Source: a virus. From it: DNA of 64,000 nt. The position numbers and the translations under genes were made by a program. A model generated the notes under the pieces. The model saw only the letters and a list, made by a program, of their open reading frames with translations, searched no databases and was not told where the DNA came from. The stretch covers positions 62,001-126,000 of IMG/VR virus record IMGVR_UViG_3300020469_005214, one strand, 5' to 3'. Below, piece by piece: positions 1 to 64,000 of this stretch (positions are counted from its first letter, which is position 1; each line of letters starts with the position of its first letter).

Positions 1-152
1 ACTCCAATTACTCTATAATTGTGTCTTCCGTATTTTCTATCTCCCTCTAACATGGCGAGTCCCATTTCCATTAATACTGGTGCTGAAACTGTTGACATAG
101 GAACCTTTTTACATCCAACGGCATCTTTAGGGTTTGAATCTTTAATAATCAT
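1..152 (-). CDS. dATP/dGTP diphosphohydrolase-like (DUF5664), N-terminal part
   Basis: Read on the minus strand from ATG 152-150; it runs off the left edge after 50 codons. Residues 6-13 read SNPKDAVG and residues 42-47 KYGRHN, matching the NPKDA...KYG.HNW signature of the DUF5664 / phage dATP-dGTP diphosphohydrolase N-terminal domain. The family is thought to adjust dNTP pools, which fits the ribonucleotide reductase genes. It is the only minus-strand gene, transcribed divergently from the 243 gene. The C-terminal part is outside the window, so activity cannot be judged. Confidence 0.75.
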   Translation of the reverse strand, partial: MIIKDSNPKDAVGCKKVPMSTVSAPVLMEMGLAMLEGDRKYGRHNYRVIG

Positions 153-160
153 ATTTACAA

Positions 161-189
161 TATATAAACTATATTTTTAATTATGTCAA
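161..189 (-). promoter_or_regulatory. Class I promoter of the minus-strand gene
   Basis: On the minus strand: TTGACA (189-184), 17 bp, TATATA (166-161), then 8 nt to the ATG at 152. The start codon lies about +1, so the mRNA is probably leaderless. It is back to back with the promoter at 207. Confidence 0.7.
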
Positions 190-206
190 GTATTTAAAAC
201 GTTTAC

Positions 207-235
207 TTGACATTAAACCCCTCTTACTATATATT
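207..235 (+). promoter_or_regulatory. Class I promoter
   Basis: TTGACA (207-212), 17 bp, TATATT (230-235), then 7 nt to ATG 243. The upstream in-frame TTG at 207 is part of the -35 box and is rejected as a start. Confidence 0.75.
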
Positions 236-242
236 GTTTGAT

Positions 243-440
243 ATGAAAATAAAAGGACAAGTAATTATTCACTTTAACATATTGGATTTAGACAATATTA
301 CATCTGCAATTATGTGGGGAGATGACTTAAGTTCAGATGAAATAAAAAAAATATCAGAACACTTATCTTCTAAGAAAAAAATTATACAACAATCTCAAGT
401 AATAGAAGATATGAAAAAGAAATATGAAGAAAAATATTAA
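243..440 (+). CDS. Hypothetical protein, 65 aa
   Basis: Not recognised. The first 30 residues alternate hydrophobic beta-like segments; the last 25 are lysine/glutamate rich and probably helical. The start at 243 is set by the promoter geometry (-10 box ends 7 nt upstream). The 3' end overlaps the winged-helix gene at 424 by 17 nt, suggesting coupled translation. Confidence 0.65.
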   Translation: MKIKGQVIIHFNILDLDNITSAIMWGDDLSSDEIKKISEHLSSKKKIIQQSQVIEDMKKKYEEKY

Positions 441-789
441 AAATATTCCAAGGAAACCCTTAAGCGATTCTTTTAAGGGGATATGGATACCTAGGGCTGT
501 ATGTCTAAATATAAGCCTGACTAATACGGAACAAAAATTAATGGGAGTTATTTATGCACTTTCTCAAACATCGGAAGCTCGTAAATATGGAGGATGTTTT
601 GCTACAAATTCATATCTTGCAACTATTATGTCAACTAGCAAGGGTTCCATAGCAAAAATGCTTTCAGATTTAAGAAATAAGAAACAAATAAAAACCATTG
701 ATAGTCAACACTCTATGAATGACAAAATAAGAGTTATACAAATTATAAGTTGTGTGAAAGACTTTAAAAAGGGGTTTAATGTAGGATGA
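424..789 (+). CDS. Winged-helix DNA-binding protein (phage helix-turn-helix type)
   Basis: 121 aa. The arrangement GIWIPR, LTNTEQKLMGVIYAL, CFATNSYLATIMSTSKGSI, LRNKKQI matches the helix-turn-helix domain used by many phage replication or regulatory proteins (N-terminal part of DnaD/replisome-organiser-like proteins), with the recognition helix at about residues 65-85. It lacks a second domain, so it is more likely a regulator than an initiator. It is co-transcribed with the 243 gene. Confidence 0.65.
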   Translation: MKKNIKNIPRKPLSDSFKGIWIPRAVCLNISLTNTEQKLMGVIYALSQTSEARKYGGCFATNSYLATIMSTSKGSIAKMLSDLRNKKQIKTIDSQHSMNDKIRVIQIISCVKDFKKGFNVG

Positions 790-962
790 TAGGGGGTTTA
801 ATGTGTAGTAAACAAGTATTTAATAATATTAAACCATATAATATAGATATAGAAAGTATTATATTACATATAATACTAATATTCTTCGTTCCTCAGAATA
901 TTAAAATTAGTTTGAATTTAATGCTTGACTTATATTTTAAAACGAGTTATTATCACAAATAA
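786..962 (+). CDS. Possible 58-aa protein in the 789-962 gap
   Basis: An open frame starts at an ATGA overlap with the stop of the preceding gene and ends with TAATG overlapping the start of the next, a typical coupled arrangement. It is open for 58 codons in very AT-rich DNA and has a hydrophobic middle (about residues 25-37). Against it: the stretch also carries two palindromes and the promoter of the 962 gene, so it may be a chance frame. Confidence 0.3.
   Translation: MIGGLMCSKQVFNNIKPYNIDIESIILHIILIFFVPQNIKISLNLMLDLYFKTSYYHK
855..903. repeat. Two adjacent perfect hairpins
   Basis: First: arms AGTATTATAT/ATATAATACT (855-864, 868-877) with a 3-nt loop. Second: arms TAATATTCT/AGAATATTA (877-885, 895-903) with a 9-nt loop. 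No U-tract follows, so neither is a clear terminator; operator or RNA processing site are alternatives. Confidence 0.5.
925..953 (+). promoter_or_regulatory. Class I promoter
   Basis: TTGACT (925-930), 17 bp, TATTAT (948-953), 8 nt to ATG 962. Confidence 0.75.
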
Positions 963-1309
963 TGAAAAGAAATAGTTACTTATTATTTGAAGATGAATTC
1001 TACGACCAGTTTTCTGCAGATTCTGGAATTATCGCATTCTTCTCGTCAATGAAAAACTCAAAAGACCCAATAAAAGAGTTTGACGATGCCTTTGATTTCT
1101 GGGTTGAGCATCAGAAGAATACAGTTCAAAAAATTATTGAGGTTTCGTTAGATGTAAATAAAAACCCACAAAAGTATTCAAGAGAATACCAAGAAGTATA
1201 TGGAACCTTAGAGGTAGAAGACTATCACGAGGTTTCAAGCAAAGCTTTAAGAACTTTGAAAACTAAAATAAAGAATCAATTTGAAGAATTTTTGAAAAGA
1301 ACACAATAA
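962..1309 (+). CDS. Hypothetical protein, 115 aa
   Basis: Not recognised. Acidic, mostly helical by composition, no membrane segment and no conserved motif that I can name. Leaderless-type start fixed by the promoter at 925. First gene of a run of closely spaced genes leading into the glycosyltransferase cluster. Confidence 0.65.
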   Translation: MKRNSYLLFEDEFYDQFSADSGIIAFFSSMKNSKDPIKEFDDAFDFWVEHQKNTVQKIIEVSLDVNKNPQKYSREYQEVYGTLEVEDYHEVSSKALRTLKTKIKNQFEEFLKRTQ

Positions 1310-1317
1310 GCAAATTT

Positions 1318-1680
1318 ATGAATAAGATAGATATAGAAAAAATTAACAGACTTAAATCTCATAAAGATTTTTATCAATCCATGATAAATCAATTTTATAG
1401 CGAAGCCTTAGAGTTATATGATGGAAACGAAGATATTTTTATGGATTATTTTATGAATGATCTACAAAGTTTAGACGAAATCATAGATATTAAAAAAAAC
1501 AATGATGATGTTTCTGTTAGATTAACTCCAGTTACAAAACATAAAAATGGAGATATTTCATACACGTTTGAATATACTGAAAATTTTAAAGATAAACTAA
1601 TTGAAAACGGTATAGAAAACCCAACTGAAGAAGACATTGGGGAGCATATTCTAAAAAAAATAAAAAGCTTTCTAGATTAA
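1318..1680 (+). CDS. Hypothetical protein, 120 aa
   Basis: Not recognised. Acidic; N-terminal half helical, central part with beta-like alternation (SVRLTPVTKHKNGDISYTF), C-terminal helix. It lies 8 nt after the 962 gene and 3 nt before the glycosyltransferase at 1684, so it is probably in the same transcript. Confidence 0.65.
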   Translation: MNKIDIEKINRLKSHKDFYQSMINQFYSEALELYDGNEDIFMDYFMNDLQSLDEIIDIKKNNDDVSVRLTPVTKHKNGDISYTFEYTENFKDKLIENGIENPTEEDIGEHILKKIKSFLD

Positions 1681-1683
1681 TTT

Positions 1684-2496
1684 ATGACTAAAATATCACT
1701 AGCTACATCTGCATTCAACATTGTTAAGAATGACTTTGACATTGAAGATGCTATTCAAAATTGGTCTCATTATGTTGATGAAATAGTTATTGCTACTATT
1801 CCAAGTGAAGACAATACGAGTGAATTACTTAATCAAATCAAAAATCAGTCTAAAATTGAAGTTAAAATTGTCGAGCTTGATGATTCTACTGACGTCGTTG
1901 GGTGGGATGGAAGAATTAAAAATGCGGCACACCAAGGATCAAGCCACGACATTGTTGTTCAAGTCGATCTTGACGAAAGAATGGGCGGTCAAACCGATGT
2001 ATGGAAGTCTACGGCTGAAACACTTTTAAAATCAAGAGAACAAGTCAAAGCTCTTGTGATTCCATCGGTTAACCTGTATGGCAGTTATTATACTTATGCT
2101 GACATCAGTAAAAAATGGTATATGTGTTTAAGGGAAGGCGTTCAAAGAGGTATTGTTAATTTTGCCAAAACAAAAGAAGGGTTTGATAGAACAAAGTCAG
2201 ATTCAACAGAAGCAATAGATGAGAATGGTAATCTTGTTCCTTCTGCAGATATTGTTAAATCTACTGGAAGTTGGACTGATCTAGAATACTGTAAAAAAAG
2301 AATGCCGTTTGTTTGGCACCTAGGATATTTATCTTTATCTCGTCGAACAAAATTAAATAAAGAATTTTGGAAAGAAAAGTGGGACAGCTATGGAGAAGGA
2401 GAGTCAGACGTAATAGTAGATATTGAAAAGTTTGAAAAGAGACAGGTTTTTAAGCACGAACTAGATATAGATTTTTTAAATATAGATTCTGTTTAA
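1684..2496 (+). CDS. Family 2-like glycosyltransferase
   Basis: 270 aa. The N-terminal Rossmann-like part (LATSAFNIVKNDFDIEDAI, then DEIVIATIPSEDNT) and the acidic QVDLDERMGG segment at about residue 95 fit a GT-A fold with a DxD-type metal/nucleotide-sugar site. No membrane segment, so it acts in the cytoplasm. First of five sugar/methyl-transfer genes (1684-5914), which suggests decoration of a phage or host surface glycan or of DNA/protein; the acceptor is unknown. Confidence 0.65.
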   Translation: MTKISLATSAFNIVKNDFDIEDAIQNWSHYVDEIVIATIPSEDNTSELLNQIKNQSKIEVKIVELDDSTDVVGWDGRIKNAAHQGSSHDIVVQVDLDERMGGQTDVWKSTAETLLKSREQVKALVIPSVNLYGSYYTYADISKKWYMCLREGVQRGIVNFAKTKEGFDRTKSDSTEAIDENGNLVPSADIVKSTGSWTDLEYCKKRMPFVWHLGYLSLSRRTKLNKEFWKEKWDSYGEGESDVIVDIEKFEKRQVFKHELDIDFLNIDSV

Positions 2497-2497
2497 C

Positions 2498-3316
2498 ATG
2501 ACACAATCTAAAATATTAGTTCGAGGCGAAGGTGGACTGGGCGACTGTTTGCTTTCTAATAGATTTGTTCCTGCGATTAGAGAGTATCACACTAATTGTC
2601 ATATTACTTTTGGTTTTGATAATTATAGAGGAGAGTCTTATCAACTAAATGTTTTAAATCGTTTTTATCCTAACATGTCTAATATATATTGTTTATGGAA
2701 CGAGGTTGATGAAAATGATTTTGATTATTTTTATGATCTTCACATAGATAAGATGAAATGGACTACTTATGATTTTGATTGGTTAAGTAGATTTTATTAT
2801 TTTCCTAAGACAGAAGTTGATGTAGAAAAAAAAGATTATGTTTGTTTGCATTTAACTCACAATTTATGGGAGCCAAAAAATCTTAAAAAAGAATATGTAA
2901 CTGAATTAGTGAGTCGTCTTTACGATGAAGGTCACAAGTTGGTTGCTATTTGCACCGAAAAAGAAAAAGAGCGTTATTCTGATGTTTTAGACAAAGTTGA
3001 AATTGTTTGTTCTGATATAGAAGAAGCTTGCATGACTGTTATGTCTGCCAAAGCCTTTCTAACTATAGATTCTGGTTTTAAATACATGGCTTATGCAAAT
3101 GGTGTTCCAACATTAGAAACCGCTGACCATTATTCTGAAGTTGGAGGAACTCATCCGATGTTCAAGGCAAGATGGTTACCGTTTCAAGAACGTGGAATAC
3201 CTCTTTATTCTGATCCTACTTACTTTATAGTTGGTTTAAAAAATATTTTAGAAAATAAAATTTCTTCAATATTTCCTTACAATACTTCAATAGAACAAAC
3301 ATTTGGTTTTAAATGA
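2498..3316 (+). CDS. GT9-like (heptosyltransferase-fold) glycosyltransferase
   Basis: 272 aa. GEGGLGDCLLSNRFVPAIRE at residues 10-29 and FLTIDSGFKYMAYANGVPTL near residue 190 are the two signature regions of the ADP-heptose:LPS heptosyltransferase (GT9/GT-B) fold. It starts one base after the preceding stop and overlaps the next gene by 4 nt. With the ADP-heptose genes at 22-25 kb the donor could be ADP-heptose, but that is inference. Confidence 0.6.
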   Translation: MTQSKILVRGEGGLGDCLLSNRFVPAIREYHTNCHITFGFDNYRGESYQLNVLNRFYPNMSNIYCLWNEVDENDFDYFYDLHIDKMKWTTYDFDWLSRFYYFPKTEVDVEKKDYVCLHLTHNLWEPKNLKKEYVTELVSRLYDEGHKLVAICTEKEKERYSDVLDKVEIVCSDIEEACMTVMSAKAFLTIDSGFKYMAYANGVPTLETADHYSEVGGTHPMFKARWLPFQERGIPLYSDPTYFIVGLKNILENKISSIFPYNTSIEQTFGFK

Positions 3317-4065
3317 AATTGTATACAGATAAATTAGGTATAAGGGTATTACCAAGTTTGGGAATAGGAGACATGGTTCAGTATTGTGCTATTCCAGAAA
3401 ATTTTTATAAAAATTATGGAACAAAATTAATCGACGTTTCCAATTGTTGGATTTGGGATGAAAACCCATATATTGAAAGAAATATTGAGACAGATAACGT
3501 AATAGATTTGTGGAGTTTATCTTGGAATTGTGATGATTTTTTAAACAGGTCTGAATTAATGAATTCTGTTTTAGAATTTCCAAAGATTTATTGTAGGTCT
3601 CCTAGACTTTATTTTAATGAAGACCCAAAACATATGCTTCAAAATAAACTTTGTTTACATTCTCAAGGTATCAGTTCTCGCACAATACTTTCTAAAAATA
3701 TAATCGACAAAATTAAAGAAAGATATTCGAATTACGATATAGTCCAAATTGGAGGTCTAGACGATGTTGATTGTCAAGTGAACGATGCTCGTGGATTAGA
3801 TATGTGGCAGACAGTTGAAGAGATATCTACTTCTTCTATTTTTATTGGAGTCAATAGTGGCATGATGAATATTGCCAATTGTTATCCTCACATAAATAAA
3901 AAATTAATTATTGATTTAGCGTCTGGACAGTTCGACGAAAATTTAAATAGATTTTCTCCTTTATCTAAAAATCATAATCTATTTGAATGGATAGATCATG
4001 GTTGGCAATATTACAATGACACTAATGTTGATATTGGTGTAACTTATACATATAATAAAATATGA
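3313..4065 (+). CDS. Second GT9-like glycosyltransferase
   Basis: 250 aa. LPSLGIGDMVQYCAIPENF near the N-terminus and FIGVNSGMMNIANCYP near residue 178 match the same GT9 signature regions as its neighbour; the two are probably distant paralogues. ATGA overlap with the upstream gene and a 4-nt overlap with the methyltransferase downstream indicate one operon. Confidence 0.55.
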   Translation: MKLYTDKLGIRVLPSLGIGDMVQYCAIPENFYKNYGTKLIDVSNCWIWDENPYIERNIETDNVIDLWSLSWNCDDFLNRSELMNSVLEFPKIYCRSPRLYFNEDPKHMLQNKLCLHSQGISSRTILSKNIIDKIKERYSNYDIVQIGGLDDVDCQVNDARGLDMWQTVEEISTSSIFIGVNSGMMNIANCYPHINKKLIIDLASGQFDENLNRFSPLSKNHNLFEWIDHGWQYYNDTNVDIGVTYTYNKI

Positions 4066-4823
4066 TTTTATCTGATAGTACATTCCCCAACAAATATGAT
4101 TTTTTAAAAGAACTTATTGTTCCATATTCTACAGACTTTACCAAAAAGAGGTATGGAAATAATTGGGATGGTGGCTATATATATTTAAAAGAATTGTTTG
4201 ACGAGTCTTCAATAGTGTATTCTTATGGTATAGACGATAATCCATCAGCTATATATTTTGACATACATTGTGCCAACGAGGGCAAAAAGGTATACATGTA
4301 TGATGGAACAATTGAAGGCTGTCCAGTCAACAACCAAAACTTTTTCTTTAAAAAAGAAAACCTATATAAAGGTGTTCTGGAAAATCAGATAAAAGAAAAT
4401 AGTCACGACAAAGAAACTAATATGGTTTTGAAAATGGACATAGAGGGCTCTGAATACGAAGTGATAAATTCCGATATAGAATTGATTAGCAAGCATTTTA
4501 ATCAGATGAATATCGAAGTCCACAGTCTAATAGAAGAAGATTCTGATAACTCTGGACTAGATGAGCTTAGTTGTGCAATAAAAAAAGACAACAAGATTAA
4601 AAAAGTATTTTTTGAAAAACTTCTAGAATATTATAATATTGTTCACATCCATGCGAATAATTATACTCCAAGATATGGAGATTTCCCAGAGACTATGGAA
4701 TTAACTCTTTTAAGAAAGAATTATTCATTTAATGGAATTGATAAAACTAAGTTTCCAATAAAAGGTTTAGATTTTCCAAACAATCCGAATGAACAGGATT
4801 ATGATTTGGATTGGTGGATATAA
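4062..4823 (+). CDS. FkbM-like SAM-dependent methyltransferase
   Basis: 253 aa. VLKMDIEGSEYEVI at about residues 125-138 is the hallmark of FkbM-family (Methyltransf_21) enzymes; YGNNWDGGYI and VYSYGIDDNPSAI upstream form the SAM-binding Rossmann start. Such enzymes often O-methylate sugars, consistent with the surrounding glycosyltransferases. 4-nt overlap with the preceding gene. Confidence 0.7.
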   Translation: MILSDSTFPNKYDFLKELIVPYSTDFTKKRYGNNWDGGYIYLKELFDESSIVYSYGIDDNPSAIYFDIHCANEGKKVYMYDGTIEGCPVNNQNFFFKKENLYKGVLENQIKENSHDKETNMVLKMDIEGSEYEVINSDIELISKHFNQMNIEVHSLIEEDSDNSGLDELSCAIKKDNKIKKVFFEKLLEYYNIVHIHANNYTPRYGDFPETMELTLLRKNYSFNGIDKTKFPIKGLDFPNNPNEQDYDLDWWI

Positions 4824-4826
4824 AAT

Positions 4827-5168
4827 ATGATAAAATTAAAAGTTGACGCAGGGTATGCTTTTGATTACTTGGCAATATTGGAAGTTAAAAAAAACAACAA
4901 CCCAAATCAATCTAATATTTGGCAGGATTGTCTTTCTTATATCTCAAGTCAATTCTCAACAGATAATTGGCAAGATATGATTACTTCTAAAGAATATCTT
5001 AAAATGGTTGAAGTAAATCAAAAAACTTTTGATGCGGTTAACAAAGCTCGTTATGGAAAAATAACAGCCAAAGAAGTTGACAATTGTAATATGGAAAGAT
5101 ATAATGCTAAGCAAAGGTTTAGGAGTAAATTTTTTCCAGAAAGTGATCAACTAGAGTTTAAGACATGA
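4827..5168 (+). CDS. Conserved-looking hypothetical protein, 113 aa
   Basis: Not assigned. N-terminus MIKLKVDAGYAFDYLAILEVK, followed by helical, basic-acidic mixed sequence. Sits inside the sugar-transfer operon (3 nt after the methyltransferase, 4-nt overlap with the next glycosyltransferase). No membrane segment or metal motif. Confidence 0.65.
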   Translation: MIKLKVDAGYAFDYLAILEVKKNNNPNQSNIWQDCLSYISSQFSTDNWQDMITSKEYLKMVEVNQKTFDAVNKARYGKITAKEVDNCNMERYNAKQRFRSKFFPESDQLEFKT

Positions 5169-5914
5169 TAAAAATAGGATTCTTGCTTTGCGCATATAAT
5201 CAAGAAGAGTTTGTTGATGACTGCTTGGAAAATATTGTAAAATTTTCTAAAAATGGTGGACATCTAATAAGCGCTGTATCTGTTCCTTTTGCCGAATATA
5301 AGGGGGTTGAAGTTGAGGTAGACTCTACCACTGATATCCTTCGCAAACGCCTTTTATCTGGGGATATAGACTCTTTAACAGACTCTCCAGCTTACATATC
5401 AGAAGCGGATGCCAGAACGAAAGCACTGAAGCCATTATTAGATTGCGATTTTATTTGGCTAATTGATTCAGACGAAATTTATTCTTGTCAACAACTGAAT
5501 GATATAACGAATTTTGTAAAAAACTCAGAATTTATAGACTGGTTCAGACTGTCTTTTAAAAATTATGTAGGAGAAGGTTATCTCAAGGAGCCGTTTACTC
5601 CTCCCAGGATATTCAATACGAGAACAAAAAACGGCAAACTTGCTCGCTTTTATTACGACAATGATGTTATTTATGAGACAAATAATGGCGAAATTAATTA
5701 TCAAACCATGTCTAGCAAGTTAGTTCCTGCTTCTGTAGCATGGATTGATCACTTTAGTTGGACTAGTACAAATAAAAATAAATTAAAATGTGATTATCAA
5801 AATAAGCACTTTGGACATTGTTCTTACAAATGGGAAGACGGCAAAGGAATTATTTTTGATGACGATTATTATAAAAAAACAGGAGAAATAAAACCAAAAA
5901 TTATATATGAATAA
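5165..5914 (+). CDS. Family 2-like glycosyltransferase
   Basis: 249 aa. GFLLCAYNQEEFVDDCLENI at the N-terminus is the GT2 nucleotide-binding start, and IWLIDSDEIY near residue 100 supplies the acidic DxD-like motif followed by a glutamate. The conserved IDHFSW near residue 195 resembles the acceptor-side histidine region of phage GT2 enzymes. Last glycosyltransferase of the cluster. Confidence 0.7.
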   Translation: MIKIGFLLCAYNQEEFVDDCLENIVKFSKNGGHLISAVSVPFAEYKGVEVEVDSTTDILRKRLLSGDIDSLTDSPAYISEADARTKALKPLLDCDFIWLIDSDEIYSCQQLNDITNFVKNSEFIDWFRLSFKNYVGEGYLKEPFTPPRIFNTRTKNGKLARFYYDNDVIYETNNGEINYQTMSSKLVPASVAWIDHFSWTSTNKNKLKCDYQNKHFGHCSYKWEDGKGIIFDDDYYKKTGEIKPKIIYE

Positions 5915-6095
5915 AAAAATGATGGAAGTAGAAGTGGATGGAAAAATTGAAGAGAGATCGGTTGATTACTCTATGTATAGGGGTAAAGATGAAGACGGTC
6001 GTGCAAAGTTTGTTGATTATCCAATCCTAATGCCTCAAGAGCATTTTTATGAAAGCGAGCGTGGTCTTAAGGTTTTTACCTCTTCGGTTCGTTGA
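5907..6095 (+). CDS. Hypothetical protein, 62 aa
   Basis: Small charged protein, overlapping the glycosyltransferase by 8 nt. No recognisable domain. Confidence 0.6.
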   Translation: MNKKMMEVEVDGKIEERSVDYSMYRGKDEDGRAKFVDYPILMPQEHFYESERGLKVFTSSVR

Positions 6096-6112
6096 CAAAA
6101 TATAAAATATTT

Positions 6113-6142
6113 TCTTCTAAGTGCTTGCCTAAGTGTAATATT
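6113..6142 (+). promoter_or_regulatory. Class II promoter (TGTAATATT)
   Basis: TGTAATATT at 6134-6142, 4 nt before ATG 6147. The -35 region (TTCTTC 6112-6117) is an imperfect match to the TTCTCT of other class II sites. A TTGACA further upstream is too far away to pair with it. Confidence 0.55.
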
Positions 6143-6146
6143 TAGA

Positions 6147-6542
6147 ATGAAGATCGATTTAAAACTTCTTTTAATATTTACATTATTAATATCATTATGC
6201 TGGGCAGTTTTGCTCCGCAATAACGATAATCATAATTCAAATTATTATACCACTACTGGAGAAAGTAATGGAAACTTTTTTGGCGAAAAAGTTGTCGTAA
6301 AAAAGACTGATATAGAAAGTCTGGTTGTAGGCGATTTCATTGTTTTTACAAAAGATGAAGACACAATTTTGCATCCAATAACCAATATTATAAGGCTAGA
6401 AGATGAAATAATTGGTTTTGAGACAAAAGGTCTAGAAAACGATATAAAAGACCCAATAGTTTTGCCTGATAAGATCATTGGTAAGGCGTATAGAGTCTTG
6501 GAAAACGGCCTAATAGAAAAAGATACAAAATCTCCGAAATAA
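6147..6542 (+). CDS. Membrane-anchored signal-peptidase-fold protein without catalytic Ser motif
   Basis: 131 aa. One N-terminal membrane segment (residues 5-22) followed by a small beta domain: VVVKKTDIESLVVGDFIVF, then DTILHPITNI, resembling the GD(I/V)VxF...LHRI strands of S24/S26 signal peptidases and of the protein encoded at 21912. The SMxP motif with the nucleophilic serine is missing, so it is probably inactive or only shares the fold. Confidence 0.5.
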   Translation: MKIDLKLLLIFTLLISLCWAVLLRNNDNHNSNYYTTTGESNGNFFGEKVVVKKTDIESLVVGDFIVFTKDEDTILHPITNIIRLEDEIIGFETKGLENDIKDPIVLPDKIIGKAYRVLENGLIEKDTKSPK

Positions 6543-6605
6543 CTACACTAAAAAGTTGACTTTGTCATTAGTTATGTTATAGTTTTTTTAAGCTTTAGTA
6601 AAAAA

Positions 6606-6614
6606 TGTAATATT
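6606..6614 (+). promoter_or_regulatory. Class II -10 element before nrdB
   Basis: TGTAATATT, 9 nt before ATG 6624. This is the only class II site next to a gene whose spacing to the start is not 4 nt. No clear -35 match. Confidence 0.45.
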
Positions 6615-6623
6615 AGCTTACCT

Positions 6624-7604
6624 ATGAATAATAAAACAATTTTTGAAGAACAAATTAGCAGAAAACCCAATCAGTATCCTTGGACTGATAAGTTTATTGA
6701 TGTCATGCACGACGGACACTGGACTCACAGAGAATTCAACTTCTCTTCAGATGTTCAAGACTTTAAGACAAAATTAACTGATCAAGAAAAACAGATCATA
6801 ATCAGGGCTTTATCGGCCATCGGACAGATAGAAATAGCAGTAAAAACCTTTTGGGCTAAACTTGGAGACAACCTACCTCACCCATCAATTCAAGATATGG
6901 GATATGTTATGGCTAACATTGAGGTCATCCACAACGATGGCTATGAAAGACTTTTAGATGTTCTAGATATGCAAGAGGTTTTTGAAGAAAACTTGAAGCT
7001 AGAATGGATACAGGGAAGAGTAAAATATCTTAAAAAATACACTCACAGATATTATAAAGATAGCAAGAAGCAGTTTGTTTACGCCTTAATTCTTTTTACA
7101 CTGTTTGTTGAAAACGTAAGCCTCTTCAGTCAGTTTTATATTATCAATTGGTTTGGTCGCAAAAATTACCTCAAAGACACCAGACAAATGACTGCATATA
7201 CAGTATTGGAAGAAGATATTCATTCAAAGGTTGGTATCAAATTGGTAAATACGATTCGCGATGAAATGCCAGAACTTTTTGATGATGAGCTTGAAGAAAG
7301 AATATTGCATGAGGCTGAAGAAGCATTTAAATGTGAATCAAAAATTGTAGACTGGATGGTAAACGGAGTTAACGAAGAGAGCCTGTCTGCACCACTCTTA
7401 AAAGAATTTATCAAAGCAAGGATTAATGATTCTTTAGAGCAAATTGGATATAAAAAGAAATTCGAAGTTGACGAAGAACTGCTTACACAAACTACTTGGT
7501 TTGATGAAGAAGTTTTAGGTAATTCAATGACAGACTTCTTCAATAGTAGACCAGTAGAATACGCCAAAAACAACAAAAGCTTTGACGAAGACGACTTATT
7601 TTAA
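6624..7604 (+). CDS. nrdB: Ribonucleoside-diphosphate reductase, beta (radical) subunit
   Basis: 326 aa, class I small subunit that generates the radical for dNTP synthesis. Metal ligands and the radical tyrosine are all in place: E70 (where most class I enzymes have Asp), E100-x-x-H103, Y107 four residues after H103, E163, and E197-x-x-H200. The acidic/aromatic C-terminal tail ending DEDDLF would bind the alpha subunit. The alpha subunit follows 100 nt downstream. Confidence 0.92.
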   Translation: MNNKTIFEEQISRKPNQYPWTDKFIDVMHDGHWTHREFNFSSDVQDFKTKLTDQEKQIIIRALSAIGQIEIAVKTFWAKLGDNLPHPSIQDMGYVMANIEVIHNDGYERLLDVLDMQEVFEENLKLEWIQGRVKYLKKYTHRYYKDSKKQFVYALILFTLFVENVSLFSQFYIINWFGRKNYLKDTRQMTAYTVLEEDIHSKVGIKLVNTIRDEMPELFDDELEERILHEAEEAFKCESKIVDWMVNGVNEESLSAPLLKEFIKARINDSLEQIGYKKKFEVDEELLTQTTWFDEEVLGNSMTDFFNSRPVEYAKNNKSFDEDDLF

Positions 7605-7628
7605 AAAATAGGTTTATAAAATAAAGTT

Positions 7629-7691
7629 ATGGGAGTTCAAAAAAGTAATTCTCAAAAATTCAAATTAAAACACAAAACAAATATAAAGTAA
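7629..7691 (+). CDS. Possible 20-aa basic peptide between nrdB and nrdA
   Basis: ATG 7629 opens a 20-codon frame rich in Lys, Asn and Gln. It is the only frame in the gap. No ribosome-binding signal; may be chance. Confidence 0.2.
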   Translation: MGVQKSNSQKFKLKHKTNIK

Positions 7692-7704
7692 ATATACTTA
7701 AAAC

Positions 7705-9357
7705 ATGAAGAAATATTATTGGCTAAACGAAGATTCTAAAACATTCTTGAAAAGAGGTTACTTAAAAGAAGGACAAACGGCAGAAGAGAGATACAAAGAA
7801 ATTGCAAAACATGCAGAAAAAATACTCGAATTAGAAGGATTTGCTGATAAGTTCGAAGATTACTTAAGCAGGGGATTTTATTCTTTAGCCTCCCCCATTG
7901 TTTCTAATTTTGGAAACGAAAAGGGGCTTCCTGTTAGTTGTTTTAATTCCTATATTCCTGATTCAACTGCTGACATTTTTGATAAGGTCGGAGAGGTAGG
8001 CATTATGTCCAAAATGGGAGGCGGAACATCTGGTTATTTTGGAGATCTAAGACCCAGAGGATCCTTAATTCAAAATGGAGAAGGTGGTCAGTCTGATGGG
8101 GCCGTAAGATTTATGGAGCTTTTTGATAAAACTGCCGATGTAATCAGTCAAGGCAGTCAAAGAAGGGGTTCTTTTGCGGCTTATTTACCCGTAGATCATA
8201 AAGATATCGAAGAGTTTCTTTTAATTAGAGAAGATGGCAACCCCATCCAAAATATGAGTATTGGAGTTACAATAACTGATGATTGGATGGAATCAATGAA
8301 GAGTGGTGATAAAAATAAGAGAAGAATCTGGGGAAAAATTATTAAAAAGAGATTTGAGAGTGGATACCCATATTTATTTTTTACTGATACCGTAAATAAT
8401 TCAAACCCAAAGTGTTATAAGGATAATAATATAAAGGTTAACGCTTCTAATTTGTGTTCGGAAATAACTGGTGTCAGTGACAAAGAAAACTCTTTTGTAT
8501 GTGTATTGTCTTCTTTAAACCTACTCCATTGGGAGGAAATGCTTGAAACTGATGCGGTTGAAACTTTAATTTATTTTTTAGATGCAGTAAACGAAGAGTT
8601 TATTCAAAAAAGTGAAGGTCTTAAATACATGGAAACCGCCCTTAACTTTGCGAAAAAATATAGAATGCTTGGCTCAGGTGTATTGGGTTGGCATTCATAT
8701 TTGCAATCCAAAAATATACCATTTGAAAGTTTAGAGGCAAAATTAAAAAATATCCAAATTTTTCAAGAAATTGAAAAAAGAAGCCATAAAGCTTCTATGG
8801 ATTTGGCTAAAAAATACGGCGAACCCGAAGGGTTAAAAGGTTTTGGTATGCGTAACAGTCATACTAATGCAGTTGCACCCACAACTTCTTCAAGCTTTAT
8901 CTTGGGGCAAATATCACCGTCAATAGAGCCTTTAAATAGTAATTATTTTGTAAAAAAACTTGCTAAAGGAAATTTTACATACAAAAACCCATTTTTGTTA
9001 AAACTTCTTGAAGAAAAGGGCAAAAATACAGCAAAGGTTTGGAAATCTATATTAACGCACGGGGGATCTGTTCAGCATTTAGATATTTTAAGTGAAGAAG
9101 AAAAAAGTGTGTATAAAACTTTTGGAGAGATATCTCAGAAAGAAATTATAATTCAGGCGGCTAATCGTCAAAAATTTATTGATCAATCTCAATCTTTAAA
9201 TGTTATGGTTCCAACATCTGCGAAACCCAAACAAGTAAGCGATTTGATGATTTTGGCTCATGAAATGGGCATTAAAACCTTGTACTACCAAAGAAGCTCT
9301 AATCCTTCGCAAGAGTTGTCCCGAAATATTATGAATTGTACTTCTTGTGAGGGTTAA
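7705..9357 (+). CDS. nrdA: Ribonucleoside-diphosphate reductase, alpha (catalytic) subunit
   Basis: 550 aa, shorter than the usual 750-aa class Ia enzyme because the N-terminal ATP-cone is absent, so dATP inhibition through the cone is unlikely. Active-site residues are intact: C79 (PVSCF), N249/C251/E253 (NLCSE), C266, the paired tyrosines Y527-Y528 of the radical path, and a C-terminal redox pair C545-x-x-C548. Partner of NrdB. Together they supply deoxynucleotides during infection. Confidence 0.92.
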   Translation: MKKYYWLNEDSKTFLKRGYLKEGQTAEERYKEIAKHAEKILELEGFADKFEDYLSRGFYSLASPIVSNFGNEKGLPVSCFNSYIPDSTADIFDKVGEVGIMSKMGGGTSGYFGDLRPRGSLIQNGEGGQSDGAVRFMELFDKTADVISQGSQRRGSFAAYLPVDHKDIEEFLLIREDGNPIQNMSIGVTITDDWMESMKSGDKNKRRIWGKIIKKRFESGYPYLFFTDTVNNSNPKCYKDNNIKVNASNLCSEITGVSDKENSFVCVLSSLNLLHWEEMLETDAVETLIYFLDAVNEEFIQKSEGLKYMETALNFAKKYRMLGSGVLGWHSYLQSKNIPFESLEAKLKNIQIFQEIEKRSHKASMDLAKKYGEPEGLKGFGMRNSHTNAVAPTTSSSFILGQISPSIEPLNSNYFVKKLAKGNFTYKNPFLLKLLEEKGKNTAKVWKSILTHGGSVQHLDILSEEEKSVYKTFGEISQKEIIIQAANRQKFIDQSQSLNVMVPTSAKPKQVSDLMILAHEMGIKTLYYQRSSNPSQELSRNIMNCTSCEG

Positions 9358-9459
9358 TTTATTATTTTTAAAATTTACTATAAATTAATTCACTATTTTT
9401 TAAATCTGATGTAAATAGTTATTATGATAGTAAAACTATTTCTAATTTGAATAAATGTC

Positions 9460-9861
9460 ATGGTAGAAAAAATGTTTCATACTACTTTGGGGCGGGTGCT
9501 TGGTATTGTAACTATAGCTGTTACAACATGGTTAGGCACTGTTATAGTCGGACATTGGCATGTAACAGTGGCATCACCTCAGTATGTTGACCAACAAGTC
9601 AAGGAGGCTATTGATAGCGTTCAAGCAAAAATTATTACCGAAGACAGAAAAATAAAGGAAGAGCTTCTTGAAATTAAGATAAAAAGCAATAATTATCAAG
9701 AAAAACTATTCAATGAGTTTCAGAAAATGAGAGAATCTGCAATGGTTTTTCAAACTCAAGTTACATCTGACATGAGTTATCTGAAAAAAACAGTAGGCGA
9801 TATAGAGCAAGACATAAAAGAAAACGAGAAAAGGTTAAGAGAAGTTGAATCCAAAAACTAA
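9460..9861 (+). CDS. Membrane-anchored coiled-coil protein
   Basis: 133 aa. One membrane segment (about residues 11-31) followed by a long, heptad-like charged helix to the C-terminus. Start at 9460, or at the internal Met-5. Topology suggests a cytoplasmic-membrane protein with a soluble coiled coil; function unknown. The 3' end overlaps the next gene by 17 nt. Confidence 0.65.
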   Translation: MVEKMFHTTLGRVLGIVTIAVTTWLGTVIVGHWHVTVASPQYVDQQVKEAIDSVQAKIITEDRKIKEELLEIKIKSNNYQEKLFNEFQKMRESAMVFQTQVTSDMSYLKKTVGDIEQDIKENEKRLREVESKN

Positions 9862-10177
9862 AGATGAAATTACATTTATCAGGTCTCAGTTGTTCAAAGA
9901 TATTCAAATTAGTGTTGATTTAGTAGAAAAATCTGTTATTTCTGTCCTTAAAAAGCATAAATGGGAAGCTAGTAAAAAATTTGAGAACGATAGGGTACTT
10001 GACGCATATTCTTTGTATTTAAGGGAACACGAAGAAACAAAATTTTATTTTAAAAAACTCAAAGCGTCTAGAAGTCCATTAACATTATTTAGTTGGCTTC
10101 AGGAATACTCTGGTTCTTTTGAAAAAACAGAGAAAAACCTCAGAAGACTGGGAAATTTAATAAATAGAGATATCTAA
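9845..10177 (+). CDS. Hypothetical protein, 110 aa (TTG start)
   Basis: Basic, helical. TTG at 9845 is the first usable start in the frame and lies inside the end of the coiled-coil gene, implying translational coupling. No named domain. Confidence 0.55.
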   Translation: MNPKTKDEITFIRSQLFKDIQISVDLVEKSVISVLKKHKWEASKKFENDRVLDAYSLYLREHEETKFYFKKLKASRSPLTLFSWLQEYSGSFEKTEKNLRRLGNLINRDI

Positions 10178-10191
10178 ACAGACCTTTATTT

Positions 10192-10221
10192 TTCTCATTT
10201 TGAGTGTTTTATTGTAATATA
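10192..10221 (+). promoter_or_regulatory. Class II promoter
   Basis: TTCTCA (10192-10197), 15 bp, TGTAATATA (10213-10221), 4 nt to ATG 10226. Confidence 0.65.
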
Positions 10222-10225
10222 ATTT

Positions 10226-10615
10226 ATGAAATGGGAAAAAACAGGTAAATGTAAAAACGGAAGATTTAACTATACAGCTTCTTGTGACGGCGAAAAAACT
10301 ACTTTCAACCTTGATGGAATGGCAGTAACTACAGAATTTACATCTCAAGAAGAGGCTGTTAAGTTTTTAATTGTTAATGGCTACATGCCCTTTGATATAG
10401 ATGGATCATCTAAATCCATTGAAGAGGTTGAAATACCAGAAGAAGAAGAAGAAGAAGAAGAAGAAGCACAATCTTTATATGACCTCAAAGAAGAGATCGC
10501 AAACGAAGTAGAAGAAGAAAAGTCTGCGTGTGGTCTTGAAGAAGAGTGCGAGTGTGAAGATGATGAGTGTGAGATCGAAGAAGACTGGGAAGACGATCTA
10601 GAAGACGACTCTTAA
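10226..10615 (+). CDS. Acidic protein with poly-Glu tail
   Basis: 129 aa. Residues 1-58 form a small mixed domain (FNLDGMAVTTEFTSQEEAVKF); residues 66-129 are extremely acidic, with nine consecutive Glu and a Cys pair (CEC). DNA-mimic or histone-like-protein antagonist is possible, but only composition supports that. Confidence 0.65.
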   Translation: MKWEKTGKCKNGRFNYTASCDGEKTTFNLDGMAVTTEFTSQEEAVKFLIVNGYMPFDIDGSSKSIEEVEIPEEEEEEEEEAQSLYDLKEEIANEVEEEKSACGLEEECECEDDECEIEEDWEDDLEDDS

Positions 10616-10633
10616 TTTTTTCTAAAACAATAG

Positions 10634-10661
10634 TTGAAAAATACTTCTTTATGCCTAAAAT
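10634..10661 (+). promoter_or_regulatory. Class I-like promoter overlapping a hairpin at the gmd start
   Basis: TTGAAA (10634-10639), 16 bp, TAAAAT (10656-10661), 5 nt to ATG 10667. An inverted repeat (10651-10657 / 10661-10668) covers the -10 box and the start codon; it could be an operator or mask the start in RNA. Confidence 0.55.
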
Positions 10662-10666
10662 AGGGC

Positions 10667-11716
10667 ATGAAAAAGATTTTAATTACAGGTGTAAGCGGTC
10701 AAGACGGATCGCTTATGACAGACTATCTCTTAGAACTTGGTCATGAGGTGTACGGACTAGTTAGGCATTCTGCTTCAACAAATGATCGAAATTACGTTCA
10801 CAATCTAGATAACAAAAATTTTCATCTAGTTACTGGAGATATTACAGATTTCTCTTGTATGTGTCATATAGTCCAGACTATACAGCCAGATTATTTTATA
10901 AACTTAGCCGCAATGTCTTTTGTTGCTGAAAGCTGGAATTCTCCAGTATCAACATTTGAAATAGATGCCAACGGAGTTTTATATTGCTTGGAAGCTATTA
11001 GACTTCATCAGCCAAAATGTCGCTTTTATTCAGCGGGAACAAGCGAGCAACTATCTGAAATAGAATATATTCCTCAAGATGAAAACCACAAAAGAACTGC
11101 TAAATCACCATATGGGGCAGCAAAAATAGCTGCAGAGCAGTTAGTTAGAGTTTATAGAAATTCTTATGACTTATACGCGATTCATGGCATTTTATTCAAT
11201 CATGAAGGTGTTCGAAGAAACGAATGTTTCGTGTCTCGTAAGATTACAACTAATGTAGCTAGAATAAAAAAAGAATTAGACGAAGGAAGAGTTCCTAAGC
11301 CGTTAGAAATAGGCTTTTTAGATAGCGAAAGAGACTGGTCTGATGCCGAAGATTTTGTTCGTGGAATTTGGATGATGTTGAACCAAGATGGCTCTCCAAA
11401 AGAATACGTTTTATCTAGTGGTGAGTGTCACAGCGTTAGAGAGTTTGTCGAAAAAGCATTTAAAGCGGCTGGAATTAAAGGATTTTGGGAGGGCGAAAAA
11501 GAATCAGAAAGATATATTATGTCGAGCGTTCGACATCACGGTAAAAAGGTTGATTTAGTTACAATAAATCCAAAATTTTATCGTCCCTTTGAGGTTACTA
11601 AATTACACGGTAGCCATGAAAAAATCAAAAAAGAGTTGGGATGGGAACCAAAGGTTAGTTTTGAAGAATTAGTAAAGAAAATGGTAGATAACGACATTAA
11701 ATTAATTAACAGTTAA
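10667..11716 (+). CDS. gmd: GDP-mannose 4,6-dehydratase
   Basis: 349 aa, the usual length. Converts GDP-D-mannose to GDP-4-dehydro-6-deoxy-mannose, the precursor of GDP-fucose, GDP-rhamnose and GDP-perosamine. NAD(P)-binding ITGVSGQDGS at residues 5-14, catalytic SAGTSEQ near 125, YxxxK as PYGAAK near 148, substrate loop NHEGVRR near 180 and RDWSDAEDFV near 223. No fucose synthase follows, so the final sugar depends on the host or on genes outside the window. Confidence 0.93.
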   Translation: MKKILITGVSGQDGSLMTDYLLELGHEVYGLVRHSASTNDRNYVHNLDNKNFHLVTGDITDFSCMCHIVQTIQPDYFINLAAMSFVAESWNSPVSTFEIDANGVLYCLEAIRLHQPKCRFYSAGTSEQLSEIEYIPQDENHKRTAKSPYGAAKIAAEQLVRVYRNSYDLYAIHGILFNHEGVRRNECFVSRKITTNVARIKKELDEGRVPKPLEIGFLDSERDWSDAEDFVRGIWMMLNQDGSPKEYVLSSGECHSVREFVEKAFKAAGIKGFWEGEKESERYIMSSVRHHGKKVDLVTINPKFYRPFEVTKLHGSHEKIKKELGWEPKVSFEELVKKMVDNDIKLINS

Positions 11717-11717
11717 T

Positions 11718-12359
11718 ATGTCTTATTTGACCCATAATTTACCAACTTTTACTTGTTTCATAAGAAACGAATATCTTTTTAATCATGAAAAGGGTCATAA
11801 AGAATATACATTATGCGATGTACATTCCGTCACTTCATTGGAAAAAAGGGTTCCTCTGTTTGAGTGTTACTTGGATAACGGTGTAAACTGGACAAGAAGG
11901 CCGATAACAGCTTTATGTTGGAAAGAATGCGATCCTGTACCACTTGAAGAAACAATGTATTGGGACTGTTTCTCTCCCTATGTAGACGTAGGCATAAGAA
12001 GTAGATTAAAAGGTCTTAGAGCCATACTTATAACCCCTTCTAACAAAAGAGAATGGGGCGAATATATGTTCACAATAGATTGGGGATGGGAAAACAAAGC
12101 GATATTAGATACGAACTTCTCAGAACATCCAGAACATAAATGTGCTCATTTATTTAAAATGGAGAATGGAAATTTCTATGCTTATCCTAACAATAGAATT
12201 ATTTGGCACGATGATGCTTGGGTCGAGAATCCATTAAAAGATAATCCAGGCTATCAAATAGATCAGAATTTTTATAGCGTAGAAAATAAAAGGGTGAAGT
12301 ACACTGATAATTCCTTTATGACTGAGTTCACCGACTTACATTACACAGATTCAGAATAA
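11718..12359 (+). CDS. Hypothetical phage protein, 213 aa
   Basis: Rich in Trp, Cys, His and Tyr (ALCWKECDP, YWDCFSPYVDVG, WGEYMFTIDWGWEN). No signal peptide or membrane segment. Starts one base after gmd and its stop overlaps the start of the ATE-like gene, so the three are one operon. Resembles unassigned phage proteins of similar length, but I cannot name a function. Confidence 0.65.
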   Translation: MSYLTHNLPTFTCFIRNEYLFNHEKGHKEYTLCDVHSVTSLEKRVPLFECYLDNGVNWTRRPITALCWKECDPVPLEETMYWDCFSPYVDVGIRSRLKGLRAILITPSNKREWGEYMFTIDWGWENKAILDTNFSEHPEHKCAHLFKMENGNFYAYPNNRIIWHDDAWVENPLKDNPGYQIDQNFYSVENKRVKYTDNSFMTEFTDLHYTDSE

Positions 12360-13123
12360 TGAAGTTGTATTTTGATCACATTTGCGGCAAGCAGGCAGAT
12401 CATGATTTTTTACACTGTTTAGTCAGCGCCATAGTTGAAAAAGATGAAGAACAAGAAGCTCTAGATAAAGGCTGGTGTCCTTCAAACATATGGTATAATC
12501 AAGAGACTAACTTCTTAAAAGACAATAAAATAATTTGGTATCAGAGCCGTCAGGCTAGATTAAATTTAAGCAAGCATAAAAAAGTAAATAAAGAGACTAA
12601 ATGCTGGAAAAGAATAGAGAAACACGGTATAGATATAGAAGTTACAAAAAATCCTGACTTTACAAAGCTATATAAAATTTATTTAAAATATGTAAATTAC
12701 AAAAAATTTACCGACGTTTTACCAGAACAAGATTTCTATGATGTTTATAATACAGGTAATGACATCTACATACTATATGGAGATATAGCGTTTACTACTA
12801 CAGAAATAGTTGGCAACAGTTTAATAGCTCATCAATTTTGTTGGGATTATGCGAACCCATCTTTAGGTTTGGGTAGGTTTTCTACATATAGAGAAATTGC
12901 ATTGGCTAAAGATTTAAATTTAAAATATCTTTACATGGGTCCAAGCTATGAAAGCCACGCTGAATATAAGAGTTCATTTCTTGGTTTTGAATTTTGGACT
13001 GGTAGAGAATGGTGTACCGATAAAGAAATATTTAATAATTTGACAAAAAATGATGAGCGAATAGATTCTGTAAAAAATATCACAGAATATTATAATGATT
13101 ATTTTAAATTATTAAGTGTTTAG
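12359..13123 (+). CDS. ATE1/Bpt-like aminoacyl transferase (GNAT fold)
   Basis: 254 aa. GWCPSNIWYNQETNFL near residue 38, RQARLNLSKHKK near 62, then LGLGRFSTYREIALAKDLNLKYLYMG near 178 and SHAEYKSSFLGFEFW follow the layout of arginyl/leucyl-tRNA-protein transferases (the aspartate/glutamate arginyltransferase family), which add an amino acid from tRNA to N-terminal residues. The zinc-type Cys cluster of ATE1 is not obvious. Could also be a FemX-like acyltransferase acting on another acceptor. Confidence 0.5.
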   Translation: MKLYFDHICGKQADHDFLHCLVSAIVEKDEEQEALDKGWCPSNIWYNQETNFLKDNKIIWYQSRQARLNLSKHKKVNKETKCWKRIEKHGIDIEVTKNPDFTKLYKIYLKYVNYKKFTDVLPEQDFYDVYNTGNDIYILYGDIAFTTTEIVGNSLIAHQFCWDYANPSLGLGRFSTYREIALAKDLNLKYLYMGPSYESHAEYKSSFLGFEFWTGREWCTDKEIFNNLTKNDERIDSVKNITEYYNDYFKLLSV

Positions 13124-13125
13124 CC

Positions 13126-13154
13126 TTGACAGTCAATATACCTTATGGTATATT
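13126..13154 (+). promoter_or_regulatory. Class I promoter with palindromic operator
   Basis: TTGACA (13126-13131), 17 bp, TATATT (13149-13154), 7 nt to ATG 13162. A perfect palindrome AATATACC-TTAT-GGTATATT (13135-13154) fills the spacer and the whole -10 box, the classic position for repressor binding. Confidence 0.7.
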
Positions 13155-13161
13155 ATTTTAT

Positions 13162-13449
13162 ATGCAGGATAAAGTATTAAAAAATAAAGAAGATACCTCG
13201 ATAATAGAGATCAACAGTGCGGTTGATTTGTCTAAACACAGATCAAACTCTCTAATTGTAGCTAAAATTGACAAGTCTGTTTTAGAAAACGAAGAAATGT
13301 ATAATGCTATGCGAAAACTTTTCGACGATCTAAGATTAAAGGTTGACATTGATGATAGTACTCATTTTATTATTACCGCCGAAGATGTTGACATTCATTC
13401 TTGGACTGAAAAAGAACTTTCTGAAATCGGTTGGTCTAAGAACAAATAA
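13162..13449 (+). CDS. Hypothetical protein, 95 aa
   Basis: Start fixed by the promoter geometry; the upstream TTG is the -35 box. Acidic protein of alternating beta and helix segments; no named domain. Possibly controlled through the palindrome in its promoter. First gene upstream of the RecA operon. Confidence 0.65.
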   Translation: MQDKVLKNKEDTSIIEINSAVDLSKHRSNSLIVAKIDKSVLENEEMYNAMRKLFDDLRLKVDIDDSTHFIITAEDVDIHSWTEKELSEIGWSKNK

Positions 13450-13457
13450 GCTTATTA

Positions 13458-14051
13458 ATGATTAGAGCAATCTTTCAGTCTACAGGTTTCGAGTCTGGCG
13501 AGTTTGGCAAAAAAGGTAGCTATATCTTTTCTGACATATCCGAAGATAACGAACCGCTTGCCGATAAATACGTTTTCTCACAGCTAAAATGTATTAAAAG
13601 GCTAAAACCTAAAAAGGGTGACGTGTTTCAATTTGACGCAGAGCTAGATTATGAGAATGGATTGAAGATAAAAAGACCTAAAAACTTGGTCAAAGTAGAC
13701 TTATCACACCTTAAAGATGGTTATGAGTATTGTATTACTAAGTTTTTAAAAGAGAGCAGGGTTTTAACAAAAGAAGATTCTAGAAACGAGAAGGTAGCAT
13801 ACATTAGAATGACTACTCTTTTTGGAGAAAAATTATTTAGATACATAACATTATCATTTAAGCTAAATTCCCTTCACTGGTTTACCACTGAAGATGGTTT
13901 GAAGTTTTGTAAAGAACAGAAAATCGAAATGGATAAATCCAATAAAGACATTATTATTCATAAGGAAGAGGTTAAGCTTGAAAAAAACAAGATTGGTGAT
14001 GATATACATACAAACAATAAGAAAAAAGATTTAATTGGATTTTTAAAATAA
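13458..14051 (+). CDS. Hypothetical protein, 197 aa, upstream of recA
   Basis: Basic; N-terminal 80 residues beta-rich (KGDVFQFDAELDYENGLKIKRP), C-terminal tail Lys-rich ending GFLK. The position directly before RecA and an OB-like strand pattern make a single-stranded-DNA or recombination mediator role conceivable, but no signature residue proves it. Confidence 0.6.
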   Translation: MIRAIFQSTGFESGEFGKKGSYIFSDISEDNEPLADKYVFSQLKCIKRLKPKKGDVFQFDAELDYENGLKIKRPKNLVKVDLSHLKDGYEYCITKFLKESRVLTKEDSRNEKVAYIRMTTLFGEKLFRYITLSFKLNSLHWFTTEDGLKFCKEQKIEMDKSNKDIIIHKEEVKLEKNKIGDDIHTNNKKKDLIGFLK

Positions 14052-14058
14052 AATAATT

Positions 14059-15171
14059 ATGGCAGTAAAGAAAACAAAAAAGAAAGCCGAGGGCTTGGCA
14101 CCAGAAGAGTTGTTGACTCAAGCTCTCAAAGATAATAAGGCGGATCATTATAATTTTGAAAACACGACTTATTATGAAATAAGTCAAGGAAGTCTGCTTT
14201 TAGACTTGCATGTTGGAAAAATTACCCCTGGAGTTGTTCGACATGTTGGCGTCTCACGAGGAGGAAAAACCTCTCAAATGCTTGAAGATTTAAAACAATT
14301 CCTAAAAGCTATGCCAGATGGAAGAGGATTTTGGGTTCTTGCCGAAGGAAGGTTAAGCGAGAAGATTAAAAAACGCTCTGGATTGAATTTTGTTTATAAT
14401 CCAGAAGACTGGATTGATGGCTCTGTATTTGTATTAGAGTCAAATGTTTATGAATTGGTTTTTGATACCATCAGAAAATTGTTGAAAAACAATCCGTTTA
14501 ATAAGAAGTATTTTTTTGTTATTGACTCTACAAACGGTCTTAAAAGCAAGGCAGATTTAGAAAAAGGAAGTAGCGAAGCAACCAAAGTTGCTGGTGGTGC
14601 AGTAATGACCTCTGATTTTCTTAGCAGGGTAACACTTGCAATGACTAAATTTGGACATATTCTTGGTGTTATTGGTCAGGTTAGAGCTAAACCCAAAATT
14701 AATCAGTATGAAAAACAAGATCCGTCTTTATCTAATGCAACTGGAGGCAATGCATTAGACCATTACCCAAACATTTTTCTCCAATATGAGCCTAGATATA
14801 AATCAGACATCATTGGCGATCCGACTGATCCACTTGGTCATTGGGCTAAAGTAATTGTCGTCAAAACCGACAATGAAAAAACTACTGTTGTTAAATATCC
14901 TATCAAATATGATCAAGATGGCAAGGGGGGTTCTGTTTGGAGAGAGTACGAAATCGCTGATTTAATGCTCCAATGGGGAATGTTGACTAAAGCAGGCGCT
15001 TGGCTTAAAATGTGTAGCAATTTAGTTAAAGAATTAAGCGAACAGGGATTTATCGAAACAAGCGAAGAAGAGTTCTCTATTCAAGGCATGGACAAACTTC
15101 GTGAATGGTTAGAGCAAAATAGTGAGCTCACCGATTATATGTTTAACAAATTCGAGAAGCTCCTTGCTTGA
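14059..15171 (+). CDS. RecA/UvsX-like recombinase
   Basis: 370 aa. Walker A GVSRGGKT at residues 64-71, Walker B FFVIDSTNG near 155, and the RecA-type L2/ATP region LSNATGGNALDHYPNIFLQYEPR near 220-242. Catalyses homologous pairing and strand exchange for repair and recombination-dependent replication. Lys-rich N-terminus could contact DNA. The TGA stop overlaps the TTG start of the nuclease that follows. Confidence 0.85.
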   Translation: MAVKKTKKKAEGLAPEELLTQALKDNKADHYNFENTTYYEISQGSLLLDLHVGKITPGVVRHVGVSRGGKTSQMLEDLKQFLKAMPDGRGFWVLAEGRLSEKIKKRSGLNFVYNPEDWIDGSVFVLESNVYELVFDTIRKLLKNNPFNKKYFFVIDSTNGLKSKADLEKGSSEATKVAGGAVMTSDFLSRVTLAMTKFGHILGVIGQVRAKPKINQYEKQDPSLSNATGGNALDHYPNIFLQYEPRYKSDIIGDPTDPLGHWAKVIVVKTDNEKTTVVKYPIKYDQDGKGGSVWREYEIADLMLQWGMLTKAGAWLKMCSNLVKELSEQGFIETSEEEFSIQGMDKLREWLEQNSELTDYMFNKFEKLLA

Positions 15172-15569
15172 AGATTAAAAATATATTTGGAAAACAAGTC
15201 AGTAAGTCTTTTGAGAAGTACAAAATAGATTGGGATAGAAAAGTATCAAATCCCCAAAAAAGAGTAAAAGACATTATTAAAAATTATTGGCTTGGATCAG
15301 ATTGTTATGAGGAACTTTATATTCCAAATAGCAAGCTGAGAATAGACCTATTCAATGCTTCGGATAAAATTGTTATCGAAGTGTCGCCTTTACAACATCA
15401 GCAATACAATGATTTTCTACACGGATCTAGATTGAATTATCTTGAAGCTCAAAAAAGAGACTTACAGAAAATAGATTGGTGCCATATAAATAATTTTAAA
15501 TATATTGAGATTGACGAACAAGATTTGAAGGGCAACGATGAAGATATATTGAGTAAAATATTGAGTTAA
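15168..15569 (+). CDS. PD-(D/E)XK-type small endonuclease, copy 1 (TTG start)
   Basis: 133 aa. LRIDLFNASDKIVIEVSPLQHQ at about residues 57-78 gives the D...E-x-V core of Vsr/DUF559-like nucleases, with a QH pair as in very-short-patch enzymes. A TTG start in a TTGA overlap with the recA stop is the only in-frame start. Paralogous to the next gene. Position after RecA suggests branched-DNA processing. Confidence 0.55.
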   Translation: MKIKNIFGKQVSKSFEKYKIDWDRKVSNPQKRVKDIIKNYWLGSDCYEELYIPNSKLRIDLFNASDKIVIEVSPLQHQQYNDFLHGSRLNYLEAQKRDLQKIDWCHINNFKYIEIDEQDLKGNDEDILSKILS

Positions 15570-15583
15570 TAATTTAATTTATT

Positions 15584-16021
15584 ATGTTATTTAAAATCAT
15601 AGGTTCCACGAGAAAGATTAATCGCGATTTAAGAGATCAAACAATAGACTGGGACAATAAAATAAAGAGGGGTGGCAAAAAAAACTTTGGACAATTTCAG
15701 TATGACGTAAAACAGCTTTTGAGACCTCATTGGGAATTGCATGTAGTAAACGAAGAGTTCGTTATTCCCGCCAGAAGAAGTGAAAGAGGCAGGAGCATTG
15801 ATTTTGTTAATTTTACAAAAAGAATTTGCGTTGAAGTCGATGGTGTGCAACATAATAAAAAAAGTTGGTGTCACGAAAATAAATATCAATTTTTCAAACA
15901 ACTTCGTAACGATAACTGGAAAGAACAATGGGCAGAACTCAATGATTTTAAAATGTTTAGAATTTACGAAACAGATGAATTAAATGATGAATTATTGTAT
16001 AAACTTGGAATTATTTCTTGA
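15584..16021 (+). CDS. PD-(D/E)XK-type small endonuclease, copy 2
   Basis: 145 aa. SIDFVNFTKRICVEVDGVQH near residues 71-90 aligns with the core of the 15168 protein and keeps the D...E-x-D/V-x-x-QH pattern; N-terminal basic segment DWDNKI...PHW is also shared. Likely a tandem duplication. DNA junction or mismatch nuclease is inference. Confidence 0.6.
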   Translation: MLFKIIGSTRKINRDLRDQTIDWDNKIKRGGKKNFGQFQYDVKQLLRPHWELHVVNEEFVIPARRSERGRSIDFVNFTKRICVEVDGVQHNKKSWCHENKYQFFKQLRNDNWKEQWAELNDFKMFRIYETDELNDELLYKLGIIS

Positions 16022-16045
16022 CTTTATCAAAAAACATGTTAAATT
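16018..16045 (+). promoter_or_regulatory. Class I promoter
   Basis: TTGACT (16018-16023), 16 bp, TAAATT (16040-16045), 5 nt to ATG 16051. The -35 box overlaps the stop codon of the upstream gene. Confidence 0.65.
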
Positions 16046-16050
16046 AACTT

Positions 16051-16245
16051 ATGAAAAACAAAGAAAAGCTTAAAAAGGTTAATCTCCTCTTAAACGAAAT
16101 GAAAGTTTTTGTTGCTTATTTAGAAGATATCCTCAAAGACCTACAAACAAGAGATTCTGAATCAGAATCTTGCGATAGACCTTGGGGAGCAATAAAAAAT
16201 CGTGCAAAATCTTTTAGAAATAGTCTTTTAGAATTCTATCGATAA
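16051..16245 (+). CDS. Hypothetical protein, 64 aa
   Basis: Small helical protein with a basic N-terminus. No named domain. Own leaderless-type promoter. Confidence 0.6.
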   Translation: MKNKEKLKKVNLLLNEMKVFVAYLEDILKDLQTRDSESESCDRPWGAIKNRAKSFRNSLLEFYR

Positions 16246-16247
16246 GC

Positions 16248-16277
16248 TTCTCTAGAACCCCCTCAAAGTGTAATACT
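16248..16277 (+). promoter_or_regulatory. Class II promoter
   Basis: TTCTCT (16248-16253), 15 bp, TGTAATACT (16269-16277), 4 nt to ATG 16282. One of the best class II examples. Confidence 0.7.
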
Positions 16278-16281
16278 AATT

Positions 16282-17577
16282 ATGGAAAAAAAATTAATCG
16301 AAAAATGCGTTTCCATGTTCCGAGATGGAGCAGGAAAAATGGAAGTAGTTAGACTAATCATGGAATGGACTGGGCTAAAAGAAACTGCCGCGAGAAGCAG
16401 AGCCACCAATATCTGGAATAATGAGTTTGACGAAGAATATATTCCAGTTCCAAATCGTGGACAGGAGGATTTCAAATCTGAGGATAATGGCTTCAAAAGT
16501 GGCGGAACAAGGTTTGATCAAAGTGACGAAAATAATGCAACAGCTGAATCTAAAGACGACAATGTAAGAACTTTAGATGATTTGTTAAAAATCTGTAATG
16601 TTGATTTAGAGTATTGGGAAGTCGAAAGACATATTATCAACAAATGGGAAGTTGCCGCTAAAGACAATGTAGGTGAACTTCGTCATTCTCCGCTTTATCA
16701 AGTAAAAGCTTGGTTAAAGAAGCGTGAAGTTAAAAACGCAGAAGAGGTTGTAAATTATTTCAATGAATCCTTACAAACTATTTCCCCTAAAGTTCAAAAA
16801 AGAAATGCTGGCGGTAAATATATGTATGAGATTTCTATACCCGATCTTCATTTGGCTAAACTCGGATGGGAGCAAGAATCTGGACAAGACTACGATATTA
16901 GTATTGCCGCTGACTTATTTCGTTCGGCAGTACAAAACCTTTTGAGCAAAGTAAATTTAGACGAAGTATCTAAGGTTCTTTTTCCAGTTGGTAATGACTT
17001 TTTTAACTCAGAGGGTCTTTCTGGGGCTACTACTGCTGGAACTAGACAAGATGATGACTCTAGATGGCAAAAGTCTTTCAGCATCGGTTGTAATTTAATT
17101 GCAGAGGTTGTTGATGAATTATCTAAAATAGTTAACGTAGACATTGTTATTGTTCAAGGAAATCATGATTTCGAAAGAGATTATTATCTTGGCGAATTTT
17201 TAAGGGCTTGGTATAAAACTAACGAAGCAGTAAGTATAAATAACAGCCCTAAGTCTCGAAAGTATGTTGAATTTGGAGAGAATCTTATCTTATTTACTCA
17301 TGGAAACGAAGAAAAACAAAGTGAGCTTCCTTTGTTAATGGCTACCGAGCATCCTAGTTTTTCAAAATGTAAATTTAGAACAGCACATTTGGGACACCTT
17401 CATCAAACAAGAGTTTTAGAAAATAAAGGGGTTACAGTAAAAATTCTACCATCTCTTTGTGCTACTGATGCATGGCATAAAATTAAGGGTTTTTGTGGTA
17501 ATAGAAGATCTGCTATGGGCTTTTTATATGACCCAGTTTATGGCGAGATAGCAAATTATTACTATAACGTAGTTTAA
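16282..17577 (+). CDS. Metallophosphoesterase (recombination nuclease-like)
   Basis: 431 aa. N-terminal helical part, acidic linker (about residues 60-95), then a calcineurin-like domain with its metal motifs in order: ISIPDLHLAKLGW (D-x-H), VGNDFFN (GND), VQGNHDFERD (GNHD), LFTHGNEEK and TAHLGHLHQT (GH-x-H). Between RecA/nucleases and the helicase it is probably a DNA nuclease or phosphatase related to SbcD/Mre11-type enzymes. Confidence 0.75.
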   Translation: MEKKLIEKCVSMFRDGAGKMEVVRLIMEWTGLKETAARSRATNIWNNEFDEEYIPVPNRGQEDFKSEDNGFKSGGTRFDQSDENNATAESKDDNVRTLDDLLKICNVDLEYWEVERHIINKWEVAAKDNVGELRHSPLYQVKAWLKKREVKNAEEVVNYFNESLQTISPKVQKRNAGGKYMYEISIPDLHLAKLGWEQESGQDYDISIAADLFRSAVQNLLSKVNLDEVSKVLFPVGNDFFNSEGLSGATTAGTRQDDDSRWQKSFSIGCNLIAEVVDELSKIVNVDIVIVQGNHDFERDYYLGEFLRAWYKTNEAVSINNSPKSRKYVEFGENLILFTHGNEEKQSELPLLMATEHPSFSKCKFRTAHLGHLHQTRVLENKGVTVKILPSLCATDAWHKIKGFCGNRRSAMGFLYDPVYGEIANYYYNVV

Positions 17578-17583
17578 TTTTAC

Positions 17584-17611
17584 TTGACTAGTAACAAAAC
17601 TACTGTAGAAT
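17584..17611 (+). promoter_or_regulatory. Class I promoter
   Basis: TTGACT (17584-17589), 16 bp, TAGAAT (17606-17611), 6 nt to ATG 17618. Confidence 0.7.
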
Positions 17612-17617
17612 TACCAT

Positions 17618-19096
17618 ATGCCAAAAGTTATCAGCGGTCCAAGTGACCAAAGTTTAGAGCGTAAATTTTTAGGAGGACTAATCCACAATGGGGTTGATGT
17701 CTGGATCGATATTTGCGACTTTATAAAAGAAGAAGACTTCACAAATAGTGGAGTTAGGATGTTGTTTAAGGTTTGTAGACTTCTTTTAGAAGAAAACAAA
17801 ACTCTAGATTCAGCTATCATATCTTCACGTTGCAAATCTCAGGGTATTACGATTCACGAGGGCAACATCGGTGATTTCATAGAAAATCTTTTGATTTCAC
17901 CCTTGAATGTAAAGTCAAGTGTTGAGGCGGCACAAGAGCTGATAATGCTTAGGATTCGTCGCAATAAAATAGAAAATGCTAGAGATATTGCTAAATTTTC
18001 TAAAGACTTTGAAGGAACCAATTTATCAGATTTTGCCAGTGGAGCTGAAGAAATCTTCTCTGGTGGCAACGATATTGTTCTCGACAAACACGAGCCAATT
18101 AATATCGCTCAAAGTGCCTATGAAATTGTAGAAGAACTTGGCAATAACGATGGAGAATACGTCATTAAGAGCCCTTGGCCTACCTTTAACGCCGCTTTCT
18201 CTGGCTTTAGACCCAAGGACTCATACTGCATAGCAGGAAGACCCTCACACGGCAAATCTGGAGTTCTACTTTCCCTCGCACAGTTTTGTGCCAATGAAAT
18301 TGAAGACAATTTTGTTGATGGGAAAAAACTACCAGTGTTATATTTAGATACTGAGATGGATGCCCAAGAACAGACTCTTAGATGGGCGGCGATGGTAGCT
18401 GATATCGATCCTTATTTGGTAGAAAGTGGCAAATGGAGAAATAATAAAGATTGTGTAGAAAAGATTAGAAATGTCCTTAAAGACAAGTCTTCTACTGACA
18501 ACTTTCATCACGTTTATGTGCCAGGTCTTTCGGCAATGGAAATTCGTTCTATTTTTCGTCGATGGGTTAGAAAAACTTGTGGTCGAGATAACGTAGGAAT
18601 TGTAGTTTTTGATTATCTAAAAATCACTGGAGAAGAGCTTAAGGGGGCATCAAATCCAAGACTTGAAATGGGCTATAAGCTTGATATGCTTAAGGATGAA
18701 ATTAAAGATAACTCTAACTGTACTTTTCTTTTTGGAGCACAAAGAAATAGATATGGGGAAGATGATGATAGTTCTATCGCAGAGTCAGATTATATTCAGC
18801 AACTTTCCACTTGGACTGGTCTGATTAAAAAGAAATCTATGGCTGAACTTGCAGAACAGCCAGCAAATGAATTCGGCACCCACATGTTAATACCTACAAA
18901 ATTTAGAAAGCTTGGTAAGGATGGTCAAAACTTTGAAAATCCAGTCAGAATTGAAGGAAAGTATTTGAGAAATTGGATCAATCTTGATTTCTCTAATTTT
19001 AGATTTAGAGATATGGACGACGGTAGGGCGGTTCAAGATTACTTAAGTTTGATTTCTTCTAATGGTGGGGATAACAACAGAAGACCGATGCCATAA
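17618..19096 (+). CDS. Replicative DNA helicase, DnaB-like
   Basis: 492 aa. DnaB-type N-terminal helical domain (SLERKFLGGLIHNG, EDFTNSGVRMLFKVC), then a RecA-like motor with Walker A AGRPSHGKSG near residue 206, VLYLDTEMDAQEQTLRWAAMVA (motif 1a), VVFDYLKI (Walker B) and FGAQRNR (sensor). Unwinds the fork with the primase encoded 12 nt downstream. Confidence 0.88.
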   Translation: MPKVISGPSDQSLERKFLGGLIHNGVDVWIDICDFIKEEDFTNSGVRMLFKVCRLLLEENKTLDSAIISSRCKSQGITIHEGNIGDFIENLLISPLNVKSSVEAAQELIMLRIRRNKIENARDIAKFSKDFEGTNLSDFASGAEEIFSGGNDIVLDKHEPINIAQSAYEIVEELGNNDGEYVIKSPWPTFNAAFSGFRPKDSYCIAGRPSHGKSGVLLSLAQFCANEIEDNFVDGKKLPVLYLDTEMDAQEQTLRWAAMVADIDPYLVESGKWRNNKDCVEKIRNVLKDKSSTDNFHHVYVPGLSAMEIRSIFRRWVRKTCGRDNVGIVVFDYLKITGEELKGASNPRLEMGYKLDMLKDEIKDNSNCTFLFGAQRNRYGEDDDSSIAESDYIQQLSTWTGLIKKKSMAELAEQPANEFGTHMLIPTKFRKLGKDGQNFENPVRIEGKYLRNWINLDFSNFRFRDMDDGRAVQDYLSLISSNGGDNNRRPMP

Positions 19097-19108
19097 TTAA
19101 AATTTTTT

Positions 19109-20098
19109 ATGTCAAACGTTAAGCAAATTCTTAGAAATCATGGGATCAAAATAGTCAGCGAGAACGATTCGGGTTTCGCTCAGTTTTGTCCGTCCTATCG
19201 AAACTCTAAAAATCCGATGGGAGCTTCTATCAATCTTAAGACTGGTTGGGTTACTGATTGGAGTCAGGATGAAAGGTTTTCATTAGATGTTTTAATTAAA
19301 AAACTCGGAGGTAAGGCACTTTCAAAAAAAGACCTAGAAAATTTACAGCCAGTATTCGAACAATCTGATGAAAAAGAAAAGACGTTTTGGAAAAAAGATT
19401 CTCTTATACATTTTTTACCAAACCATACTTACTGGCTAGATAGAGGGGTATCTAAAGAGACTCTAGACTTTTTTCAAGGCGGAGTATCTCACAGTGGTAA
19501 ATTGTATCAGCGTTACGTATGGCCAGTTTTTGATCGTCACCAAAGAATTATTGGTTTTACAGGCAGAGATTTGAGTGGAGAGGCTAAAATTAAATATAAG
19601 CACGAGGGAAAAAGTTCTTATTTTCTTTTTGGTTTATTTAATAAGCTTGCCGATTCTACTCCTATACTTTCTAGCATTTTAGAAACTAATGAAGTTATTC
19701 TTGTCGAGGGGCCATCGGATTCAGTTGCTTGTTATGACGAGGGGGTTAAATTTGTAATCCCAACAATTGGCTTGAATATTTCTAAAACACTACTGAGTTT
19801 TCTCATAGGAATAAATCCAGATAAAATTACTATCTCTTATAATAGGGATGATAACTTTTCGGGTCAAAATGCGGCTGTTAAAAACTTTGCAAAACTAGCA
19901 CAACACTTCGACATCAAAAACTTGGCTATTAAGTACCCAACAGGCAATGATCTAGCAGATAATAAAAAAGATATTCAAAGTTGGGTTGATAAGAATGACG
20001 ATTCTGCCATATTAGAGTTTCGAGAAAAATTTAAAAGATTAAAAAACAAAAATAAAAATATGACCCAACAAGAAATTAAAGTGGGAAAAATGTTTTAA
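19109..20098 (+). CDS. DnaG-type primase with degenerate zinc domain
   Basis: 329 aa. The N-terminal region has the DnaG order (FCPSYRNSKNPMGASINLKTGWVTDWS) but has lost most zinc-binding Cys/His. TOPRIM motifs are present: VILVEGPSDSVACYDEG (catalytic Glu) and a YNRDDNFSG in place of D-x-D. No helicase domain; works with the DnaB-like protein encoded immediately upstream. Confidence 0.8.
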   Translation: MSNVKQILRNHGIKIVSENDSGFAQFCPSYRNSKNPMGASINLKTGWVTDWSQDERFSLDVLIKKLGGKALSKKDLENLQPVFEQSDEKEKTFWKKDSLIHFLPNHTYWLDRGVSKETLDFFQGGVSHSGKLYQRYVWPVFDRHQRIIGFTGRDLSGEAKIKYKHEGKSSYFLFGLFNKLADSTPILSSILETNEVILVEGPSDSVACYDEGVKFVIPTIGLNISKTLLSFLIGINPDKITISYNRDDNFSGQNAAVKNFAKLAQHFDIKNLAIKYPTGNDLADNKKDIQSWVDKNDDSAILEFREKFKRLKNKNKNMTQQEIKVGKMF

Positions 20099-20105
20099 TA
20101 GCAAA

Positions 20106-20363
20106 ATGATTATATTAATTAAAATAATAATAACTTATATATTGGTTGGATTTCTTTTTTGTATATCCGAAACAAGATATAGAAACTATCTGCTATTAAA
20201 ACTAAGTATGAGGTCTTTGAAAGGTGAAGAATATGATCATATGCAAGAGATGTCTAAATTATATTTAGAAAAAGTTCCTTATAGTCGCTTAAGAGGGATA
20301 AGTTCTTTGTTTTTCGCTCCAGTTTTGATAGCTTATATAATGATTCGTTATGGAAAAAAATAA
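20106..20363 (+). CDS. Small membrane protein, two membrane segments
   Basis: 85 aa. Hydrophobic segments at residues 2-19 and 64-80 separated by a charged loop. Overlaps the next gene by 14 nt. Function unknown. Confidence 0.6.
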   Translation: MIILIKIIITYILVGFLFCISETRYRNYLLLKLSMRSLKGEEYDHMQEMSKLYLEKVPYSRLRGISSLFFAPVLIAYIMIRYGKK

Positions 20364-20841
20364 AACTAAATTAGGTATATTCTGTTCTTCTTCTTTTAAA
20401 AACTACCCTTTTATTGAAGGAATTTTAAATAAAAAGGTCGAAGAAATTGGATTGATTATTTCTAATAATTCTGGTTATAAATTACCAGAGAAATATTCTT
20501 GCGAAAAAAATATTCCAATGCTGTCTTACCCGATTGGTAAAAATTTAAATGCACTAAAGGCTAACGAACTTATAATTAAAGCTTCTGATTGCGTTTTAAT
20601 TATTGATGATGGTAATTCTAAAAATAATCATACGGTTCAAAAAAAGTGCAAGGTAATAAACAAAAAGTTTACATTTATTAACGCTCCAATTGAAGATACA
20701 ATTTTAGATGCGGTCAAAGATTTCTTTGATACATTTGAAAAGTCTAAGGAAGACGATTTTAAAGATTGGGTTTGCGGTTCAAAAAGAGGTTTTGACAAGT
20801 TAATAAAATTGCAGGAAAAATACCAAAAGCTGATCAAATAA
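20350..20841 (+). CDS. SLOG/DUF2493-like Rossmann protein
   Basis: 163 aa. LGIFCSSSFKNYPFIEGIL, a LIISNNSGY strand-turn, then ASDCVLIIDDGNSKNNHTVQKKCK and FTFINA reproduce the layout of YspA/DUF2493 SLOG proteins, which bind nucleotide derivatives. In phages such genes often occur near nucleotide metabolism; ligand unknown. Confidence 0.5.
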   Translation: MEKNKTKLGIFCSSSFKNYPFIEGILNKKVEEIGLIISNNSGYKLPEKYSCEKNIPMLSYPIGKNLNALKANELIIKASDCVLIIDDGNSKNNHTVQKKCKVINKKFTFINAPIEDTILDAVKDFFDTFEKSKEDDFKDWVCGSKRGFDKLIKLQEKYQKLIK

Positions 20842-20843
20842 TC

Positions 20844-21875
20844 ATGAGTGATAAAAAAGAATTCGCTCTTTCGCCTAGTCGTATAATGAGTTATTTGAAG
20901 TGTTCATATGTATACTATATGGAAAACACACTTATGTTAGATAGTGGCAAGAATTTTGGTAATATGAGAGGGAGCGTTCTCCATGATGCATGTGAACTTT
21001 TGATTAGAGAAAAATATAAAGACAGGGTTCAGAAAATTATTGATAACGGTAGCGTATCAAGCGATGATGCTATCATCAGATATTTAAGAATTAAAGCGTA
21101 TCAACAAGGAATAAGAGACGAGTTTGACCATAAGGGCAATAATAATTTTGAAATGATTTGCGATATGCTATATGTTGTTCTTTCGAATGACTTTTATTGC
21201 GAAGGTTGGGATATAGATTATGACAATCTTGAGGTTAAATTCACACTTAGAAGCGAGAAGCCAGAATACGTAATTCGCGGTCTGATTGATAAGCCAGTCA
21301 AAAAGGATGGAGTATACAAGATTTTAGATTACAAATCTAGTCAGTCCAAAAAATCTAAAAAAGATTTAGAAATGGAAATACAGGCTTTGTGTTACATTTT
21401 GTATTGTATTAGGGGCTTGAAAGCTAAGGATGCTACCGTAGACTTTGTTTTTGCTCGCTTTCCAGATGACCCAATAGATCGCATTGAAAATATATCCAAA
21501 AAAGAATTACAAGGATTTGAGCATTACTTATCAGACTTATATTTTCATTTGAAAAATTTCGACGAGGACAGGGCATCAGAAAATCTTGCGGCAGACCTGG
21601 GATATACTAAAGATGGCGGATTCGAAGGCAGAGTTATGTGCGGATATGCTCAGTATGAGGGACATTGCTACCCAGAAACACACAAGGACAAAGACAAAAG
21701 AGGTAAGCCATATTACTGTTGCCCATACAAATTTGAATTTACTTATTATTCTCAAAGAGATGCCGATGGAAATATTATAAAATCTAGTAAAAATTTAGAG
21801 AATTTAGAAGAAGTCGGAAAATATTATATTACAGAAGAACACCATGATGGGTGTCCCGCATTTAAATCTATTTGA
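20844..21875 (+). CDS. RecB/Cas4-like PD-(D/E)XK exonuclease
   Basis: 343 aa. LSPSRIMSYLKCSYVYYM, RGSVLHDACE, VIRGLIDKP, ILDYKSSQ and the QALCYILY helix are motifs of the RecB-type nuclease fold (D-x-K catalytic pair in LDYKSS). One N-terminal Cys and a C-terminal Cys-rich region (VMCGYAQYEGHCYP, YYCCPY, GCPAF) suggest a [4Fe-4S] cluster as in AddB/Cas4. Likely acts in recombination with RecA. Confidence 0.75.
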   Translation: MSDKKEFALSPSRIMSYLKCSYVYYMENTLMLDSGKNFGNMRGSVLHDACELLIREKYKDRVQKIIDNGSVSSDDAIIRYLRIKAYQQGIRDEFDHKGNNNFEMICDMLYVVLSNDFYCEGWDIDYDNLEVKFTLRSEKPEYVIRGLIDKPVKKDGVYKILDYKSSQSKKSKKDLEMEIQALCYILYCIRGLKAKDATVDFVFARFPDDPIDRIENISKKELQGFEHYLSDLYFHLKNFDEDRASENLAADLGYTKDGGFEGRVMCGYAQYEGHCYPETHKDKDKRGKPYYCCPYKFEFTYYSQRDADGNIIKSSKNLENLEEVGKYYITEEHHDGCPAFKSI

Positions 21876-21877
21876 TA

Positions 21878-21907
21878 TTCTCTTTTTCGCGTAAAATCTG
21901 TAATATT
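21878..21907 (+). promoter_or_regulatory. Class II promoter
   Basis: TTCTCT (21878-21883), 15 bp, TGTAATATT (21899-21907), 4 nt to ATG 21912. The ATG at 21908 is out of frame. Confidence 0.7.
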
Positions 21908-21911
21908 ATGT

Positions 21912-22265
21912 ATGAGGGTTTTATTTCTTATTTTGCTCTTAACTGGTTGTGCAACAAAAAATCAGCCTCCTAGAAATATATTTTTTTATGAAATCCCAAA
22001 CACTGGCAGTATGGAGCCAGCATTATCTGGAGGCGATATTGTTTACATAGATTCTTCGTTTGAGTATAAAGATCTCAAAATTGGGGACGTGGTAGCTTAT
22101 CGTGATGATAAATATGGTATGAGTAATGGTATTTTACATAGAATTGTAAAAAATTCTCCGCCCAAAGAGTGGGTAGTTAAAGGAGATAATAACAGAGACG
22201 TTGACAGGTATAATCTTAATGAAGAAAGTTATCATGGTAAATTAATTAGGGTTGATTTTAAGTAA
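21912..22265 (+). CDS. Signal peptidase I-like lipoprotein
   Basis: 117 aa. Lipoprotein signal with lipobox LLTGC (Cys-13) followed by a compact S26 domain: NTGSMEPAL (nucleophile Ser in SMxP), KIGDVVAYRD, ILHRIVK and VVKGDNNRDVDR. These are boxes B, C and E of type I signal peptidase; the general-base Lys is not certain. Would act on the outer face of the inner membrane, or in the outer membrane after lipidation. Confidence 0.65.
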   Translation: MRVLFLILLLTGCATKNQPPRNIFFYEIPNTGSMEPALSGGDIVYIDSSFEYKDLKIGDVVAYRDDKYGMSNGILHRIVKNSPPKEWVVKGDNNRDVDRYNLNEESYHGKLIRVDFK

Positions 22266-22285
22266 TTATATTTGATCATAACTTT

Positions 22286-23062
22286 ATGATTCTAGTTATA
22301 GGAGAAAATATTACAGATATATTTGTTTATTGCAGTTCAAAAAGGCTGTCTCCAGAAGCTTGCTGTCCAGTATTGATTCCTGAAAATAAAATTTTAAATT
22401 CCGGGGGAGCTGGAAATGTTGTTGAAAACTTAAAATCTTTAAAAAATAAAAGTGTTATTGCAATTCATCAAAATAAAGAAATAACCAAAACTCGATATAT
22501 TGTTGGAAATCAACATATTATGAGATATGATGAAAATGATACATGTCAAAACTTAAAAATGCAAGACCTGCAGTATAGTCTTTCCCGAAAGGGATTAAGG
22601 CTGTCTGGGTTTGAAGCGATAGTAATTTCCAGTTACTCAAAAGGGTTCGTAACGCCCAAGTTAATAGAAGATATAAGAAATGGCTATGATGGCTTGATTT
22701 TTATTGATACCAAAGATAAAAAGGGGGATTGGTGTGAATTCGTAGACTTTATAAAAATAAATGATAAAGAGTGGCTTGACAATTTCGATTCAAAATACGA
22801 AGGAAGTGCTAATATTTTTGTTACAAAAGGATCACAAGGTGTTGACTGGATAAACAAAAATAAAACCTTTAAGGTTGATCCCATTGAGGTTGCTGATTTT
22901 GTAGGGGCAGGGGATTCATTCTTCTCTGGCTTTATTACAAAATACTTAGATTCGAAGAATGTAGAAAAAAGTCTTGACTTTGCTAATAAATGTGCTAGAG
23001 TATCAGTAAGTAAAAAAGGGGTGGTCTGCGTTAAAGCAGAAGAAATTGATAAATATGATTAA
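22286..23062 (+). CDS. HldE-type heptose 7-phosphate kinase (PfkB family)
   Basis: 258 aa. RLSPEACCPV and NSGGAGNVVENL near the N-terminus are typical of the RfaE/HldE kinase domain; DFVGAGDSFFSGF near residue 210 is the PfkB signature with the catalytic Asp. Phosphorylates D-glycero-D-manno-heptose 7-phosphate in ADP-heptose synthesis. The second HldE half is a separate overlapping gene. Confidence 0.8.
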   Translation: MILVIGENITDIFVYCSSKRLSPEACCPVLIPENKILNSGGAGNVVENLKSLKNKSVIAIHQNKEITKTRYIVGNQHIMRYDENDTCQNLKMQDLQYSLSRKGLRLSGFEAIVISSYSKGFVTPKLIEDIRNGYDGLIFIDTKDKKGDWCEFVDFIKINDKEWLDNFDSKYEGSANIFVTKGSQGVDWINKNKTFKVDPIEVADFVGAGDSFFSGFITKYLDSKNVEKSLDFANKCARVSVSKKGVVCVKAEEIDKYD

Positions 23063-23471
23063 AAATTTAAATATATCTTTTTGTGCTGGCTGTTTTGATG
23101 GTTCATATCTGCACGATGGTCACAAATATTTAATAAGTAAAATGGTAGAGCATTCTAACTATCAAGTTATTGGTTTAAATTCTGATGATTATATAAAAAG
23201 ACATAAGAGAGAGCCAATCTGTCAAGAAGATGAAAGAAAAAACCGATTATTAAAATTAGGAGTTGATGAAGTAGTGATTTTCGACGAAGACTCACCAATA
23301 AAAATAATTAAAACAATTGAGCCTCATAGTATTTTTGTGGGAAATGATTATACTCTAGATCGTGTAGTTGGATATCCCGACTGCAAAGAGTGGGGAGGGG
23401 AAGTTCGAATCATAGATCGAATAAACGACATATCAACAACAAATATAATTAATGAAACTAATTTACCTTGA
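23055..23471 (+). CDS. HldE-type heptose 1-phosphate nucleotidyltransferase
   Basis: 138 aa from ATG 23055 (an in-frame TTG lies 9 nt upstream). SFCAGCFDGSYLHDGHKYLI is the cytidylyltransferase HxGH region with Asp-Gly in place of a common hydrophobic pair; ISTTNII near the C-terminus is the second nucleotide-binding motif. Makes ADP-heptose from heptose 1-phosphate. Overlaps the kinase by 8 nt. Confidence 0.8.
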   Translation: MIKNLNISFCAGCFDGSYLHDGHKYLISKMVEHSNYQVIGLNSDDYIKRHKREPICQEDERKNRLLKLGVDEVVIFDEDSPIKIIKTIEPHSIFVGNDYTLDRVVGYPDCKEWGGEVRIIDRINDISTTNIINETNLP

Positions 23472-23985
23472 TTTAGATGGAGTTTGTGCAGATTTTACAA
23501 AGAATGTTTCTCAAATATTCAACTTCAAAGACACTTCAGTAAATTTGCCAGAAAAGAATGCCCCTTGGACTTACGAGGGCGAAGATCGTGATCGATTAGA
23601 TGTCGTGATGGAGTCATATGATTTTTGGATGAATCTATATCCTTACACTTGGTCTAGAAGTTTAGTTGAATTATGCCAAAGATATGGGGATACTAGATTT
23701 TTATCTAAAGCTCGTCCTAATTCTGGCTGTATGGCAGGTAAAATGGATTGGATTTTAAAATATTTTCCAGAGATGGAATATAAAACCGTCTTGACAACTC
23801 AAGACAAATGGGTATGTTCTGATCATAACAGCTTTCTTATAGACGATGACCTTCGACATAAAGAAGAATGGATTAATAGAGGTGGTCATTATTATCATTG
23901 GGCAGAATTAAAGGGTTGCGAAGAAGGAAACGCAATAGCAAAAGAAAGAATAATTCAATTAGAAAAATTTTTGAGTCACCTATGA
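23452..23985 (+). CDS. HAD-family phosphatase, 5'(3')-deoxyribonucleotidase-like
   Basis: 177 aa. YLDLDGVCADF (nucleophile and acid Asp, residues 5-15), the FWMNLYPYTW cap region, and FLIDDDLRH (motif IV). By sequence closest in style to NT5C-type deoxyribonucleotidases, but its place between ADP-heptose genes makes the missing GmhB-like heptose bisphosphatase a real alternative. 20-nt overlap with the preceding gene. Confidence 0.7.
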   Translation: MKLIYLDLDGVCADFTKNVSQIFNFKDTSVNLPEKNAPWTYEGEDRDRLDVVMESYDFWMNLYPYTWSRSLVELCQRYGDTRFLSKARPNSGCMAGKMDWILKYFPEMEYKTVLTTQDKWVCSDHNSFLIDDDLRHKEEWINRGGHYYHWAELKGCEEGNAIAKERIIQLEKFLSHL

Positions 23986-24155
23986 GCAAAACTATAACAG
24001 CTAAACCGAATATAATTTATTATATTCACGAAAAAACTTTAAAAGCACATGAAGAAGGCAAAATAATCTTCAAACATGAGGACGAAGACAGCGAGTTAAA
24101 AGTAGAGGTTTGCGGAAGATTGGCAAACGGATACAACATTAAATTACATGATTAA
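23982..24155 (+). CDS. Hypothetical protein, 57 aa
   Basis: ATGA overlap with the HAD gene and 8-nt overlap with the cupin-epimerase gene. Short beta-rich, charged protein; no domain recognised. Its position implies co-expression with the heptose genes. Confidence 0.55.
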   Translation: MSKTITAKPNIIYYIHEKTLKAHEEGKIIFKHEDEDSELKVEVCGRLANGYNIKLHD

Positions 24156-25413
24156 AAAACCAAAAATAGTAAATAAAAATTGGGGTGGCGAAATTCACTG
24201 GACTAACAATATTAATTATTGTGGAAAGACTTTAGTTTTAAAAAAGGGTTGCCATTGTAGCCTTCATTCTCATTGGAAGCGTGAACACTTTTTAATTCAA
24301 AGTGGTAATGTAAGATTAGCCTTGGAGAAGCGTCTACTGGGAAAAGAAGGTATTGGTCAGATTGTTTTCTTTGACTTGGTTAAGGGTGATTGCATTGAAA
24401 TACCACGCGAATCTTGGCATACATTCTATGGACTTACTGATAGTGAAATTATTGAGTTCTCAACTCCAGACGAAGAATCAAAAAGGCTTTTTCCAAGCGG
24501 TCGTAATGATATTTCAGTTTGGGAAAAATTAGTTTTAGAAACTCAAAAAAATGAGAACATGAAAACGATACTAGTAACTGGGTCGGAAGGCTTTATCGGT
24601 TCTAGGTTTGTAGATCTCAACAAAGACAAATATAGAATTTTTACTTTAAATAAATCAGACACAAAAAGCTTATTAGAAGAATCTGCTAATTTTGAATCTT
24701 TGTCTTGGGTCGATGCTGAAAGCCAAAAAACCTATAAGTTTTCAGAGATCGATTCAGTTTTTCACTTTGGAGCTGAAACAGATACTACTTCAAGCAACAC
24801 CCAAGAATATTTTAAATATAACTGTTTATTTACTAATCGTCTCATTGATGAGTGTTATGAAAACAATATACCTTTGATATTTTCTTCTTCAGCGTCTCTT
24901 TATGGATCTGGGGATGATATTCCTCTTAATCTTTACGCTTGGAGCAAGTGGACAAGCGAACAATATGGGATTGAAAAAGCTAGTAGAAGTCCTTCTTTTA
25001 ATAAGTGGCAGTTCACGGCCTTGCGTTACTTCAATGTCTATGGTATTGGCGAACATAATAAAAATATTAAAATGACTTCTCTTGTATATCAGAATCTTAA
25101 AAATAACAATATCAAGTTATTTACTGGCAAACCTGTTAGAGATTTTATATTTGTGGATGACATAGTATCCGCTAACATTCACGCTTTTGAAACCGAACAG
25201 TGTGGGGTATTTGATGTGGGCTCTTGCTCTCCAAGAAGCTTCGAAGATATTGCGAACTGTCTTGGTGCCGAAATAGAATATATAGATAATCCCATAAAAG
25301 ACCAGTATCAATTTTATACGTGTGCTGATAAAACAAAAACTCTTGACAATTGGTCTGCTGACTATAATTTAGAAAGCGGAATCAAAAAAATGAAGAAGTA
25401 TTATAACAAATGA
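24148..25413 (+). CDS. Fusion: sugar-nucleotide cupin + HldD-like epimerase
   Basis: 421 aa. Residues 1-125 are a cupin of the mannose-6-phosphate-isomerase type (HCSLHSHWKREHFLIQSGNV, then IPRESWHTFYG). Residues 137-421 are an extended SDR: VTGSEGFIGSRF, FHFGAETDTT, FSSSASLYG, YAWSKW (YxxxK), LRYFNVYG, RDFIFVDDIV and YQFYTCAD, matching ADP-glyceromanno-heptose 6-epimerase. It would finish ADP-L-heptose synthesis; the cupin fusion is unusual. Met at about residue 137 could also act as an internal start. Confidence 0.8.
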   Translation: MIKKPKIVNKNWGGEIHWTNNINYCGKTLVLKKGCHCSLHSHWKREHFLIQSGNVRLALEKRLLGKEGIGQIVFFDLVKGDCIEIPRESWHTFYGLTDSEIIEFSTPDEESKRLFPSGRNDISVWEKLVLETQKNENMKTILVTGSEGFIGSRFVDLNKDKYRIFTLNKSDTKSLLEESANFESLSWVDAESQKTYKFSEIDSVFHFGAETDTTSSNTQEYFKYNCLFTNRLIDECYENNIPLIFSSSASLYGSGDDIPLNLYAWSKWTSEQYGIEKASRSPSFNKWQFTALRYFNVYGIGEHNKNIKMTSLVYQNLKNNNIKLFTGKPVRDFIFVDDIVSANIHAFETEQCGVFDVGSCSPRSFEDIANCLGAEIEYIDNPIKDQYQFYTCADKTKTLDNWSADYNLESGIKKMKKYYNK

Positions 25414-25784
25414 GCCTAAACTTTTATCAAACATGCCCAACAATTGATCAGGGGATTGCCGAGTGCAAAGATATCATTGAAAAATATTTAGATGATCTAG
25501 TTAATGACGTAAATCCTGAATTTTATTCAGCCGAAAAGGGAAAAGATAAAAATAAGATCGTTGAATCTGTTAGAGACATGCTGTATAACGATATAGAACA
25601 TATTTTTGAGTCTGTTAGAGAAACAAATGTCAAAATGAGGGAGGTAGCTGATGAGCAAATTCGTGAGTTAGAGTACGAAGCCGAAGAGCTTAGCTGTGAA
25701 CTTGAAGATTTAAAAATAGAGCATGAGCAAGCAGAAAAGCAGATTCTAGATATAGAAATTGACAAAGAAGATACCTTTGATTAG
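25410..25784 (+). CDS. Coiled-coil protein, 124 aa
   Basis: Acidic; residues 50-115 form a long heptad helix. ATGA overlap with the epimerase. Unknown role. Confidence 0.6.
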   Translation: MSLNFYQTCPTIDQGIAECKDIIEKYLDDLVNDVNPEFYSAEKGKDKNKIVESVRDMLYNDIEHIFESVRETNVKMREVADEQIRELEYEAEELSCELEDLKIEHEQAEKQILDIEIDKEDTFD

Positions 25785-25800
25785 TTTTATATAAGGCTAT

Positions 25801-26505
25801 ATGATAAAAGCAGACACGGGGCAAAATTTACTCAGGTATAATTTAAATAATTATAAGTTTTTATGCTATGATTATGAGACTGAGTCACTATGCCTTGTTG
25901 GTAACAATAAGCCTTGGGAAGTAGGCTACATAACTGTAGAGGGTGGCAAAATTACTTCTGAACATAATCGAAATATTTGGTGGGAAGATTTAAATATTTC
26001 TGATGATGCTTCTAGAATTACTCGTTTCAATTATGAAAATTACAAGAAATCTGCAGAAAATGCCGATTTAGTTCTTAGTGATTTTGAGAATGAGCTTTAT
26101 GATCCTAAGACTATTAATATCACTTATAATGGTTTGAATTTTGATATGTATTTGCATCAGTTATGGAGAAAGAAACTTGGCAAAGATATCGATTGGACTT
26201 TCTTACCTCGTTCTATTGATATTCTAGCATTGTCTAGGGCTTATCGAATGGAGATGGAGCCTCCAGAGGATTGGGAGAATTTTTTCTCTTGGCAATTTAA
26301 ATTGGCTAATTATTTTAGTGATAGTAGAACAAGAGCTTCTCGTAAGTTACCAAGTTGCACTTTAAAAAAGATGTGCGAAGAACTCGACATTGAATTTGAC
26401 GATGGACAAGCTCACGGAGGACTTTATGATGTGCATAAAACTTGGGAAGTTTTTAAACAGTTGATTAGGAAAATGGAAATAACCACTAAACATCTATACA
26501 TTTAA
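25801..26505 (+). CDS. DnaQ-like 3'-5' exonuclease (DEDDh)
   Basis: 234 aa. Exo I motif CYDYETESL (D-x-E) near residue 21, Exo II as NITYNGLNFDMYLHQ near 101, Exo III as GQAHGGLYDVHKTWEV (H-x4-D) near 200. PolIII-alpha, encoded downstream, has no exonuclease domain of its own, so this is probably the replisome proofreader. Confidence 0.75.
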   Translation: MIKADTGQNLLRYNLNNYKFLCYDYETESLCLVGNNKPWEVGYITVEGGKITSEHNRNIWWEDLNISDDASRITRFNYENYKKSAENADLVLSDFENELYDPKTINITYNGLNFDMYLHQLWRKKLGKDIDWTFLPRSIDILALSRAYRMEMEPPEDWENFFSWQFKLANYFSDSRTRASRKLPSCTLKKMCEELDIEFDDGQAHGGLYDVHKTWEVFKQLIRKMEITTKHLYI

Positions 26506-26515
26506 AACAAACTAC

Positions 26516-26544
26516 TTGACAATATGGTGTAGCGATGCTACTAT
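26516..26544 (+). promoter_or_regulatory. Class I promoter with leader
   Basis: TTGACA (26516-26521), 17 bp, TACTAT (26539-26544). Unlike most, the start (26590) is about 40 nt downstream behind an A-rich leader. Confidence 0.7.
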
Positions 26545-26589
26545 TATTTGTAGGACTTAAAACAAAAAACAAAATATAAAAACATAATT

Positions 26590-27042
26590 ATGGCAAAGAA
26601 ATCATTTAAATTAGAAGACGTAGAATTTGTATGCGACAAAAATCAGCTTGAGTCAGACAAGCGACAGGCTGTGATAAACGACCTTAAAGCTATGCTTGAG
26701 GAAGAACAAGAGCAAGAAGAGACTGACAAGGTAGAGTATAAGATTGTTGGTCTATTCCCCGATGGCGAAGGTTATGATAAAATTCCTATCCAAGACAGAG
26801 TAATAATCCCTATTAAATTACCAGTAGAATCTGATACTGCGACTTTGCAAGATCATATGGTAATTGCCGCAACAAAACATAATGAAAGTCGTAGATCTAA
26901 AAAGCAGGGCAAAGTTTTTACACTTAACGACTTATTAACAAAGGCAACAAAAAAGAATTTGACAGAAGAAGGAATCAAGGTTCAGTGTGAGGGTCGTTTT
27001 GAAATTGTACCTTGCAATCCTCAGCTTATTGAAGAGAAATAA
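26590..27042 (+). CDS. Hypothetical protein, 150 aa, upstream of PolIII-alpha
   Basis: Helical acidic N-terminal half, then a beta-rich region (KIVGLFPDGEGY, RVIIPIKLPVE). Ends directly before the PHP-like gene, so it is probably a replisome-associated protein, but no domain is recognised. Confidence 0.6.
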   Translation: MAKKSFKLEDVEFVCDKNQLESDKRQAVINDLKAMLEEEQEQEETDKVEYKIVGLFPDGEGYDKIPIQDRVIIPIKLPVESDTATLQDHMVIAATKHNESRRSKKQGKVFTLNDLLTKATKKNLTEEGIKVQCEGRFEIVPCNPQLIEEK

Positions 27043-27777
27043 ATGGTTTATTTATTTTCTAGTGCTAACTCCCTTAACTCAATTCTTACCATTGATAAAA
27101 AGTCAAAGGAGGGCGGTAGCGATTCTATTTTTCAGATTGCAAAAGAAAATAATATAGACCAAGTATTTTTAATTGAGAAAAATCCATCTTCTTTCCCCCA
27201 AGCACTTAGTAACGCTACAGAATTAGGGCTACAACTTGTTTATGGGTTGTCTTTGACTGTCTGTGATAACTCAGATGACAAAGAGCTAGAATCAATTTCT
27301 ACTGAGCATAAAATGGTATTTATTGCCAAGACTGGTGAGGCATATAAAAACATTTTAATGAAGCTGTATAGTGATGCCGCAACAAGGGGTAATTATAAAG
27401 GCTTACCAAGAACAGATTTTGATCGCATCAAAGAATTTTGGGGCGATGATATGTTGATGATGATTCCGTTTTATGATAATTTTTTACACAAAAATATATT
27501 CTCTTTTGGAAACTGTTTGGTGAAATTCCAAGAATATAATCCTATATTTTGTGTTGAATATCACGAATTGCCTTTAGACAGAATAATGGCTATAAAAATA
27601 AAACAATATTGTAAAGAAAATGGCTATGACTATATCAAAAGTCATAGTGTAAGATATAAGAGTGAAAAAGATATTGATGCATACTTGACTTATAGATGTA
27701 TTCAGAATAAAAGTAGCATTGAGTGTCCAAATCTTGAAGGCTTCTGCTCAAATAAATTTGCACTAATAGATGGTTGA
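27043..27777 (+). CDS. PHP-like N-terminal part of DNA polymerase III alpha (separate gene)
   Basis: 244 aa. Its layout (IFQIAKENNIDQVFLIEKN, LGLQLVYGLSLTV, HKMVFIAKTGEAYKNIL) follows the PHP domain of DnaE, and the polymerase core is the next gene. The metal-binding H-x-H at the start of active PHP domains is absent (MVYLFSSANS), so it should be catalytically dead and structural. Overlaps the polymerase gene by 8 nt in a different frame. Confidence 0.6.
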   Translation: MVYLFSSANSLNSILTIDKKSKEGGSDSIFQIAKENNIDQVFLIEKNPSSFPQALSNATELGLQLVYGLSLTVCDNSDDKELESISTEHKMVFIAKTGEAYKNILMKLYSDAATRGNYKGLPRTDFDRIKEFWGDDMLMMIPFYDNFLHKNIFSFGNCLVKFQEYNPIFCVEYHELPLDRIMAIKIKQYCKENGYDYIKSHSVRYKSEKDIDAYLTYRCIQNKSSIECPNLEGFCSNKFALIDG

Positions 27778-30394
27778 AGATAAAGAGTTTTTAAGTCAAT
27801 TTAAAAATTACTCCGATACTTATAATATCCTTGGAGTTAGAATTCCGCAGGTAAATATAGGTGGTTCATATGCTAGTAAATTTGGTTTAGATCTATCAAA
27901 AGATGAACACGAAATTCTTAGACAGCTTTGTCTACATGGATATAAAAAGCTAGATATTGACTCATTACCAAATAAAGACATTTACATAGAGCGTGTAAAA
28001 TTTGAGCTAGAAACTCTTAAAAAACTTGGTTTCACTCGATACATTCTTATGGTATGGGATCTGATTCAATGGTGCGATGAAAATAAAATCGCTAGAGGTT
28101 GGGGTCGTGGTTCTGTTGCAGGAAGTCTTGTATCTTATTTAATAGGTTTAACTGCGGTTGATCCAATTAAATATGATCTTATCTTTGAGCGTTTTATCAA
28201 TGAGTCTCGTGCACAATCAAAAATTATTGGCGGTGAGCAATATTCAGATGGTAGCACTGTTCCAGATATTGATTTTGATGTTTGTTACCTTAATCGTGGT
28301 CGAGTAGTTCATGAATATTTAAAGACTAAATACCCTAATAAGACTGGACACATCTCTACGCTAAATACACTTTCAACAAAATTAGTTCTTAAGGAGGTCT
28401 GTAAGAAATATGGTGCCTACGATGAAACTCAAGCCAATCGTATTTCTAATATGATTGAAAGCGATGCGGGCAAGCTTGATTCTCTTGAAGACACTCTAAA
28501 TAAGAATGACCAGTTTAAGGACTGGGTAGATCAAAATCCTAAAATATACGATATATGCTTAAAACTTTCTGATTTACCCAAAAACTTTGGTCTTCATGCC
28601 GCAGGAATCATTGTGTCATATGATGAAATTTTTAATTCTTTACCACTTGAAGATAGAGAGGGAACGATAACATCATCTTATACGAAGGATGATGTTGCCG
28701 AACAGGAAATTAAACTTGATGCTTTGGGTCTAAAGACTTGTACAATCATATACGAAACAGCAAAAGAAGCAGGATATGATTTAAATAGTTTTGACGTGAA
28801 TAATCCAGAGCTATACAAGCTATTTGACAAGTTTGATTATAGTTACGGAGTTTTTCAGTTAGATGGCGATACGGCTTGCAAAGTAACCAAACAGGTTCAG
28901 CCAAAAAATATTTCAGACATTTCTGCTATCTCCGCCATTGCCAGACCTGGAGCGTTGGCATTTTTGGAAGACTTTTTAGAATCTAGAAAAACTGGTCAAA
29001 TAAAATCCATTTATCCACCTATTGATAAAATTCTAGAGAACACCTCTGGTGTTATTCTGTATCAAGAGCAAACAATGAAAATTGCTCACGAGGTTTATAA
29101 ATTTTCGCTTGTAGAAGCTGATATTTTAAGAAAAATTATTGGCAAAAAGCAACTCGAAAAGGTTAAGGAATGGGAAGAAAAAATTAAAAAGGCAGGAATA
29201 GAACAAGGAATACCAGAAGATGCAACCCAGATCTTTTGGGAAACCGTTCAAGCCTCTGCCAAATATCAGTTTAATGCGAGCCACTCATACTCATATGGAT
29301 ATATTAGCTGTCTCTGCGCTTACTTAAAGATTAAATACCCAGCAATCTTTTTTAAAAACTGTCTTATGCTCGCTCGCTCCTTCCAAGATAGTGAGGCTCG
29401 TATTATGAAAATATGTAAAGAGCTTCCATATTTTGGTATTGAACTCAGACCACCAGACCTTGTTAAATCTGAGGAAGATTTTTCTGTTGAAGGCAACATA
29501 ATTCGCTACGGGATTAAATCAATAAAATCCGTTTCAGAAAAAACTCTTATAAAGCTTAAAGAGTTCAACTCGGTTCAGACAAATAAATTCCAACTATTTG
29601 AAGCGGCAAATAAGTCTGGGATTAATATTAGGATTTTATCTAACCTTATTAAGGCAGGGTGCTTAAGTTCCTTTGGAGACAATAGAGGGCTCCTTACTCT
29701 TGAGGCCGCAAGTTGGAACACCTTAACAGATGTCCAAAAAACCAAAATATTTAAATTTGGCGAAAAATATAACTATGATCTATTAAATATTTTGCTTGAC
29801 ATTAAAAATGGAAAGCTTCTTAGCGATGGTAAAGAAATCATCTCAACCAAAAAACGTAAAACTAAATCAGGAGAAAAATCTTCTTGGGACACCTTTTACG
29901 AGAAATATTTGCCTCATAAGTTAGAGTGCATTAGCTATGCTAAATATGCAGACTTTTATAATTATTATTATGAGCAAGATATTCTTGGTTTTGCATATAG
30001 CAAAAAGCTTTTTGAAATATTAGAATCAGAGTATAAGGGGATTATTCATCTTGGGGACTTGGATGATACAGTAGAAGATTCTATTGTAACTTCTTGCGGA
30101 GTAGTACAAGAAGCAAGAGTTGGTAAAACTCAAAAAGGGAATAAGAAGCTAGTCCTCGTAGTAGGCGACGAATATGGTCAAACTAGGGTGCAGACCTTTA
30201 ACTTTAATCGATTTGATAGAGCGACTAGAACAACAGAGTTTCTCAGCAATGTAGATGATTTAAAGAGTCTTTACGGCAGACTACCAGAGAAAAAAGATAT
30301 TGTTGTTTTTAGAGGTACCAGAAAGACCAATACTGTTTTCGCTGACAAAATTCGTATTTTGAACTTAGATTTCAAAGAAAGTACTGATAAGTAA
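27770..30394 (+). CDS. DNA polymerase III alpha, catalytic subunit (DnaE-type)
   Basis: 874 aa. C-family polymerase: RGWGRGSVAGSLVSYLIGL near residue 105 and TVPDIDFDVCYL near 163 carry the active-site Gly-Ser and Asp residues; FGLHAAGIIVS, YGVFQLDGD, ISAIARPGA, VILYQEQ and FNASHSYSYGYIS follow in DnaE order, with an OB-fold-like C-terminus (VVQEARVGKTQKGNKKLVLVVG). The N-terminal PHP part is encoded separately upstream; together the length approaches cellular DnaE. No clamp-binding motif was identified. Confidence 0.88.
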   Translation: MVEDKEFLSQFKNYSDTYNILGVRIPQVNIGGSYASKFGLDLSKDEHEILRQLCLHGYKKLDIDSLPNKDIYIERVKFELETLKKLGFTRYILMVWDLIQWCDENKIARGWGRGSVAGSLVSYLIGLTAVDPIKYDLIFERFINESRAQSKIIGGEQYSDGSTVPDIDFDVCYLNRGRVVHEYLKTKYPNKTGHISTLNTLSTKLVLKEVCKKYGAYDETQANRISNMIESDAGKLDSLEDTLNKNDQFKDWVDQNPKIYDICLKLSDLPKNFGLHAAGIIVSYDEIFNSLPLEDREGTITSSYTKDDVAEQEIKLDALGLKTCTIIYETAKEAGYDLNSFDVNNPELYKLFDKFDYSYGVFQLDGDTACKVTKQVQPKNISDISAISAIARPGALAFLEDFLESRKTGQIKSIYPPIDKILENTSGVILYQEQTMKIAHEVYKFSLVEADILRKIIGKKQLEKVKEWEEKIKKAGIEQGIPEDATQIFWETVQASAKYQFNASHSYSYGYISCLCAYLKIKYPAIFFKNCLMLARSFQDSEARIMKICKELPYFGIELRPPDLVKSEEDFSVEGNIIRYGIKSIKSVSEKTLIKLKEFNSVQTNKFQLFEAANKSGINIRILSNLIKAGCLSSFGDNRGLLTLEAASWNTLTDVQKTKIFKFGEKYNYDLLNILLDIKNGKLLSDGKEIISTKKRKTKSGEKSSWDTFYEKYLPHKLECISYAKYADFYNYYYEQDILGFAYSKKLFEILESEYKGIIHLGDLDDTVEDSIVTSCGVVQEARVGKTQKGNKKLVLVVGDEYGQTRVQTFNFNRFDRATRTTEFLSNVDDLKSLYGRLPEKKDIVVFRGTRKTNTVFADKIRILNLDFKESTDK

Positions 30395-30427
30395 AAGATA
30401 TTCTGACCCAAATAAATAAAAAAGCCC

Positions 30428-30456
30428 TTGACAGGGGCAAATATTTATATATAACT
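30428..30456 (+). promoter_or_regulatory. Class I promoter with small inverted repeat
   Basis: TTGACA (30428-30433), 16-17 bp, TATAAC (30450-30455). GCCC (30424-30427) and GGGC (30435-30438) bracket the -35 box and could form an operator or weak hairpin. Leader of about 45 nt. Confidence 0.55.
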
Positions 30457-30503
30457 GGTAGACTAATAAATAAATCTTAACAAAAAATATTTAAAAATAA
30501 AAT

Positions 30504-30785
30504 ATGATTGATCGCAAAAGAATTCTAAAATCCTTTTTCCAAGTTAAAAAAACTTCTAAATATAGTTGGTATGGAGTGCCAACCTGCAACGAAGATAAAA
30601 AACAAAGAGCAAAAAGAAAAATCGAATTGTCGCCAAACGATATTTTAATTCCATCTTTTAATAATAAATATTGGAATAAAATTAACAAAAAAGGTGCGGT
30701 AAATATAGAAATACCAGATAGTGAACTGGTTAGGGTTGATCGCCCCATTACTTTTGATAATGTCTATTATAAATACGGATATTGA
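30504..30785 (+). CDS. Hypothetical protein, 93 aa
   Basis: Strongly basic N-terminal half (IDRKRILKSFF, KKQRAKRKIEL) with a beta-rich C-terminus. Might bind nucleic acid; no named domain. Confidence 0.6.
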   Translation: MIDRKRILKSFFQVKKTSKYSWYGVPTCNEDKKQRAKRKIELSPNDILIPSFNNKYWNKINKKGAVNIEIPDSELVRVDRPITFDNVYYKYGY

Positions 30786-30814
30786 TCCCTAAAACCCATA
30801 ATTGGTGTAATAAT
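30785..30814 (+). promoter_or_regulatory. Class II promoter
   Basis: ATCCCT (30785-30790, 4 of 6 matches to TTCTCT), 15 bp, TGTAATAAT (30806-30814), 4 nt to ATG 30819. Confidence 0.55.
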
Positions 30815-30818
30815 TACT

Positions 30819-31016
30819 ATGACGGTTAAAAAGCTAAAGTCTATACCAAAGCTTATGTTCCCTCAAATTAAAATGGTAGCCGAAGAGTGTTGTTGCCAAC
30901 AAATAACAGGGACTCTAAATGAAGCTAATTTTTATTTCAGGAGCAAAGAAAACGCAGAGTTTTTTTCAAAAATGTTAAAAAGCTTGACAGTTTTTGAAAA
31001 TAAATTTAATCATTAA
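30819..31016 (+). CDS. Hypothetical protein, 65 aa
   Basis: Basic, with three adjacent cysteines (ECCCQQ) near residue 25. No recognised fold. Confidence 0.55.
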   Translation: MTVKKLKSIPKLMFPQIKMVAEECCCQQITGTLNEANFYFRSKENAEFFSKMLKSLTVFENKFNH

Positions 31017-31021
31017 AGGTA

Positions 31022-31051
31022 TTCTCTAAATTGCATGTAAAATGTAATAAT
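31022..31051 (+). promoter_or_regulatory. Class II promoter that selects a GTG start
   Basis: TTCTCT (31022-31027), 15 bp, TGTAATAAT (31043-31051), 4 nt to GTG 31056. The 4-nt rule favours the GTG over the ATG at 31052, which opens only five codons. Confidence 0.7.
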
Positions 31052-31055
31052 ATGA

Positions 31056-31490
31056 GTGGAAATCGATGATCAAGTTTATAAAGCGGAAAATGAAGTTTTT
31101 GAGAATGAAACAATATTTACTGAGACACAAATTAAAAAGTTTTTTCTCCACATTGTTTACGATGATTGGTTTGTAAGACAATATGGAAGTGGATACAGAA
31201 TGTACATCATCGGCCCGAATTTTTTTGACGCTTCTTATGGATGTTATAAGGAAATATATTTACTTGAGAATCAACACTTTACAGAAAGCACTGTTTGTCA
31301 CGAACTAATGCATTCTTGCAAACATATAAGGAAAAACCCTCATGGCAAAGCTTGGCAGAAAAGATACGTAGATATGCTTAAAAGATACGTTTCTAATCAA
31401 ATGGGCGAAGAGCTAGAGGAAAAGTTTTCCCAAATATATGAAAATAATAAAAAATATAATTTGGCGTTGGAAAGTAAGAAGAAAATTTGA
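31056..31490 (+). CDS. SprT-like zinc metalloprotease (GTG start)
   Basis: 144 aa. CHELMHSCKH gives H82-E-x-x-H86, with H96 in NPHGKAWQKR as the third zinc ligand, the SprT/zincin arrangement. Preceded by beta strands (YRMYIIGPNFF, KEIYLLENQHF). SprT-like proteases cleave DNA-crosslinked proteins in cells; the phage substrate is unknown. 53-nt overlap with the next gene. Confidence 0.7.
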   Translation: MEIDDQVYKAENEVFENETIFTETQIKKFFLHIVYDDWFVRQYGSGYRMYIIGPNFFDASYGCYKEIYLLENQHFTESTVCHELMHSCKHIRKNPHGKAWQKRYVDMLKRYVSNQMGEELEEKFSQIYENNKKYNLALESKKKI

Positions 31491-31686
31491 CAATATATAT
31501 ACATTTTATATTGAAAATATTGACATCTTTCATCCCAAAGAGCAAGAATCAATTGAATCTATTAAAAAATCGTTTGAATTTTACTTCTATAGAAGTAGTT
31601 GGGAGCGAAATAAAGAAAAAATTGAAAAATATATTGAACAAATCAACACTAAAATAAACCACAGAATAAAAAATACAAAATGCTAG
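31438..31686 (+). CDS. Hypothetical protein, 82 aa
   Basis: Basic, helical, aromatic-rich (FEFYFYRSSWERNKE). Starts inside the protease gene in another frame. No recognised domain. Confidence 0.45.
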   Translation: MKIIKNIIWRWKVRRKFDNIYTFYIENIDIFHPKEQESIESIKKSFEFYFYRSSWERNKEKIEKYIEQINTKINHRIKNTKC

Positions 31687-31736
31687 AAATACTAATCGTT
31701 ACATTCTTTCTTCTAATATTATTTGGAGAAATTTAA
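31680..31736 (+). CDS. 18-aa hydrophobic micropeptide, member 1
   Basis: MLEILIVTFFLLILFGEI: a single membrane helix with acidic ends. Its ATG overlaps the end of the preceding gene. Very similar to the 14-aa peptide at 55098 and related in character to the 16-aa peptide at 40406, which supports expression. Confidence 0.45.
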   Translation: MLEILIVTFFLLILFGEI

Positions 31737-31743
31737 AAAAAGC

Positions 31744-31772
31744 TTGACTTTACAATTTTTTCAATCATTATG
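31744..31772 (+). promoter_or_regulatory. Class I promoter
   Basis: TTGACT (31744-31749), 17 bp, ATTATG (31767-31772). Drives a leader made of 12-bp repeats. Confidence 0.6.
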
Positions 31773-31773
31773 G

Positions 31774-31833
31774 CACAAATAACATCACAAATAACATCAC
31801 AAATAATAACACAAATAATAACACAAATAAAAA
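31774..31833 (+). repeat. Five 12-bp tandem repeats in a leader
   Basis: Units CACAAATAACAT (twice), CACAAATAATAA (twice) and CACAAATAAAAA, ending one base before ATG 31835. Unstructured CA/A-rich RNA; may enhance ribosome access or bind a protein. Confidence 0.8.
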
Positions 31834-31834
31834 C

Positions 31835-32272
31835 ATGGAAGACAGTAAAACAAAAGTAGTCTCATCTTGGGGCGTACACAAAAAACTACAAAAAGTATAT
31901 GCTAAGGTTCGGAATAAAATACCTGCGGTAGGCGAGGTTGAGGACAAAAAGAAAAATCCAAAGCTCGAAAGGCTTCGTAAAGCTGAAAATTATGCTTACG
32001 ACTTATTTAATAATGGATTGGCAAATTATAGATCTCAATTTCTTAGATTCTATAAAATACCAAGTTACCAAGTTCCTGCATACGGAACTTATTGGCACTC
32101 ATACATATGGGATGATTTGGAGCAACAAGTGGAGCCAGTATTTTCAAAAGCTCTTATTGATGCATATGTAGAGCAATATTCTACCGATGAGTTAATAAAT
32201 GACATTATCGATAGTAATAATTCAACAAGCCAGTCAGAAGTCGAACAAGAAGTGGAGCAATTAGCAAAATAG
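31835..32272 (+). CDS. Hypothetical protein, 145 aa
   Basis: Basic N-terminal half, aromatic middle (YQVPAYGTYWHSYIWDDLE), acidic Gln/Glu-rich tail. No recognised domain. Confidence 0.6.
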   Translation: MEDSKTKVVSSWGVHKKLQKVYAKVRNKIPAVGEVEDKKKNPKLERLRKAENYAYDLFNNGLANYRSQFLRFYKIPSYQVPAYGTYWHSYIWDDLEQQVEPVFSKALIDAYVEQYSTDELINDIIDSNNSTSQSEVEQEVEQLAK

Positions 32273-32276
32273 AACC

Positions 32277-32531
32277 ATGAAACTTAAAGAAATAATTCAA
32301 GAGACAAAGGGTAAGTTTTTTACTGTTAATTTTATTAAAAAAGATGGAAGTAAGCGTCACATGCTTGCTCGTACTGGAGTAAAAAAATATCTCAAGGGCG
32401 GAGAAAGTCCTGCTAAAAACCGAGACAATATGATTGTCGTTTTTGATGTTCACAAAAGGGCATATAGGATGATCAATTTAGATACTTTGCTTAGTTTTAA
32501 GTGCGGTAATAAAGAATATTACTATTATTAA
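32277..32531 (+). CDS. Small SH3-barrel-like phage protein
   Basis: 84 aa. KGKFFTVNFIKKDGSKRHMLARTGVKKYLKGG followed by IVVFDVHKRAYRMINLDTLLSF matches the pattern of small phage proteins usually called SH3 beta-barrel fold proteins. Function unknown in all cases I know. Confidence 0.55.
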   Translation: MKLKEIIQETKGKFFTVNFIKKDGSKRHMLARTGVKKYLKGGESPAKNRDNMIVVFDVHKRAYRMINLDTLLSFKCGNKEYYYY

Positions 32532-32540
32532 AAATAAGTA

Positions 32541-32569
32541 TTGACTTTCTCTAATTCATATGAATTATC
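32541..32569 (+). promoter_or_regulatory. Class I promoter
   Basis: TTGACT (32541-32546), 17 bp, ATTATC (32564-32569), 6 nt to ATG 32576. Confidence 0.65.
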
Positions 32570-32575
32570 GCAAAT

Positions 32576-33217
32576 ATGAAAATACTAATTGCTTGCGAAT
32601 CCTCTGGAGTTATTCGTGATGCCTTTCGAGCAAGGGGTCACGAAGCTTACTCTTGTGATGTTATCGATACAGGTCACAAATATCATATTTGCGATGATGT
32701 TCTAAATATTTTAGATCAAAATTGGGATATGATGATTGCTCATCCACCTTGCACTTATCTTTCGGTTAGTGGTATGCATTGGACTGCTCGTGGTTTGCGT
32801 GATCCTCAGTTGACTGAAGATGCTCTTGATTTTGTTCGAAAGCTTATGGATGCTCCAATTGCAAAAATAGTAATTGAAAATCCAGTTAGCGTCATTTCAA
32901 CACGCATTAAAAAGGCAAGTCAATATATACAGCCGTATCAGTTTGGAAAAGATAGAAGTAAAAAAACTGGGCTATGGTTGAAAAATCTACCTATTTTAGA
33001 ACCATCCGAATATGTGGAGCCAACAAGATGGGCTTGTTGTGGAAAATGGATGGAAAAAGATTCTACTTGTAATAAATGCGATAAAAAGCCCAAGCCTAGA
33101 TGGTCTAATCAAACTCAAGACGGTGCAGACAAAACTCCTCCATCTAAAGATCGTTGGAAGACTCGTTCTCAAACCGATAAAGGTATTGCAGAAGCAATGG
33201 CAAATCAATGGGGTTAG
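32576..33217 (+). CDS. DNA C5-methyltransferase-like protein with zinc-type Cys cluster
   Basis: 213 aa. ILIACESSGVIRDAFRARGH (SAM-binding motif I), MMIAHPPCTYLSVSG (PC catalytic-like motif IV) and VIENPVS (motif VI-like) place it with short phage C5-MTase-like proteins; target-recognition motifs VIII-X are missing. CCGKW...CNKCDKKP near residue 155 is a likely zinc site. May modify bases or be inactive. Confidence 0.6.
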   Translation: MKILIACESSGVIRDAFRARGHEAYSCDVIDTGHKYHICDDVLNILDQNWDMMIAHPPCTYLSVSGMHWTARGLRDPQLTEDALDFVRKLMDAPIAKIVIENPVSVISTRIKKASQYIQPYQFGKDRSKKTGLWLKNLPILEPSEYVEPTRWACCGKWMEKDSTCNKCDKKPKPRWSNQTQDGADKTPPSKDRWKTRSQTDKGIAEAMANQWG

Positions 33218-33237
33218 AAAATGCCTCATAAAAAGAC

Positions 33238-33266
33238 TTGACTTTTAATAAATTATCAACAAAGTG
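33238..33266 (+). promoter_or_regulatory. Class I promoter with weak -10
   Basis: TTGACT (33238-33243), 17 bp, AAAGTG (33261-33266). Geometry to ATG 33273 (6 nt) fits the class, but the -10 sequence is poor. Confidence 0.4.
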
Positions 33267-33272
33267 GTGGAC

Positions 33273-34160
33273 ATGAAAATCTTATCTCTCTTCGATGGAA
33301 TCTCCTGTGCTCAAATTGCGCTTAACAAACTTGGCGTTAAATACGATAATTATTTCGCTAGTGAAATTTGCGAAAAAGCAATTAAAGTAACACAAGATAA
33401 TTATCCAGACACAATACAATTAGGTGATGTGACAAAATGGAAAGATTGGAAGTTGCCTAAGATTGATATAATTTGTGCGGGTTTTCCTTGCCAATCTTGG
33501 TCTAAAGCAGGATTACAAGGCGGATTTCAAGATGAGCGTGGGAAACTTGCTTATGTCCTCGCAGATATTTTCCGTCACCTAAAAAAGCAAAATCCTAATT
33601 TAATTTTCTTATTTGAAAATGTAGAGATGGGAAAAGAAAAGTTAAATGATTTAAATGAATTGTTTGGTTGTGAGGGAATTAAAATCAATTCTTCGCTATT
33701 AACTGCTCAGAAGCGTGGGCGAGTCTACTGGACAAATTTAAAAATTAATCCAGTAAAGGATCAGAGAATTCAGTTTCAAGATATTCTTGATGATGGATTG
33801 GCTGAAAAAGAAAAGGCGTATTGCGTTAAGCTTTGTCGTGGAAATGCAAGAGACTATTTTAAGAAAAAACAAACCAATATTGTCTTTTGCCCAAATAAGT
33901 ATGGTAAATATGAAGTAAAAAATAATCTTATCTCTATGACCTTTCCGAAAGGCAAAGACCCAAATGAGTTATTTACTTTTAAATGTTCTTTGCCAGATGG
34001 CAATTACGACATAAGACCTCTTAATAGAAATGAGGTCGAGAGGTTGCAGACGATCCCAGAAAATTATACTAATTCAGTAACTGTAGCCTCTGCTCATAAT
34101 TTAATGGGTAATAGTTGGACTGTTGATGTAATCTGCCATATTTTAAAAAATGTTAAATAA
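33273..34160 (+). CDS. DNA cytosine-5 methyltransferase
   Basis: 295 aa from ATG 33273. Complete motif set: I LSLFDGISCAQIAL, IV GFPCQSWSKAG with nucleophile C73, VI FENV, VIII QKRGRVYW and X GNSWTVDVI. Probably protects phage DNA from host restriction or marks it. No cognate restriction gene is adjacent; a GTG 9 nt upstream overlaps the promoter and is rejected. Confidence 0.88.
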   Translation: MKILSLFDGISCAQIALNKLGVKYDNYFASEICEKAIKVTQDNYPDTIQLGDVTKWKDWKLPKIDIICAGFPCQSWSKAGLQGGFQDERGKLAYVLADIFRHLKKQNPNLIFLFENVEMGKEKLNDLNELFGCEGIKINSSLLTAQKRGRVYWTNLKINPVKDQRIQFQDILDDGLAEKEKAYCVKLCRGNARDYFKKKQTNIVFCPNKYGKYEVKNNLISMTFPKGKDPNELFTFKCSLPDGNYDIRPLNRNEVERLQTIPENYTNSVTVASAHNLMGNSWTVDVICHILKNVK

Positions 34161-34311
34161 AATTTGGAGAGTATGGGCTAAGTCTATTGGGGAAAAGGCT
34201 TTCTCAAAAAATGGAGAAGCAGATGTTGTCGCAATCGTAAGAACTATTATATTTTTAACTTATTTAATTACTAACTTATTTATTATATCTGGCGTAATAA
34301 GGCATTGGTAA
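34150..34311 (+). CDS. Conserved small phage membrane protein, 53 aa
   Basis: MLNKIWRVWAKSIGEKAF at the start, an acidic EADVVAIVR segment, then one membrane helix ending GVIRHW. The same architecture (basic-Trp N-terminus, EAD-VAxIRT, ...IRHW) recurs in small proteins of T4-like marine phages. Overlaps the methyltransferase stop by 11 nt. Confidence 0.65.
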   Translation: MLNKIWRVWAKSIGEKAFSKNGEADVVAIVRTIIFLTYLITNLFIISGVIRHW

Positions 34312-34323
34312 TAAATATTTTTC

Positions 34324-34352
34324 TTGACTTTTATAAACATATTATCAATATA
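34324..34352 (+). promoter_or_regulatory. Class I promoter
   Basis: TTGACT (34324-34329), 17 bp, AATATA (34347-34352), 8 nt to ATG 34361. Confidence 0.6.
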
Positions 34353-34360
34353 CAAAAATT

Positions 34361-34549
34361 ATGAATGAAGAATATATATTTAATAAATTAAAAAAACTCA
34401 TTGCAGATGATAAAATTAAATGTCGCGAAGCAGAAGATATTTACGAGTTATATCTTGAAGAAATAGATGATACTTCTATAGATACCGCCATAGAACGTGC
34501 AGAGTATGATATCGAAGAGGCACTTAAACTCAATTCTTGGAAAAAGTAA
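34361..34549 (+). CDS. Hypothetical protein, 62 aa
   Basis: Acidic helical protein (EDIYELYLEEIDD); own promoter. No recognised domain. Confidence 0.6.
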   Translation: MNEEYIFNKLKKLIADDKIKCREAEDIYELYLEEIDDTSIDTAIERAEYDIEEALKLNSWKK

Positions 34550-34558
34550 AAATAACTC

Positions 34559-34587
34559 TTGACAGTAACAAACAAAAAGAACAACAT
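34559..34587 (+). promoter_or_regulatory. Class I promoter with weak -10
   Basis: TTGACA (34559-34564), 17 bp, CAACAT (34582-34587), 6 nt to ATG 34594. It overrules the longer in-frame start upstream. Confidence 0.5.
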
Positions 34588-34593
34588 AGCCAA

Positions 34594-35154
34594 ATGAATA
34601 TCTTCGCTTTATCAACCAATCACGAAGTCGCCGCAAAATGGCACAACGACAAGCATTGCGTCAAAATGGTTACAGAAATCATGCAATGTTTATCTTGTGC
34701 TGTTATAAGACACGATACTCCAACAGAGTTATTGCCGTTAAGTAAGAAAGGTACACCAGTAAAAGGTGGTTACCATCATCATCCTAGCTCTATTTGGGCA
34801 GGAAATACTAAGGGAAATTTTGAATGGTTGTGCCATCACGGGATTTCGTTAGCCAAAGAATATACTAGACGTTATAATAAGACTCATTTTTGTGAAGGAG
34901 TTATTACTAGACTCTTTTCTTTGATTGATTATATTCCAGATGGAAATATAGAAGATTTTGCAGTTGCTATATCAGAAGACTCAGAATGTCGCAAGATAGA
35001 CAATTTTGAAGATCTTCATCCAGTAACTAAATATAGATTATATTATAAGATCGACAAGGCACACTTGGCAAACTGGAAGGCAAATAAGCCTCATTGGTAT
35101 GATTACTCAATAGAGAAAATCATCGAAACATCACAATCAATCGTTACAGTATGA
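34594..35154 (+). CDS. Conserved phage protein, 186 aa (HNDKHCVKM type)
   Basis: The N-terminus MNIFALSTNHEVAAKWHNDKHCVKM, HHHPSSIWAG near residue 75 and WLCHHGISLAKEYTRRY near 95 match a family common in phages and sometimes labelled pyrimidine-dimer-glycosylase-related. Conserved His/Asp/Lys suggest an enzyme or metal site. I do not assign a reaction. Confidence 0.6.
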   Translation: MNIFALSTNHEVAAKWHNDKHCVKMVTEIMQCLSCAVIRHDTPTELLPLSKKGTPVKGGYHHHPSSIWAGNTKGNFEWLCHHGISLAKEYTRRYNKTHFCEGVITRLFSLIDYIPDGNIEDFAVAISEDSECRKIDNFEDLHPVTKYRLYYKIDKAHLANWKANKPHWYDYSIEKIIETSQSIVTV

Positions 35155-35603
35155 ATAAGCTAACTAGACCTATTTATGCCTTTGCGGTAGTAATAATATT
35201 TATAATTTTTACCATCGTTGCAGGCTCGTTGCAGGGCGCGACAATTACAGATGTTATTTACGCTATAGAAGAAGTTGAATCTAATCGTGACCCTTACGCT
35301 ATAAATACAAAAGAAAATGCTATTGGTTGCCTGCAAATACGACCAATTATGATTGCTGACTACAATCGAATTACTGGAGAAGATTTGTCTCATAATATTG
35401 CTTACAATCGTTCTATGGCTTATATTATTGCATTTACGATCTTTAATCACTATATAAAAGGTATTGATAAACCCAACGCCAAACACTTAGCTTTTATATG
35501 GAATGGTGGTGGTGGTGCTTGGAGACGAGTGGATAATCCTAAAAACGATCAGAAGCAGAAAAACCTTGACATCTATTGGAATAAAGTCAAAATGCACTTA
35601 TGA
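35151..35603 (+). CDS. Lysozyme/transglycosylase-like protein with N-terminal anchor
   Basis: 150 aa. Hydrophobic segment at residues 9-29 (signal-arrest or signal peptide), then a lytic-transglycosylase-like core: AIEEVESNRDPYAIN with the catalytic Glu in ES, AIGCLQIRP, and HLAFIWNGGGGAW. Could cut peptidoglycan as a SAR-type endolysin. No holin is recognisable next to it. Confidence 0.6.
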   Translation: MNKLTRPIYAFAVVIIFIIFTIVAGSLQGATITDVIYAIEEVESNRDPYAINTKENAIGCLQIRPIMIADYNRITGEDLSHNIAYNRSMAYIIAFTIFNHYIKGIDKPNAKHLAFIWNGGGGAWRRVDNPKNDQKQKNLDIYWNKVKMHL

Positions 35604-35806
35604 ATGAAGAAACAAAAACACCTATCGATAAAATAAGGGCTGAAGCCAAAAAAATTGAAGATGCCATTGAATATGCAGATGCTAAAGTCGCAGAAAGATT
35701 TGGCGATTCAAGATGGACTGAAACAGATGGTACAGAACATTATACAGATAGAGCGCAAGATTTATTTAATGAATACTACGACAGTTACCAAAGGTTAACA
35801 ATATAA
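35600..35806 (+). CDS. Hypothetical protein, 68 aa
   Basis: ATGA overlap with the lysozyme-like gene. Charged helix followed by DSRWTETDGTEHYTDRA. No recognised domain. Confidence 0.6.
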   Translation: MNEETKTPIDKIRAEAKKIEDAIEYADAKVAERFGDSRWTETDGTEHYTDRAQDLFNEYYDSYQRLTI

Positions 35807-35818
35807 ATTATTTTTTTT

Positions 35819-35894
35819 GCATCCTTAGCTCAATCGGTAGAGCAGTTGACTTTTAATCAATTGGTTCTGGGTTCAAGTCCCAGAGGATGTACCA
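35819..35894 (+). tRNA. tRNA-Lys (anticodon TTT)
   Basis: Full cloverleaf with encoded CCA. Acceptor GCATCCT/AGGATGT, anticodon arm GTTGA-CTTTTAA-TCAAT, T-arm around GTTCAAGTC. Matches the AAA-rich codon use of the genome. Confidence 0.95.
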
Positions 35895-35900
35895 CATTTA

Positions 35901-35977
35901 GCCCCTATCGTCTAGTCTGGTTAGGACACCGCGTTTTCATCGCGTCAACCACGGTTCGAATCCGTGTAGGGGTGCCA
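35901..35977 (+). tRNA. tRNA-Glu (anticodon TTC)
   Basis: Six bases after tRNA-Lys, with encoded CCA. Acceptor GCCCCTA/TAGGGGT, anticodon loop TTTTCAT, T-loop GTTCGAATC. The top anticodon-stem pair is mismatched (C-T) but the fold is otherwise complete. Confidence 0.93.
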
Positions 35978-35995
35978 TTTTTTTTAAAAAAGATG

Positions 35996-36023
35996 TTGAC
36001 ATCTATAAAAACACTAATATAAA
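35996..36023 (+). promoter_or_regulatory. Class I promoter with leader
   Basis: TTGACA (35996-36001), 16 bp, TATAAA (36018-36023). Leader of about 40 nt. Confidence 0.6.
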
Positions 36024-36053
36024 TGTAAAAACAGTTATAAATATAAAACACAA

Positions 36054-36071
36054 ATGATTAAACACAAATGA
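36054..36071 (+). CDS. Five-codon upstream ORF (MIKHK)
   Basis: ATG 36054 to TGA 36071; the stop overlaps the downstream start as ATGA. It lies in a 14-bp direct repeat containing ATGATTAAA. Either a coupling uORF or a duplicated start site. Confidence 0.35.
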   Translation: MIKHK

Positions 36072-36466
36072 TTAAACAAATAGACAAACAAGTATTACGC
36101 TCCCTTCGATCAGAAATCAATACAGCATTGGAGCCATTAGCTGAGAAATATGGAATTAAATTTGATGCAGGTAACGCTACATTCTCAGAATTTAATGCCA
36201 CAATCAAATTAGAAATCGCAACTTCTAAAGATGGAGATTTTGTTACCAAAGAGGGTCAAGATTTTCTTAATTATGCAGAATTGCTTGGATTATCTAAAGA
36301 TATGCTAAATAAAGAGTTTACTTATTTCGGAACTGCATACATTCTTAATGGATATTCGCCTCGCTCTTCTAAATTTCCTTTTATTGCTGAAAAGGTAGAA
36401 GATGGTCGCTCATACAAGTTACCTAAAAATGCCGTAACTGCGGAAAATTTTAAAGAAGTTGCTTAA
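36068..36466 (+). CDS. Hypothetical phage protein, 132 aa
   Basis: Helical start, middle with KFDAGNATFSEFNATIKLEIATS strands, then LSKDMLNKEFTYFGTAYILNGYSP. Looks like a conserved small phage protein of unknown role. Confidence 0.6.
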   Translation: MIKQIDKQVLRSLRSEINTALEPLAEKYGIKFDAGNATFSEFNATIKLEIATSKDGDFVTKEGQDFLNYAELLGLSKDMLNKEFTYFGTAYILNGYSPRSSKFPFIAEKVEDGRSYKLPKNAVTAENFKEVA

Positions 36467-36720
36467 TGGAAAATAAAATATACGACAAACCAATCGCGTT
36501 CGATGTAGATATGCCAGTAAAAGGAGTTAAAAGGTTTACTGTTTACGCAAGAAGCGATGAAGAAGCGGTTAAAAAAGTCGAGACACGCGCTTTTGAACCC
36601 TTTGATTCAGAGTGGTTTGAGGAACTTGATTGCGAAAAGCCTTATGTCATTGACGCTGATGAATCAAATGTTCATCCTAGACCAATTCTTTCGAGTATTG
36701 TTACAAACATAGAAAATTAA
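36466..36720 (+). CDS. Small acidic protein with DpnD/PcfM-like pattern
   Basis: 84 aa, overlapping the preceding stop by one base. VKRFTVYARSDEEAVKKV resembles the beta-strand/EEA-helix unit found in several other small proteins of this window (37137, 45938, 47192). Confidence 0.5.
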   Translation: MENKIYDKPIAFDVDMPVKGVKRFTVYARSDEEAVKKVETRAFEPFDSEWFEELDCEKPYVIDADESNVHPRPILSSIVTNIEN

Positions 36721-36728
36721 TCGATATT

Positions 36729-36929
36729 ATGCCAGATTATAAAATAACTGTAACAGAAACAGTAACTTATCAATCGATTGTTTCTATTCCAAAACAAGAT
36801 AATGATACAGATGTCGAGCAATTAATAGTTGACAACTTTTATAACAATGGTCATTATGATAATTCTAATATCTTACACTCAGAAACTTCTGATATAGAAA
36901 TCCAACAAATGAACAGATATGATAGTTAA
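36729..36929 (+). CDS. Small DpnD/PcfM-like protein
   Basis: 66 aa. YKITVTETVTYQSIVSIPKQ, followed by a helix: the two-strand start seen in DpnD-PcfM-type domains. Function unknown. Confidence 0.5.
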   Translation: MPDYKITVTETVTYQSIVSIPKQDNDTDVEQLIVDNFYNNGHYDNSNILHSETSDIEIQQMNRYDS

Positions 36930-37134
36930 ACTAAATGATAAAGATTACGTTCGTCAAAAAATGGAGGATACATTAGACGAAGCTGATGGATTAGCGGAGC
37001 TAATTTGTGAAGGCGGAGCAGAAGGCGTATATACTCAAAAAGAATTGTTGACAATGCAGAGCGAAGCAGATACATTGTTTTCTCTTGCTAACGCTTTAGA
37101 AATGCGTTTAAAAAAACTAAATAACCAATTATAA
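36919..37134 (+). CDS. Hypothetical protein, 71 aa
   Basis: Acidic, almost fully helical; 11-nt overlap with the preceding gene. No recognised domain. Confidence 0.55.
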   Translation: MIVKLNDKDYVRQKMEDTLDEADGLAELICEGGAEGVYTQKELLTMQSEADTLFSLANALEMRLKKLNNQL

Positions 37135-37136
37135 AA

Positions 37137-37376
37137 ATGAGCGAAATATATAAAGGACATTATACTAATCTAGCCCAACCTGCCGAAGAAGGCGTATATC
37201 GCGTAGGCGTAGTTACTACAGTAACTCGTTATATCGATATAAAAGCTCCTTCTCAAGAAGAAGCCAATGAAGAGGCAAAACGATATTATGATGAGGAAAT
37301 CCACAGTCGTGATGATTGGAAATGGGATGTCGAGGAAGAAGAAGAGTTTGATCATGTCTTTGAAGCCGATATTTAG
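37137..37376 (+). CDS. Small acidic DpnD/PcfM-like protein
   Basis: 79 aa. YRVGVVTTVTRYIDIKAPSQEEANEEAKRYY shows the strand-strand-EEA helix pattern; highly acidic C-terminus. Confidence 0.5.
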   Translation: MSEIYKGHYTNLAQPAEEGVYRVGVVTTVTRYIDIKAPSQEEANEEAKRYYDEEIHSRDDWKWDVEEEEEFDHVFEADI

Positions 37377-37378
37377 TC

Positions 37379-37407
37379 TTGACTTTTATAATTTACCACT
37401 CATTATT
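37379..37407 (+). promoter_or_regulatory. Class I promoter with CTAACCAC leader
   Basis: TTGACT (37379-37384), 17 bp, ATTATT (37402-37407), followed by CTAACCAC (37408-37415) and an A/C-rich leader to ATG 37431. Confidence 0.65.
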
Positions 37408-37430
37408 CTAACCACTAAATAACACACACT

Positions 37431-37673
37431 ATGAACATAACAAAAAGAGAATACGACTTAATCAGAGACGAGCTTACTGGCGGTTGTTGGAGTGCGAGTT
37501 TCGAGGATGAGTACGGAGTTGAATTAAGTCGTTCAGTTGTGAATAAGACTGAGGACGAATTAACTCAAGAATTGGAAAGCGGATGGGTTCCGCAACCAAT
37601 GACCGAACTTAAGCAGTGGGCGTTAGCAAGCTACCAGTATATATCCCAAGATGAATACAGATTACTACAGTAA
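37431..37673 (+). CDS. Hypothetical protein, 80 aa
   Basis: Acidic; Trp-rich (GGCWSASF, ESGWVPQP, LKQWAL). No recognised domain. Overlaps the next gene by 23 nt. Confidence 0.55.
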   Translation: MNITKREYDLIRDELTGGCWSASFEDEYGVELSRSVVNKTEDELTQELESGWVPQPMTELKQWALASYQYISQDEYRLLQ

Positions 37674-37815
37674 ATGTGACGAGATAATTGAGCAAGGTGT
37701 ATGCACCGAAGACGAGTTATCCATTGCGGTACGCTTTGGAGGCGCATCTATGGAAACCCTAGAAAATCTAATCAAGTACAAGGCACAATTAAAAGCAGAA
37801 TACAACACACTATGA
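37651..37815 (+). CDS. Hypothetical protein, 54 aa
   Basis: MNTDYYSKCDEIIEQG then helical, charged sequence. It ends in an ATGA overlap with the next start, supporting a real coupled gene. Confidence 0.55.
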   Translation: MNTDYYSKCDEIIEQGVCTEDELSIAVRFGGASMETLENLIKYKAQLKAEYNTL

Positions 37816-37985
37816 CACTAGAAGACACACACTTACAGGTAGACTTACCAAACGCACCTACTGACAAGCTATTGAACTACGACATAATTCTTAGAGTAAA
37901 TGACGAAGGCGATGCTTATGAAGGATTTTCTCTCTATGATTATAAAAACCAAGAAGAAATTACTTGGGTATCATTTAATAAATAA
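37812..37985 (+). CDS. Hypothetical protein, 57 aa
   Basis: Start at ATG 37812 (coupled), not the longer upstream frame that overlaps the previous gene. Acidic beta-rich protein (YDIILRVNDEGDAYEGFSLYD). Confidence 0.55.
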   Translation: MTLEDTHLQVDLPNAPTDKLLNYDIILRVNDEGDAYEGFSLYDYKNQEEITWVSFNK

Positions 37986-38004
37986 ACACACTAACTATAG
38001 AGAT

Positions 38005-38208
38005 ATGCCCAAACCAACACAAACAACAGAACTAGATGATGCTCGTAGAGTATTAGGAATGCTTGATACTGTAACTGATCCAGAAGAATATAAAAAAATC
38101 TTTGGGGTTAAAGATAAAGATGTCGAAAAAATGAGGCAACTTATTGCAGAAAGAGGTAAGCCCAAAAAGAAAGTATTTGAAATAAGCGAGGAAAATGATG
38201 ATGAATAA
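38005..38208 (+). CDS. Hypothetical protein, 67 aa
   Basis: Start at ATG 38005 (MPKPTQTTEL), since the longer frame overlaps the upstream gene. Charged helical protein with a basic patch (GKPKKK). Confidence 0.55.
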   Translation: MPKPTQTTELDDARRVLGMLDTVTDPEEYKKIFGVKDKDVEKMRQLIAERGKPKKKVFEISEENDDE

Positions 38209-38413
38209 AACAGAAGCATATATTAGAGCATCAAGATTCTACTTGTCTGAGGAACTTCCTCAAGACTTTGAGAGTTTGGATGAAGAAGAGGTAACAACAT
38301 TCATCCATGAGAACATTTGGGAACCATTTGAGCTTTGGGATTCTTATGATATTCTTGAGCTTATTGATGATTTGGCTTGTGAATTTCTTAGTGTTTCTTC
38401 TAATAAAAGTTAA
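38195..38413 (+). CDS. Hypothetical protein, 72 aa
   Basis: Acidic helical protein; 14-nt overlap with the preceding gene. Last gene before the 1-kb AT-rich gap. Confidence 0.55.
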   Translation: MMMNKTEAYIRASRFYLSEELPQDFESLDEEEVTTFIHENIWEPFELWDSYDILELIDDLACEFLSVSSNKS

Positions 38414-38983
38414 ACTAAATAATAAGAGACACTTTAAATTAAATATCTAAAGATATATTAGTAATAAAAGGAAGAATTTAATTTTAAAACCTATTCTAAG
38501 TGACTTATAATCAGCTACAAATAATCCGTCAAATAAACCAATGGTATAACTAGCTTTTTAAGGTCTAAAGCCTTGTAGAGCTTTATATACAAATATAACC
38601 TTTTACCTCAGTAAAATAGCATAATAAGATAAAATAAATAAGTAGAATATATAAAGAAATAATATATATAAATATACATAGAATAAATAAAAAAATAATA
38701 GAACTAGATAGGTATTTTTTGCTTGTAGGGGATTATCCAGTTTATATTTTTTAAATAAATGGATTTTTTTTGCAAAAACCCTATTTTTTTTTATAAATAA
38801 TGCTTTTTTTCTATATTCTGCCTATAATTATAGTATTGACATGATCAAATAAATACTTACAATTTCAAATAAAAGTTTTTTCATCCCAAATAAATGAATA
38901 AAAAAAAATAATAAAAAAAAATATTTTTAAATAAATAATATAAAAAAAGTTTTTATTTTCCCAAATAAGCGTTTTATTAATAA
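38414..38983. other. Gene-free AT-rich stretch before tRNA-Arg
   Basis: No credible frame. It holds several imperfect hairpins and a TTGACA at about 38836 that could drive tRNA-Arg. Poly-T and poly-A tracts increase toward the tRNA, where the AAATAA repeat family begins. Confidence 0.6.
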
Positions 38984-39330
38984 GGCTCTATAGTTCAAGG
39001 GATAGAACAAGACACTTCTAATGTTTAGATCTGAGTTCGAATCTCGGTGGAGCTACCAAAAAAAATAAAAGTTTTTTTTCGCGAAATAAATGTATAAATT
39101 TTTATAAAAAAAAATAAAAGTTTTTTCGGCCTAAATAAAGGCGCATATAAAAAAATAAAAAAAAAGTTTTTTTTGCCCAAATAAATGTCCATATAAAAAA
39201 ATAAAATAAAAAAAAATATTCTTGACAATGTAGCAAAATAAAAAAAATAAAATAAAAAATTTTTTTCTTGACAAGATAAAAAAAATAAAATAAAATAAAG
39301 GTTTTATCTGCCCAAATAAAGGTGCAGGCG
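38870..39330 (+). repeat. AAATAA repeat array around tRNA-Arg
   Basis: At least six diverged units of the form GTTTTTT..CC(N)AAATAA(N)G, separated by A-rich linkers (for example around 38885, 38963, 39082, 39132, 39177 and 39315). The same core recurs at 52.3-57.0 kb. Two TTGACA boxes (about 39233 and 39269) lie within it. No coding frame. Confidence 0.65.
38984..39058 (+). tRNA. tRNA-Arg (anticodon TCT)
   Basis: Acceptor GGCTCTA/TGGAGCT with encoded CCA, D-arm GTTC/GAAC, anticodon arm AGACA-CTTCTAA-TGTTT, T-loop GTTCGAATC. Two G-U pairs in the acceptor stem. Reads AGA, a frequent codon here. Confidence 0.92.
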
Positions 39331-39427
39331 TATATAAGAAAAAGTATACTATATAAAGTATATAAAAAAGTATTATATATAGGCGGATAATTTAATTTGT
39401 TTTTTTTTATTTTTTTTTAAAAAAAGC

Positions 39428-39456
39428 TTGACTCATGTGATCAAGTCTGCATTATT
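39428..39456 (+). promoter_or_regulatory. Class I promoter
   Basis: TTGACT (39428-39433), 17 bp, ATTATT (39451-39456), 6 nt to ATG 39463. Confidence 0.7.
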
Positions 39457-39462
39457 GTGGAC

Positions 39463-40179
39463 ATGATTAAACCAAAAAACATATATCCATTATCACTGGG
39501 TGCCGACGCCAAAACCGTAAAGGGTCAGCTATTAGGTTATGCTACGGGTATACTTTATCTGGCTCCCGTAAAAGAAGCAGGATTTGGCAACGTTTGCCCA
39601 AATGCTTCTGCAGGTTGCGCTTCTTCCTGCCTCTTCACAGCGGGACGGGCTAAAATGTCCAGTGTCCGTAAAGCCCGTATTGCTAAAACTCAACGCTTTT
39701 TTAAAGAAAAAGATGAATTTTTGGCTGATATTACGTCTGCTATTATAAAAATGTTTGATTATGTAAAGAAGATGGAGTACAGCTTTGCAGTCAGGCTAAA
39801 CGGCACCAGTGATTTACCGTTTGAAAAATTCGGGATTTTTGACAAGTTCGAAGATATTACTTTTTATGATTATACTAAGTCAAAAAGAAGAATGATGACT
39901 TATCTTAATGGAGACATGCCAAAAAATTATTCTCTTACTTTCTCACGCAGCGAGACAAACCATGATGATTGCATGGAAGTTCTAGAGGCAGGCGGCAACG
40001 TGGCCGTAGTATTTGCAACTAAAAAGAATAAAGATTTGCCAGATGAGTGGAAGGGATATAAAATTGTAGACGGCGATAAATCTGATTTAAGATTTTTAGA
40101 TGATAAAAACGTTATTGTTGGCTTACGTGCAAAAGGCGACGGAATTAAAGATGAAAGTGGATTTGTAGTAAAAATATAA
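39463..40179 (+). CDS. Conserved phage protein with CPxxxxxCxxxC motif
   Basis: 238 aa from ATG 39463 (GTG 39457 is too close to the -10 box). YPLSLGADAKTVKG, NVCPNASAGCASSCLFTAGRA, AVRLNGTSDLPFE and FYDYTKSKRRM are features of a phage family of unknown function. The three-Cys cluster and strand/helix spacing recall radical-SAM-like TIM barrels, but the canonical CxxxCxxC is absent, so that link is weak. Confidence 0.65.
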   Translation: MIKPKNIYPLSLGADAKTVKGQLLGYATGILYLAPVKEAGFGNVCPNASAGCASSCLFTAGRAKMSSVRKARIAKTQRFFKEKDEFLADITSAIIKMFDYVKKMEYSFAVRLNGTSDLPFEKFGIFDKFEDITFYDYTKSKRRMMTYLNGDMPKNYSLTFSRSETNHDDCMEVLEAGGNVAVVFATKKNKDLPDEWKGYKIVDGDKSDLRFLDDKNVIVGLRAKGDGIKDESGFVVKI

Positions 40180-40409
40180 TGGAATATATATTAGAAATAA
40201 GTGCAGGCTATCTAGATCGAGAATCTGATCGGATGTTACAATATAACGGCCTATCCTTAAAGGAATGGATCAAAGCATATTGTAAAAGAAATAAAATAGA
40301 ATTATCTACTAATTATGGGGACCTGACATTAGGATTTAAATCAGAAAATCAATTAAATTGCTTTACACGGCGCGGAAATGGGATATTTCCTTATTTCGAG
40401 TTTTTATGA
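40179..40409 (+). CDS. Hypothetical protein, 76 aa
   Basis: TAATG overlap with the preceding gene. Mixed helix/strand protein, no recognised domain. Confidence 0.55.
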   Translation: MEYILEISAGYLDRESDRMLQYNGLSLKEWIKAYCKRNKIELSTNYGDLTLGFKSENQLNCFTRRGNGIFPYFEFL

Positions 40410-40456
40410 CATTATTAATTATTGTATTTATTCTTTTATTACTTTTCCAGGATTAA
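40406..40456 (+). CDS. 16-aa hydrophobic micropeptide, member 2
   Basis: MTLLIIVFILLLLFQD. ATGA overlap with the preceding stop; ends just before the next promoter. One membrane helix. Compare 31680 and 55098. Confidence 0.45.
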   Translation: MTLLIIVFILLLLFQD

Positions 40457-40458
40457 GC

Positions 40459-40487
40459 TTGACAAACTCAAATATATGTAAATAATA
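40459..40487 (+). promoter_or_regulatory. Class I promoter
   Basis: TTGACA (40459-40464), 17 bp, ATAATA (40482-40487), 5 nt to ATG 40493. Confidence 0.7.
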
Positions 40488-40492
40488 AACTC

Positions 40493-40687
40493 ATGAAATA
40501 TAACCATATGTATGATATAGCCTTCACTATTGAATCAAATAATGAAGAAGAAGATGTTACCATAGATGAATTAATTGAAGGTGTCGAAAAAAGGCTAGTT
40601 CAATTAAAGTCTGAACGGGATATCGAAGCCTACGGGTATTGTGATTCTTTTAAAATTTCGGGATTGAGACCATCGACTCAAATTTAA
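40493..40687 (+). CDS. Hypothetical protein, 64 aa
   Basis: Acidic N-terminal half, with FTIESNNEEEDVTIDELIEGVEKRL. No recognised domain; leaderless-type start. Confidence 0.6.
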   Translation: MKYNHMYDIAFTIESNNEEEDVTIDELIEGVEKRLVQLKSERDIEAYGYCDSFKISGLRPSTQI

Positions 40688-40689
40688 TC

Positions 40690-40718
40690 TTGACACAACC
40701 AGAATACCAAACATTATA
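40690..40718 (+). promoter_or_regulatory. Class I promoter
   Basis: TTGACA (40690-40695), 17 bp, ATTATA (40713-40718), 6 nt to ATG 40725. Confidence 0.7.
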
Positions 40719-40724
40719 GTAACC

Positions 40725-41042
40725 ATGAATGCAGAAAAAATAACACAGTTCATCAAGGAAAAATGTCTCGAAATAGTCGGGGGAAAACCCAACGAGGATG
40801 GTATCCTTGTTTTAACTCCAGAGCAAAAAGAATCATACGATTCTGAAGAAAGTAAATGGGAACGCTTCCATAAGTCATGTGAATATTGGAATTGGAACTT
40901 TGGTTACGCTGGAGTAGCTAAAGAAATCATTGACAATTATCATGAATGGGAACGAGATGAGTTATATGAATTTATTAACTTTTATTTTGAAAATAAACAT
41001 TATTCTGACGAAATAAACGATATTATTGAAGTTTTTGAATAA
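40725..41042 (+). CDS. Hypothetical protein, 105 aa
   Basis: Acidic, aromatic-rich (FHKSCEYWNWNFGYAG, YEFINFYFE). No recognised domain. Confidence 0.6.
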   Translation: MNAEKITQFIKEKCLEIVGGKPNEDGILVLTPEQKESYDSEESKWERFHKSCEYWNWNFGYAGVAKEIIDNYHEWERDELYEFINFYFENKHYSDEINDIIEVFE

Positions 41043-41048
41043 AAATAG

Positions 41049-41076
41049 TTGACAATTTCAAAAAAATATTTATTAT
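41049..41076 (+). promoter_or_regulatory. Class I promoter with leader
   Basis: TTGACA (41049-41054), 16 bp, TATTAT (41071-41076); leader of about 30 nt to ATG 41111. Confidence 0.6.
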
Positions 41077-41110
41077 GTGTAAATAATAGTTCTCACACAA
41101 AAAAAAAATT

Positions 41111-41251
41111 ATGGAATACGTAACAACAGCAATCAATTGGGTAAAAGCCAATAAAAAGACAGCAATCATAGGACTTGTGGTAACACTAGTCGTATTAAAC
41201 CTATTAACTGGTGCCCTTGGATGTGGTGCTGAAGTAGTAGTAGCAGACTAA
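41111..41251 (+). CDS. Small membrane protein, 46 aa
   Basis: Basic start (INWVKANKKT), one membrane helix (residues 18-37) ending LLTGALGCG, a lipobox-like site, and a short acidic tail. Followed after one base by another membrane protein gene. Confidence 0.55.
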   Translation: MEYVTTAINWVKANKKTAIIGLVVTLVVLNLLTGALGCGAEVVVAD

Positions 41252-41252
41252 T

Positions 41253-41495
41253 ATGGAAACTGAAATAGTAGCAAATCCAAGTTTTTGGAAAATTTTGTTG
41301 ACAAGCCCACTGACTTACATCATTTTGTTGATCATTGGTGTGACGATTTTTGAACTTAAAAAACCAAAATCGGCTCCAAAGGCGGAAATAACCCCTAAGA
41401 AGACAGTCACAAAAAAGCCTACCAAAAAATCTACTAAGAAACCTACTAAAAAAACAGTTAAAAAAGCAGTTAAAAAATCGACCAAAAAGTCGTAA
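41253..41495 (+). CDS. Membrane protein with Lys/Thr-repeat cytoplasmic tail
   Basis: 80 aa. One membrane helix (residues 12-32), then a tail of repeated KKPTKKSTKK-type units (residues 36-80), strongly basic and likely nucleic-acid or polyanion binding. Confidence 0.65.
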   Translation: METEIVANPSFWKILLTSPLTYIILLIIGVTIFELKKPKSAPKAEITPKKTVTKKPTKKSTKKPTKKTVKKAVKKSTKKS

Positions 41496-41900
41496 TCGTT
41501 CTTTGCAATTTTGCAGATAATATAAAATACTATTCGCGGGGGATAACATTTTCGGATGCCTCGTGGGAAAGCTCAACTCAATCGAGATAGAAGCATACGC
41601 AATTATGTGATGAGGGTGTGTTAGGTTTTATATTGTAATAGCAGACTCTGACAAGCGACAGAGCGGCTCCCACCATAGAGTCTTAAATTCTCGAAAACTT
41701 GTCAGAGTCACCTGCTATTTATCTTGAATGGATGGATCATGTATAAGAAGATAATTTTATTGATTAAATTATTTAGAAGATGCGAAGTTCGTTCTCGATA
41801 AATAGTTTTATTTTGTTTGTTTGGAATAGACATAAGAAAATGTAATTTAGTGTGTTCTAGGGTATCATATGATATACATCCTAGGCGGTGAAATTTATTC
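41496..41900 (+). other. Gene-free stretch with structured RNA
   Basis: No credible coding frame on either strand. It includes the long stem-loop annotated at 41637 and smaller hairpins upstream (for example CATA/TATG near 41595). Downstream of 41720 I see only AT-rich sequence. Confidence 0.55.
41637..41719 (+). ncRNA. Long stem-loop RNA
   Basis: AATAGCAG (41637-41644) pairs with CTGCTATT (41712-41719) and ACTCTGACAAG (41645-41655) with CTTGTCAGAGT (41698-41708): 19 perfect pairs with a 3-nt bulge and a 42-nt structured apical region. Not followed by a U-tract, so not a simple terminator. Likely a processed or stable small RNA; family unknown. Confidence 0.55.
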
Positions 41901-41929
41901 TTGACAAATAACATCTTAAAGAGTAGCTT
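41901..41929 (+). promoter_or_regulatory. Class I promoter, no start codon at +1
   Basis: TTGACA (41901-41906), 17 bp, TAGCTT (41924-41929). No gene follows at the usual distance, which suggests an RNA transcript. Confidence 0.45.
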
Positions 41930-41970
41930 GTTTGGATTAATTAAAATCGATTAATATTAATCTTAGAGTC

Positions 41971-41999
41971 TTGACTTGAGGCGGTTAATAGATAATAAC
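41971..41999 (+). promoter_or_regulatory. Class I promoter, no start codon at +1
   Basis: TTGACT (41971-41976), 17-18 bp, AATAAC/ATAACT (41994-42000). Followed by the candidate RNA at 42000-42170, not by a gene. Confidence 0.5.
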
Positions 42000-42170
42000 T
42001 CGGAAATAATGCCTTATTTTTCTGCGGAAGCTCAAAAAAAGGGCAAATAATAGGAGGTAATTACCTCGCCTGGGCTGACGAGCCTTGGAAATACAAAAAG
42101 AGAAGACGGCAGTCTGAGGGAGGCGATCAACCCCAAGAAACAAAGGAGGCATCCATTGATCACATTTTTT
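42000..42170 (+). ncRNA. Candidate structured RNA
   Basis: Hairpins include the 12-bp palindrome AGGTAATTACCT (42055-42066), CCTGGGCT-GACG-AGCCTTGG (about 42069-42088) and GATCAA/TTGATC (about 42125 and 42156) enclosing GGA-GGCA-TCC. Base composition is less AT-rich than its surroundings. No coding frame fits. Family unknown. Confidence 0.4.
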
Positions 42171-42180
42171 TAGAAAAGTC

Positions 42181-42209
42181 TTGACAACATTGATTAGGGG
42201 TATATGGTT
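42181..42209 (+). promoter_or_regulatory. Class I promoter
   Basis: TTGACA (42181-42186), 16 bp, TATGGT (42203-42208); 7 nt to ATG 42216. Confidence 0.55.
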
Positions 42210-42215
42210 GCGCCT

Positions 42216-42401
42216 ATGAAGATTACAATTACACAAAAACAACACTACGGCACCTATTACTTTTATCCTAACTGCGATAATTCGAGGTTGTTCACCAAAC
42301 TAACTGGCAGGAAAACATTAACGATTGAAGACATCAAGGTTATTAAAAACTTAGGATATGAGGTCGAAGTCGGTCAAGAGAATGTGTTAAACTTTAATTA
42401 A
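42216..42401 (+). CDS. Hypothetical protein, 61 aa
   Basis: Start at ATG 42216 by promoter geometry. MKITITQKQHYGTYYFYPNC, then LTIEDIKVIKNLGYEVEV. Small alpha/beta protein of unknown role. Confidence 0.6.
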   Translation: MKITITQKQHYGTYYFYPNCDNSRLFTKLTGRKTLTIEDIKVIKNLGYEVEVGQENVLNFN

Positions 42402-42482
42402 TATTTTTGGTGTAGTCTAGGTTCCCGATAATCCTTTGTGGTGAGAAAATCGGATTTTTTTTTATTTTTTTTTAAAAAAGGC

Positions 42483-42511
42483 TTGACAAAAGATTTTTGG
42501 TGTGCATACTT
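42483..42511 (+). promoter_or_regulatory. Class I promoter, extended -10
   Basis: TTGACA (42483-42488), 17 bp, ATACTT (42506-42511) preceded by TG. The start is ATG 42521. Confidence 0.6.
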
Positions 42512-42520
42512 ATAAGCACC

Positions 42521-42922
42521 ATGACTAAACTATACGAAAAACTAACCAAAGAAGCTAAGAAGCTCAACGAATACAACGACTGCGCTGTAAAGGCCATAGC
42601 AATCGTTTGCAACATCAACTATAAAGAAGCTTGGAGCCTAGCCAGAAAATTTGGCAGACGTCCTCGTGGGAGAACAAACTCTCTCAATATCACCTACCCT
42701 GCAATCAAATCGAAAGGGTTCGATTGCACTCAGTTGGAGAATCATAAGATGAACAAGGCTAAGACTATCAGAAGTCTGAAGCCTTTGATTCCATCACGAG
42801 GAGTGTTCCTCATTTTTGTCAGAGGGCATATACTAGCCGTAAGAGGTGGAGAGATTCACGATTGGACAGAGGGCAGATGTCACCGAATCGAACTAATTGT
42901 AAGAGTGTCAAAAAAAGCTTGA
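42521..42922 (+). CDS. Papain-like cysteine peptidase-type protein
   Basis: 133 aa from ATG 42521. NEYNDCAVKAIAIV supplies a helix-start Cys, VRGHILAVRGG a His on a strand, and IHDWTEG an Asp: the C...H...D order of C39/papain-like peptidases. No membrane segment. A protease or an inactive relative; substrate unknown. Its TGA stop lies inside the next promoter's TTGACA. Confidence 0.5.
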   Translation: MTKLYEKLTKEAKKLNEYNDCAVKAIAIVCNINYKEAWSLARKFGRRPRGRTNSLNITYPAIKSKGFDCTQLENHKMNKAKTIRSLKPLIPSRGVFLIFVRGHILAVRGGEIHDWTEGRCHRIELIVRVSKKA

Positions 42923-42946
42923 CAAACATTAGAAAGTCCACACTAT
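42919..42946 (+). promoter_or_regulatory. Class I promoter with leader
   Basis: TTGACA (42919-42924), 16 bp, CACTAT (42941-42946). Leader of about 30 nt with TTAACCAA. Confidence 0.55.
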
Positions 42947-42981
42947 GAACTACCTATTATTAACTTAACCAAAGGAAAACT

Positions 42982-43569
42982 ATGCCAAACTGGTGCACTA
43001 CAGATATAACTATAAAAGGATCAAAGAAAGATATCAAATGGGTATACGATTTGATTCAAAAACACAATGATCGCAAAGAAGACTCAGTGGGATTCTTTGA
43101 ATCACTAATTCCATCTCCTAACTGGGACAAGACACCCAACGAAGATGGGGAGTTGCCTGTTCCTGATCCTGCTAGGGATGCAGATGGCAACATCACTTTT
43201 ATGTTTAGCAAGTTTCCATCCACAGGCAGGAATGATGACAGGTGGTATGACTGGAACATCAACAACTGGGGAACTAAATGGGAAGTAAGCAACATAGAGG
43301 TAACTGACATAAGCGATGATCAACTAGTTTGCTATTGGGATACTGCTTGGAGTCCATCTATTCCTATCTTTAATAAACTAGTTGAGCGTGGCTTGGATGT
43401 CGATGCTGAATTCAAGGATGAAGGTTGGATGTTCGCAGGTAGGTATGTGAATGGAGAGGTCGAAGATTATAAAATTGAAATCATTGAAGCCGATGAAAAC
43501 GAGGAAGATGATGGATGGGATAGGGTCATTGTTTATTCAAAGGAATGTCCTGAAGGAGAACATTATTAA
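42982..43569 (+). CDS. Api92/YubB-like phage protein
   Basis: 195 aa. The MPNWCTTDITIKGSKKDI start, SLIPSP, WYDWNINNWGTKWEV and WDTAWSPSIPIF are the signature of the Api92/DUF1281 (YubB ferredoxin-like) family common on phages and plasmids. Function not established. Confidence 0.75.
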   Translation: MPNWCTTDITIKGSKKDIKWVYDLIQKHNDRKEDSVGFFESLIPSPNWDKTPNEDGELPVPDPARDADGNITFMFSKFPSTGRNDDRWYDWNINNWGTKWEVSNIEVTDISDDQLVCYWDTAWSPSIPIFNKLVERGLDVDAEFKDEGWMFAGRYVNGEVEDYKIEIIEADENEEDDGWDRVIVYSKECPEGEHY

Positions 43570-43576
43570 AAAAGGC

Positions 43577-43600
43577 TTGACATCTGTAAAAAGGATGTCA
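43577..43600 (+). promoter_or_regulatory. Possible promoter with inverted repeat on the -35 box
   Basis: TTGACA (43577-43582) overlaps TGACATC (43578-43584), which is inverted as GATGTCA (43594-43600). No clear -10 at 17 bp. Operator or hairpin; the gene starts at 43639 after a leader. Confidence 0.4.
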
Positions 43601-43638
43601 GGCTGAATCCAATCTTTTAATTATAACCATATACACAA

Positions 43639-43950
43639 ATGAACAAAAACCTAAAAACTAACTTCGACAAACTTAAATTCTCAGAGCTATTCAAGGTGTC
43701 TTCTACAGAGCCACATACAATGACTTTGGATGAACGCCAAGAACTGGGAGGTTGGCAAAAAATATTCGAGTTTCCCAACGGCTTTGGAGCTTCTGTAGTC
43801 GTGCACGAATTTTCTTATGGCTTAGAACTTGCTTTGCTTGACAAAAGCCATAATATAGTTCAACACCCAGAAATTACTAATGATGTCGAAGGCTATCTCA
43901 ACACTGACAGTGCTTGTGATATACTTCAAAAAATTGCAAAATTAGCATGA
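43639..43950 (+). CDS. Hypothetical protein, 103 aa
   Basis: MNKNLKTNFDKLKFSELF followed by beta-rich sequence (FPNGFGASVVVHEFSYGLELALLD). No recognised domain. Confidence 0.6.
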   Translation: MNKNLKTNFDKLKFSELFKVSSTEPHTMTLDERQELGGWQKIFEFPNGFGASVVVHEFSYGLELALLDKSHNIVQHPEITNDVEGYLNTDSACDILQKIAKLA

Positions 43951-43972
43951 TCTTGTGTTCATACGTGTAGTC

Positions 43973-44016
43973 GTCGTCTCGCCTTGTGGTTAGGGCGAGG
44001 CGACATTTCGCGAAAT
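43973..44016 (+). other. Strong GC hairpin and palindrome upstream of the tmRNA-like RNA
   Basis: GTCGTCTCGCC (43973-43983) pairs with GGCGAGGCGAC (43994-44004) over 11 bp (one G-U); directly followed by the palindrome ATTTCGCGAAAT (44005-44016). May be part of the same precursor RNA, or end the upstream transcript. Confidence 0.55.
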
Positions 44017-44031
44017 ATAAATTAATATTAT

Positions 44032-44101
44032 GGGGGTGTAAGGGTTTCGACTTAAACTATTTAGTTTGAACACGGTGGTTCAACTCCACCCACCTCCACC
44101 A
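44032..44101 (+). ncRNA. 70-nt tmRNA-like (tRNA-Ala-like) RNA without mRNA domain
   Basis: Acceptor GGGGGTG/CACCTCC (7 pairs, with G3-U70), discriminator A and encoded CCA. The D-region GGGTTTCGAC and T-arm GGTGG-TTCAACT-CCACC are the sequences typical of tmRNA rather than tRNA. Between them a P2-like stem TTAAACT/AGTTTGA (44052-44058, 44063-44069) is closed by a 4-nt ATTT loop. No anticodon, tag ORF or pseudoknots. The G3-U70 pair predicts charging with alanine by the host AlaRS. Confidence 0.75.
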
Positions 44102-44109
44102 TTTTATTC

Positions 44110-44225
44110 TTTCCTAGGACGCCCTTGAGATTGGGCCAAACGAAGAGCCGTAGCGTTAATACGGATCGCAATGGGGATTTGCGTGAGGTAGTGAGAAGAA
44201 CTCTGCCATCTCTATTTTTTATTTT
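44110..44225 (+). ncRNA. Four-hairpin RNA ending in a U-rich tract
   Basis: Successive stems: GCCC/GGGC (44121, 44133), CCGTA/TACGG (44148, 44160), CGCAA/TTGCG (44167, 44179), GGTAG/CTGCC (44187, 44203), then TCTATTTTTTATTTTATTTT. May be the 3' part of the tmRNA-like transcript or a separate small RNA. Family unknown. Confidence 0.45.
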
Positions 44226-44247
44226 ATTTTTTTTTGAAAAAAAAGTA

Positions 44248-44276
44248 TTGACTTAGCCAAACGACCATTCATAATG
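44248..44276 (+). promoter_or_regulatory. Class I promoter
   Basis: TTGACT (44248-44253), 17 bp, ATAATG (44271-44276), 7 nt to ATG 44284. Confidence 0.7.
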
Positions 44277-44283
44277 CAAAACC

Positions 44284-44628
44284 ATGAAGACAATACAACT
44301 ATCACTACACCGCTCCGAGGACGAACCTTTCCTTCAAAAATGGGAAGTCGCCCGCAAATGCGTTTTCTCTGCTAAACTTAATGCAGAACATATCGATTAT
44401 CCAAATGCTCCAACAAAACTAGCTGAGCTTTTGTTTCACGTTACCAACGCACCATTTGAAATGTTGGATAAAGTGCATGAAAAAATTCTTCTAGCTCTAT
44501 GGGAGAATTGTAAAAAACAAGATACTTTTTACTCGACAAGCGTTGGCGATGTCGTTAAGATTCACGATCATATTAGTGGAGAACGCACTACACTTATGTG
44601 CAAGTCAGTTGGATGGGAGGAATTATAA
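44284..44628 (+). CDS. Hypothetical protein, 114 aa
   Basis: Helical, with ISGERTTLMCKSVGWEEL at the C-terminus. No recognised domain. Its stop overlaps the next ATG (TAATG). Confidence 0.6.
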   Translation: MKTIQLSLHRSEDEPFLQKWEVARKCVFSAKLNAEHIDYPNAPTKLAELLFHVTNAPFEMLDKVHEKILLALWENCKKQDTFYSTSVGDVVKIHDHISGERTTLMCKSVGWEEL

Positions 44629-44789
44629 TGGATACAAAAACAATACCTAATGAGGGACGATACGATTATTCGATCAGCCTAGTAGATAGCTTTAACAAAC
44701 AAATTAAAGAAGCCTATGAATACGAAAAAAATCACGCATACAAAGAATACGAAAGTAAAATTATATCGTATCGAATGGGGGTGGAGTGA
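44628..44789 (+). CDS. Hypothetical protein, 53 aa
   Basis: Coupled start at 44628. Tyr- and Lys-rich helical protein. Overlaps the next gene by 74 nt in another frame, so one of the two starts may be wrong. Confidence 0.45.
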   Translation: MDTKTIPNEGRYDYSISLVDSFNKQIKEAYEYEKNHAYKEYESKIISYRMGVE

Positions 44790-45021
44790 CGGCTCTGATG
44801 ATTCATCGCCTCCAACTCTAGTAGCAGTTGGTGCTAATCCCTATGAAGTTTGGGGCGATGAATACGAATGGTCAGACAACCAATTTGGGTTTGATAACGA
44901 CATACATTACTGGTTTGAGGATATGGACGAACTGAAGTCTTATTGCGTAAATGACGGCAAGGGCGAGTGGTATATTAAATCATACGAGTTTGTTCGAGAA
45001 CATGATCTAGCAGAAATTTAA
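44716..45021 (+). CDS. Hypothetical acidic protein, 101 aa
   Basis: From about residue 15 (KLYRIEWGWSDGSDDSSPPTLVAVGANPYEVWGDE) it looks like a folded Trp/Asp-rich protein; the first residues lie over the preceding gene and the start is uncertain. Confidence 0.5.
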   Translation: MNTKKITHTKNTKVKLYRIEWGWSDGSDDSSPPTLVAVGANPYEVWGDEYEWSDNQFGFDNDIHYWFEDMDELKSYCVNDGKGEWYIKSYEFVREHDLAEI

Positions 45022-45037
45022 CATATAAATTAATATT

Positions 45038-45256
45038 ATGCCAACAGAAAAACTAACCGAACCACAGTTTCTTAGAACAAAAGAGATAACTGACACCATC
45101 ATGGATGATATCCGTGTTGTTTTAAAAAAATATAAAAAAGATATTCCTATGTGGGATAATGAAAATATAAATTATAATTTAGAGAGTCATATTCGCGACC
45201 ATGTTAGAATTGATGTAGTGCGCGAGGTTATGAAACAATATAATGTATACATATAA
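45038..45256 (+). CDS. Hypothetical protein, 72 aa
   Basis: Helical, charged. No Shine-Dalgarno sequence; an AT-rich TAATATT precedes the ATG. Confidence 0.55.
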   Translation: MPTEKLTEPQFLRTKEITDTIMDDIRVVLKKYKKDIPMWDNENINYNLESHIRDHVRIDVVREVMKQYNVYI

Positions 45257-45261
45257 TTATT

Positions 45262-45483
45262 ATGAGCGGAGCACAAGAGATAATAGAACGAAACTTTGAA
45301 CAACTCTGTATTGATACACTCGTTCCCTTGGGTATGAAACACGCAAGTGAAGAAAAAGAAAAATTATATAAATCTATAAGAGAGTTTGTTTATGAGTTTA
45401 TGTATGATTCATCGACATTAGAGGGCGTTGAAGAGGAAGCTGAGTATGTTCCTAACTATTATGATTTAAAATGGAGACCTTAA
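45262..45483 (+). CDS. Hypothetical protein, 73 aa
   Basis: Acidic helical protein (EEKEKLYKSIREFVYEFMYD). No recognised domain. Confidence 0.55.
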   Translation: MSGAQEIIERNFEQLCIDTLVPLGMKHASEEKEKLYKSIREFVYEFMYDSSTLEGVEEEAEYVPNYYDLKWRP

Positions 45484-45484
45484 C

Positions 45485-45688
45485 ATGGACGAAAAATACA
45501 AAAAAGAAAGTCTTGACTTAGCACTTAGATGGTTTCAAGATAACGATGTTCCTGCATACGAGGACGATGGAAGTATATACGTTCAAGCAGGCAGGGATGC
45601 CGATGTCCAGATTTCAACATCTGAGATTGATTACAGAGCAGATTTACAAACAGATTATGAGCGCGAAAAACAGTCACTTAACAATTAG
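45485..45688 (+). CDS. Hypothetical protein, 67 aa
   Basis: Acidic; DDGSIYVQAGRDADVQIS strands in the middle. Contains a TTGACT in its first codons, but no start follows at the usual distance. 32-nt overlap with the next gene. Confidence 0.5.
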   Translation: MDEKYKKESLDLALRWFQDNDVPAYEDDGSIYVQAGRDADVQISTSEIDYRADLQTDYEREKQSLNN

Positions 45689-45938
45689 GGAAGAAGTAAC
45701 CGAGCAAGGTCTTGCCGTTCCCGTATCTTTACTATCTTTAGATGGAGAAGATGCCCTTTATATCCAGGACACGCCCTACTTAAATATTGATTGCGAGTAT
45801 TGCTCTGATCATTGTTTAGATGATAGTGGCTCGAACTTATTAGTTAAAATTACTGATCCTACTCAATTTGATGGAGACGGAAAACCTTTGAAAAATAGGC
45901 TTGCATTTGCTATTAATGCAGATTACGATTGGAACTGA
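45657..45938 (+). CDS. Hypothetical protein, 93 aa
   Basis: Start at ATG 45657 (MSAKNSHLTIREEV); the longer frame lies over the preceding gene. Contains a Cys cluster CEYCSDHC near residue 52, a possible metal site. Confidence 0.5.
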   Translation: MSAKNSHLTIREEVTEQGLAVPVSLLSLDGEDALYIQDTPYLNIDCEYCSDHCLDDSGSNLLVKITDPTQFDGDGKPLKNRLAFAINADYDWN

Positions 45939-46144
45939 TGAAAAAACCATATAAAATACCATGTGCATGGGAAGTTGTTGCAATGGCAGAAGTAGAAGCG
46001 GAATCTTTGAATGAAGCCATTAGTAAAGTAGAAGATCACGATTTTCCATTGCCAATAGATAACTATTATGTAGATGACTCTTTCGAAATCGATAAGGATT
46101 GGCTTGAGAACTTATATGAAGAAGAATATGAAAAAACTAACTGA
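45938..46144 (+). CDS. DpnD/PcfM-like small protein
   Basis: 68 aa from ATG 45938, overlapping the preceding stop. CAWEVVAMAEVEAESLNEAISKVED is the strand-VEAES-helix unit of the DpnD-PcfM family; acidic C-terminus. Confidence 0.55.
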   Translation: MKKPYKIPCAWEVVAMAEVEAESLNEAISKVEDHDFPLPIDNYYVDDSFEIDKDWLENLYEEEYEKTN

Positions 46145-46268
46145 TTACTGCTTAAATAATAAACTAGTCGCCACAGAAAAAGATGTTGAGTCGGCATTTA
46201 TGATTTGTGTTTGTGCAACTATATCCTTGACATTGATATTAATATCAACAATAATAGAATTAAATTAA
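46128..46268 (+). CDS. Small membrane protein, 46 aa
   Basis: Start at ATG 46128. Soluble N-terminal half and one C-terminal membrane helix (residues 22-43), a tail-anchored type. Confidence 0.45.
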   Translation: MKKLTDYCLNNKLVATEKDVESAFMICVCATISLTLILISTIIELN

Positions 46269-46276
46269 TTAATATT

Positions 46277-46435
46277 ATGACACACTTAGAACCACAAATT
46301 GGATGTCTCTCAGATGATATCATTGAAAAATTAGATAAAAAAATGGAAGAGCTGAAAGGAATCGGTCTATCTGATATTGATATCTATATTATAAACCTTG
46401 CGATATCACTTAGTCAAAAAAAAGTCTTGACTTAA
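46277..46435 (+). CDS. Hypothetical protein, 52 aa
   Basis: Start at ATG 46277 behind TAATATT. Helical. Its last codons (CTT-like Leu-Thr-stop) are formed by the TTGACT box of the next promoter. Confidence 0.45.
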   Translation: MTHLEPQIGCLSDDIIEKLDKKMEELKGIGLSDIDIYIINLAISLSQKKVLT

Positions 46436-46456
46436 GTTTTCCCTCAACCATACTGG
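46427..46456 (+). promoter_or_regulatory. Class I promoter inside a gene end
   Basis: TTGACT (46427-46432), 18 bp, TACTGG (46451-46456), 4 nt to ATG 46461. Confidence 0.55.
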
Positions 46457-46460
46457 CTTT

Positions 46461-46982
46461 ATGAAAATTACACTAAAAAAGATAGAACACTCGGAGTTTC
46501 AATCACAAGAAACTAACTGTTTCAAGGCTGACCTATATGTTGATGGAAAGCCTTTTGCCATTGTAAGTAACGATGGTATCGGTGGATGCGATATGCACTA
46601 CAAACACCCTAAGAATCCTCAAACTCCTCAAGAGTATCACGAGGAATTAGATAGTATTTTTAAGTGGCACAGAGAAAACACTACTTATAAAACTGAGTTT
46701 GACGACAGGGGATATAGCGAAGGTAGCTTGGATATGACAGTAAGTGATATCTTGGTAGATCATTTAATTACTAAAGATGTTAAGAAGCTAATGTCTCGCT
46801 CTATGATTGTATTTGAAAAGGGTCAAGAAGGCTATTACAAGTTTGGAAAAAAGAAGTATGGAATAGTTCAAGAGACTATGGATGCTTTTAAGGCTAAGCT
46901 TGACAAATGGTATGGAGATAAGTGGGTATGTATAAACGATATGCCTATTGACGAAGCAGTTGCTTACTATAAAACTAATTAA
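46461..46982 (+). CDS. Hypothetical phage protein, 173 aa
   Basis: FKADLYVDGKPFAIVSNDGIGGCDMHY near residue 22 and YGDKWVCINDMPIDEAVAYY at the C-terminus give it a well-folded look; similar unassigned proteins occur in other phages. No named domain. Confidence 0.65.
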   Translation: MKITLKKIEHSEFQSQETNCFKADLYVDGKPFAIVSNDGIGGCDMHYKHPKNPQTPQEYHEELDSIFKWHRENTTYKTEFDDRGYSEGSLDMTVSDILVDHLITKDVKKLMSRSMIVFEKGQEGYYKFGKKKYGIVQETMDAFKAKLDKWYGDKWVCINDMPIDEAVAYYKTN

Positions 46983-46986
46983 AATT

Positions 46987-47190
46987 ATGACTACAGAAAA
47001 CAAAATACCATACGGACTAGTTGAACATTGGCTAGGCTCAGATGCACAACTAGAAGAAGCAATTGATATCTTAACTGATATCGCAAACGGAGATTATGCT
47101 CCTAGTCTATTAAAAGAAGACATATTAAGTCTAGAAGATTCTTATGAAGAAGCATTAGACTGTATGGATGAAATACATTCCCCAAGTTAA
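46987..47190 (+). CDS. Hypothetical protein, 67 aa
   Basis: Start at ATG 46987. Very acidic helical protein. No recognised domain. Confidence 0.5.
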   Translation: MTTENKIPYGLVEHWLGSDAQLEEAIDILTDIANGDYAPSLLKEDILSLEDSYEEALDCMDEIHSPS

Positions 47191-47191
47191 G

Positions 47192-47386
47192 ATGCCAACA
47201 TATAATTTAGCAAGAGAAGTCACTTATATAGAATATTATGATGATATTGAGGCAGAATCACCCGAAGAAGCTATGGAGCTTGTAAGGGAAGATATGATTT
47301 TTGATCACGAAGAAGTTATTGATGCTAAAGCACCCGAAGTTCTATCATGGGCAGAAGTCATAGAACATCCAAACTCTCCAGGCTGA
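47192..47386 (+). CDS. DpnD/PcfM-like small protein
   Basis: 64 aa from ATG 47192. REVTYIEYYDDIEAESPEEAMELVRED is a good match to the strand-strand-EAES-helix pattern. One of at least five related small proteins in the window. Confidence 0.55.
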   Translation: MPTYNLAREVTYIEYYDDIEAESPEEAMELVREDMIFDHEEVIDAKAPEVLSWAEVIEHPNSPG

Positions 47387-47438
47387 AAAAATAAATTAAA
47401 ATAGTTGAAATAAAACTATTTTATATTAAATATAATAT

Positions 47439-47618
47439 ATGGGTGCATTGGCTTTTATAATAATATTTGCGGGATTCATAGGGTTTCCATTACTTTGTTT
47501 TATTTTTTATGTATGGTATGAATACCAAGAAAACTATATAACAAGGGCTTGTATGAGAGCCGACAAAAAGTATTACCAGTGGGAACAGTCTCAGAAAAAA
47601 AAGCAAGATAAGTCTTGA
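47439..47618 (+). CDS. Small membrane protein, 59 aa
   Basis: One membrane helix (residues 3-26) and a charged, aromatic tail (YQENYITRACMRADKKYYQWE). Its TGA stop lies inside the TTGACA of the next promoter. Confidence 0.55.
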   Translation: MGALAFIIIFAGFIGFPLLCFIFYVWYEYQENYITRACMRADKKYYQWEQSQKKKQDKS

Positions 47619-47642
47619 CATTCTGCCGTTTAGTAGTAAATT
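47615..47642 (+). promoter_or_regulatory. Class I promoter
   Basis: TTGACA (47615-47620), 16 bp, TAAATT (47637-47642), 7 nt to ATG 47650. Confidence 0.65.
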
Positions 47643-47649
47643 GGTAATC

Positions 47650-47901
47650 ATGACTACTAAAATTACATTTGACAACTTCGAGCCTAGCAAACTAACGCCT
47701 GCAGACCAAGTCCCTTGGCCTCACCCAGATTGGGCAGATTTAAATGATTGGGCTTTTGAAAATGCAACAGAGGTTTTCGAAACAACCCGCTACCTTTCTA
47801 TAAGTCGATACGATCTGTTCCTATCCTTATGGCATCACGCTGGTCGTCCTGTTGAAGGCTTTGAGTCCGCACTTTGGACAAAAGAAGATGCACTCGGTTA
47901 A
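47650..47901 (+). CDS. Hypothetical protein, 83 aa
   Basis: Trp/Pro-rich (VPWPHPDWADLNDWAFE), no recognised domain. Leaderless-type start. Confidence 0.6.
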   Translation: MTTKITFDNFEPSKLTPADQVPWPHPDWADLNDWAFENATEVFETTRYLSISRYDLFLSLWHHAGRPVEGFESALWTKEDALG

Positions 47902-47908
47902 AAAAGTC

Positions 47909-47937
47909 TTGACATTAGTTTTTCATTCTACAGAATA
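47909..47937 (+). promoter_or_regulatory. Class I promoter
   Basis: TTGACA (47909-47914), 17 bp, AGAATA (47932-47937), 8 nt to ATG 47946. Confidence 0.6.
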
Positions 47938-47945
47938 GATAAACT

Positions 47946-48167
47946 ATGAAAAAATTAAAATATTATTTTGCTACTGTGCTTATTCGCACGGGAGAATATG
48001 AGACTTATACCAATTACCGCTTTTGTGCGCCTAACATGGAATCTGCAAAAAAAGAAGTAAAAGAAGGTTACGACATAGGCGGAGACGACTGTGAGAGAGT
48101 TGCTGAACTTTATAGGCTTGACGAAGTTTCCGAAACAGAATACGATGTTCTTAGAAAGTATATATAA
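47946..48167 (+). CDS. Hypothetical protein, 73 aa
   Basis: KYYFATVLIRTGEYETYTNYRFCAPNMESAKKEVKEGYD: strand-strand-helix start related in shape to the DpnD/PcfM-like proteins. Function unknown. Confidence 0.55.
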   Translation: MKKLKYYFATVLIRTGEYETYTNYRFCAPNMESAKKEVKEGYDIGGDDCERVAELYRLDEVSETEYDVLRKYI

Positions 48168-48168
48168 A

Positions 48169-48327
48169 ATGGAAGACGATTGGGAACGCGAATTAACGCA
48201 AGATCAAGTGATTGGAATTTTAGAGAGTCACTCACAAACGGATAAAGAAATAGATGCGTTTTTTAGATACGAAGGATACAGAGATGTATACATAGGTTCA
48301 GAAGTTTTTATTTGGTTAGGATATTAA
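48169..48327 (+). CDS. Hypothetical protein, 52 aa
   Basis: ATG 48169, one base after the preceding stop. Acidic; no recognised domain. Confidence 0.5.
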   Translation: MEDDWERELTQDQVIGILESHSQTDKEIDAFFRYEGYRDVYIGSEVFIWLGY

Positions 48328-48329
48328 TT

Positions 48330-48473
48330 ATGGGAAAAGTAGCAACAGCAATTATTCAGATACTGTGGATTCCAGTTGGAATCATAGGAATATTATTTGG
48401 TTTTATATCAAATTACATAGAAGCATCGCATCTTAAACTTTGCGATTTCGTAGAAGTAGTCAAAGAAATATAA
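48330..48473 (+). CDS. Small membrane protein, 47 aa
   Basis: One membrane helix (residues 6-28) and a soluble tail (EASHLKLCDFVEVVKEI). Starts 2 nt after the preceding stop. Confidence 0.5.
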   Translation: MGKVATAIIQILWIPVGIIGILFGFISNYIEASHLKLCDFVEVVKEI

Positions 48474-48479
48474 AATAAT

Positions 48480-48707
48480 ATGAAAATAGACATACCAGTT
48501 GAAGTATATGATACAGACTATGTATTATTTGACGAACAGACACAGAGACCTCTTGGAAATTTAGATATAATTTATTCTTACGAATCAGTTATTGAGTTGG
48601 TTAACGACGGATTTGCTCTTGGCGAAAACGAAGCGTTTGTTAAGATGACAGACCTTCCAAAAGAATTGCTCCAGGAATATGCAGTTCAAATAATAAAAAA
48701 TAAATAA
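48480..48707 (+). CDS. Hypothetical protein, 75 aa
   Basis: Acidic alpha/beta protein (VEVYDTDYVLFDEQTQRPLG). No recognised domain. Confidence 0.55.
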   Translation: MKIDIPVEVYDTDYVLFDEQTQRPLGNLDIIYSYESVIELVNDGFALGENEAFVKMTDLPKELLQEYAVQIIKNK

Positions 48708-48716
48708 AATAATATT

Positions 48717-48878
48717 ATGGAATATGTCGTAGACGTAGGCAGTTTTCATATTGACGAAAAAACATATAATAAAATTCAATCAATGGACTTCCAGGACCAG
48801 AGGCAGTGGCTATCTAAAAAAGTAATTGATGGTTATTGTGACATTGATCGGATTATTGAAGATGTTAAAGATTTATAA
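48717..48878 (+). CDS. Hypothetical protein, 53 aa
   Basis: MEYVVDVGSFHIDEKTY then acidic helical sequence. Preceded by AATATT as are other genes without a Shine-Dalgarno sequence. Confidence 0.5.
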   Translation: MEYVVDVGSFHIDEKTYNKIQSMDFQDQRQWLSKKVIDGYCDIDRIIEDVKDL

Positions 48879-48887
48879 AAAAACTGC

Positions 48888-48917
48888 TTGACAGCTGTAG
48901 AAAAGTAGTCATACTGT
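48888..48917 (+). promoter_or_regulatory. Class I promoter
   Basis: TTGACA (48888-48893), 18 bp, TACTGT (48912-48917), 5 nt to ATG 48923. Confidence 0.65.
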
Positions 48918-48922
48918 AGGGC

Positions 48923-49087
48923 ATGATCACAGCTACACTAGATAAAAACACATGGGTCGAAGTCTTAGGCATCGACGGGGCTAATGCAATAGTAATTGAT
49001 GAAGACGGACAAGACTCAGAAGTTTGTGTTGACCGCCTAGACAACATCGAGCATCAAGATTTAGATCTAACTCCATTGGAGTGGTAA
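48923..49087 (+). CDS. Hypothetical acidic protein, 54 aa
   Basis: Beta-rich, Asp/Glu-rich (IVIDEDGQDSEVCVDRLDNIE). Leaderless-type start. Confidence 0.55.
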   Translation: MITATLDKNTWVEVLGIDGANAIVIDEDGQDSEVCVDRLDNIEHQDLDLTPLEW

Positions 49088-49094
49088 AAAAAGC

Positions 49095-49122
49095 TTGACA
49101 GCCACATAAAAAAAACTATAGT
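49095..49122 (+). promoter_or_regulatory. Class I promoter
   Basis: TTGACA (49095-49100), 16 bp, TATAGT (49117-49122), 7 nt to ATG 49130. Confidence 0.7.
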
Positions 49123-49129
49123 ATTAATC

Positions 49130-49285
49130 ATGAACATAGAAGATTTTACAAACTTAGAAGATAGCGGTTGGGGCGATGAGGAAATCATCAAAGAGATCGA
49201 GATACGTTGCGGGCTGAACAACTCAGATGCTTCTCGATTATATCTTAAATTAAAATATCAGAGATATATAAACGAAAAGGCTTGA
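49130..49285 (+). CDS. Hypothetical protein, 51 aa
   Basis: Acidic first half, basic helix at the C-terminus. The TGA stop is part of the following TTGACA box. Confidence 0.55.
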   Translation: MNIEDFTNLEDSGWGDEEIIKEIEIRCGLNNSDASRLYLKLKYQRYINEKA

Positions 49286-49310
49286 CAACCTTATAAAAGT
49301 AACCATACTA
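49282..49310 (+). promoter_or_regulatory. Class I promoter
   Basis: TTGACA (49282-49287), 17 bp, ATACTA (49305-49310), 5 nt to ATG 49316. Confidence 0.65.
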
Positions 49311-49315
49311 CAACC

Positions 49316-49534
49316 ATGACCACATCAAAACACTACTACAAACTAGAGATGCTACCAACTGCATCTTCTCGCAAAGTTGAAATCTTTTACTTCGGCAAAT
49401 GCCGTGAGGGTTTAGAAGCGGCTTACAGTTACTGCTCAAACGCTTGTGCTTGGCGTATCACTAGCGGTGGATTCAAGATCGACTTTAAGAATCTACCACT
49501 TTTAGACTTGCAATCTCTTTCCGTCTACGCATAA
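49316..49534 (+). CDS. Hypothetical protein, 72 aa
   Basis: Contains EGLEAAYSYCSNACAWRITSGGFKIDF; two Cys four residues apart. No recognised domain. TAATG overlap with the next gene. Confidence 0.55.
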   Translation: MTTSKHYYKLEMLPTASSRKVEIFYFGKCREGLEAAYSYCSNACAWRITSGGFKIDFKNLPLLDLQSLSVYA

Positions 49535-49776
49535 TGAAAACGATGAACATTAAACAATACTACACAGAGCGTTTTCCTACCGATGACCTAGGCAATGAGA
49601 TAAAAGACGATGTCACCTTTCTCGGCTTATTAGATATATTATTTAGAAACTTAGATGTCTATGATTATATGGGCGTAGGTGATAGCCTTGTAAGGGAAAG
49701 AGTGTTTGAAGGATTATCGGGATATACTAATTTAGATTATAGCTTCATCTATGATCTATGGTTGCAAAAAAAATAA
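49534..49776 (+). CDS. Hypothetical protein, 80 aa
   Basis: Acidic helical protein, translationally coupled to the preceding gene. No recognised domain. Confidence 0.55.
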   Translation: MKTMNIKQYYTERFPTDDLGNEIKDDVTFLGLLDILFRNLDVYDYMGVGDSLVRERVFEGLSGYTNLDYSFIYDLWLQKK

Positions 49777-49786
49777 ATAAAAAAAT

Positions 49787-49966
49787 ATGGCTAAAATATA
49801 TAAATGCACGGCTTGTATACAAGTAACAGTAGAAGCTGAAGACGAATTCGATGCACCATTTGAAGCGGGGATGCATCTAGACATCGGGGACATCGATTGG
49901 GATCTTGAAGAAGTTAAAGAGATCGAAACTAACTCTCAGTCTCTGACGAATGTCACGATAAATTAA
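49787..49966 (+). CDS. DpnD/PcfM-like small protein
   Basis: 59 aa. IYKCTACIQVTVEAEDEFDAPFEAGMHL: strand, VEAE turn and helix; acidic tail. Same family shape as 45938 and 47192. Confidence 0.5.
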   Translation: MAKIYKCTACIQVTVEAEDEFDAPFEAGMHLDIGDIDWDLEEVKEIETNSQSLTNVTIN

Positions 49967-49989
49967 TTTTATTTTTTTTTAAAAAAGAC

Positions 49990-50017
49990 TTGACTTTATT
50001 TTTTGTGTAACTACAGT
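49990..50017 (+). promoter_or_regulatory. Class I promoter
   Basis: TTGACT (49990-49995), 16 bp, TACAGT (50012-50017), 7 nt to ATG 50025. Preceded by poly-T/poly-A that may act as an UP element. Confidence 0.65.
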
Positions 50018-50024
50018 AGTAGGC

Positions 50025-50384
50025 ATGAAAGTAAGAGTATACCGCAACTTAACCAAAAAATGCCTCTCAGTCCAGACCATGACAAAGAAGGGCTGGAGAG
50101 TGACAAGACACGTCCAATCAATTTATCTGAAGGACGCCACATTCAAAGTGTCTGAAGCTGGACGCCAAAGAGTTCTTAAACAGAAGCGTAAGAATGTCCA
50201 CGCTTTAGTAGAGGGAAAAGAAATAGATCAATTTAATACTTCAACCTCAAAGGTTAGCTATAACCCTTACACTTCATCTTATTTTTTCTTGAGGGAAGAT
50301 CCAAGCAAAAAGATAGTTCAATCAAAAAGAGTTAAGATCATGACAACTGGAATTGAAGTTGAAGACTATGCGTTGAAAAACTAA
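50025..50384 (+). CDS. Hypothetical basic protein, 119 aa
   Basis: Strongly basic N-terminal 65 residues (YRNLTKKCLSVQ, KKGWRVTRHVQS, RQRVLKQKRKN), beta-rich. May bind nucleic acid; no named family. Confidence 0.6.
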   Translation: MKVRVYRNLTKKCLSVQTMTKKGWRVTRHVQSIYLKDATFKVSEAGRQRVLKQKRKNVHALVEGKEIDQFNTSTSKVSYNPYTSSYFFLREDPSKKIVQSKRVKIMTTGIEVEDYALKN

Positions 50385-50409
50385 TTAGAATTTTTTTTTT
50401 AAAAAAAAC

Positions 50410-50437
50410 TTGACTCAAGGGTATTTCCTGCTAGATT
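50410..50437 (+). promoter_or_regulatory. Class I promoter
   Basis: TTGACT (50410-50415), 16 bp, TAGATT (50432-50437), 6 nt to ATG 50444. Confidence 0.65.
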
Positions 50438-50443
50438 TGCATT

Positions 50444-50623
50444 ATGACCACAATTACTGACTACCTAACATATCGCAACTACTGCCACAACAGAATGTTG
50501 TCACCTAACATTCCCGCAGAAAAATGGATTAGAATTTATAAGGATCAACCAACCTTTGAAAAACTTTTTCAAAAAGAATGCAAAAAACTCTTGACAAAGA
50601 AAAAGAATCTGTCATTGTCTTAG
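50444..50623 (+). CDS. Hypothetical basic protein, 59 aa
   Basis: MTTITDYLTYRNYCHNRML start and Lys-rich tail. The tail codons contain the -35 box of the next gene's promoter. Confidence 0.5.
   Translation: MTTITDYLTYRNYCHNRMLSPNIPAEKWIRIYKDQPTFEKLFQKECKKLLTKKKNLSLS
50591..50620 (+). promoter_or_regulatory. Class I promoter inside a gene end
   Basis: TTGACA (50591-50596), 18 bp, TTGTCT (50615-50620). Leader of about 40 nt with two AACCAC boxes. The same CATTGTCTT -10 region occurs at 55719. Confidence 0.5.
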
Positions 50624-50668
50624 TTAGTTAACCACAGAAAACTAACCACAAAAAAACAAACTACTATT

Positions 50669-50929
50669 ATGGAAATGCAAAACACACTCACACTCGGACA
50701 AGCTTACATCGTCGATGGTAAACCTATGGTCTTACACACGCTCGAAAATGGTCGCTTCGGCTTTACAGATGGTCGCTATGGCTTCGGTCGCACACTTGGT
50801 CGTCGTGCTAGCGATGTAGAGATTCTTAACAACCTCAAGATCGCTGAAGGAATCAACCCTCAAGATATCCTTGACAAACTCAAGTCAAGTGTTCAGTATA
50901 TGGCTGACTACTACCGCTCAAGAGACTAA
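50669..50929 (+). CDS. Hypothetical protein, 86 aa
   Basis: GQAYIVDGKPMVLHTLENGRFGFTDGRYGFGRTLGRR is beta- and Arg-rich; helical C-terminus. No recognised domain. Confidence 0.6.
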   Translation: MEMQNTLTLGQAYIVDGKPMVLHTLENGRFGFTDGRYGFGRTLGRRASDVEILNNLKIAEGINPQDILDKLKSSVQYMADYYRSRD

Positions 50930-50953
50930 AACCAAAAAAAATTAATTTAAAAA

Positions 50954-51133
50954 ATGGAAACAGGATATAAAGTTGAGTTTATTACGCCAGAGTCTTTAGA
51001 AGAAAAAAAAGAATTAAAAAAAGCTCTTGCAATTGTTTTAAACGAAGCAGAGATATCTGCTCTTGGAGATAAAAACAAAAAAGTTTTGGACTCCGTAGAT
51101 TTGGTCAACAAAAAAGTTCTCAATCATCTTTAG
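50954..51133 (+). CDS. Hypothetical protein, 59 aa
   Basis: Helical Lys/Glu-rich protein. Preceded by an A-rich leader; followed by a terminator at 51176. Confidence 0.55.
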   Translation: METGYKVEFITPESLEEKKELKKALAIVLNEAEISALGDKNKKVLDSVDLVNKKVLNHL

Positions 51134-51175
51134 TGGTTAAAAAATTGAATTAAAAAAAACTTCGGAAAGGTTTTT

Positions 51176-51208
51176 ATACTAACTAAAAAAGTTAGTATTT
51201 TTTTTATT
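51176..51208 (+). terminator. Rho-independent terminator
   Basis: ATACTAAC (51176-51183), 7-nt loop, GTTAGTAT (51191-51198), then a T tract. Confidence 0.75.
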
Positions 51209-51214
51209 TTTTTC

Positions 51215-51243
51215 TTGACATCGTTAAAAAAAAGAAATATATT
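51215..51243 (+). promoter_or_regulatory. Class I promoter with structured leader
   Basis: TTGACA (51215-51220), 17 bp, TATATT (51238-51243). The 65-nt leader contains a TTG-loop hairpin: TAGTCAGC-TTG-GCTGACTA (51271-51289). Confidence 0.65.
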
Positions 51244-51270
51244 ATCTTAAATAATAGGAATTTTTTCCGT

Positions 51271-51289
51271 TAGTCAGCTTGGCTGACTA
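51271..51289 (+). repeat. TTG-triloop hairpin, copy 1
   Basis: Eight-bp perfect arms around TTG with inner GC/GC pairs. First of at least eight such hairpins (51.3-56.9 kb) whose outer stems differ but stay paired. Confidence 0.7.
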
Positions 51290-51314
51290 CTACATAGATA
51301 AAAAATTAATTAAT

Positions 51315-51476
51315 ATGAAAGAGATCAAAAGAATTATAAAATATATGTTTAGTAAACCCGTGCGAAAAAGATATGATGACAAATCTGTAATTGCAGAAAA
51401 TAAAACTAAAAAACTTCCAGATTCAGATTATGATGGAATGGGAAATTTTTCTAGGTTTGGTAAACCGCCAGGCTAA
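51315..51476 (+). CDS. Hypothetical protein, 53 aa
   Basis: Start at ATG 51315; the longer frame would translate the leader hairpin. Basic N-terminal half (KEIKRIIKYMF), DSDYDGMGNFSRFGKPPG tail. Confidence 0.5.
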   Translation: MKEIKRIIKYMFSKPVRKRYDDKSVIAENKTKKLPDSDYDGMGNFSRFGKPPG

Positions 51477-51508
51477 AAATTAAATTTATATTTTTTTTTA
51501 AAAAAAAC

Positions 51509-51537
51509 TTGACTTCGGGAAATAATTATACATTATT
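51509..51537 (+). promoter_or_regulatory. Class I promoter
   Basis: TTGACT (51509-51514), 17 bp, ATTATT (51532-51537), 6 nt to ATG 51544. Confidence 0.7.
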
Positions 51538-51543
51538 GTTTTT

Positions 51544-51780
51544 ATGTTAACCACATTTCACCAATGCATCGAAGAGGCTGAAAAGTTTCTCGCAAAAAAT
51601 AACATAGTTTGTTCTGAGTTTTCGGACAAATTATTTACTGGCGGTATTTCCTATGGTCAAACCATGTCTTTTAATTTTAAGATTGATCGTTTGAATGGAA
51701 GATTTACTAAACAATTTTTTCACTTCATTGTTAACCGAGACGAAAGCGGGCATTATGAAGCTATTAATTATGCTTTGTAA
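51544..51780 (+). CDS. Hypothetical protein, 78 aa
   Basis: Helical start, then beta-rich (GGISYGQTMSFNFKIDRLNG). No recognised domain. Confidence 0.6.
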   Translation: MLTTFHQCIEEAEKFLAKNNIVCSEFSDKLFTGGISYGQTMSFNFKIDRLNGRFTKQFFHFIVNRDESGHYEAINYAL

Positions 51781-51833
51781 GTAACTGATTTATAGTGACT
51801 TAGAATTATTTTCATCTTTTTTTAAAAAAAAAC

Positions 51834-51884
51834 TTGCAATCCGTATTTCTTATGTCATTGTATTAAACATAGCACCAATGCTAT
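51834..51884 (+). promoter_or_regulatory. Promoter and leader hairpin
   Basis: TTGCAA (51834-51839), 18 bp, TTGTAT (51858-51863), then hairpin ATAGCA-CCAA-TGCTAT (51869-51884) and CTAACCAC (51907-51914). A similar ATAGCA/TGCTAT hairpin precedes the 56441 gene. Confidence 0.5.
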
Positions 51885-51922
51885 ATCGCCAACCACGGCA
51901 AAAAAACTAACCACTATATTCT

Positions 51923-52162
51923 ATGACCAACTTAGAAAAAATCGACGCTCTCAAGTCAGAAAAACGTCTTGAGCTTATTGGATCAATCGCTAAGAAGCTA
52001 AAGGCAAAGAAAGTTGAGCCTAGCAGTTTCACAAGTGCAATGCACGAGATAGCAGAAAAAGACGATACATCTGCTTTCATCGCCCAGTCAGTTGAAAGTT
52101 TAAAAGACTTCAAAATCTATGAGAAGCCAGATGAAAATATCCTATCTGAAATGTTTGGATAA
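51923..52162 (+). CDS. Hypothetical protein, 79 aa
   Basis: Helical, charged (EKIDALKSEKRLELIGSIAKKLKAKKVEPS). Flanked by its own promoter/leader and a terminator, i.e. a single-gene transcript. Confidence 0.6.
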   Translation: MTNLEKIDALKSEKRLELIGSIAKKLKAKKVEPSSFTSAMHEIAEKDDTSAFIAQSVESLKDFKIYEKPDENILSEMFG

Positions 52163-52171
52163 CATCTAGCG

Positions 52172-52205
52172 AAATCCCCCTTTAGAAATTTAGGGGGATT
52201 TTTTT
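52172..52205 (+). terminator. Rho-independent terminator
   Basis: AAATCCCCC (52172-52180), 12-nt loop, GGGGGATTT (52193-52201) running into a T tract. Confidence 0.9.
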
Positions 52206-52515
52206 GTGTCTGTTATAAAATATTAATTTAAATAGTTGACAGATCAAAAAAAATAGACTTAAATAAATAATATAAATTAAAAAAAAAGAAAGAAATATAT
52301 TTCCTGAAATAATGTATCAGAAATCCCGATACAAAAAAAGTTTTTGTGATCCAAATAAGTGTATCCAAAATCCTGATACAGCTTGGCTGTATCAAAAAAT
52401 AGATATAAATAAAAAAAATAAAATAACTTTTAATAATCCGAAATAAAAGAGCCAGGAGAAAAAATAGGATAATATTATTTGGAGGTGATAAAAAAAATTA
52501 TTCTATATTTCCGGC
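52206..52515 (+). repeat. Hairpin/AAATAA repeat region
   Basis: No coding frame. Contains GTATC...GATAC hairpins (about 52314 and 52361), the composite GATACAGC-TTG-GCTGTATC (52375-52393) and AAATAA units (about 52352, 52441). Confidence 0.6.
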
Positions 52516-52553
52516 TATTAGCGGTGCTTATGATATGTATTAGTTAGACTTAT
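52516..52553 (+). promoter_or_regulatory. Tandem TATTAG-N5-CTTAT boxes, set 1
   Basis: Two copies at 52516 and 52538, exactly 22 bp apart, upstream of the promoter of the first DUF932 gene. The first is preceded by CCGG. Confidence 0.65.
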
Positions 52554-52625
52554 AGGCAGTAAAATTTTATTCTATATTATGCTCTGATTTTTTTTAAAAA
52601 AAACAATTTATTTTATCGTTAGGTG

Positions 52626-52654
52626 TTGACACGTTTTAAAAACTACTTTATTTT
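52626..52654 (+). promoter_or_regulatory. Class I promoter of DUF932 gene 1
   Basis: TTGACA (52626-52631), 17 bp, TATTTT (52649-52654) followed by ATAG, the same as at 54158. Confidence 0.65.
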
Positions 52655-52659
52655 ATAGG

Positions 52660-52763
52660 CCGTTCCTTCTCAGTTTTCCGCAAGTAATGAATCTTTCCCT
52701 CGACGGGGTTTGAAGACGCTTGGACTGAGATATCTAACCACAAAAAAAAGTAAGTTATATATT
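52660..52763 (+). ncRNA. Structured leader RNA, copy 1
   Basis: P1 TCTCAGT (52668-52674) with ACTGAGA (52724-52730); inner pairing CAAGT/GCTTG and CCC-TCGA-CGGG hairpin. The 5' 25 nt are identical to the leader at 54191 while the middle differs but still pairs. Followed by CTAACCAC. Confidence 0.6.
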
Positions 52764-53576
52764 ATGAAAACATCAATCGAAACACTACTGTCTTGGAATC
52801 CAACTGCTACACCTCTCTCTGATGAGTTTGGTAAAGTTGGTTACCAATCTATCCGTCGCGATGATAACAACTCTTTAATTGGAGTAGTTGGTCAAAAGCG
52901 TTCCATTATCTCGAATCGCGAGTGCGTCCAGTCTATCGTAGACATGGCAAACTCATTAAACGTTCCATTTGGAAACCCTTATGTTAACGAGTTTAACGGA
53001 GGCGGAAAAATTCACGTTTCTTTCCCTCTACCAGAGGAGAGAATACAAGGTGATTCTTTTAGCCCAGAATTGCGTTTTACTTTCTCACACGACTCTAGCG
53101 AGCGTAGGAGAGTCTATTTCGCTTATTCACGTAACGCTTGCTCTAACATCTTTGCAAGTGCTGTTAAAAAAGGAGAGGGAATTTTTGCTAAGTTTTCTCT
53201 GAATCACTCGGAGAATTTCGCTAGTCGAATCTCTGGTTTTCCAGAAAGAATCAAAGAGTTAAGATTTGAGACAGACAGTGCTATTCAGCGTTTGCAGTCT
53301 ATTAAAGTAGTAGACCCTGCCCCGTATATCAAACGCCTTATAAAAGGCGAGGGAAAGCGTTCTGACACGATCAGAGAAGAGATTGAAACTCTTTTCCGTT
53401 CTGGTCGCGGTAACGTAGGAGAAACTGCTTATGACATCTTTAACGGTTTTACTGAGTATTTAAACCACTCAGCGACATACAAAGAAACCGAAAATAAGAC
53501 GTCTGCTGAAAATCGCATAAGTAGATTAGTTAACACCGATATCGTAGATGTCGCGAGAGAGTTAGCTAGAGTCTAA
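52764..53576 (+). CDS. DUF932 family protein, paralogue 1
   Basis: 270 aa from ATG 52764 (the upstream in-frame ATG 52710 lies in the leader RNA). GETAYDIFNGFTEYLNHSATYKET near the C-terminus is the G.TAW.L.NA.TEY.dH signature of DUF932, a family found on phages and plasmids. IRRGDDN-like start, RFTFSHDSSERRRVYF and FSLNH in the middle. Clear relative of the 54286 product. Confidence 0.7.
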   Translation: MKTSIETLLSWNPTATPLSDEFGKVGYQSIRRDDNNSLIGVVGQKRSIISNRECVQSIVDMANSLNVPFGNPYVNEFNGGGKIHVSFPLPEERIQGDSFSPELRFTFSHDSSERRRVYFAYSRNACSNIFASAVKKGEGIFAKFSLNHSENFASRISGFPERIKELRFETDSAIQRLQSIKVVDPAPYIKRLIKGEGKRSDTIREEIETLFRSGRGNVGETAYDIFNGFTEYLNHSATYKETENKTSAENRISRLVNTDIVDVARELARV

Positions 53577-53583
53577 AAATTAC

Positions 53584-53620
53584 AAGGTCGTATTGGAAAT
53601 TCTGATACGACCTTTTTTTT
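53584..53620 (+). terminator. Rho-independent terminator
   Basis: AAGGTCGTAT (53584-53593), 11-nt loop, ATACGACCTT (53605-53614), T8 tract. The loop carries the GTATTGGAAATTCTGATAC motif of the hairpin repeats. Confidence 0.9.
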
Positions 53621-54036
53621 GGCGTAATAATACGAAATAATTTTTTTTCAAATTGTATTTGAAATCTGGATACAAAAATATAAAGCAGTTTTTTTTATCC
53701 GAAATAAAAGAGAAAATTTTTATTAGAGAGCTTGGCTCTCTAAAAATAGAAATATATTTTCCGAAATAATGATTAATTTTTTATTACAGAGCTTGGCTCT
53801 GTAAAATAGTTTTTTCTCTCTCAAATAATGTATTTGAAATTCTGATATAAAAAAAAAGAATTATATTCCCCAAATAAAAGAAAAACTTTTTATTAGAGGG
53901 CTTGGCCCTCTAAGTATAACCAGCAAATAAAAAAAAATAATTCTAAATAAATAAGCGCGTAATAAAGAAAAGTTTCCATAAATAAATAAGCGTATATAAA
54001 AAAGAATAATTTTTCCTGGTGCCGAGCAAAACCGGG
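53621..54036 (+). repeat. Hairpin/AAATAA repeat region
   Basis: TTG-loop hairpins at 53724-53742 (TAGAGAGC arms), 53784-53804 (TTACAGAGC) and 53893-53913 (TTAGAGGGC), GTATTTGAAATC..GATAC-type hairpins (about 53656, 53830) and at least six AAATAA units. No coding frame. Confidence 0.65.
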
Positions 54037-54074
54037 TATTAGCCGGTCTTATAGCAAGTATTAGATTATCTTAT
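54037..54074 (+). promoter_or_regulatory. Tandem TATTAG-N5-CTTAT boxes, set 2
   Basis: Copies at 54037 and 54059, 22 bp apart, preceded by CCGGG; upstream of the second DUF932 promoter. Confidence 0.65.
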
Positions 54075-54157
54075 GGCATACCGCCAGGCGGGATTTTAAC
54101 GGCCTATTTAGTGGAAAAATTTTTTTTATTTTTTTTCATCTATTTGCGCCTATGGAC

Positions 54158-54186
54158 TTGACTCACTTAAAAAACTATCCTATTTT
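54158..54186 (+). promoter_or_regulatory. Class I promoter of DUF932 gene 2
   Basis: TTGACT (54158-54163), 17 bp, TATTTT (54181-54186). Confidence 0.65.
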
Positions 54187-54190
54187 ATAG

Positions 54191-54285
54191 ATCGTTCCTT
54201 CTCAGTTTTCCGCAAGTGATGTATCTGCCTTTGATCGGGTAGGGGAAACTTGGACTGAGATACTAACCATAAAAGAAAGTAACTA
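54191..54285 (+). ncRNA. Structured leader RNA, copy 2
   Basis: P1 TCTCAGT (54200-54206) with ACTGAGA (54254-54260); inner CAAGT/ACTTG (54213-54217, 54248-54252). Same 5' block and 3' TTGGACTGAGATA as copy 1; followed by CTAACCAT. Confidence 0.6.
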
Positions 54286-55098
54286 ATGAAAACACTAAAT
54301 GCTCAACAAGCACTCGAACTCACAATCGTCGAATCTAAACTCAACTGCGAGTTTAAGCAGATCGACATTAATGGCGAGTATGCCGCGACTGTAGGTATCA
54401 AACGCTCGATACCGACATTCGAGAATCTGCTCGATCCATTCGTTCACTTGTCGAACGGCTTACAAGTCGACTTCGATCCTAAGATCGAATTGTTCCGCTC
54501 AAAGTTCGGAACTGAAGGCGCATCCTACGCGATGTCAATGCCACTCGGTAAAATCGAACTTGGCGGACGCGAGACCGAAACTCGCATCATTCGTAGAGGA
54601 TCATTCAATTCATCCGCATCCGATTCATTCGGCATTGAGATGATGGTAATGATTTGCTCAAACGGGATGATGGGATGGAAAGCCGAAAGCGAAAGCGGAC
54701 GCGCTAAGAGTCGCTTCTCACTCAACTGGGAATCGAACGCAGGAAACAAAGTCAATGCAATGCTAGACGGCTTTTCCTCAATGCAGGATCGATACATTCG
54801 GATCGCGGACGAACTTAGAGATATCAAACTCTCTAAGGAACAAGTCGACAATCGACTTGAGAAGCTATTCGGAAAAGACTCAAAGCAGTCGGATCGAGTT
54901 CGCGAACAAGTTCAAGATTTGTTCGTAAGTGGTAAGGGTAATCGTGGCGAGAATGCATGGGACTTGTTCAATGCCGTCACCGAATATCAGAATCATGAAC
55001 GAACTTACAAAGTGACTTCAGTTTCGTCCGATGAAAATCGTCGAAAGGGAATTCTCGACATTGACTTCGATTCACTTGCCGAAGTATTGGTAGCATAA
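54286..55098 (+). CDS. DUF932 family protein, paralogue 2
   Basis: 270 aa, the same length as paralogue 1. GIEMMVMICSNGMMGWKAES and GENAWDLFNAVTEYQNHERTYK are the two diagnostic DUF932 segments. G+C content is visibly higher than in neighbours, with frequent TCG/CGA codons, suggesting a different origin or different codon selection from paralogue 1. Confidence 0.75.
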   Translation: MKTLNAQQALELTIVESKLNCEFKQIDINGEYAATVGIKRSIPTFENLLDPFVHLSNGLQVDFDPKIELFRSKFGTEGASYAMSMPLGKIELGGRETETRIIRRGSFNSSASDSFGIEMMVMICSNGMMGWKAESESGRAKSRFSLNWESNAGNKVNAMLDGFSSMQDRYIRIADELRDIKLSKEQVDNRLEKLFGKDSKQSDRVREQVQDLFVSGKGNRGENAWDLFNAVTEYQNHERTYKVTSVSSDENRRKGILDIDFDSLAEVLVA

Positions 55099-55142
55099 TG
55101 GAAATTATAATTCTTACTTTCCTTCTGCTAGTCTTGTTCTAA
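55098..55142 (+). CDS. 14-aa hydrophobic micropeptide, member 3
   Basis: MEIIILTFLLLVLF, starting in a TAATG overlap with the DUF932 gene and ending just before the terminator. Nearly the same as the first 15 residues at 31680. Confidence 0.5.
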   Translation: MEIIILTFLLLVLF

Positions 55143-55148
55143 AAATCA

Positions 55149-55180
55149 AAGTCTCACTCGAAAGGGTGGGACTTTTTTTT
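55149..55180 (+). terminator. Rho-independent terminator
   Basis: AAGTCTCAC, 8-nt loop, GTGGGACTT, T8 tract. Confidence 0.85.
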
Positions 55181-55189
55181 ATGCCTTCC

Positions 55190-55440
55190 CCAAGAAATAG
55201 TTGTATTGAAAATTTGGATACATAAAAAAGGTTTTTATAATTCTAAATAGTGTATTGAAAATCTTGATACGACTTTAGTCGTATAGCAGTTTTTAAAATC
55301 GGAAATAATTGTATCCATAATCTTGATACGGCATTGCCGTATAAAAGTTTTTATCCCCGAAATAAAGGGACAATTTTTATTAGAAGGCTTGGCCTTCTAG
55401 ATGGTTTTAGTGTATCGAAAATCTTGATACAATCACCGGT
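55190..55440 (+). repeat. Hairpin/AAATAA repeat region
   Basis: Four GTATC/T...GATAC hairpins; two of them share the GATAC strand with a second hairpin: ATACGAC/GTCGTAT (55267-55284) and ATACGGC-ATT-GCCGTAT (55326-55342). TTG hairpin TAGAAGGC-TTG-GCCTTCTA at 55381-55399. Confidence 0.65.
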
Positions 55441-55442
55441 CC

Positions 55443-55480
55443 CATTAGCAAAACTGATTCTTAGTATTAGAAAATTTAAT
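55443..55480 (+). promoter_or_regulatory. Degenerate tandem TATTAG-N5-CTTAT boxes, set 3
   Basis: CATTAG-N5-CTGAT at 55443 and TATTAG-N5-TTAAT at 55465, again 22 bp apart and preceded by CCGG. Confidence 0.5.
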
Positions 55481-55499
55481 AGCTTTTTTATTTGACAAG

Positions 55500-55696
55500 C
55501 CCGGATTTTTATGTTAGCCAAAAGTCTTGGTACTAGCGCAGGGGTGGTAGTTCTCCCGAACGTTTTATCGCACCCTTAACTATTACAATGATTATTTTTT
55601 TATACTTTGCAAGCTTTTTTTTATTTTTTTTTATTTTTTTTCTTAGACCGGGAACCTGGGACCTGGCATCCCTGCAAAGTTTTTTTATTTTTTTAT
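55500..55696. other. Gene-free stretch with hairpins and T tracts
   Basis: Includes GTTC-TCCC-GAAC inside a GGGTG/CACCC pairing (about 55544-55576), long T tracts and GGGA/TCCC pairs near 55655-55670. No convincing gene on either strand. Confidence 0.5.
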
Positions 55697-55726
55697 TTGA
55701 CAACCTATTTTCTCTATCCATTGTCT
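55697..55726 (+). promoter_or_regulatory. Promoter with hairpin leader
   Basis: TTGACA (55697-55702), 18 bp, TTGTCT (55721-55726). The leader folds as GTCGAG-GGGC...GCCC...CTCGAC before ATG 55773. Confidence 0.5.
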
Positions 55727-55772
55727 TTTATGTCGAGGGGCAATTCAGCCCAAACAACTCGACCTACATAAC

Positions 55773-56126
55773 ATGATAAAAGCTATATTAATCGATCCAA
55801 CCTTGCCAAACTCTATGTATGGCGGACTTCCCAACTTCTCAACTGTTGAAGTTGGACATTATACTGACATTGTAAAGCACATCGGATGTTCGCTTTTTAC
55901 TTGCGTTCGTTTTCCCGATGGAAAGCACATTGCATATGTCGATGACGAAGGTCTCATTAACGGGACTGAGTTTGGCGTTCAATTTACTAAAGACATTTAC
56001 CCCGAACCTTTGGCAGGCAGAATTTTAATTCTTGGCGACGATGGAAAAGGCGGAGATGCTGATTGCGAGCTTGACATTGCAGAAGTGCAAGCTAAAGTTA
56101 AAGGCATCGTTCAATTTTCGATGTAG
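55773..56126 (+). CDS. DUF3846-like protein
   Basis: 117 aa. MIKAILIDPT, IVKHIGCSLFTCVRF, AYVDDEGLINGTEF, PLAGRILILGDD and LDIAEVQAKVKG follow the DUF3846 pattern found on plasmids and phages. Function unknown. Confidence 0.65.
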   Translation: MIKAILIDPTLPNSMYGGLPNFSTVEVGHYTDIVKHIGCSLFTCVRFPDGKHIAYVDDEGLINGTEFGVQFTKDIYPEPLAGRILILGDDGKGGDADCELDIAEVQAKVKGIVQFSM

Positions 56127-56139
56127 TGTTATCATGCTA

Positions 56140-56172
56140 GGGGCGTCCAAGAGATTGGGCGTCCCTTTTTTT
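56140..56172 (+). terminator. Rho-independent terminator
   Basis: GGGGCGTCC (56140-56148), loop, GGGCGTCCC (56157-56165) with two G-U pairs, T7 tract. Confidence 0.85.
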
Positions 56173-56347
56173 ATCTCAATATAAAAGTTTTTCCTTCTCA
56201 AATATTTACGCCAGGTTTTTTTCACGGCTTGGCCGTGAAGATTTATTCCAGCAGGATGAACTGCACAGATGTTCACTACCTGGATCAGCAGGCTGAAGTG
56301 ATCAGATGTTCACTATTTATACAGGCGAAAAAAGATTAAAAAAGAAT
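56173..56347 (+). repeat. TTG hairpin and 13-bp direct repeats
   Basis: TTCACGGC-TTG-GCCGTGAA (56221-56239). CAGATGTTCACTA occurs at 56266-56278 and 56303-56315; the reverse sense AGTGAACA appears near 57097. Possible regulator sites. Confidence 0.55.
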
Positions 56348-56400
56348 TTGACATAGCGAAAAAATTCTATTTTATTTTTAAGCATAGCACATCTGCTATT
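56348..56400 (+). promoter_or_regulatory. Promoter with hairpin leader
   Basis: TTGACA (56348-56353), 17-18 bp, TTTATT/TTATTT (56371-56377), then ATAGCA-CATC-TGCTAT hairpin and a GCGATT/AATCGC hairpin before ATG 56441. Confidence 0.5.
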
Positions 56401-56440
56401 GATAACTCAAAGGTCGCGATTTCCTTAATCGCTTAACACT

Positions 56441-56806
56441 ATGTCTTATACATTCGCAAAGTTATTCAGCACCTTTCACAAAGGCGACTTTGAAGGTCAG
56501 GACGTTTCAATTGACATCTCATTAGAAGATTACGGGATCGCTTGGCAAGTGCTTGGTAGTAAAACCAAGTTTGTTTATGGCGTCGAGTGGAACGGTTCAG
56601 AAGGTAAATACGTTTCATTCGATCATTGTTTCATGGATACCGATATGAATGTCTTTTCGGAATTCGACTGGGTCGACTTTAACGACATCTATTCTTACAC
56701 TGGTCTAAGTGCGGACGAATGGAAAAAACTTCCGATGCCACAAAAGATTTGCGACCTTGTCCAATGTCACGGTCGAGAAAATATCTTCGGCATGGCATCA
56801 GTTTAA
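56441..56806 (+). CDS. Hypothetical acidic protein, 121 aa
   Basis: Beta-rich, aromatic (DYGIAWQVLG, FVYGVEWNGSEG, FSEFDWVDFNDIYSY). No recognised domain; single-gene transcript with own terminator. Confidence 0.6.
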   Translation: MSYTFAKLFSTFHKGDFEGQDVSIDISLEDYGIAWQVLGSKTKFVYGVEWNGSEGKYVSFDHCFMDTDMNVFSEFDWVDFNDIYSYTGLSADEWKKLPMPQKICDLVQCHGRENIFGMASV

Positions 56807-56817
56807 ATTGCAAATAG

Positions 56818-56852
56818 CGTGATCGGACTTTACATCTGATCACGTTTTTTTT
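56818..56852 (+). terminator. Rho-independent terminator
   Basis: CGTGATC (56818-56824), loop, GATCACG (56838-56844), T8 tract. Confidence 0.88.
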
Positions 56853-57037
56853 ATTTAAATAATGTATCCAGGTTTCTGATACATAAAAAAGTTTTTTTTT
56901 ATTTAAATAATTGTATCCGGATTTCTTATACAGCTTGGCTGTATAAAAGTTTTTAATAGCTAAATAAAAGTTTTAAATAAGCGAAATAAATGTAGGGGCC
57001 TGGACCTGGAGCTTATGAAAAAAATGAAAAAACCGGC
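56853..57037 (+). repeat. Hairpin/AAATAA repeat region
   Basis: AAATAA units near 56857, 56905, 56962 and 56985; GTATCC..GATAC-type hairpins; TATACAGC-TTG-GCTGTATA at 56927-56945. Confidence 0.6.
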
Positions 57038-57084
57038 TATTAGAGATTCTTATGCTGGACGGGCTTTGTATTAGATTTGCTTAT
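57038..57084 (+). promoter_or_regulatory. Tandem TATTAG-N5-CTTAT boxes, set 4
   Basis: Copies at 57038 (preceded by CCGGC) and 57069. Here the spacing is 31 bp instead of 22. Confidence 0.55.
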
Positions 57085-57146
57085 ACGGGGTAAAGTAGTG
57101 AACAGGTGAACACTAAAAAAAAATTAATCTTTTTTATTCAATTTGC

Positions 57147-57200
57147 TTGCAATCGCCGATTTTATAGCCACACTTTAGATCATACCAATTAAGGTATATT
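57147..57200 (+). promoter_or_regulatory. Weak promoter and ATACC/GGTAT palindrome
   Basis: TTGCAA (57147-57152) with no good -10 at 17 bp. ATACC-AATTAA-GGTAT (57182-57197) shares the half-site GGTATATT with the operator at 13135-13154. Confidence 0.4.
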
Positions 57201-57216
57201 AAACCACATCATATAA

Positions 57217-57654
57217 ATGAAAAAAATCGAAGCACTACAAAACCTACGCAAGGGCACATTTGCCGTTGCTCGCATTGTATCGGATAAGAAACCTCTTAAA
57301 GCATACAGTCAGCACAAAATCACTAAGGTTGTCTTGGCAACTGTTCGCACAGGAGTTGAGTTTAAAAACCTTGCAGTCAATGCAGACCGCGAGACTGGTT
57401 CTTTACCTTGGGGGCAATGGGAGGTTTACCCTTATGCAATCGCCCACAAGGGTAATCGCTACATCCGTCTTTACCTTGGCAACTCAATGAAAGTTTTCTA
57501 TCTAGTAGATGGCGTAAAGGTTGCAAGCCAAGTTGCAAAGGCAATGCTTCCAAAAAGCAAAGCAGGTGAAAAGCCAAGTTGCATAACAGTAAAAGAAAAT
57601 GGCTTGGTAAGCATAAAGCAAAACGGAAAGGAGTTGCTAAATGGAATTAGTTAA
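57217..57654 (+). CDS. Hypothetical protein, 145 aa
   Basis: Basic, beta-rich (FAVARIVSDKKPLKAYS, KGNRYIRLYLGNSMKVFYLVDG). No recognised domain. Overlaps the membrane protein gene at 57641. Confidence 0.6.
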   Translation: MKKIEALQNLRKGTFAVARIVSDKKPLKAYSQHKITKVVLATVRTGVEFKNLAVNADRETGSLPWGQWEVYPYAIAHKGNRYIRLYLGNSMKVFYLVDGVKVASQVAKAMLPKSKAGEKPSCITVKENGLVSIKQNGKELLNGIS

Positions 57655-57787
57655 AGGAGTAATTGGAGGAGCGTTAATCGCGCTCCTCCTTTTCCTAGCT
57701 TTTGAATTTGCGGAGCATAAAGAAGAAAATCGGATCGAGCTTCAAAAACAAAGTTGGGTTGAACAAGGTTTCCCAATCGGTGAATAG
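57641..57787 (+). CDS. Small membrane protein, 48 aa
   Basis: One membrane helix (residues 5-24, GVIGGALIALLLFLAF) and a charged tail. 14-nt overlap with the preceding gene; a GGAG lies just upstream of its ATG. Confidence 0.6.
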   Translation: MELVKGVIGGALIALLLFLAFEFAEHKEENRIELQKQSWVEQGFPIGE

Positions 57788-57813
57788 ATTGTAGTTGCAA
57801 ACCAAATACACAG

Positions 57814-57847
57814 GGGTGGTTGCCAAATTAGGTAGCCACCCTTTTTT
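57814..57847 (+). terminator. Rho-independent terminator
   Basis: GGGTGGTTGCC (57814-57824), 6-nt loop, GGTAGCCACCC (57831-57841) with two G-U pairs, T6. Confidence 0.9.
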
Positions 57848-58070
57848 CAGAAAATACACTGCGTTGCGACATGATAAATAACTCAGGGGTATCCCACGTA
57901 CTAGCTCGAAAATTTCATTTTTCAATTTCTACCTTATTTATTTCTTATTATCTTATTTACCCCCCCCCTTTATTTAAAAACTTAGGAACTTATATAAATC
58001 AGCTTATATTAGCGGCGCAAAAAAATCAGGGGACTATTTTGAATTTAAGGATTCTACCCATTTGAAATAA
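57848..58070. other. Gene-free stretch with C9 tract
   Basis: A run of nine C (57960-57968) follows a pyrimidine-rich stretch. A 64-codon frame here has unlikely composition and no promoter. Boundary between the early single-gene units and the late module. Confidence 0.5.
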
Positions 58071-58099
58071 TTGAATATTTGTTGATTTTTCTTTATAAT
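58071..58099 (+). promoter_or_regulatory. Class I promoter
   Basis: TTGAAT (58071-58076), 17 bp, TATAAT (58094-58099), 7 nt to ATG 58107. Confidence 0.7.
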
Positions 58100-58106
58100 A
58101 TTATTG

Positions 58107-58667
58107 ATGGATGGATATATTTCTTATCTTCTCGATAAATACTCTGTAATTGGCGACGAAGTAATTATTGATTGTCAAAATGAGGTAACTGCAGAGGAAG
58201 TTTCCAATTTTTTGGGTATCGAAAGAGAAAAAACAAAAATTAAGGGCAAAAGAGAGAATATTTTTGATAAAGTGGTGCCAATTGAAAAATATGGCGAGTA
58301 TCATGCTTATCAAATGGAAAATTTGTTACCTATTATAATAAAGCCCACAAAAGGAGATGAATACTTCGCAGCGATCTTAGATTTAGAGGGAAGTTTTAAA
58401 TGGAATAGGAAAGAGGAAAAGATGTATCCCATTGCCGCATTTCGTAAAAAAGGAATATTAGAGGATTTATGTATCTTTTTGCAAAAAACTTATAAGGATA
58501 GTATAAACATTCAAGGCAAAGAATTACTTTTTGTATTAGATCGTCTAAAAGATAGCCTTATCGTGAGAAAAAAAGAGGCTGAACTCATGATTGACTGCCT
58601 TATGGAGCCAGATAATCCATATTATGCAGAGGAACTCGAAAATTACACGAAAAACAAGAAGAAGTAA
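58107..58667 (+). CDS. Hypothetical protein, 186 aa
   Basis: Start at ATG 58107 by promoter geometry (a TTG lies 3 nt upstream). Alpha/beta N-terminal half, helical C-terminal half ending in a Lys-rich tail. No recognised domain. Confidence 0.6.
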   Translation: MDGYISYLLDKYSVIGDEVIIDCQNEVTAEEVSNFLGIEREKTKIKGKRENIFDKVVPIEKYGEYHAYQMENLLPIIIKPTKGDEYFAAILDLEGSFKWNRKEEKMYPIAAFRKKGILEDLCIFLQKTYKDSINIQGKELLFVLDRLKDSLIVRKKEAELMIDCLMEPDNPYYAEELENYTKNKKK

Positions 58668-58695
58668 TAAATTAAATTAAAATACAGAATATAAC

Positions 58696-58704
58696 TGTAA
58701 TAAT
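58696..58704 (+). promoter_or_regulatory. Class II -10 element before the PhoH-like gene
   Basis: TGTAATAAT, 4 nt before ATG 58709. No TTCTCT match at 15 bp. Confidence 0.5.
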
Positions 58705-58708
58705 AAGC

Positions 58709-59440
58709 ATGGCAAGGGCAAAGAAAAACGCTATTAAACTTCACGAGCCTAAAGAGGCTACCTTTGATTTTAGCAAATATCAGTTCGATATAAATCAAAG
58801 ATTTAAATTAACTAAAAAACAAATAAACATTTTAAAAACGTGTCAAAAACCAGAAACAAAAATGATTATTTTAGATGGTCCAGCAGGAGTTTCAAAAACT
58901 TATGTTGCGATGTTGATTGCTTTAGAAAAATTAAGAGATAAAAAGGTCGATGGCATAACTGCTTTGAGATCTTCTGTAATATCAGCTGATTCTGAAATAG
59001 GATTCTTAGCTGGGACTATTGATGATAAAATGAAATATTTTTCTAATCCGTTTGGTCAAAAGTTAAAAGAATTATTAAAAGACTCAGATGTAGAGATTAT
59101 TTCAAAAAAATTATTGGATGTTTTGCCAGTTTCATTTTTACGTAGCTATTCTTTTACTGACGAGTGCTTAATTCTTAGTGAATCACAGAATGTGATGAAT
59201 GAATCTCTCTTCCTATGCGCTTCTAGAGCTGGTGAGGGATGTTTTGTAATTATGGAGGGTGACAGTCAACACCAAAACGATCTTGGTAAAAAAAGTGGGT
59301 TCAAAAGGTTTTGCGAGGCATTCGATGATGAAGAGTCTAAAAATAATGGAATTTACTATTTTAAATTTGGAATTGAAGATATTGTTAGAAGCGAATTCGT
59401 AAAATACTTAATTACTAAGAGAATTAAGGAAAATATATAG
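58709..59440 (+). CDS. PhoH-like ATPase
   Basis: 243 aa. Walker A LDGPAGVSKTY (residues 55-65), GFLAGTIDDKM near residue 107 (PhoH family GFLPG.), and Walker B LILSESQNV in place of the usual VDEAQN, with Ser for the first acidic residue, a notable change. Family members are RNA/DNA-linked P-loop ATPases common in phages; role not settled. Confidence 0.82.
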   Translation: MARAKKNAIKLHEPKEATFDFSKYQFDINQRFKLTKKQINILKTCQKPETKMIILDGPAGVSKTYVAMLIALEKLRDKKVDGITALRSSVISADSEIGFLAGTIDDKMKYFSNPFGQKLKELLKDSDVEIISKKLLDVLPVSFLRSYSFTDECLILSESQNVMNESLFLCASRAGEGCFVIMEGDSQHQNDLGKKSGFKRFCEAFDDEESKNNGIYYFKFGIEDIVRSEFVKYLITKRIKENI

Positions 59441-59515
59441 TTTTTTTTCAAAAAAATAAAAATAAAATGTTTTTTATAATATTTTTTTATTATTATCGTA
59501 TTTAGTGTAATAATA

Positions 59516-59524
59516 AAGACTTTT
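59516..59524 (+). promoter_or_regulatory. Class II -10 element, leadered
   Basis: TGTAATAAT with no start codon at 4 nt; the zinc-ribbon/sigma operon begins 80 nt downstream. Confidence 0.4.
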
Positions 59525-59603
59525 AGTTGAATTTTTGAATAAATTTTAGATTATATCTTCTAAAGGCTTTATAAACAAATCCCCTTTTTAAAAAAAATAA
59601 ATT

Positions 59604-59936
59604 ATGAAATATTGCATGGAATGTGGAAGTAAAATTGAAGCTTCGGGAGGTAAAATACCTAAGTTTTGTATGGAGTGTGGAACATCTTTGGACGGAGAGA
59701 TAACATCTAGTCATAGTGAGGCAAAAGAAATGCCAGAATCTATCCCTGTTAACGCAGATGATATTTTTCAAATTGAAGGTTCAGACCAAGATCCAGAATC
59801 TTCTGTATTTACCTTTGAAGACGTATTAAAATCTAAAACAAGTGGCGGTCAATTAAATCGACCTAAAGGTTCCCAAAACATTGATGATTTGAAACAGCGT
59901 ATGAGGAATAGAGACTCTCAAGACGCCAGTCAATAA
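59604..59936 (+). CDS. Zinc-ribbon protein upstream of the sigma factor
   Basis: 110 aa. CMECG at residues 4-8 and 22-26 form a C-x-x-C...C-x-x-C ribbon; the rest is acidic and probably disordered, ending in a Gln/Arg-rich tail. TAATG overlap with the sigma gene implies fixed co-synthesis; a partner in late transcription is plausible but unproven. Confidence 0.65.
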   Translation: MKYCMECGSKIEASGGKIPKFCMECGTSLDGEITSSHSEAKEMPESIPVNADDIFQIEGSDQDPESSVFTFEDVLKSKTSGGQLNRPKGSQNIDDLKQRMRNRDSQDASQ

Positions 59937-60631
59937 TGTCACTAACTTTCGAACAACTTGAGCCAATTATCGATTTGATATTGGAAAAAAATCGTTCTAG
60001 GTGGAAACTTGGTGCAGTTAAACATTTTGACTTTGATGATTTAAAACAGGAAGTTAAAGTTCATGTATTTAACAAACTTCATATGTGGAATAGGAAAAGA
60101 CCTTTCGAACCTTGGGTAAGCCAAGTTATCCACAATCAAATACAAAATAAAAAAAGAAACTTATGGAGAAATCATGAAAAGCCGTGTTCTGGATGTTATT
60201 TTAACAAAGGAATGGGAAACTGTTCTTTTACTAGTTCTGGCAACCAATGTTCTGAATGTCCAGAATTTTCTCACTGGGAAAAGAAAAAGAAAAATGCTTA
60301 TGAACTAAAAACAGCAATTTCCGTAGAAACAGAAGGTGGCGAAATACCATTCGGTTCCCCAGTAGAAATAGATCATGAAGGATTTTTGAAAAGATTAGAC
60401 GATATTTTAAAAAGTGATTTACAAAAGGATTATCTCGATTTAGTTACTTATAACATATTTAGATTTACTTGGATTGAAAAACTGTCTGACAAAGAGATTG
60501 CTAGGAAAATGGGTTACAAAACGAATGAAGAAAATCGAGGAGCAGGATACAGAAGTTTAGCCAGTCACAGAAAGATTGTTCATAATAGGGCAAAAGAAAT
60601 ACTAGAAAAAGAAGATTACAATTTTATTTAA
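59936..60631 (+). CDS. Phage RNA polymerase sigma factor with Cys-cluster insert
   Basis: 231 aa. Region-2-like FDFDDLKQEVKVHVFNKLHMW and PWVSQVIHNQIQNKKRN (core-binding and -10 recognition type), and a region-4-like helix-turn-helix LSDKEIARKMGYK...AGYRSLASHRKIVHNRA. Between them five cysteines (C84, C87, C96, C105, C108) could bind zinc or an Fe-S cluster. Analogous in position and size to T4 gp55-type late sigma factors. Confidence 0.7.
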   Translation: MSLTFEQLEPIIDLILEKNRSRWKLGAVKHFDFDDLKQEVKVHVFNKLHMWNRKRPFEPWVSQVIHNQIQNKKRNLWRNHEKPCSGCYFNKGMGNCSFTSSGNQCSECPEFSHWEKKKKNAYELKTAISVETEGGEIPFGSPVEIDHEGFLKRLDDILKSDLQKDYLDLVTYNIFRFTWIEKLSDKEIARKMGYKTNEENRGAGYRSLASHRKIVHNRAKEILEKEDYNFI

Positions 60632-60644
60632 TTAATCATTAAGT

Positions 60645-61754
60645 ATGAAAAACAAAAATCCAGTCGAATTAACAGAAAATCAAAAGGAATGGATACTTAA
60701 GAATGGCGAAGATCTTGATTGGGCTATTAACGAAATTACTAAGAGTGTTTTCGGAGATAACTCTAAAGACGGAAGATCATTCGAAGGTAAGGCTGTAAGT
60801 AATTTTATTTTGGAGCATGTTGGTGCCAAACCAAAAGTTAGAACAGTTAATTCAGATAATTATCAGGCTTTTGAACTAGAGCAACATCAAATAGACTTTT
60901 TGCTTTCAAACGCCAAAGATTTAACCACTTACGAAATCGCCTTAAACCTATTTCCAGAATTTAAAGACAAAAGTTATAAAGAGGTTGCTTTTACAAAAGA
61001 GGTAAAAAGCATCCAAAGATATATTGATAATAATTTAGGAAGTGATTATTTTGTATCTAAAACTAAGGCTTTGCATGGACAGGGCGGCTTTAAGCCTCCA
61101 AAAAATATCGAGCGTTGTGTTCCTTTAATATGTAAGTATACAGGGCTTGATGTTAAGTTTAGTAAATTAAAAGAGGATGAAAAAAAATCTATTGAAAAAC
61201 TATGTAAAAATTTAAGAAGGACTTCTTTGGCTAAGACGGTAGAACAATTTAGATCTAATAATGAAAAAGAATTATTTTTAGAAAGTTTTATCTCTGATAC
61301 TTGGGATAAAAGTAATCTAACCCCTGGCGAAGTTTCTCAATACATTGATTTGTCTGGTGAGCGGGTTAATTTGTATCAAATTAAAAAATATCAGCAAGAT
61401 CTACAAGAACAGTTAGATGATGATATGCACAGTGAGGATGGTAAATTAAGATATACTCTTATTGATGCGATTGATAAGCAGATTCAGAATCGAGATAAAT
61501 GTATGAATCGCATTCAAAAGCTACAAGATAGCCTAGAAGGATCTAGAACTAAAAGGCTCGAAAAAGAAGGGGGAGATCAGATAAGCATTTTAACTCTGTG
61601 TGAGGACTTGGCTAAAGAAAAGAAACGTATACGTTTAACTAAAATGCTTGAAAAAGAGCGTGATAAGGTCGTTAAGGTTGTAAATGAAATCGACGACATG
61701 ACAGATTATACTGCGAGACTATACGGAGCAAGCAGAGAGGAGCTTTTAAATTGA
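60645..61754 (+). CDS. Hypothetical helical protein upstream of terminase, 369 aa
   Basis: Repeated helix-turn-helix-like segments in the first 130 residues (LTENQKEWILKNGEDLDWAINEITKSVFG; LEQHQIDFLLSNAKDLTTYEIALNLF) and a coiled coil at about 245-350. The location just before TerL allows a terminase-small-subunit role, but it is long for one. The stop overlaps the TTG start of the nuclease. Confidence 0.6.
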   Translation: MKNKNPVELTENQKEWILKNGEDLDWAINEITKSVFGDNSKDGRSFEGKAVSNFILEHVGAKPKVRTVNSDNYQAFELEQHQIDFLLSNAKDLTTYEIALNLFPEFKDKSYKEVAFTKEVKSIQRYIDNNLGSDYFVSKTKALHGQGGFKPPKNIERCVPLICKYTGLDVKFSKLKEDEKKSIEKLCKNLRRTSLAKTVEQFRSNNEKELFLESFISDTWDKSNLTPGEVSQYIDLSGERVNLYQIKKYQQDLQEQLDDDMHSEDGKLRYTLIDAIDKQIQNRDKCMNRIQKLQDSLEGSRTKRLEKEGGDQISILTLCEDLAKEKKRIRLTKMLEKERDKVVKVVNEIDDMTDYTARLYGASREELLN

Positions 61755-62650
61755 GGTATTCAGAATTTAAAACTGAAAAAGAATTCAAAAAATTTTTAAG
61801 AGATAATAAAATTTTAATTAAAGATTATTTCGAAAAATTTGAGCCTCGCTATGATTTATTTACCAATAGTCAGTTAGAATTCAAAGATCGAAAAACTTAT
61901 TTTAATATTGATTTTTCTGATAAAAGGCATATGGCTAAATGGCTGGGCGATCAGTACAAGGATGTGCAAAGAGAGTATATCTTAAAAAAGCTAAAGGCAA
62001 AGTCAAAAGAAAAGGAATGGAAGTTCGCGCCCTCTCAAGTAGAATGTAGGTCAACCAAAGAGATACCAGCATTAAACGTTATTAATTACTGCGAGGACGA
62101 CAAGATATGGCAAGAGCTAGGTCTTACTCGTAGATATCAATACAAGAGCTTTGAAGGGCAATTTTGTGGCATACAGGACAGTATTCTGGCAATTGACAGT
62201 AGAGAACAAAAGCCTCTTGAATTTAATACGCCAACTATAAAAAGCAAACTCGATTTTGGAGATTATTGCTTTGTAAATGAACCTTACTTTTGCAATGTTT
62301 TTATTGAGAGAAAATCTATTCAAGATTTATGGGGTACTATGTCTAAGGGTTACGATAGATTTCAGCGTGAAGTCGAAAGAGCCAAAAGTCAGAATGGATA
62401 CTTGGTAGTAGTAGTTGATTATACTTTTTCCAAGGCACAGTCCTACAACTATAATAAAAGACACTCCTTAGCAACTGCAGAATTTATATTTCATAGAATA
62501 AAAGATATTATGCAAAAATATGATAATATCCAATTTGTATTTTCTGGAGGAAGAGAAAACAGCGTACAGCTATTTGAAAAAATAGGTATGCTAGGAGAAA
62601 ATGTTAAAAATATTGATTTACAATATTGTTTAGACATGAAAAAAATTTAA
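61751..62650 (+). CDS. ERCC4-type nuclease (TTG start)
   Basis: 299 aa. LAIDSREQKPLEF, then LDFGDYCFVNEPYFCNVFIERKSIQDLWG carries the GD-x(n)-ERK-x3-D active site of ERCC4/XPF-type nucleases, and GYLVVVVDYTFS follows. Without a helicase part. Could resolve branched DNA before packaging. Starts with TTG in a TTGA overlap with the preceding gene. Confidence 0.75.
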   Translation: MRYSEFKTEKEFKKFLRDNKILIKDYFEKFEPRYDLFTNSQLEFKDRKTYFNIDFSDKRHMAKWLGDQYKDVQREYILKKLKAKSKEKEWKFAPSQVECRSTKEIPALNVINYCEDDKIWQELGLTRRYQYKSFEGQFCGIQDSILAIDSREQKPLEFNTPTIKSKLDFGDYCFVNEPYFCNVFIERKSIQDLWGTMSKGYDRFQREVERAKSQNGYLVVVVDYTFSKAQSYNYNKRHSLATAEFIFHRIKDIMQKYDNIQFVFSGGRENSVQLFEKIGMLGENVKNIDLQYCLDMKKI

Positions 62651-62652
62651 TT

Positions 62653-64000
62653 ATGGCTTTTATAAAAGGAAACTTTGGAAATGATAAAGAAGATATTATT
62701 GATAAAATCAAAAATATCAAAGGAGACATCACAGAGACAGAATCTAGATTATTAGCTGCTGAGATATTTGAATCTCAGCCTGGTTTTTTGTATAATTTAT
62801 TAACAGGGGAAGAGCTATTTCCTTTTCAAATATTGAAATGCAAAATGTTCTCTGAAAGAGACATGTGCTTGGATATATCTGCTCGTGGTGCGGCTAAATC
62901 CTTCACTGCTGCCGTTTTTTGTCTTTACTATGCAATTACCCATCCTGGAGTTAAGATTCTTGTATTAGGCCCATCATTACGCCAATCTGCCATTATATTA
63001 TCTTATATCATGGATATTGCCAAAAAAGAGAATGCTCATTTTCTTAGACAATTTTTATCCAAAGATGCGTATAAAAGAAAACCAGAAAGACACTCTATAC
63101 AAATAGGGGATTCTGAAGTATTCGCTATGTCTTTGGGTGATGGAAAAAAGATTCGTGGTGCTCGTGCTCAAGTTATCATTTTGGACGAAGCGTTCGCAAT
63201 ACCCAACAATATTATTGATGAAGTTATTGGTCCGATGATGGTTGTTCGTGCCAATGTTTCTGAAATTAAGAAAATACGAGAAAAAGAGGATAAGATGATC
63301 GAAGCAGGTACGATGAAAGAATCAGATCGTCAAAAATTTGATAATAATAAGTTAATAATGCTTTCATCCGCTTGTTATGAGTTTGAACCTCTTTACAAGA
63401 GATTTAAAGAATATATTGACAAAATAAATGAACCTAGTTTTTTAAATACCAAGGAACATAATGAATCTGAACTATCATACGGTGTTGTAAATTTTGGGTG
63501 GGAGGCTATTCCAGACGAACTTCTTGCTAGAGGATATATTTTAGGGGAAAAGGCTAGAATGTCTGAGGATGCTTTTAGAAGAGAATATGAAGCTCAATTT
63601 TCTCCAGACTCCGCAGCATATTTTAAAATGTCTAAAATGATTGAATGCACTTTGCAACCGGGTGAATACCCTACAATCGAACTGAGAGGAGATGACAGGG
63701 ATAGATACGCCTATATACTAGGCATTGATCCTAATTATAAAAATTCTGAAGACTCAGACCACTTTGCAATGTGTTTAATGAAGGTGGACAAATCAAATAC
63801 TAAAATTGGATATGTAGTGCACAATTATGCTGTTGCAGGACTAAATTTAGACTCAACAATGAGATATTTACTTTATCTAGTTACTCACTTTAACATTGAG
63901 TATATTTGTTTGGACGCTGGTGGAGGTGAATCTTTCTTGGAGGGTTGTAATAATTCATCATTGTTCAAGAATCGAAATATAGAATTAAAAAGCTTTGATG
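62653..64000 (+). CDS. Terminase large subunit, N-terminal 449 codons
   Basis: Open to the right edge. ATPase: Walker A SARGAAKS (residues 76-83), Walker B VIILDEAF near 174, coupling motif MLSSACYEF near 233. Nuclease: ILGIDPNYKN (first Asp) and YICLDAGGGES (second acidic site). Packages DNA into proheads; marks the start of the structural region beyond the window. Confidence 0.9.
   Translation, partial: MAFIKGNFGNDKEDIIDKIKNIKGDITETESRLLAAEIFESQPGFLYNLLTGEELFPFQILKCKMFSERDMCLDISARGAAKSFTAAVFCLYYAITHPGVKILVLGPSLRQSAIILSYIMDIAKKENAHFLRQFLSKDAYKRKPERHSIQIGDSEVFAMSLGDGKKIRGARAQVIILDEAFAIPNNIIDEVIGPMMVVRANVSEIKKIREKEDKMIEAGTMKESDRQKFDNNKLIMLSSACYEFEPLYKRFKEYIDKINEPSFLNTKEHNESELSYGVVNFGWEAIPDELLARGYILGEKARMSEDAFRREYEAQFSPDSAAYFKMSKMIECTLQPGEYPTIELRGDDRDRYAYILGIDPNYKNSEDSDHFAMCLMKVDKSNTKIGYVVHNYAVAGLNLDSTMRYLLYLVTHFNIEYICLDAGGGESFLEGCNNSSLFKNRNIELKSFD

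Follow-up and report, generated by a model that had tools for sequence, protein, structure and literature searches.

A 70-nt tmRNA reduced to its tRNA-like domain in a tailed phage, and a family of similar RNAs in other phages

Known tmRNAs without a tag reading frame

The closest described counterpart of the RNA reported here is the tmRNA of mycobacteriophage DS6A, which consists of the tRNA-like domain (TLD) only (Mao et al. 2009, as cited in PMC4131195 and PMC11915505). Both articles report that tmRNA in E. coli is inhibited by a TLD-only RNA of the DS6A type, and PMC4131195 adds that inhibition occurred with or without the ability to be charged, perhaps via SmpB titration. CDS-less tmRNAs of ~65 bp are reported from Mallomonadaceae plastids (PMC11915505), and in a table of the same article nine of 97,179 sequences are classed as ‘standard, no CDS’. 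The tagless mitochondrial tmRNAs of jakobids and oomycetes (RF02544) usually come from a permuted gene and are thought still to aid with incomplete mRNAs (PMC11915505). SmpB binds an engineered Thermus thermophilus TLD made of 5′ 25 and 3′ 34 residues with a UUCG loop between them (PDB 2CZJ; PMC3929946), and in vitro polyalanine can be made without a template when SmpB and a TLD fragment are present (PMC3929946). The literature searched, which lay largely outside the subscription journals, contained no later account of TLD-only RNAs as a broad class in phages.

The RNA described here, hereafter the mini-tmRNA, lies in a 64,000-nt stretch of phage DNA (the window), bases 62001–126000 of a 141,669-bp IMG/VR record. 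Judged by description, it resembles the DS6A RNA in being phage-encoded, essentially a TLD alone and devoid of a tag frame; DS6A, however, is a mycobacterial phage, whereas the phage of the window has no close named relative at the DNA level (megablast). Likened in the same way, the Mallomonadaceae plastid tmRNAs are also very short and CDS-less, but organellar. The mini-tmRNA shares the lack of a tag reading frame with the tagless mitochondrial tmRNAs, yet it is much shorter and has its parts in the standard order. The 2CZJ molecule, a man-made crystallization construct in which the 5′ and 3′ parts are joined by a tetraloop-capped P2, has the same design, which occurs here naturally. The original prediction that no family like this had been described was thus too strong, given the RNAs of DS6A and of the plastids (~65 bp). 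TLD-only tmRNA is already known as a kind; what is new is the breadth of its occurrence, the existence of two designs and an invariant charging signal.

A TLD-only tmRNA gene in a tailed phage

The record encodes a DnaE-like DNA polymerase, a ribonucleotide reductase, a DnaB-like helicase, PhoH and a phage minor tail protein domain (PF10145), which together identify it as a tailed phage; its DNA polymerase has only distant matches (~31% identity). A search with cmscan gave an RF00023 (tmRNA) match at exactly 44032–44101 on the plus strand, with 49.6 bits against a gathering threshold of 47 and an E value of 1.5e-16. The alignment reaches both ends of the model (positions 1–374) but skips 326 central positions, which are replaced by a P2 stem of 7 bp capped by an AUUU loop. 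The features of the locus are as follows.

43973–44004 (+): 14-bp hairpin of very high stability, lying 27 nt 5′ of the mini-tmRNA (fold z-score -5.93; conserved in the related contig L136)
44032–44101 (+): 70-nt TLD-only tmRNA from the 5′ G to the encoded CCA (RF00023 match, the sole tmRNA match in the record; syntenic in L136)
44032–44038 (+): 5′ strand of the acceptor stem, GGGGGUG, with G3 pairing with U70 (sequence)
44039–44051 (+): linker TAAG and tmRNA D region GGTTTCGAC (sequence and RF00023 alignment)
44052–44069 (+): P2 hairpin TTAAACT-ATTT-AGTTTGA, instead of the entire mRNA/pseudoknot part (sequence; pairing kept in L136 despite base changes; P2 covariation in the family)
44074–44090 (+): T arm GGTGG-TTCAACT-CCACC (RF00023 alignment)
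44091–44101 (+): 3′ strand of the acceptor stem, CACCTCC, with U70, discriminator A73 and encoded CCA (sequence and RF00023 alignment)

Both TLD halves are complete and in standard order. In common with the one-piece tmRNA of RF00023, the mini-tmRNA has the 7-bp acceptor (GGGGGUG/CACCUCC) including G3:U70, the D region (reading GGUUUCGAC), the T arm, A73-CCA and the start of P2, but it has no mRNA domain, resume codon, tag ORF, stop codon or pseudoknots. D region and T arm are separated by just 22 nt, consisting of P2 (UUAAACU-AUUU-AGUUUGA, one of whose seven pairs is U-G) and the junction ACAC; the common GGAC is absent before the T stem. Seven pairs arise in only 0.6% of composition-matched shuffles of the 18-nt inner segment. 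These results agree with the original prediction of a tmRNA TLD without mRNA domain, tag frame or pseudoknots, with a 7-bp acceptor carrying G3-U70, discriminator A and encoded CCA, a tmRNA D region and a T arm; the predicted 7-bp P2-like stem with an ATTT loop joining the halves was also recovered, with an alternative inner hairpin favoured by 0.3 kcal/mol when the window copy is simply folded for minimum energy. The mini-tmRNA lacks the anticodon arm and canonical D arm expected of a tRNA, and Rfam assigns it to tmRNA. ARAGORN reports nothing at 44032–44101, consistent with such RNAs going overlooked.

The possibility, raised by the original prediction as its refutation, that the segment is part of a split or permuted tmRNA was rejected: the 141,669-bp record contains no second tmRNA, no match to the permuted model (RF04321) and no arrangement with the 3′ half upstream of the 5′ half, and neither a tag reading frame nor tmRNA pseudoknots occur anywhere in it. 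Outside the window, the record has no Rfam matches at all. Genes for SmpB, peptidyl-tRNA hydrolase and tyrosine integrase were likewise not found in the record. By its sequence, then, 44032–44101 is a phage gene whose product is a tmRNA with every TLD element and nothing else, and its charging determinants and SmpB-facing elements read as intact.

The upstream hairpin (43973–44004) is possibly a terminator-like or processing element of the mini-tmRNA transcript. Directly 3′ of the mini-tmRNA, about 114 nt of the region 44102–44236 are missing from L136; considered as a partner RNA, this region gave no Rfam match and folds no more stably than its shuffles.

Conservation in a related phage

Contig L136 comes from metagenome 3300027791, the same that contains a relative whose DNA polymerase is 93% identical, and has the same gene order around the mini-tmRNA. 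The two copies of the RNA occupy the same genomic place and are identical at 67 of 70 positions (96%), against 219 of 312 for the upstream and 284 of 345 for the downstream flanking ORF (70–82%), so that the mini-tmRNA is conserved above its flanking genes. The differences are confined to two P2 bases and one loop base, and both P2 changes in L136 keep pairing (U-G to C-G and A-U to G-U). In L136, the tmRNA-type fold is also the minimum-energy fold. This identity in the same place, the retained pairing and the covariation of three helices in short family members described below indicate that the window RNA is not a chance match.

A family of TLD-only RNAs with two designs

IMG/VR and, in one scan, GTDB genomes were searched with degenerate patterns in which a short gap separates the two TLD halves, and matches were required to have a 7-bp acceptor, a 5-bp T stem and A73. 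This search of other phage genomes, which the original prediction had proposed, yielded at least 146 distinct TLD-only RNAs at at least 192 loci, at least 124 of the RNAs being from IMG/VR loci. Since the D motif and GGTTC were fixed by the search patterns, conservation of these two elements is no evidence. G3:U70 was present in all 146 distinct RNAs among the matches listed. One of the patterns left G3 and U70 free, imposing CC71-72 alone of the acceptor, plus A73; among its matches listed, 137 of 139 form a perfect 7-bp acceptor and 5-bp T stem, and every one of these 137 has G3:U70. Acceptor position 4, free in the same 137, can be any of G, U, C and A, and its partner varies to match.

Two size classes are present. 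The short class, to which the window RNA belongs, measures 62–72 nt and has a simple P2 hairpin, while in the long class (78–88 nt) P2 is accompanied by an A-rich internal loop and a small inner hairpin. P2 is a sequence-specific helix in both (4.6 of 5 and 5.5 of 6 pairs, versus 2.3 and 2.6 with arms swapped between sequences). Among short members, covariation is strong in all three helices: in the ten that align without gaps, 98.8% of cells pair, both partners vary in 10 of 17 pairs and none of 500 shuffles attains any of the measures. Long-class members, including those at L164:1579-1660 and L229:1501-1581, have a common internal GAAAGCCGCAYGCGGA-like element, formed of the A-rich internal loop and the small hairpin.

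Phages carrying mini-tmRNAs

Rfam matches and the structure check placed mini-tmRNAs in at least five isolated and sequenced phages: Streptomyces phages LuckySocke, pSt2308 and BRock, Stenotrophomonas virus Jojan60 and Pontimonas phage phiPsal1. GiJojo was added as a further isolate by BLAST. None of these isolate records carries an RNA annotation for the mini-tmRNA, which in LuckySocke, pSt2308, BRock and Jojan60 is housed in a tRNA cluster. SmpB was found in none of 38 further carrier records (0 of 39 including that of the window), so a phage-encoded SmpB partner was rejected, and 37 of the 38 are without other tmRNA; host SmpB must therefore serve. The exception is the record of a 123.6-kb phage (L018), with a mini-tmRNA at G069:46486-46567 and a full-length tmRNA at G069:77588-77979.

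BLAST of the 70-mer against phages returned only partial matches, mostly to tRNA T arms and 3′ ends, and short-class queries gave no isolate with a full-length match. Several BLAST candidates were rejected: BUCTxx99 and PaMx31 have permuted tmRNAs, GMA2 has a full-length tmRNA, and Shandong1, Validus, Squirty, Armstrong and Serratia WSPA have no tmRNA match. The tmRNA/tRNA cluster of Gordonia phage GMA2 also contains a Pistol ribozyme match (L234:1142-1198).

Possible roles in infected cells

The window RNA is presumably expressed; from its sequence we infer that it is charged and, given its conserved D and T elements and by analogy with the 2CZJ construct, that it is bound by SmpB. The original prediction of a decoy is plausible, with a precedent in the DS6A-like RNA. 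On balance, and with some reserve, we favour the reading that the RNA acts as a host-charged, SmpB-bound mimic that would compete with host tmRNA at stalled ribosomes and prevent tagging. Host tRNA-processing enzymes would mature it and host AlaRS would charge it; once bound by host SmpB and EF-Tu-GTP, it would be brought to ribosomes that have stalled without mRNA. Having no resume codon and no tag frame, the mini-tmRNA would be unable to continue translation and thus would vie with host tmRNA for SmpB and EF-Tu as well as for the empty A site, so that tagging would be blocked or diverted and trans-translation suppressed in the course of infection. On the ribosome, the outcome might be a dead-end peptidyl-Ala-TLD, drop-off of the chain or a short tail of untemplated alanine. 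The junction ACAC of the window copy, in place of the common GGAC, counts against this reading.

The invariant G3:U70 argues that charging matters in nature. A bolder proposal, possible rather than probable, is that mini-tmRNAs form a broad phage class that works charged on the ribosome and is not merely an SmpB sponge. The complex of Ala-TLD and SmpB would capture nascent chains on stalled ribosomes, leading to untemplated alanine or a locked ribosome and so reprogramming host rescue. A second functional design would be that of the 78–88-nt class, in which the A-rich internal loop and a CCGCAYGCGG-like hairpin are conserved.

The charged TLD-SmpB complex might instead benefit the phage by taking over the nascent chain, freeing stalled ribosomes and adding at least one untemplated alanine, so that ribosomes are regained without host-type degradation tags. 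The polyalanine synthesis seen in vitro (PMC3929946), the role envisaged for mitochondrial tmRNAs without a tag frame (PMC11915505) and the invariance of G3:U70 among the matches listed are all consistent with such rescue; yet no release step is known without a stop codon, the record has no peptidyl-tRNA hydrolase, and the sole tested relative, the DS6A-like RNA, is inhibitory according to the articles cited above, which makes this rather unlikely.

Simple titration of SmpB, with charging irrelevant and no action on the ribosome, would fit the inhibition described for the DS6A-like TLD in the relevant passage of PMC4131195, charged or not, as well as the absence of SmpB from all 39 phage records. 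If inhibition of that type is independent of charging, as that passage has it, a strict G3:U70 is unneeded for inhibition alone. A sponge has no need of the alanine identity pair; yet the pair is found in 146 of 146 RNAs, and in 137 of 137 where it was not imposed, among the matches listed. This favours competition in charged form, involving EF-Tu and the ribosome, and we regard a pure sponge as unlikely.

A decoy for host defences that recognize or cleave tmRNA or tRNA is very unlikely. The SmpB-like OB-fold domains of CoCoNuT proteins have been proposed to bind tmRNA (PMC11090510), but this binding is itself a proposal and has no direct link to the window RNA. That the RNA is the remnant of a tmRNA gene, or an attachment site from integration at ssrA, is scarcely credible: some phages do integrate there and keep the 3′ end of ssrA, and the T-arm/3′-end BLAST matches in Shandong1, Squirty and Validus adjoin integrases, but this reading is largely refuted by the two intact, covarying TLD halves, by conservation in L136 above the flanking genes and by the absence of tyrosine integrase from 34 of the 39 carrier records, that of the window included.

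Competition in charged form thus stays our preferred reading. With these RNAs, what was a lone phage oddity in DS6A becomes a widespread, almost unannotated class that appears to be aimed at ribosome rescue, and the invariant charging signal frames a testable question: is SmpB only soaked up, or is a charged tagless tmRNA sent into stalled ribosomes? Because several carriers are isolated phages with culturable hosts, testing is practical.

TLD-only RNAs in Poribacteria

An 86-nt TLD-only RNA was found in eight Poribacteria genomes (L147:861-946, L137, L138, L142, L143, L149, L154 and L155). Its place is conserved, with the gene of one protein family just downstream in seven of the eight; in L147, the one genome examined for this, Pfam identifies the neighbour as a PLP-dependent decarboxylase. 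The short TLD-only form occurs in a minority of 59 sampled genomes of the phylum. Six of the eight genomes encode a full-length tmRNA besides the 86-nt RNA, which is thus a cellular TLD-only RNA alongside a normal tmRNA.
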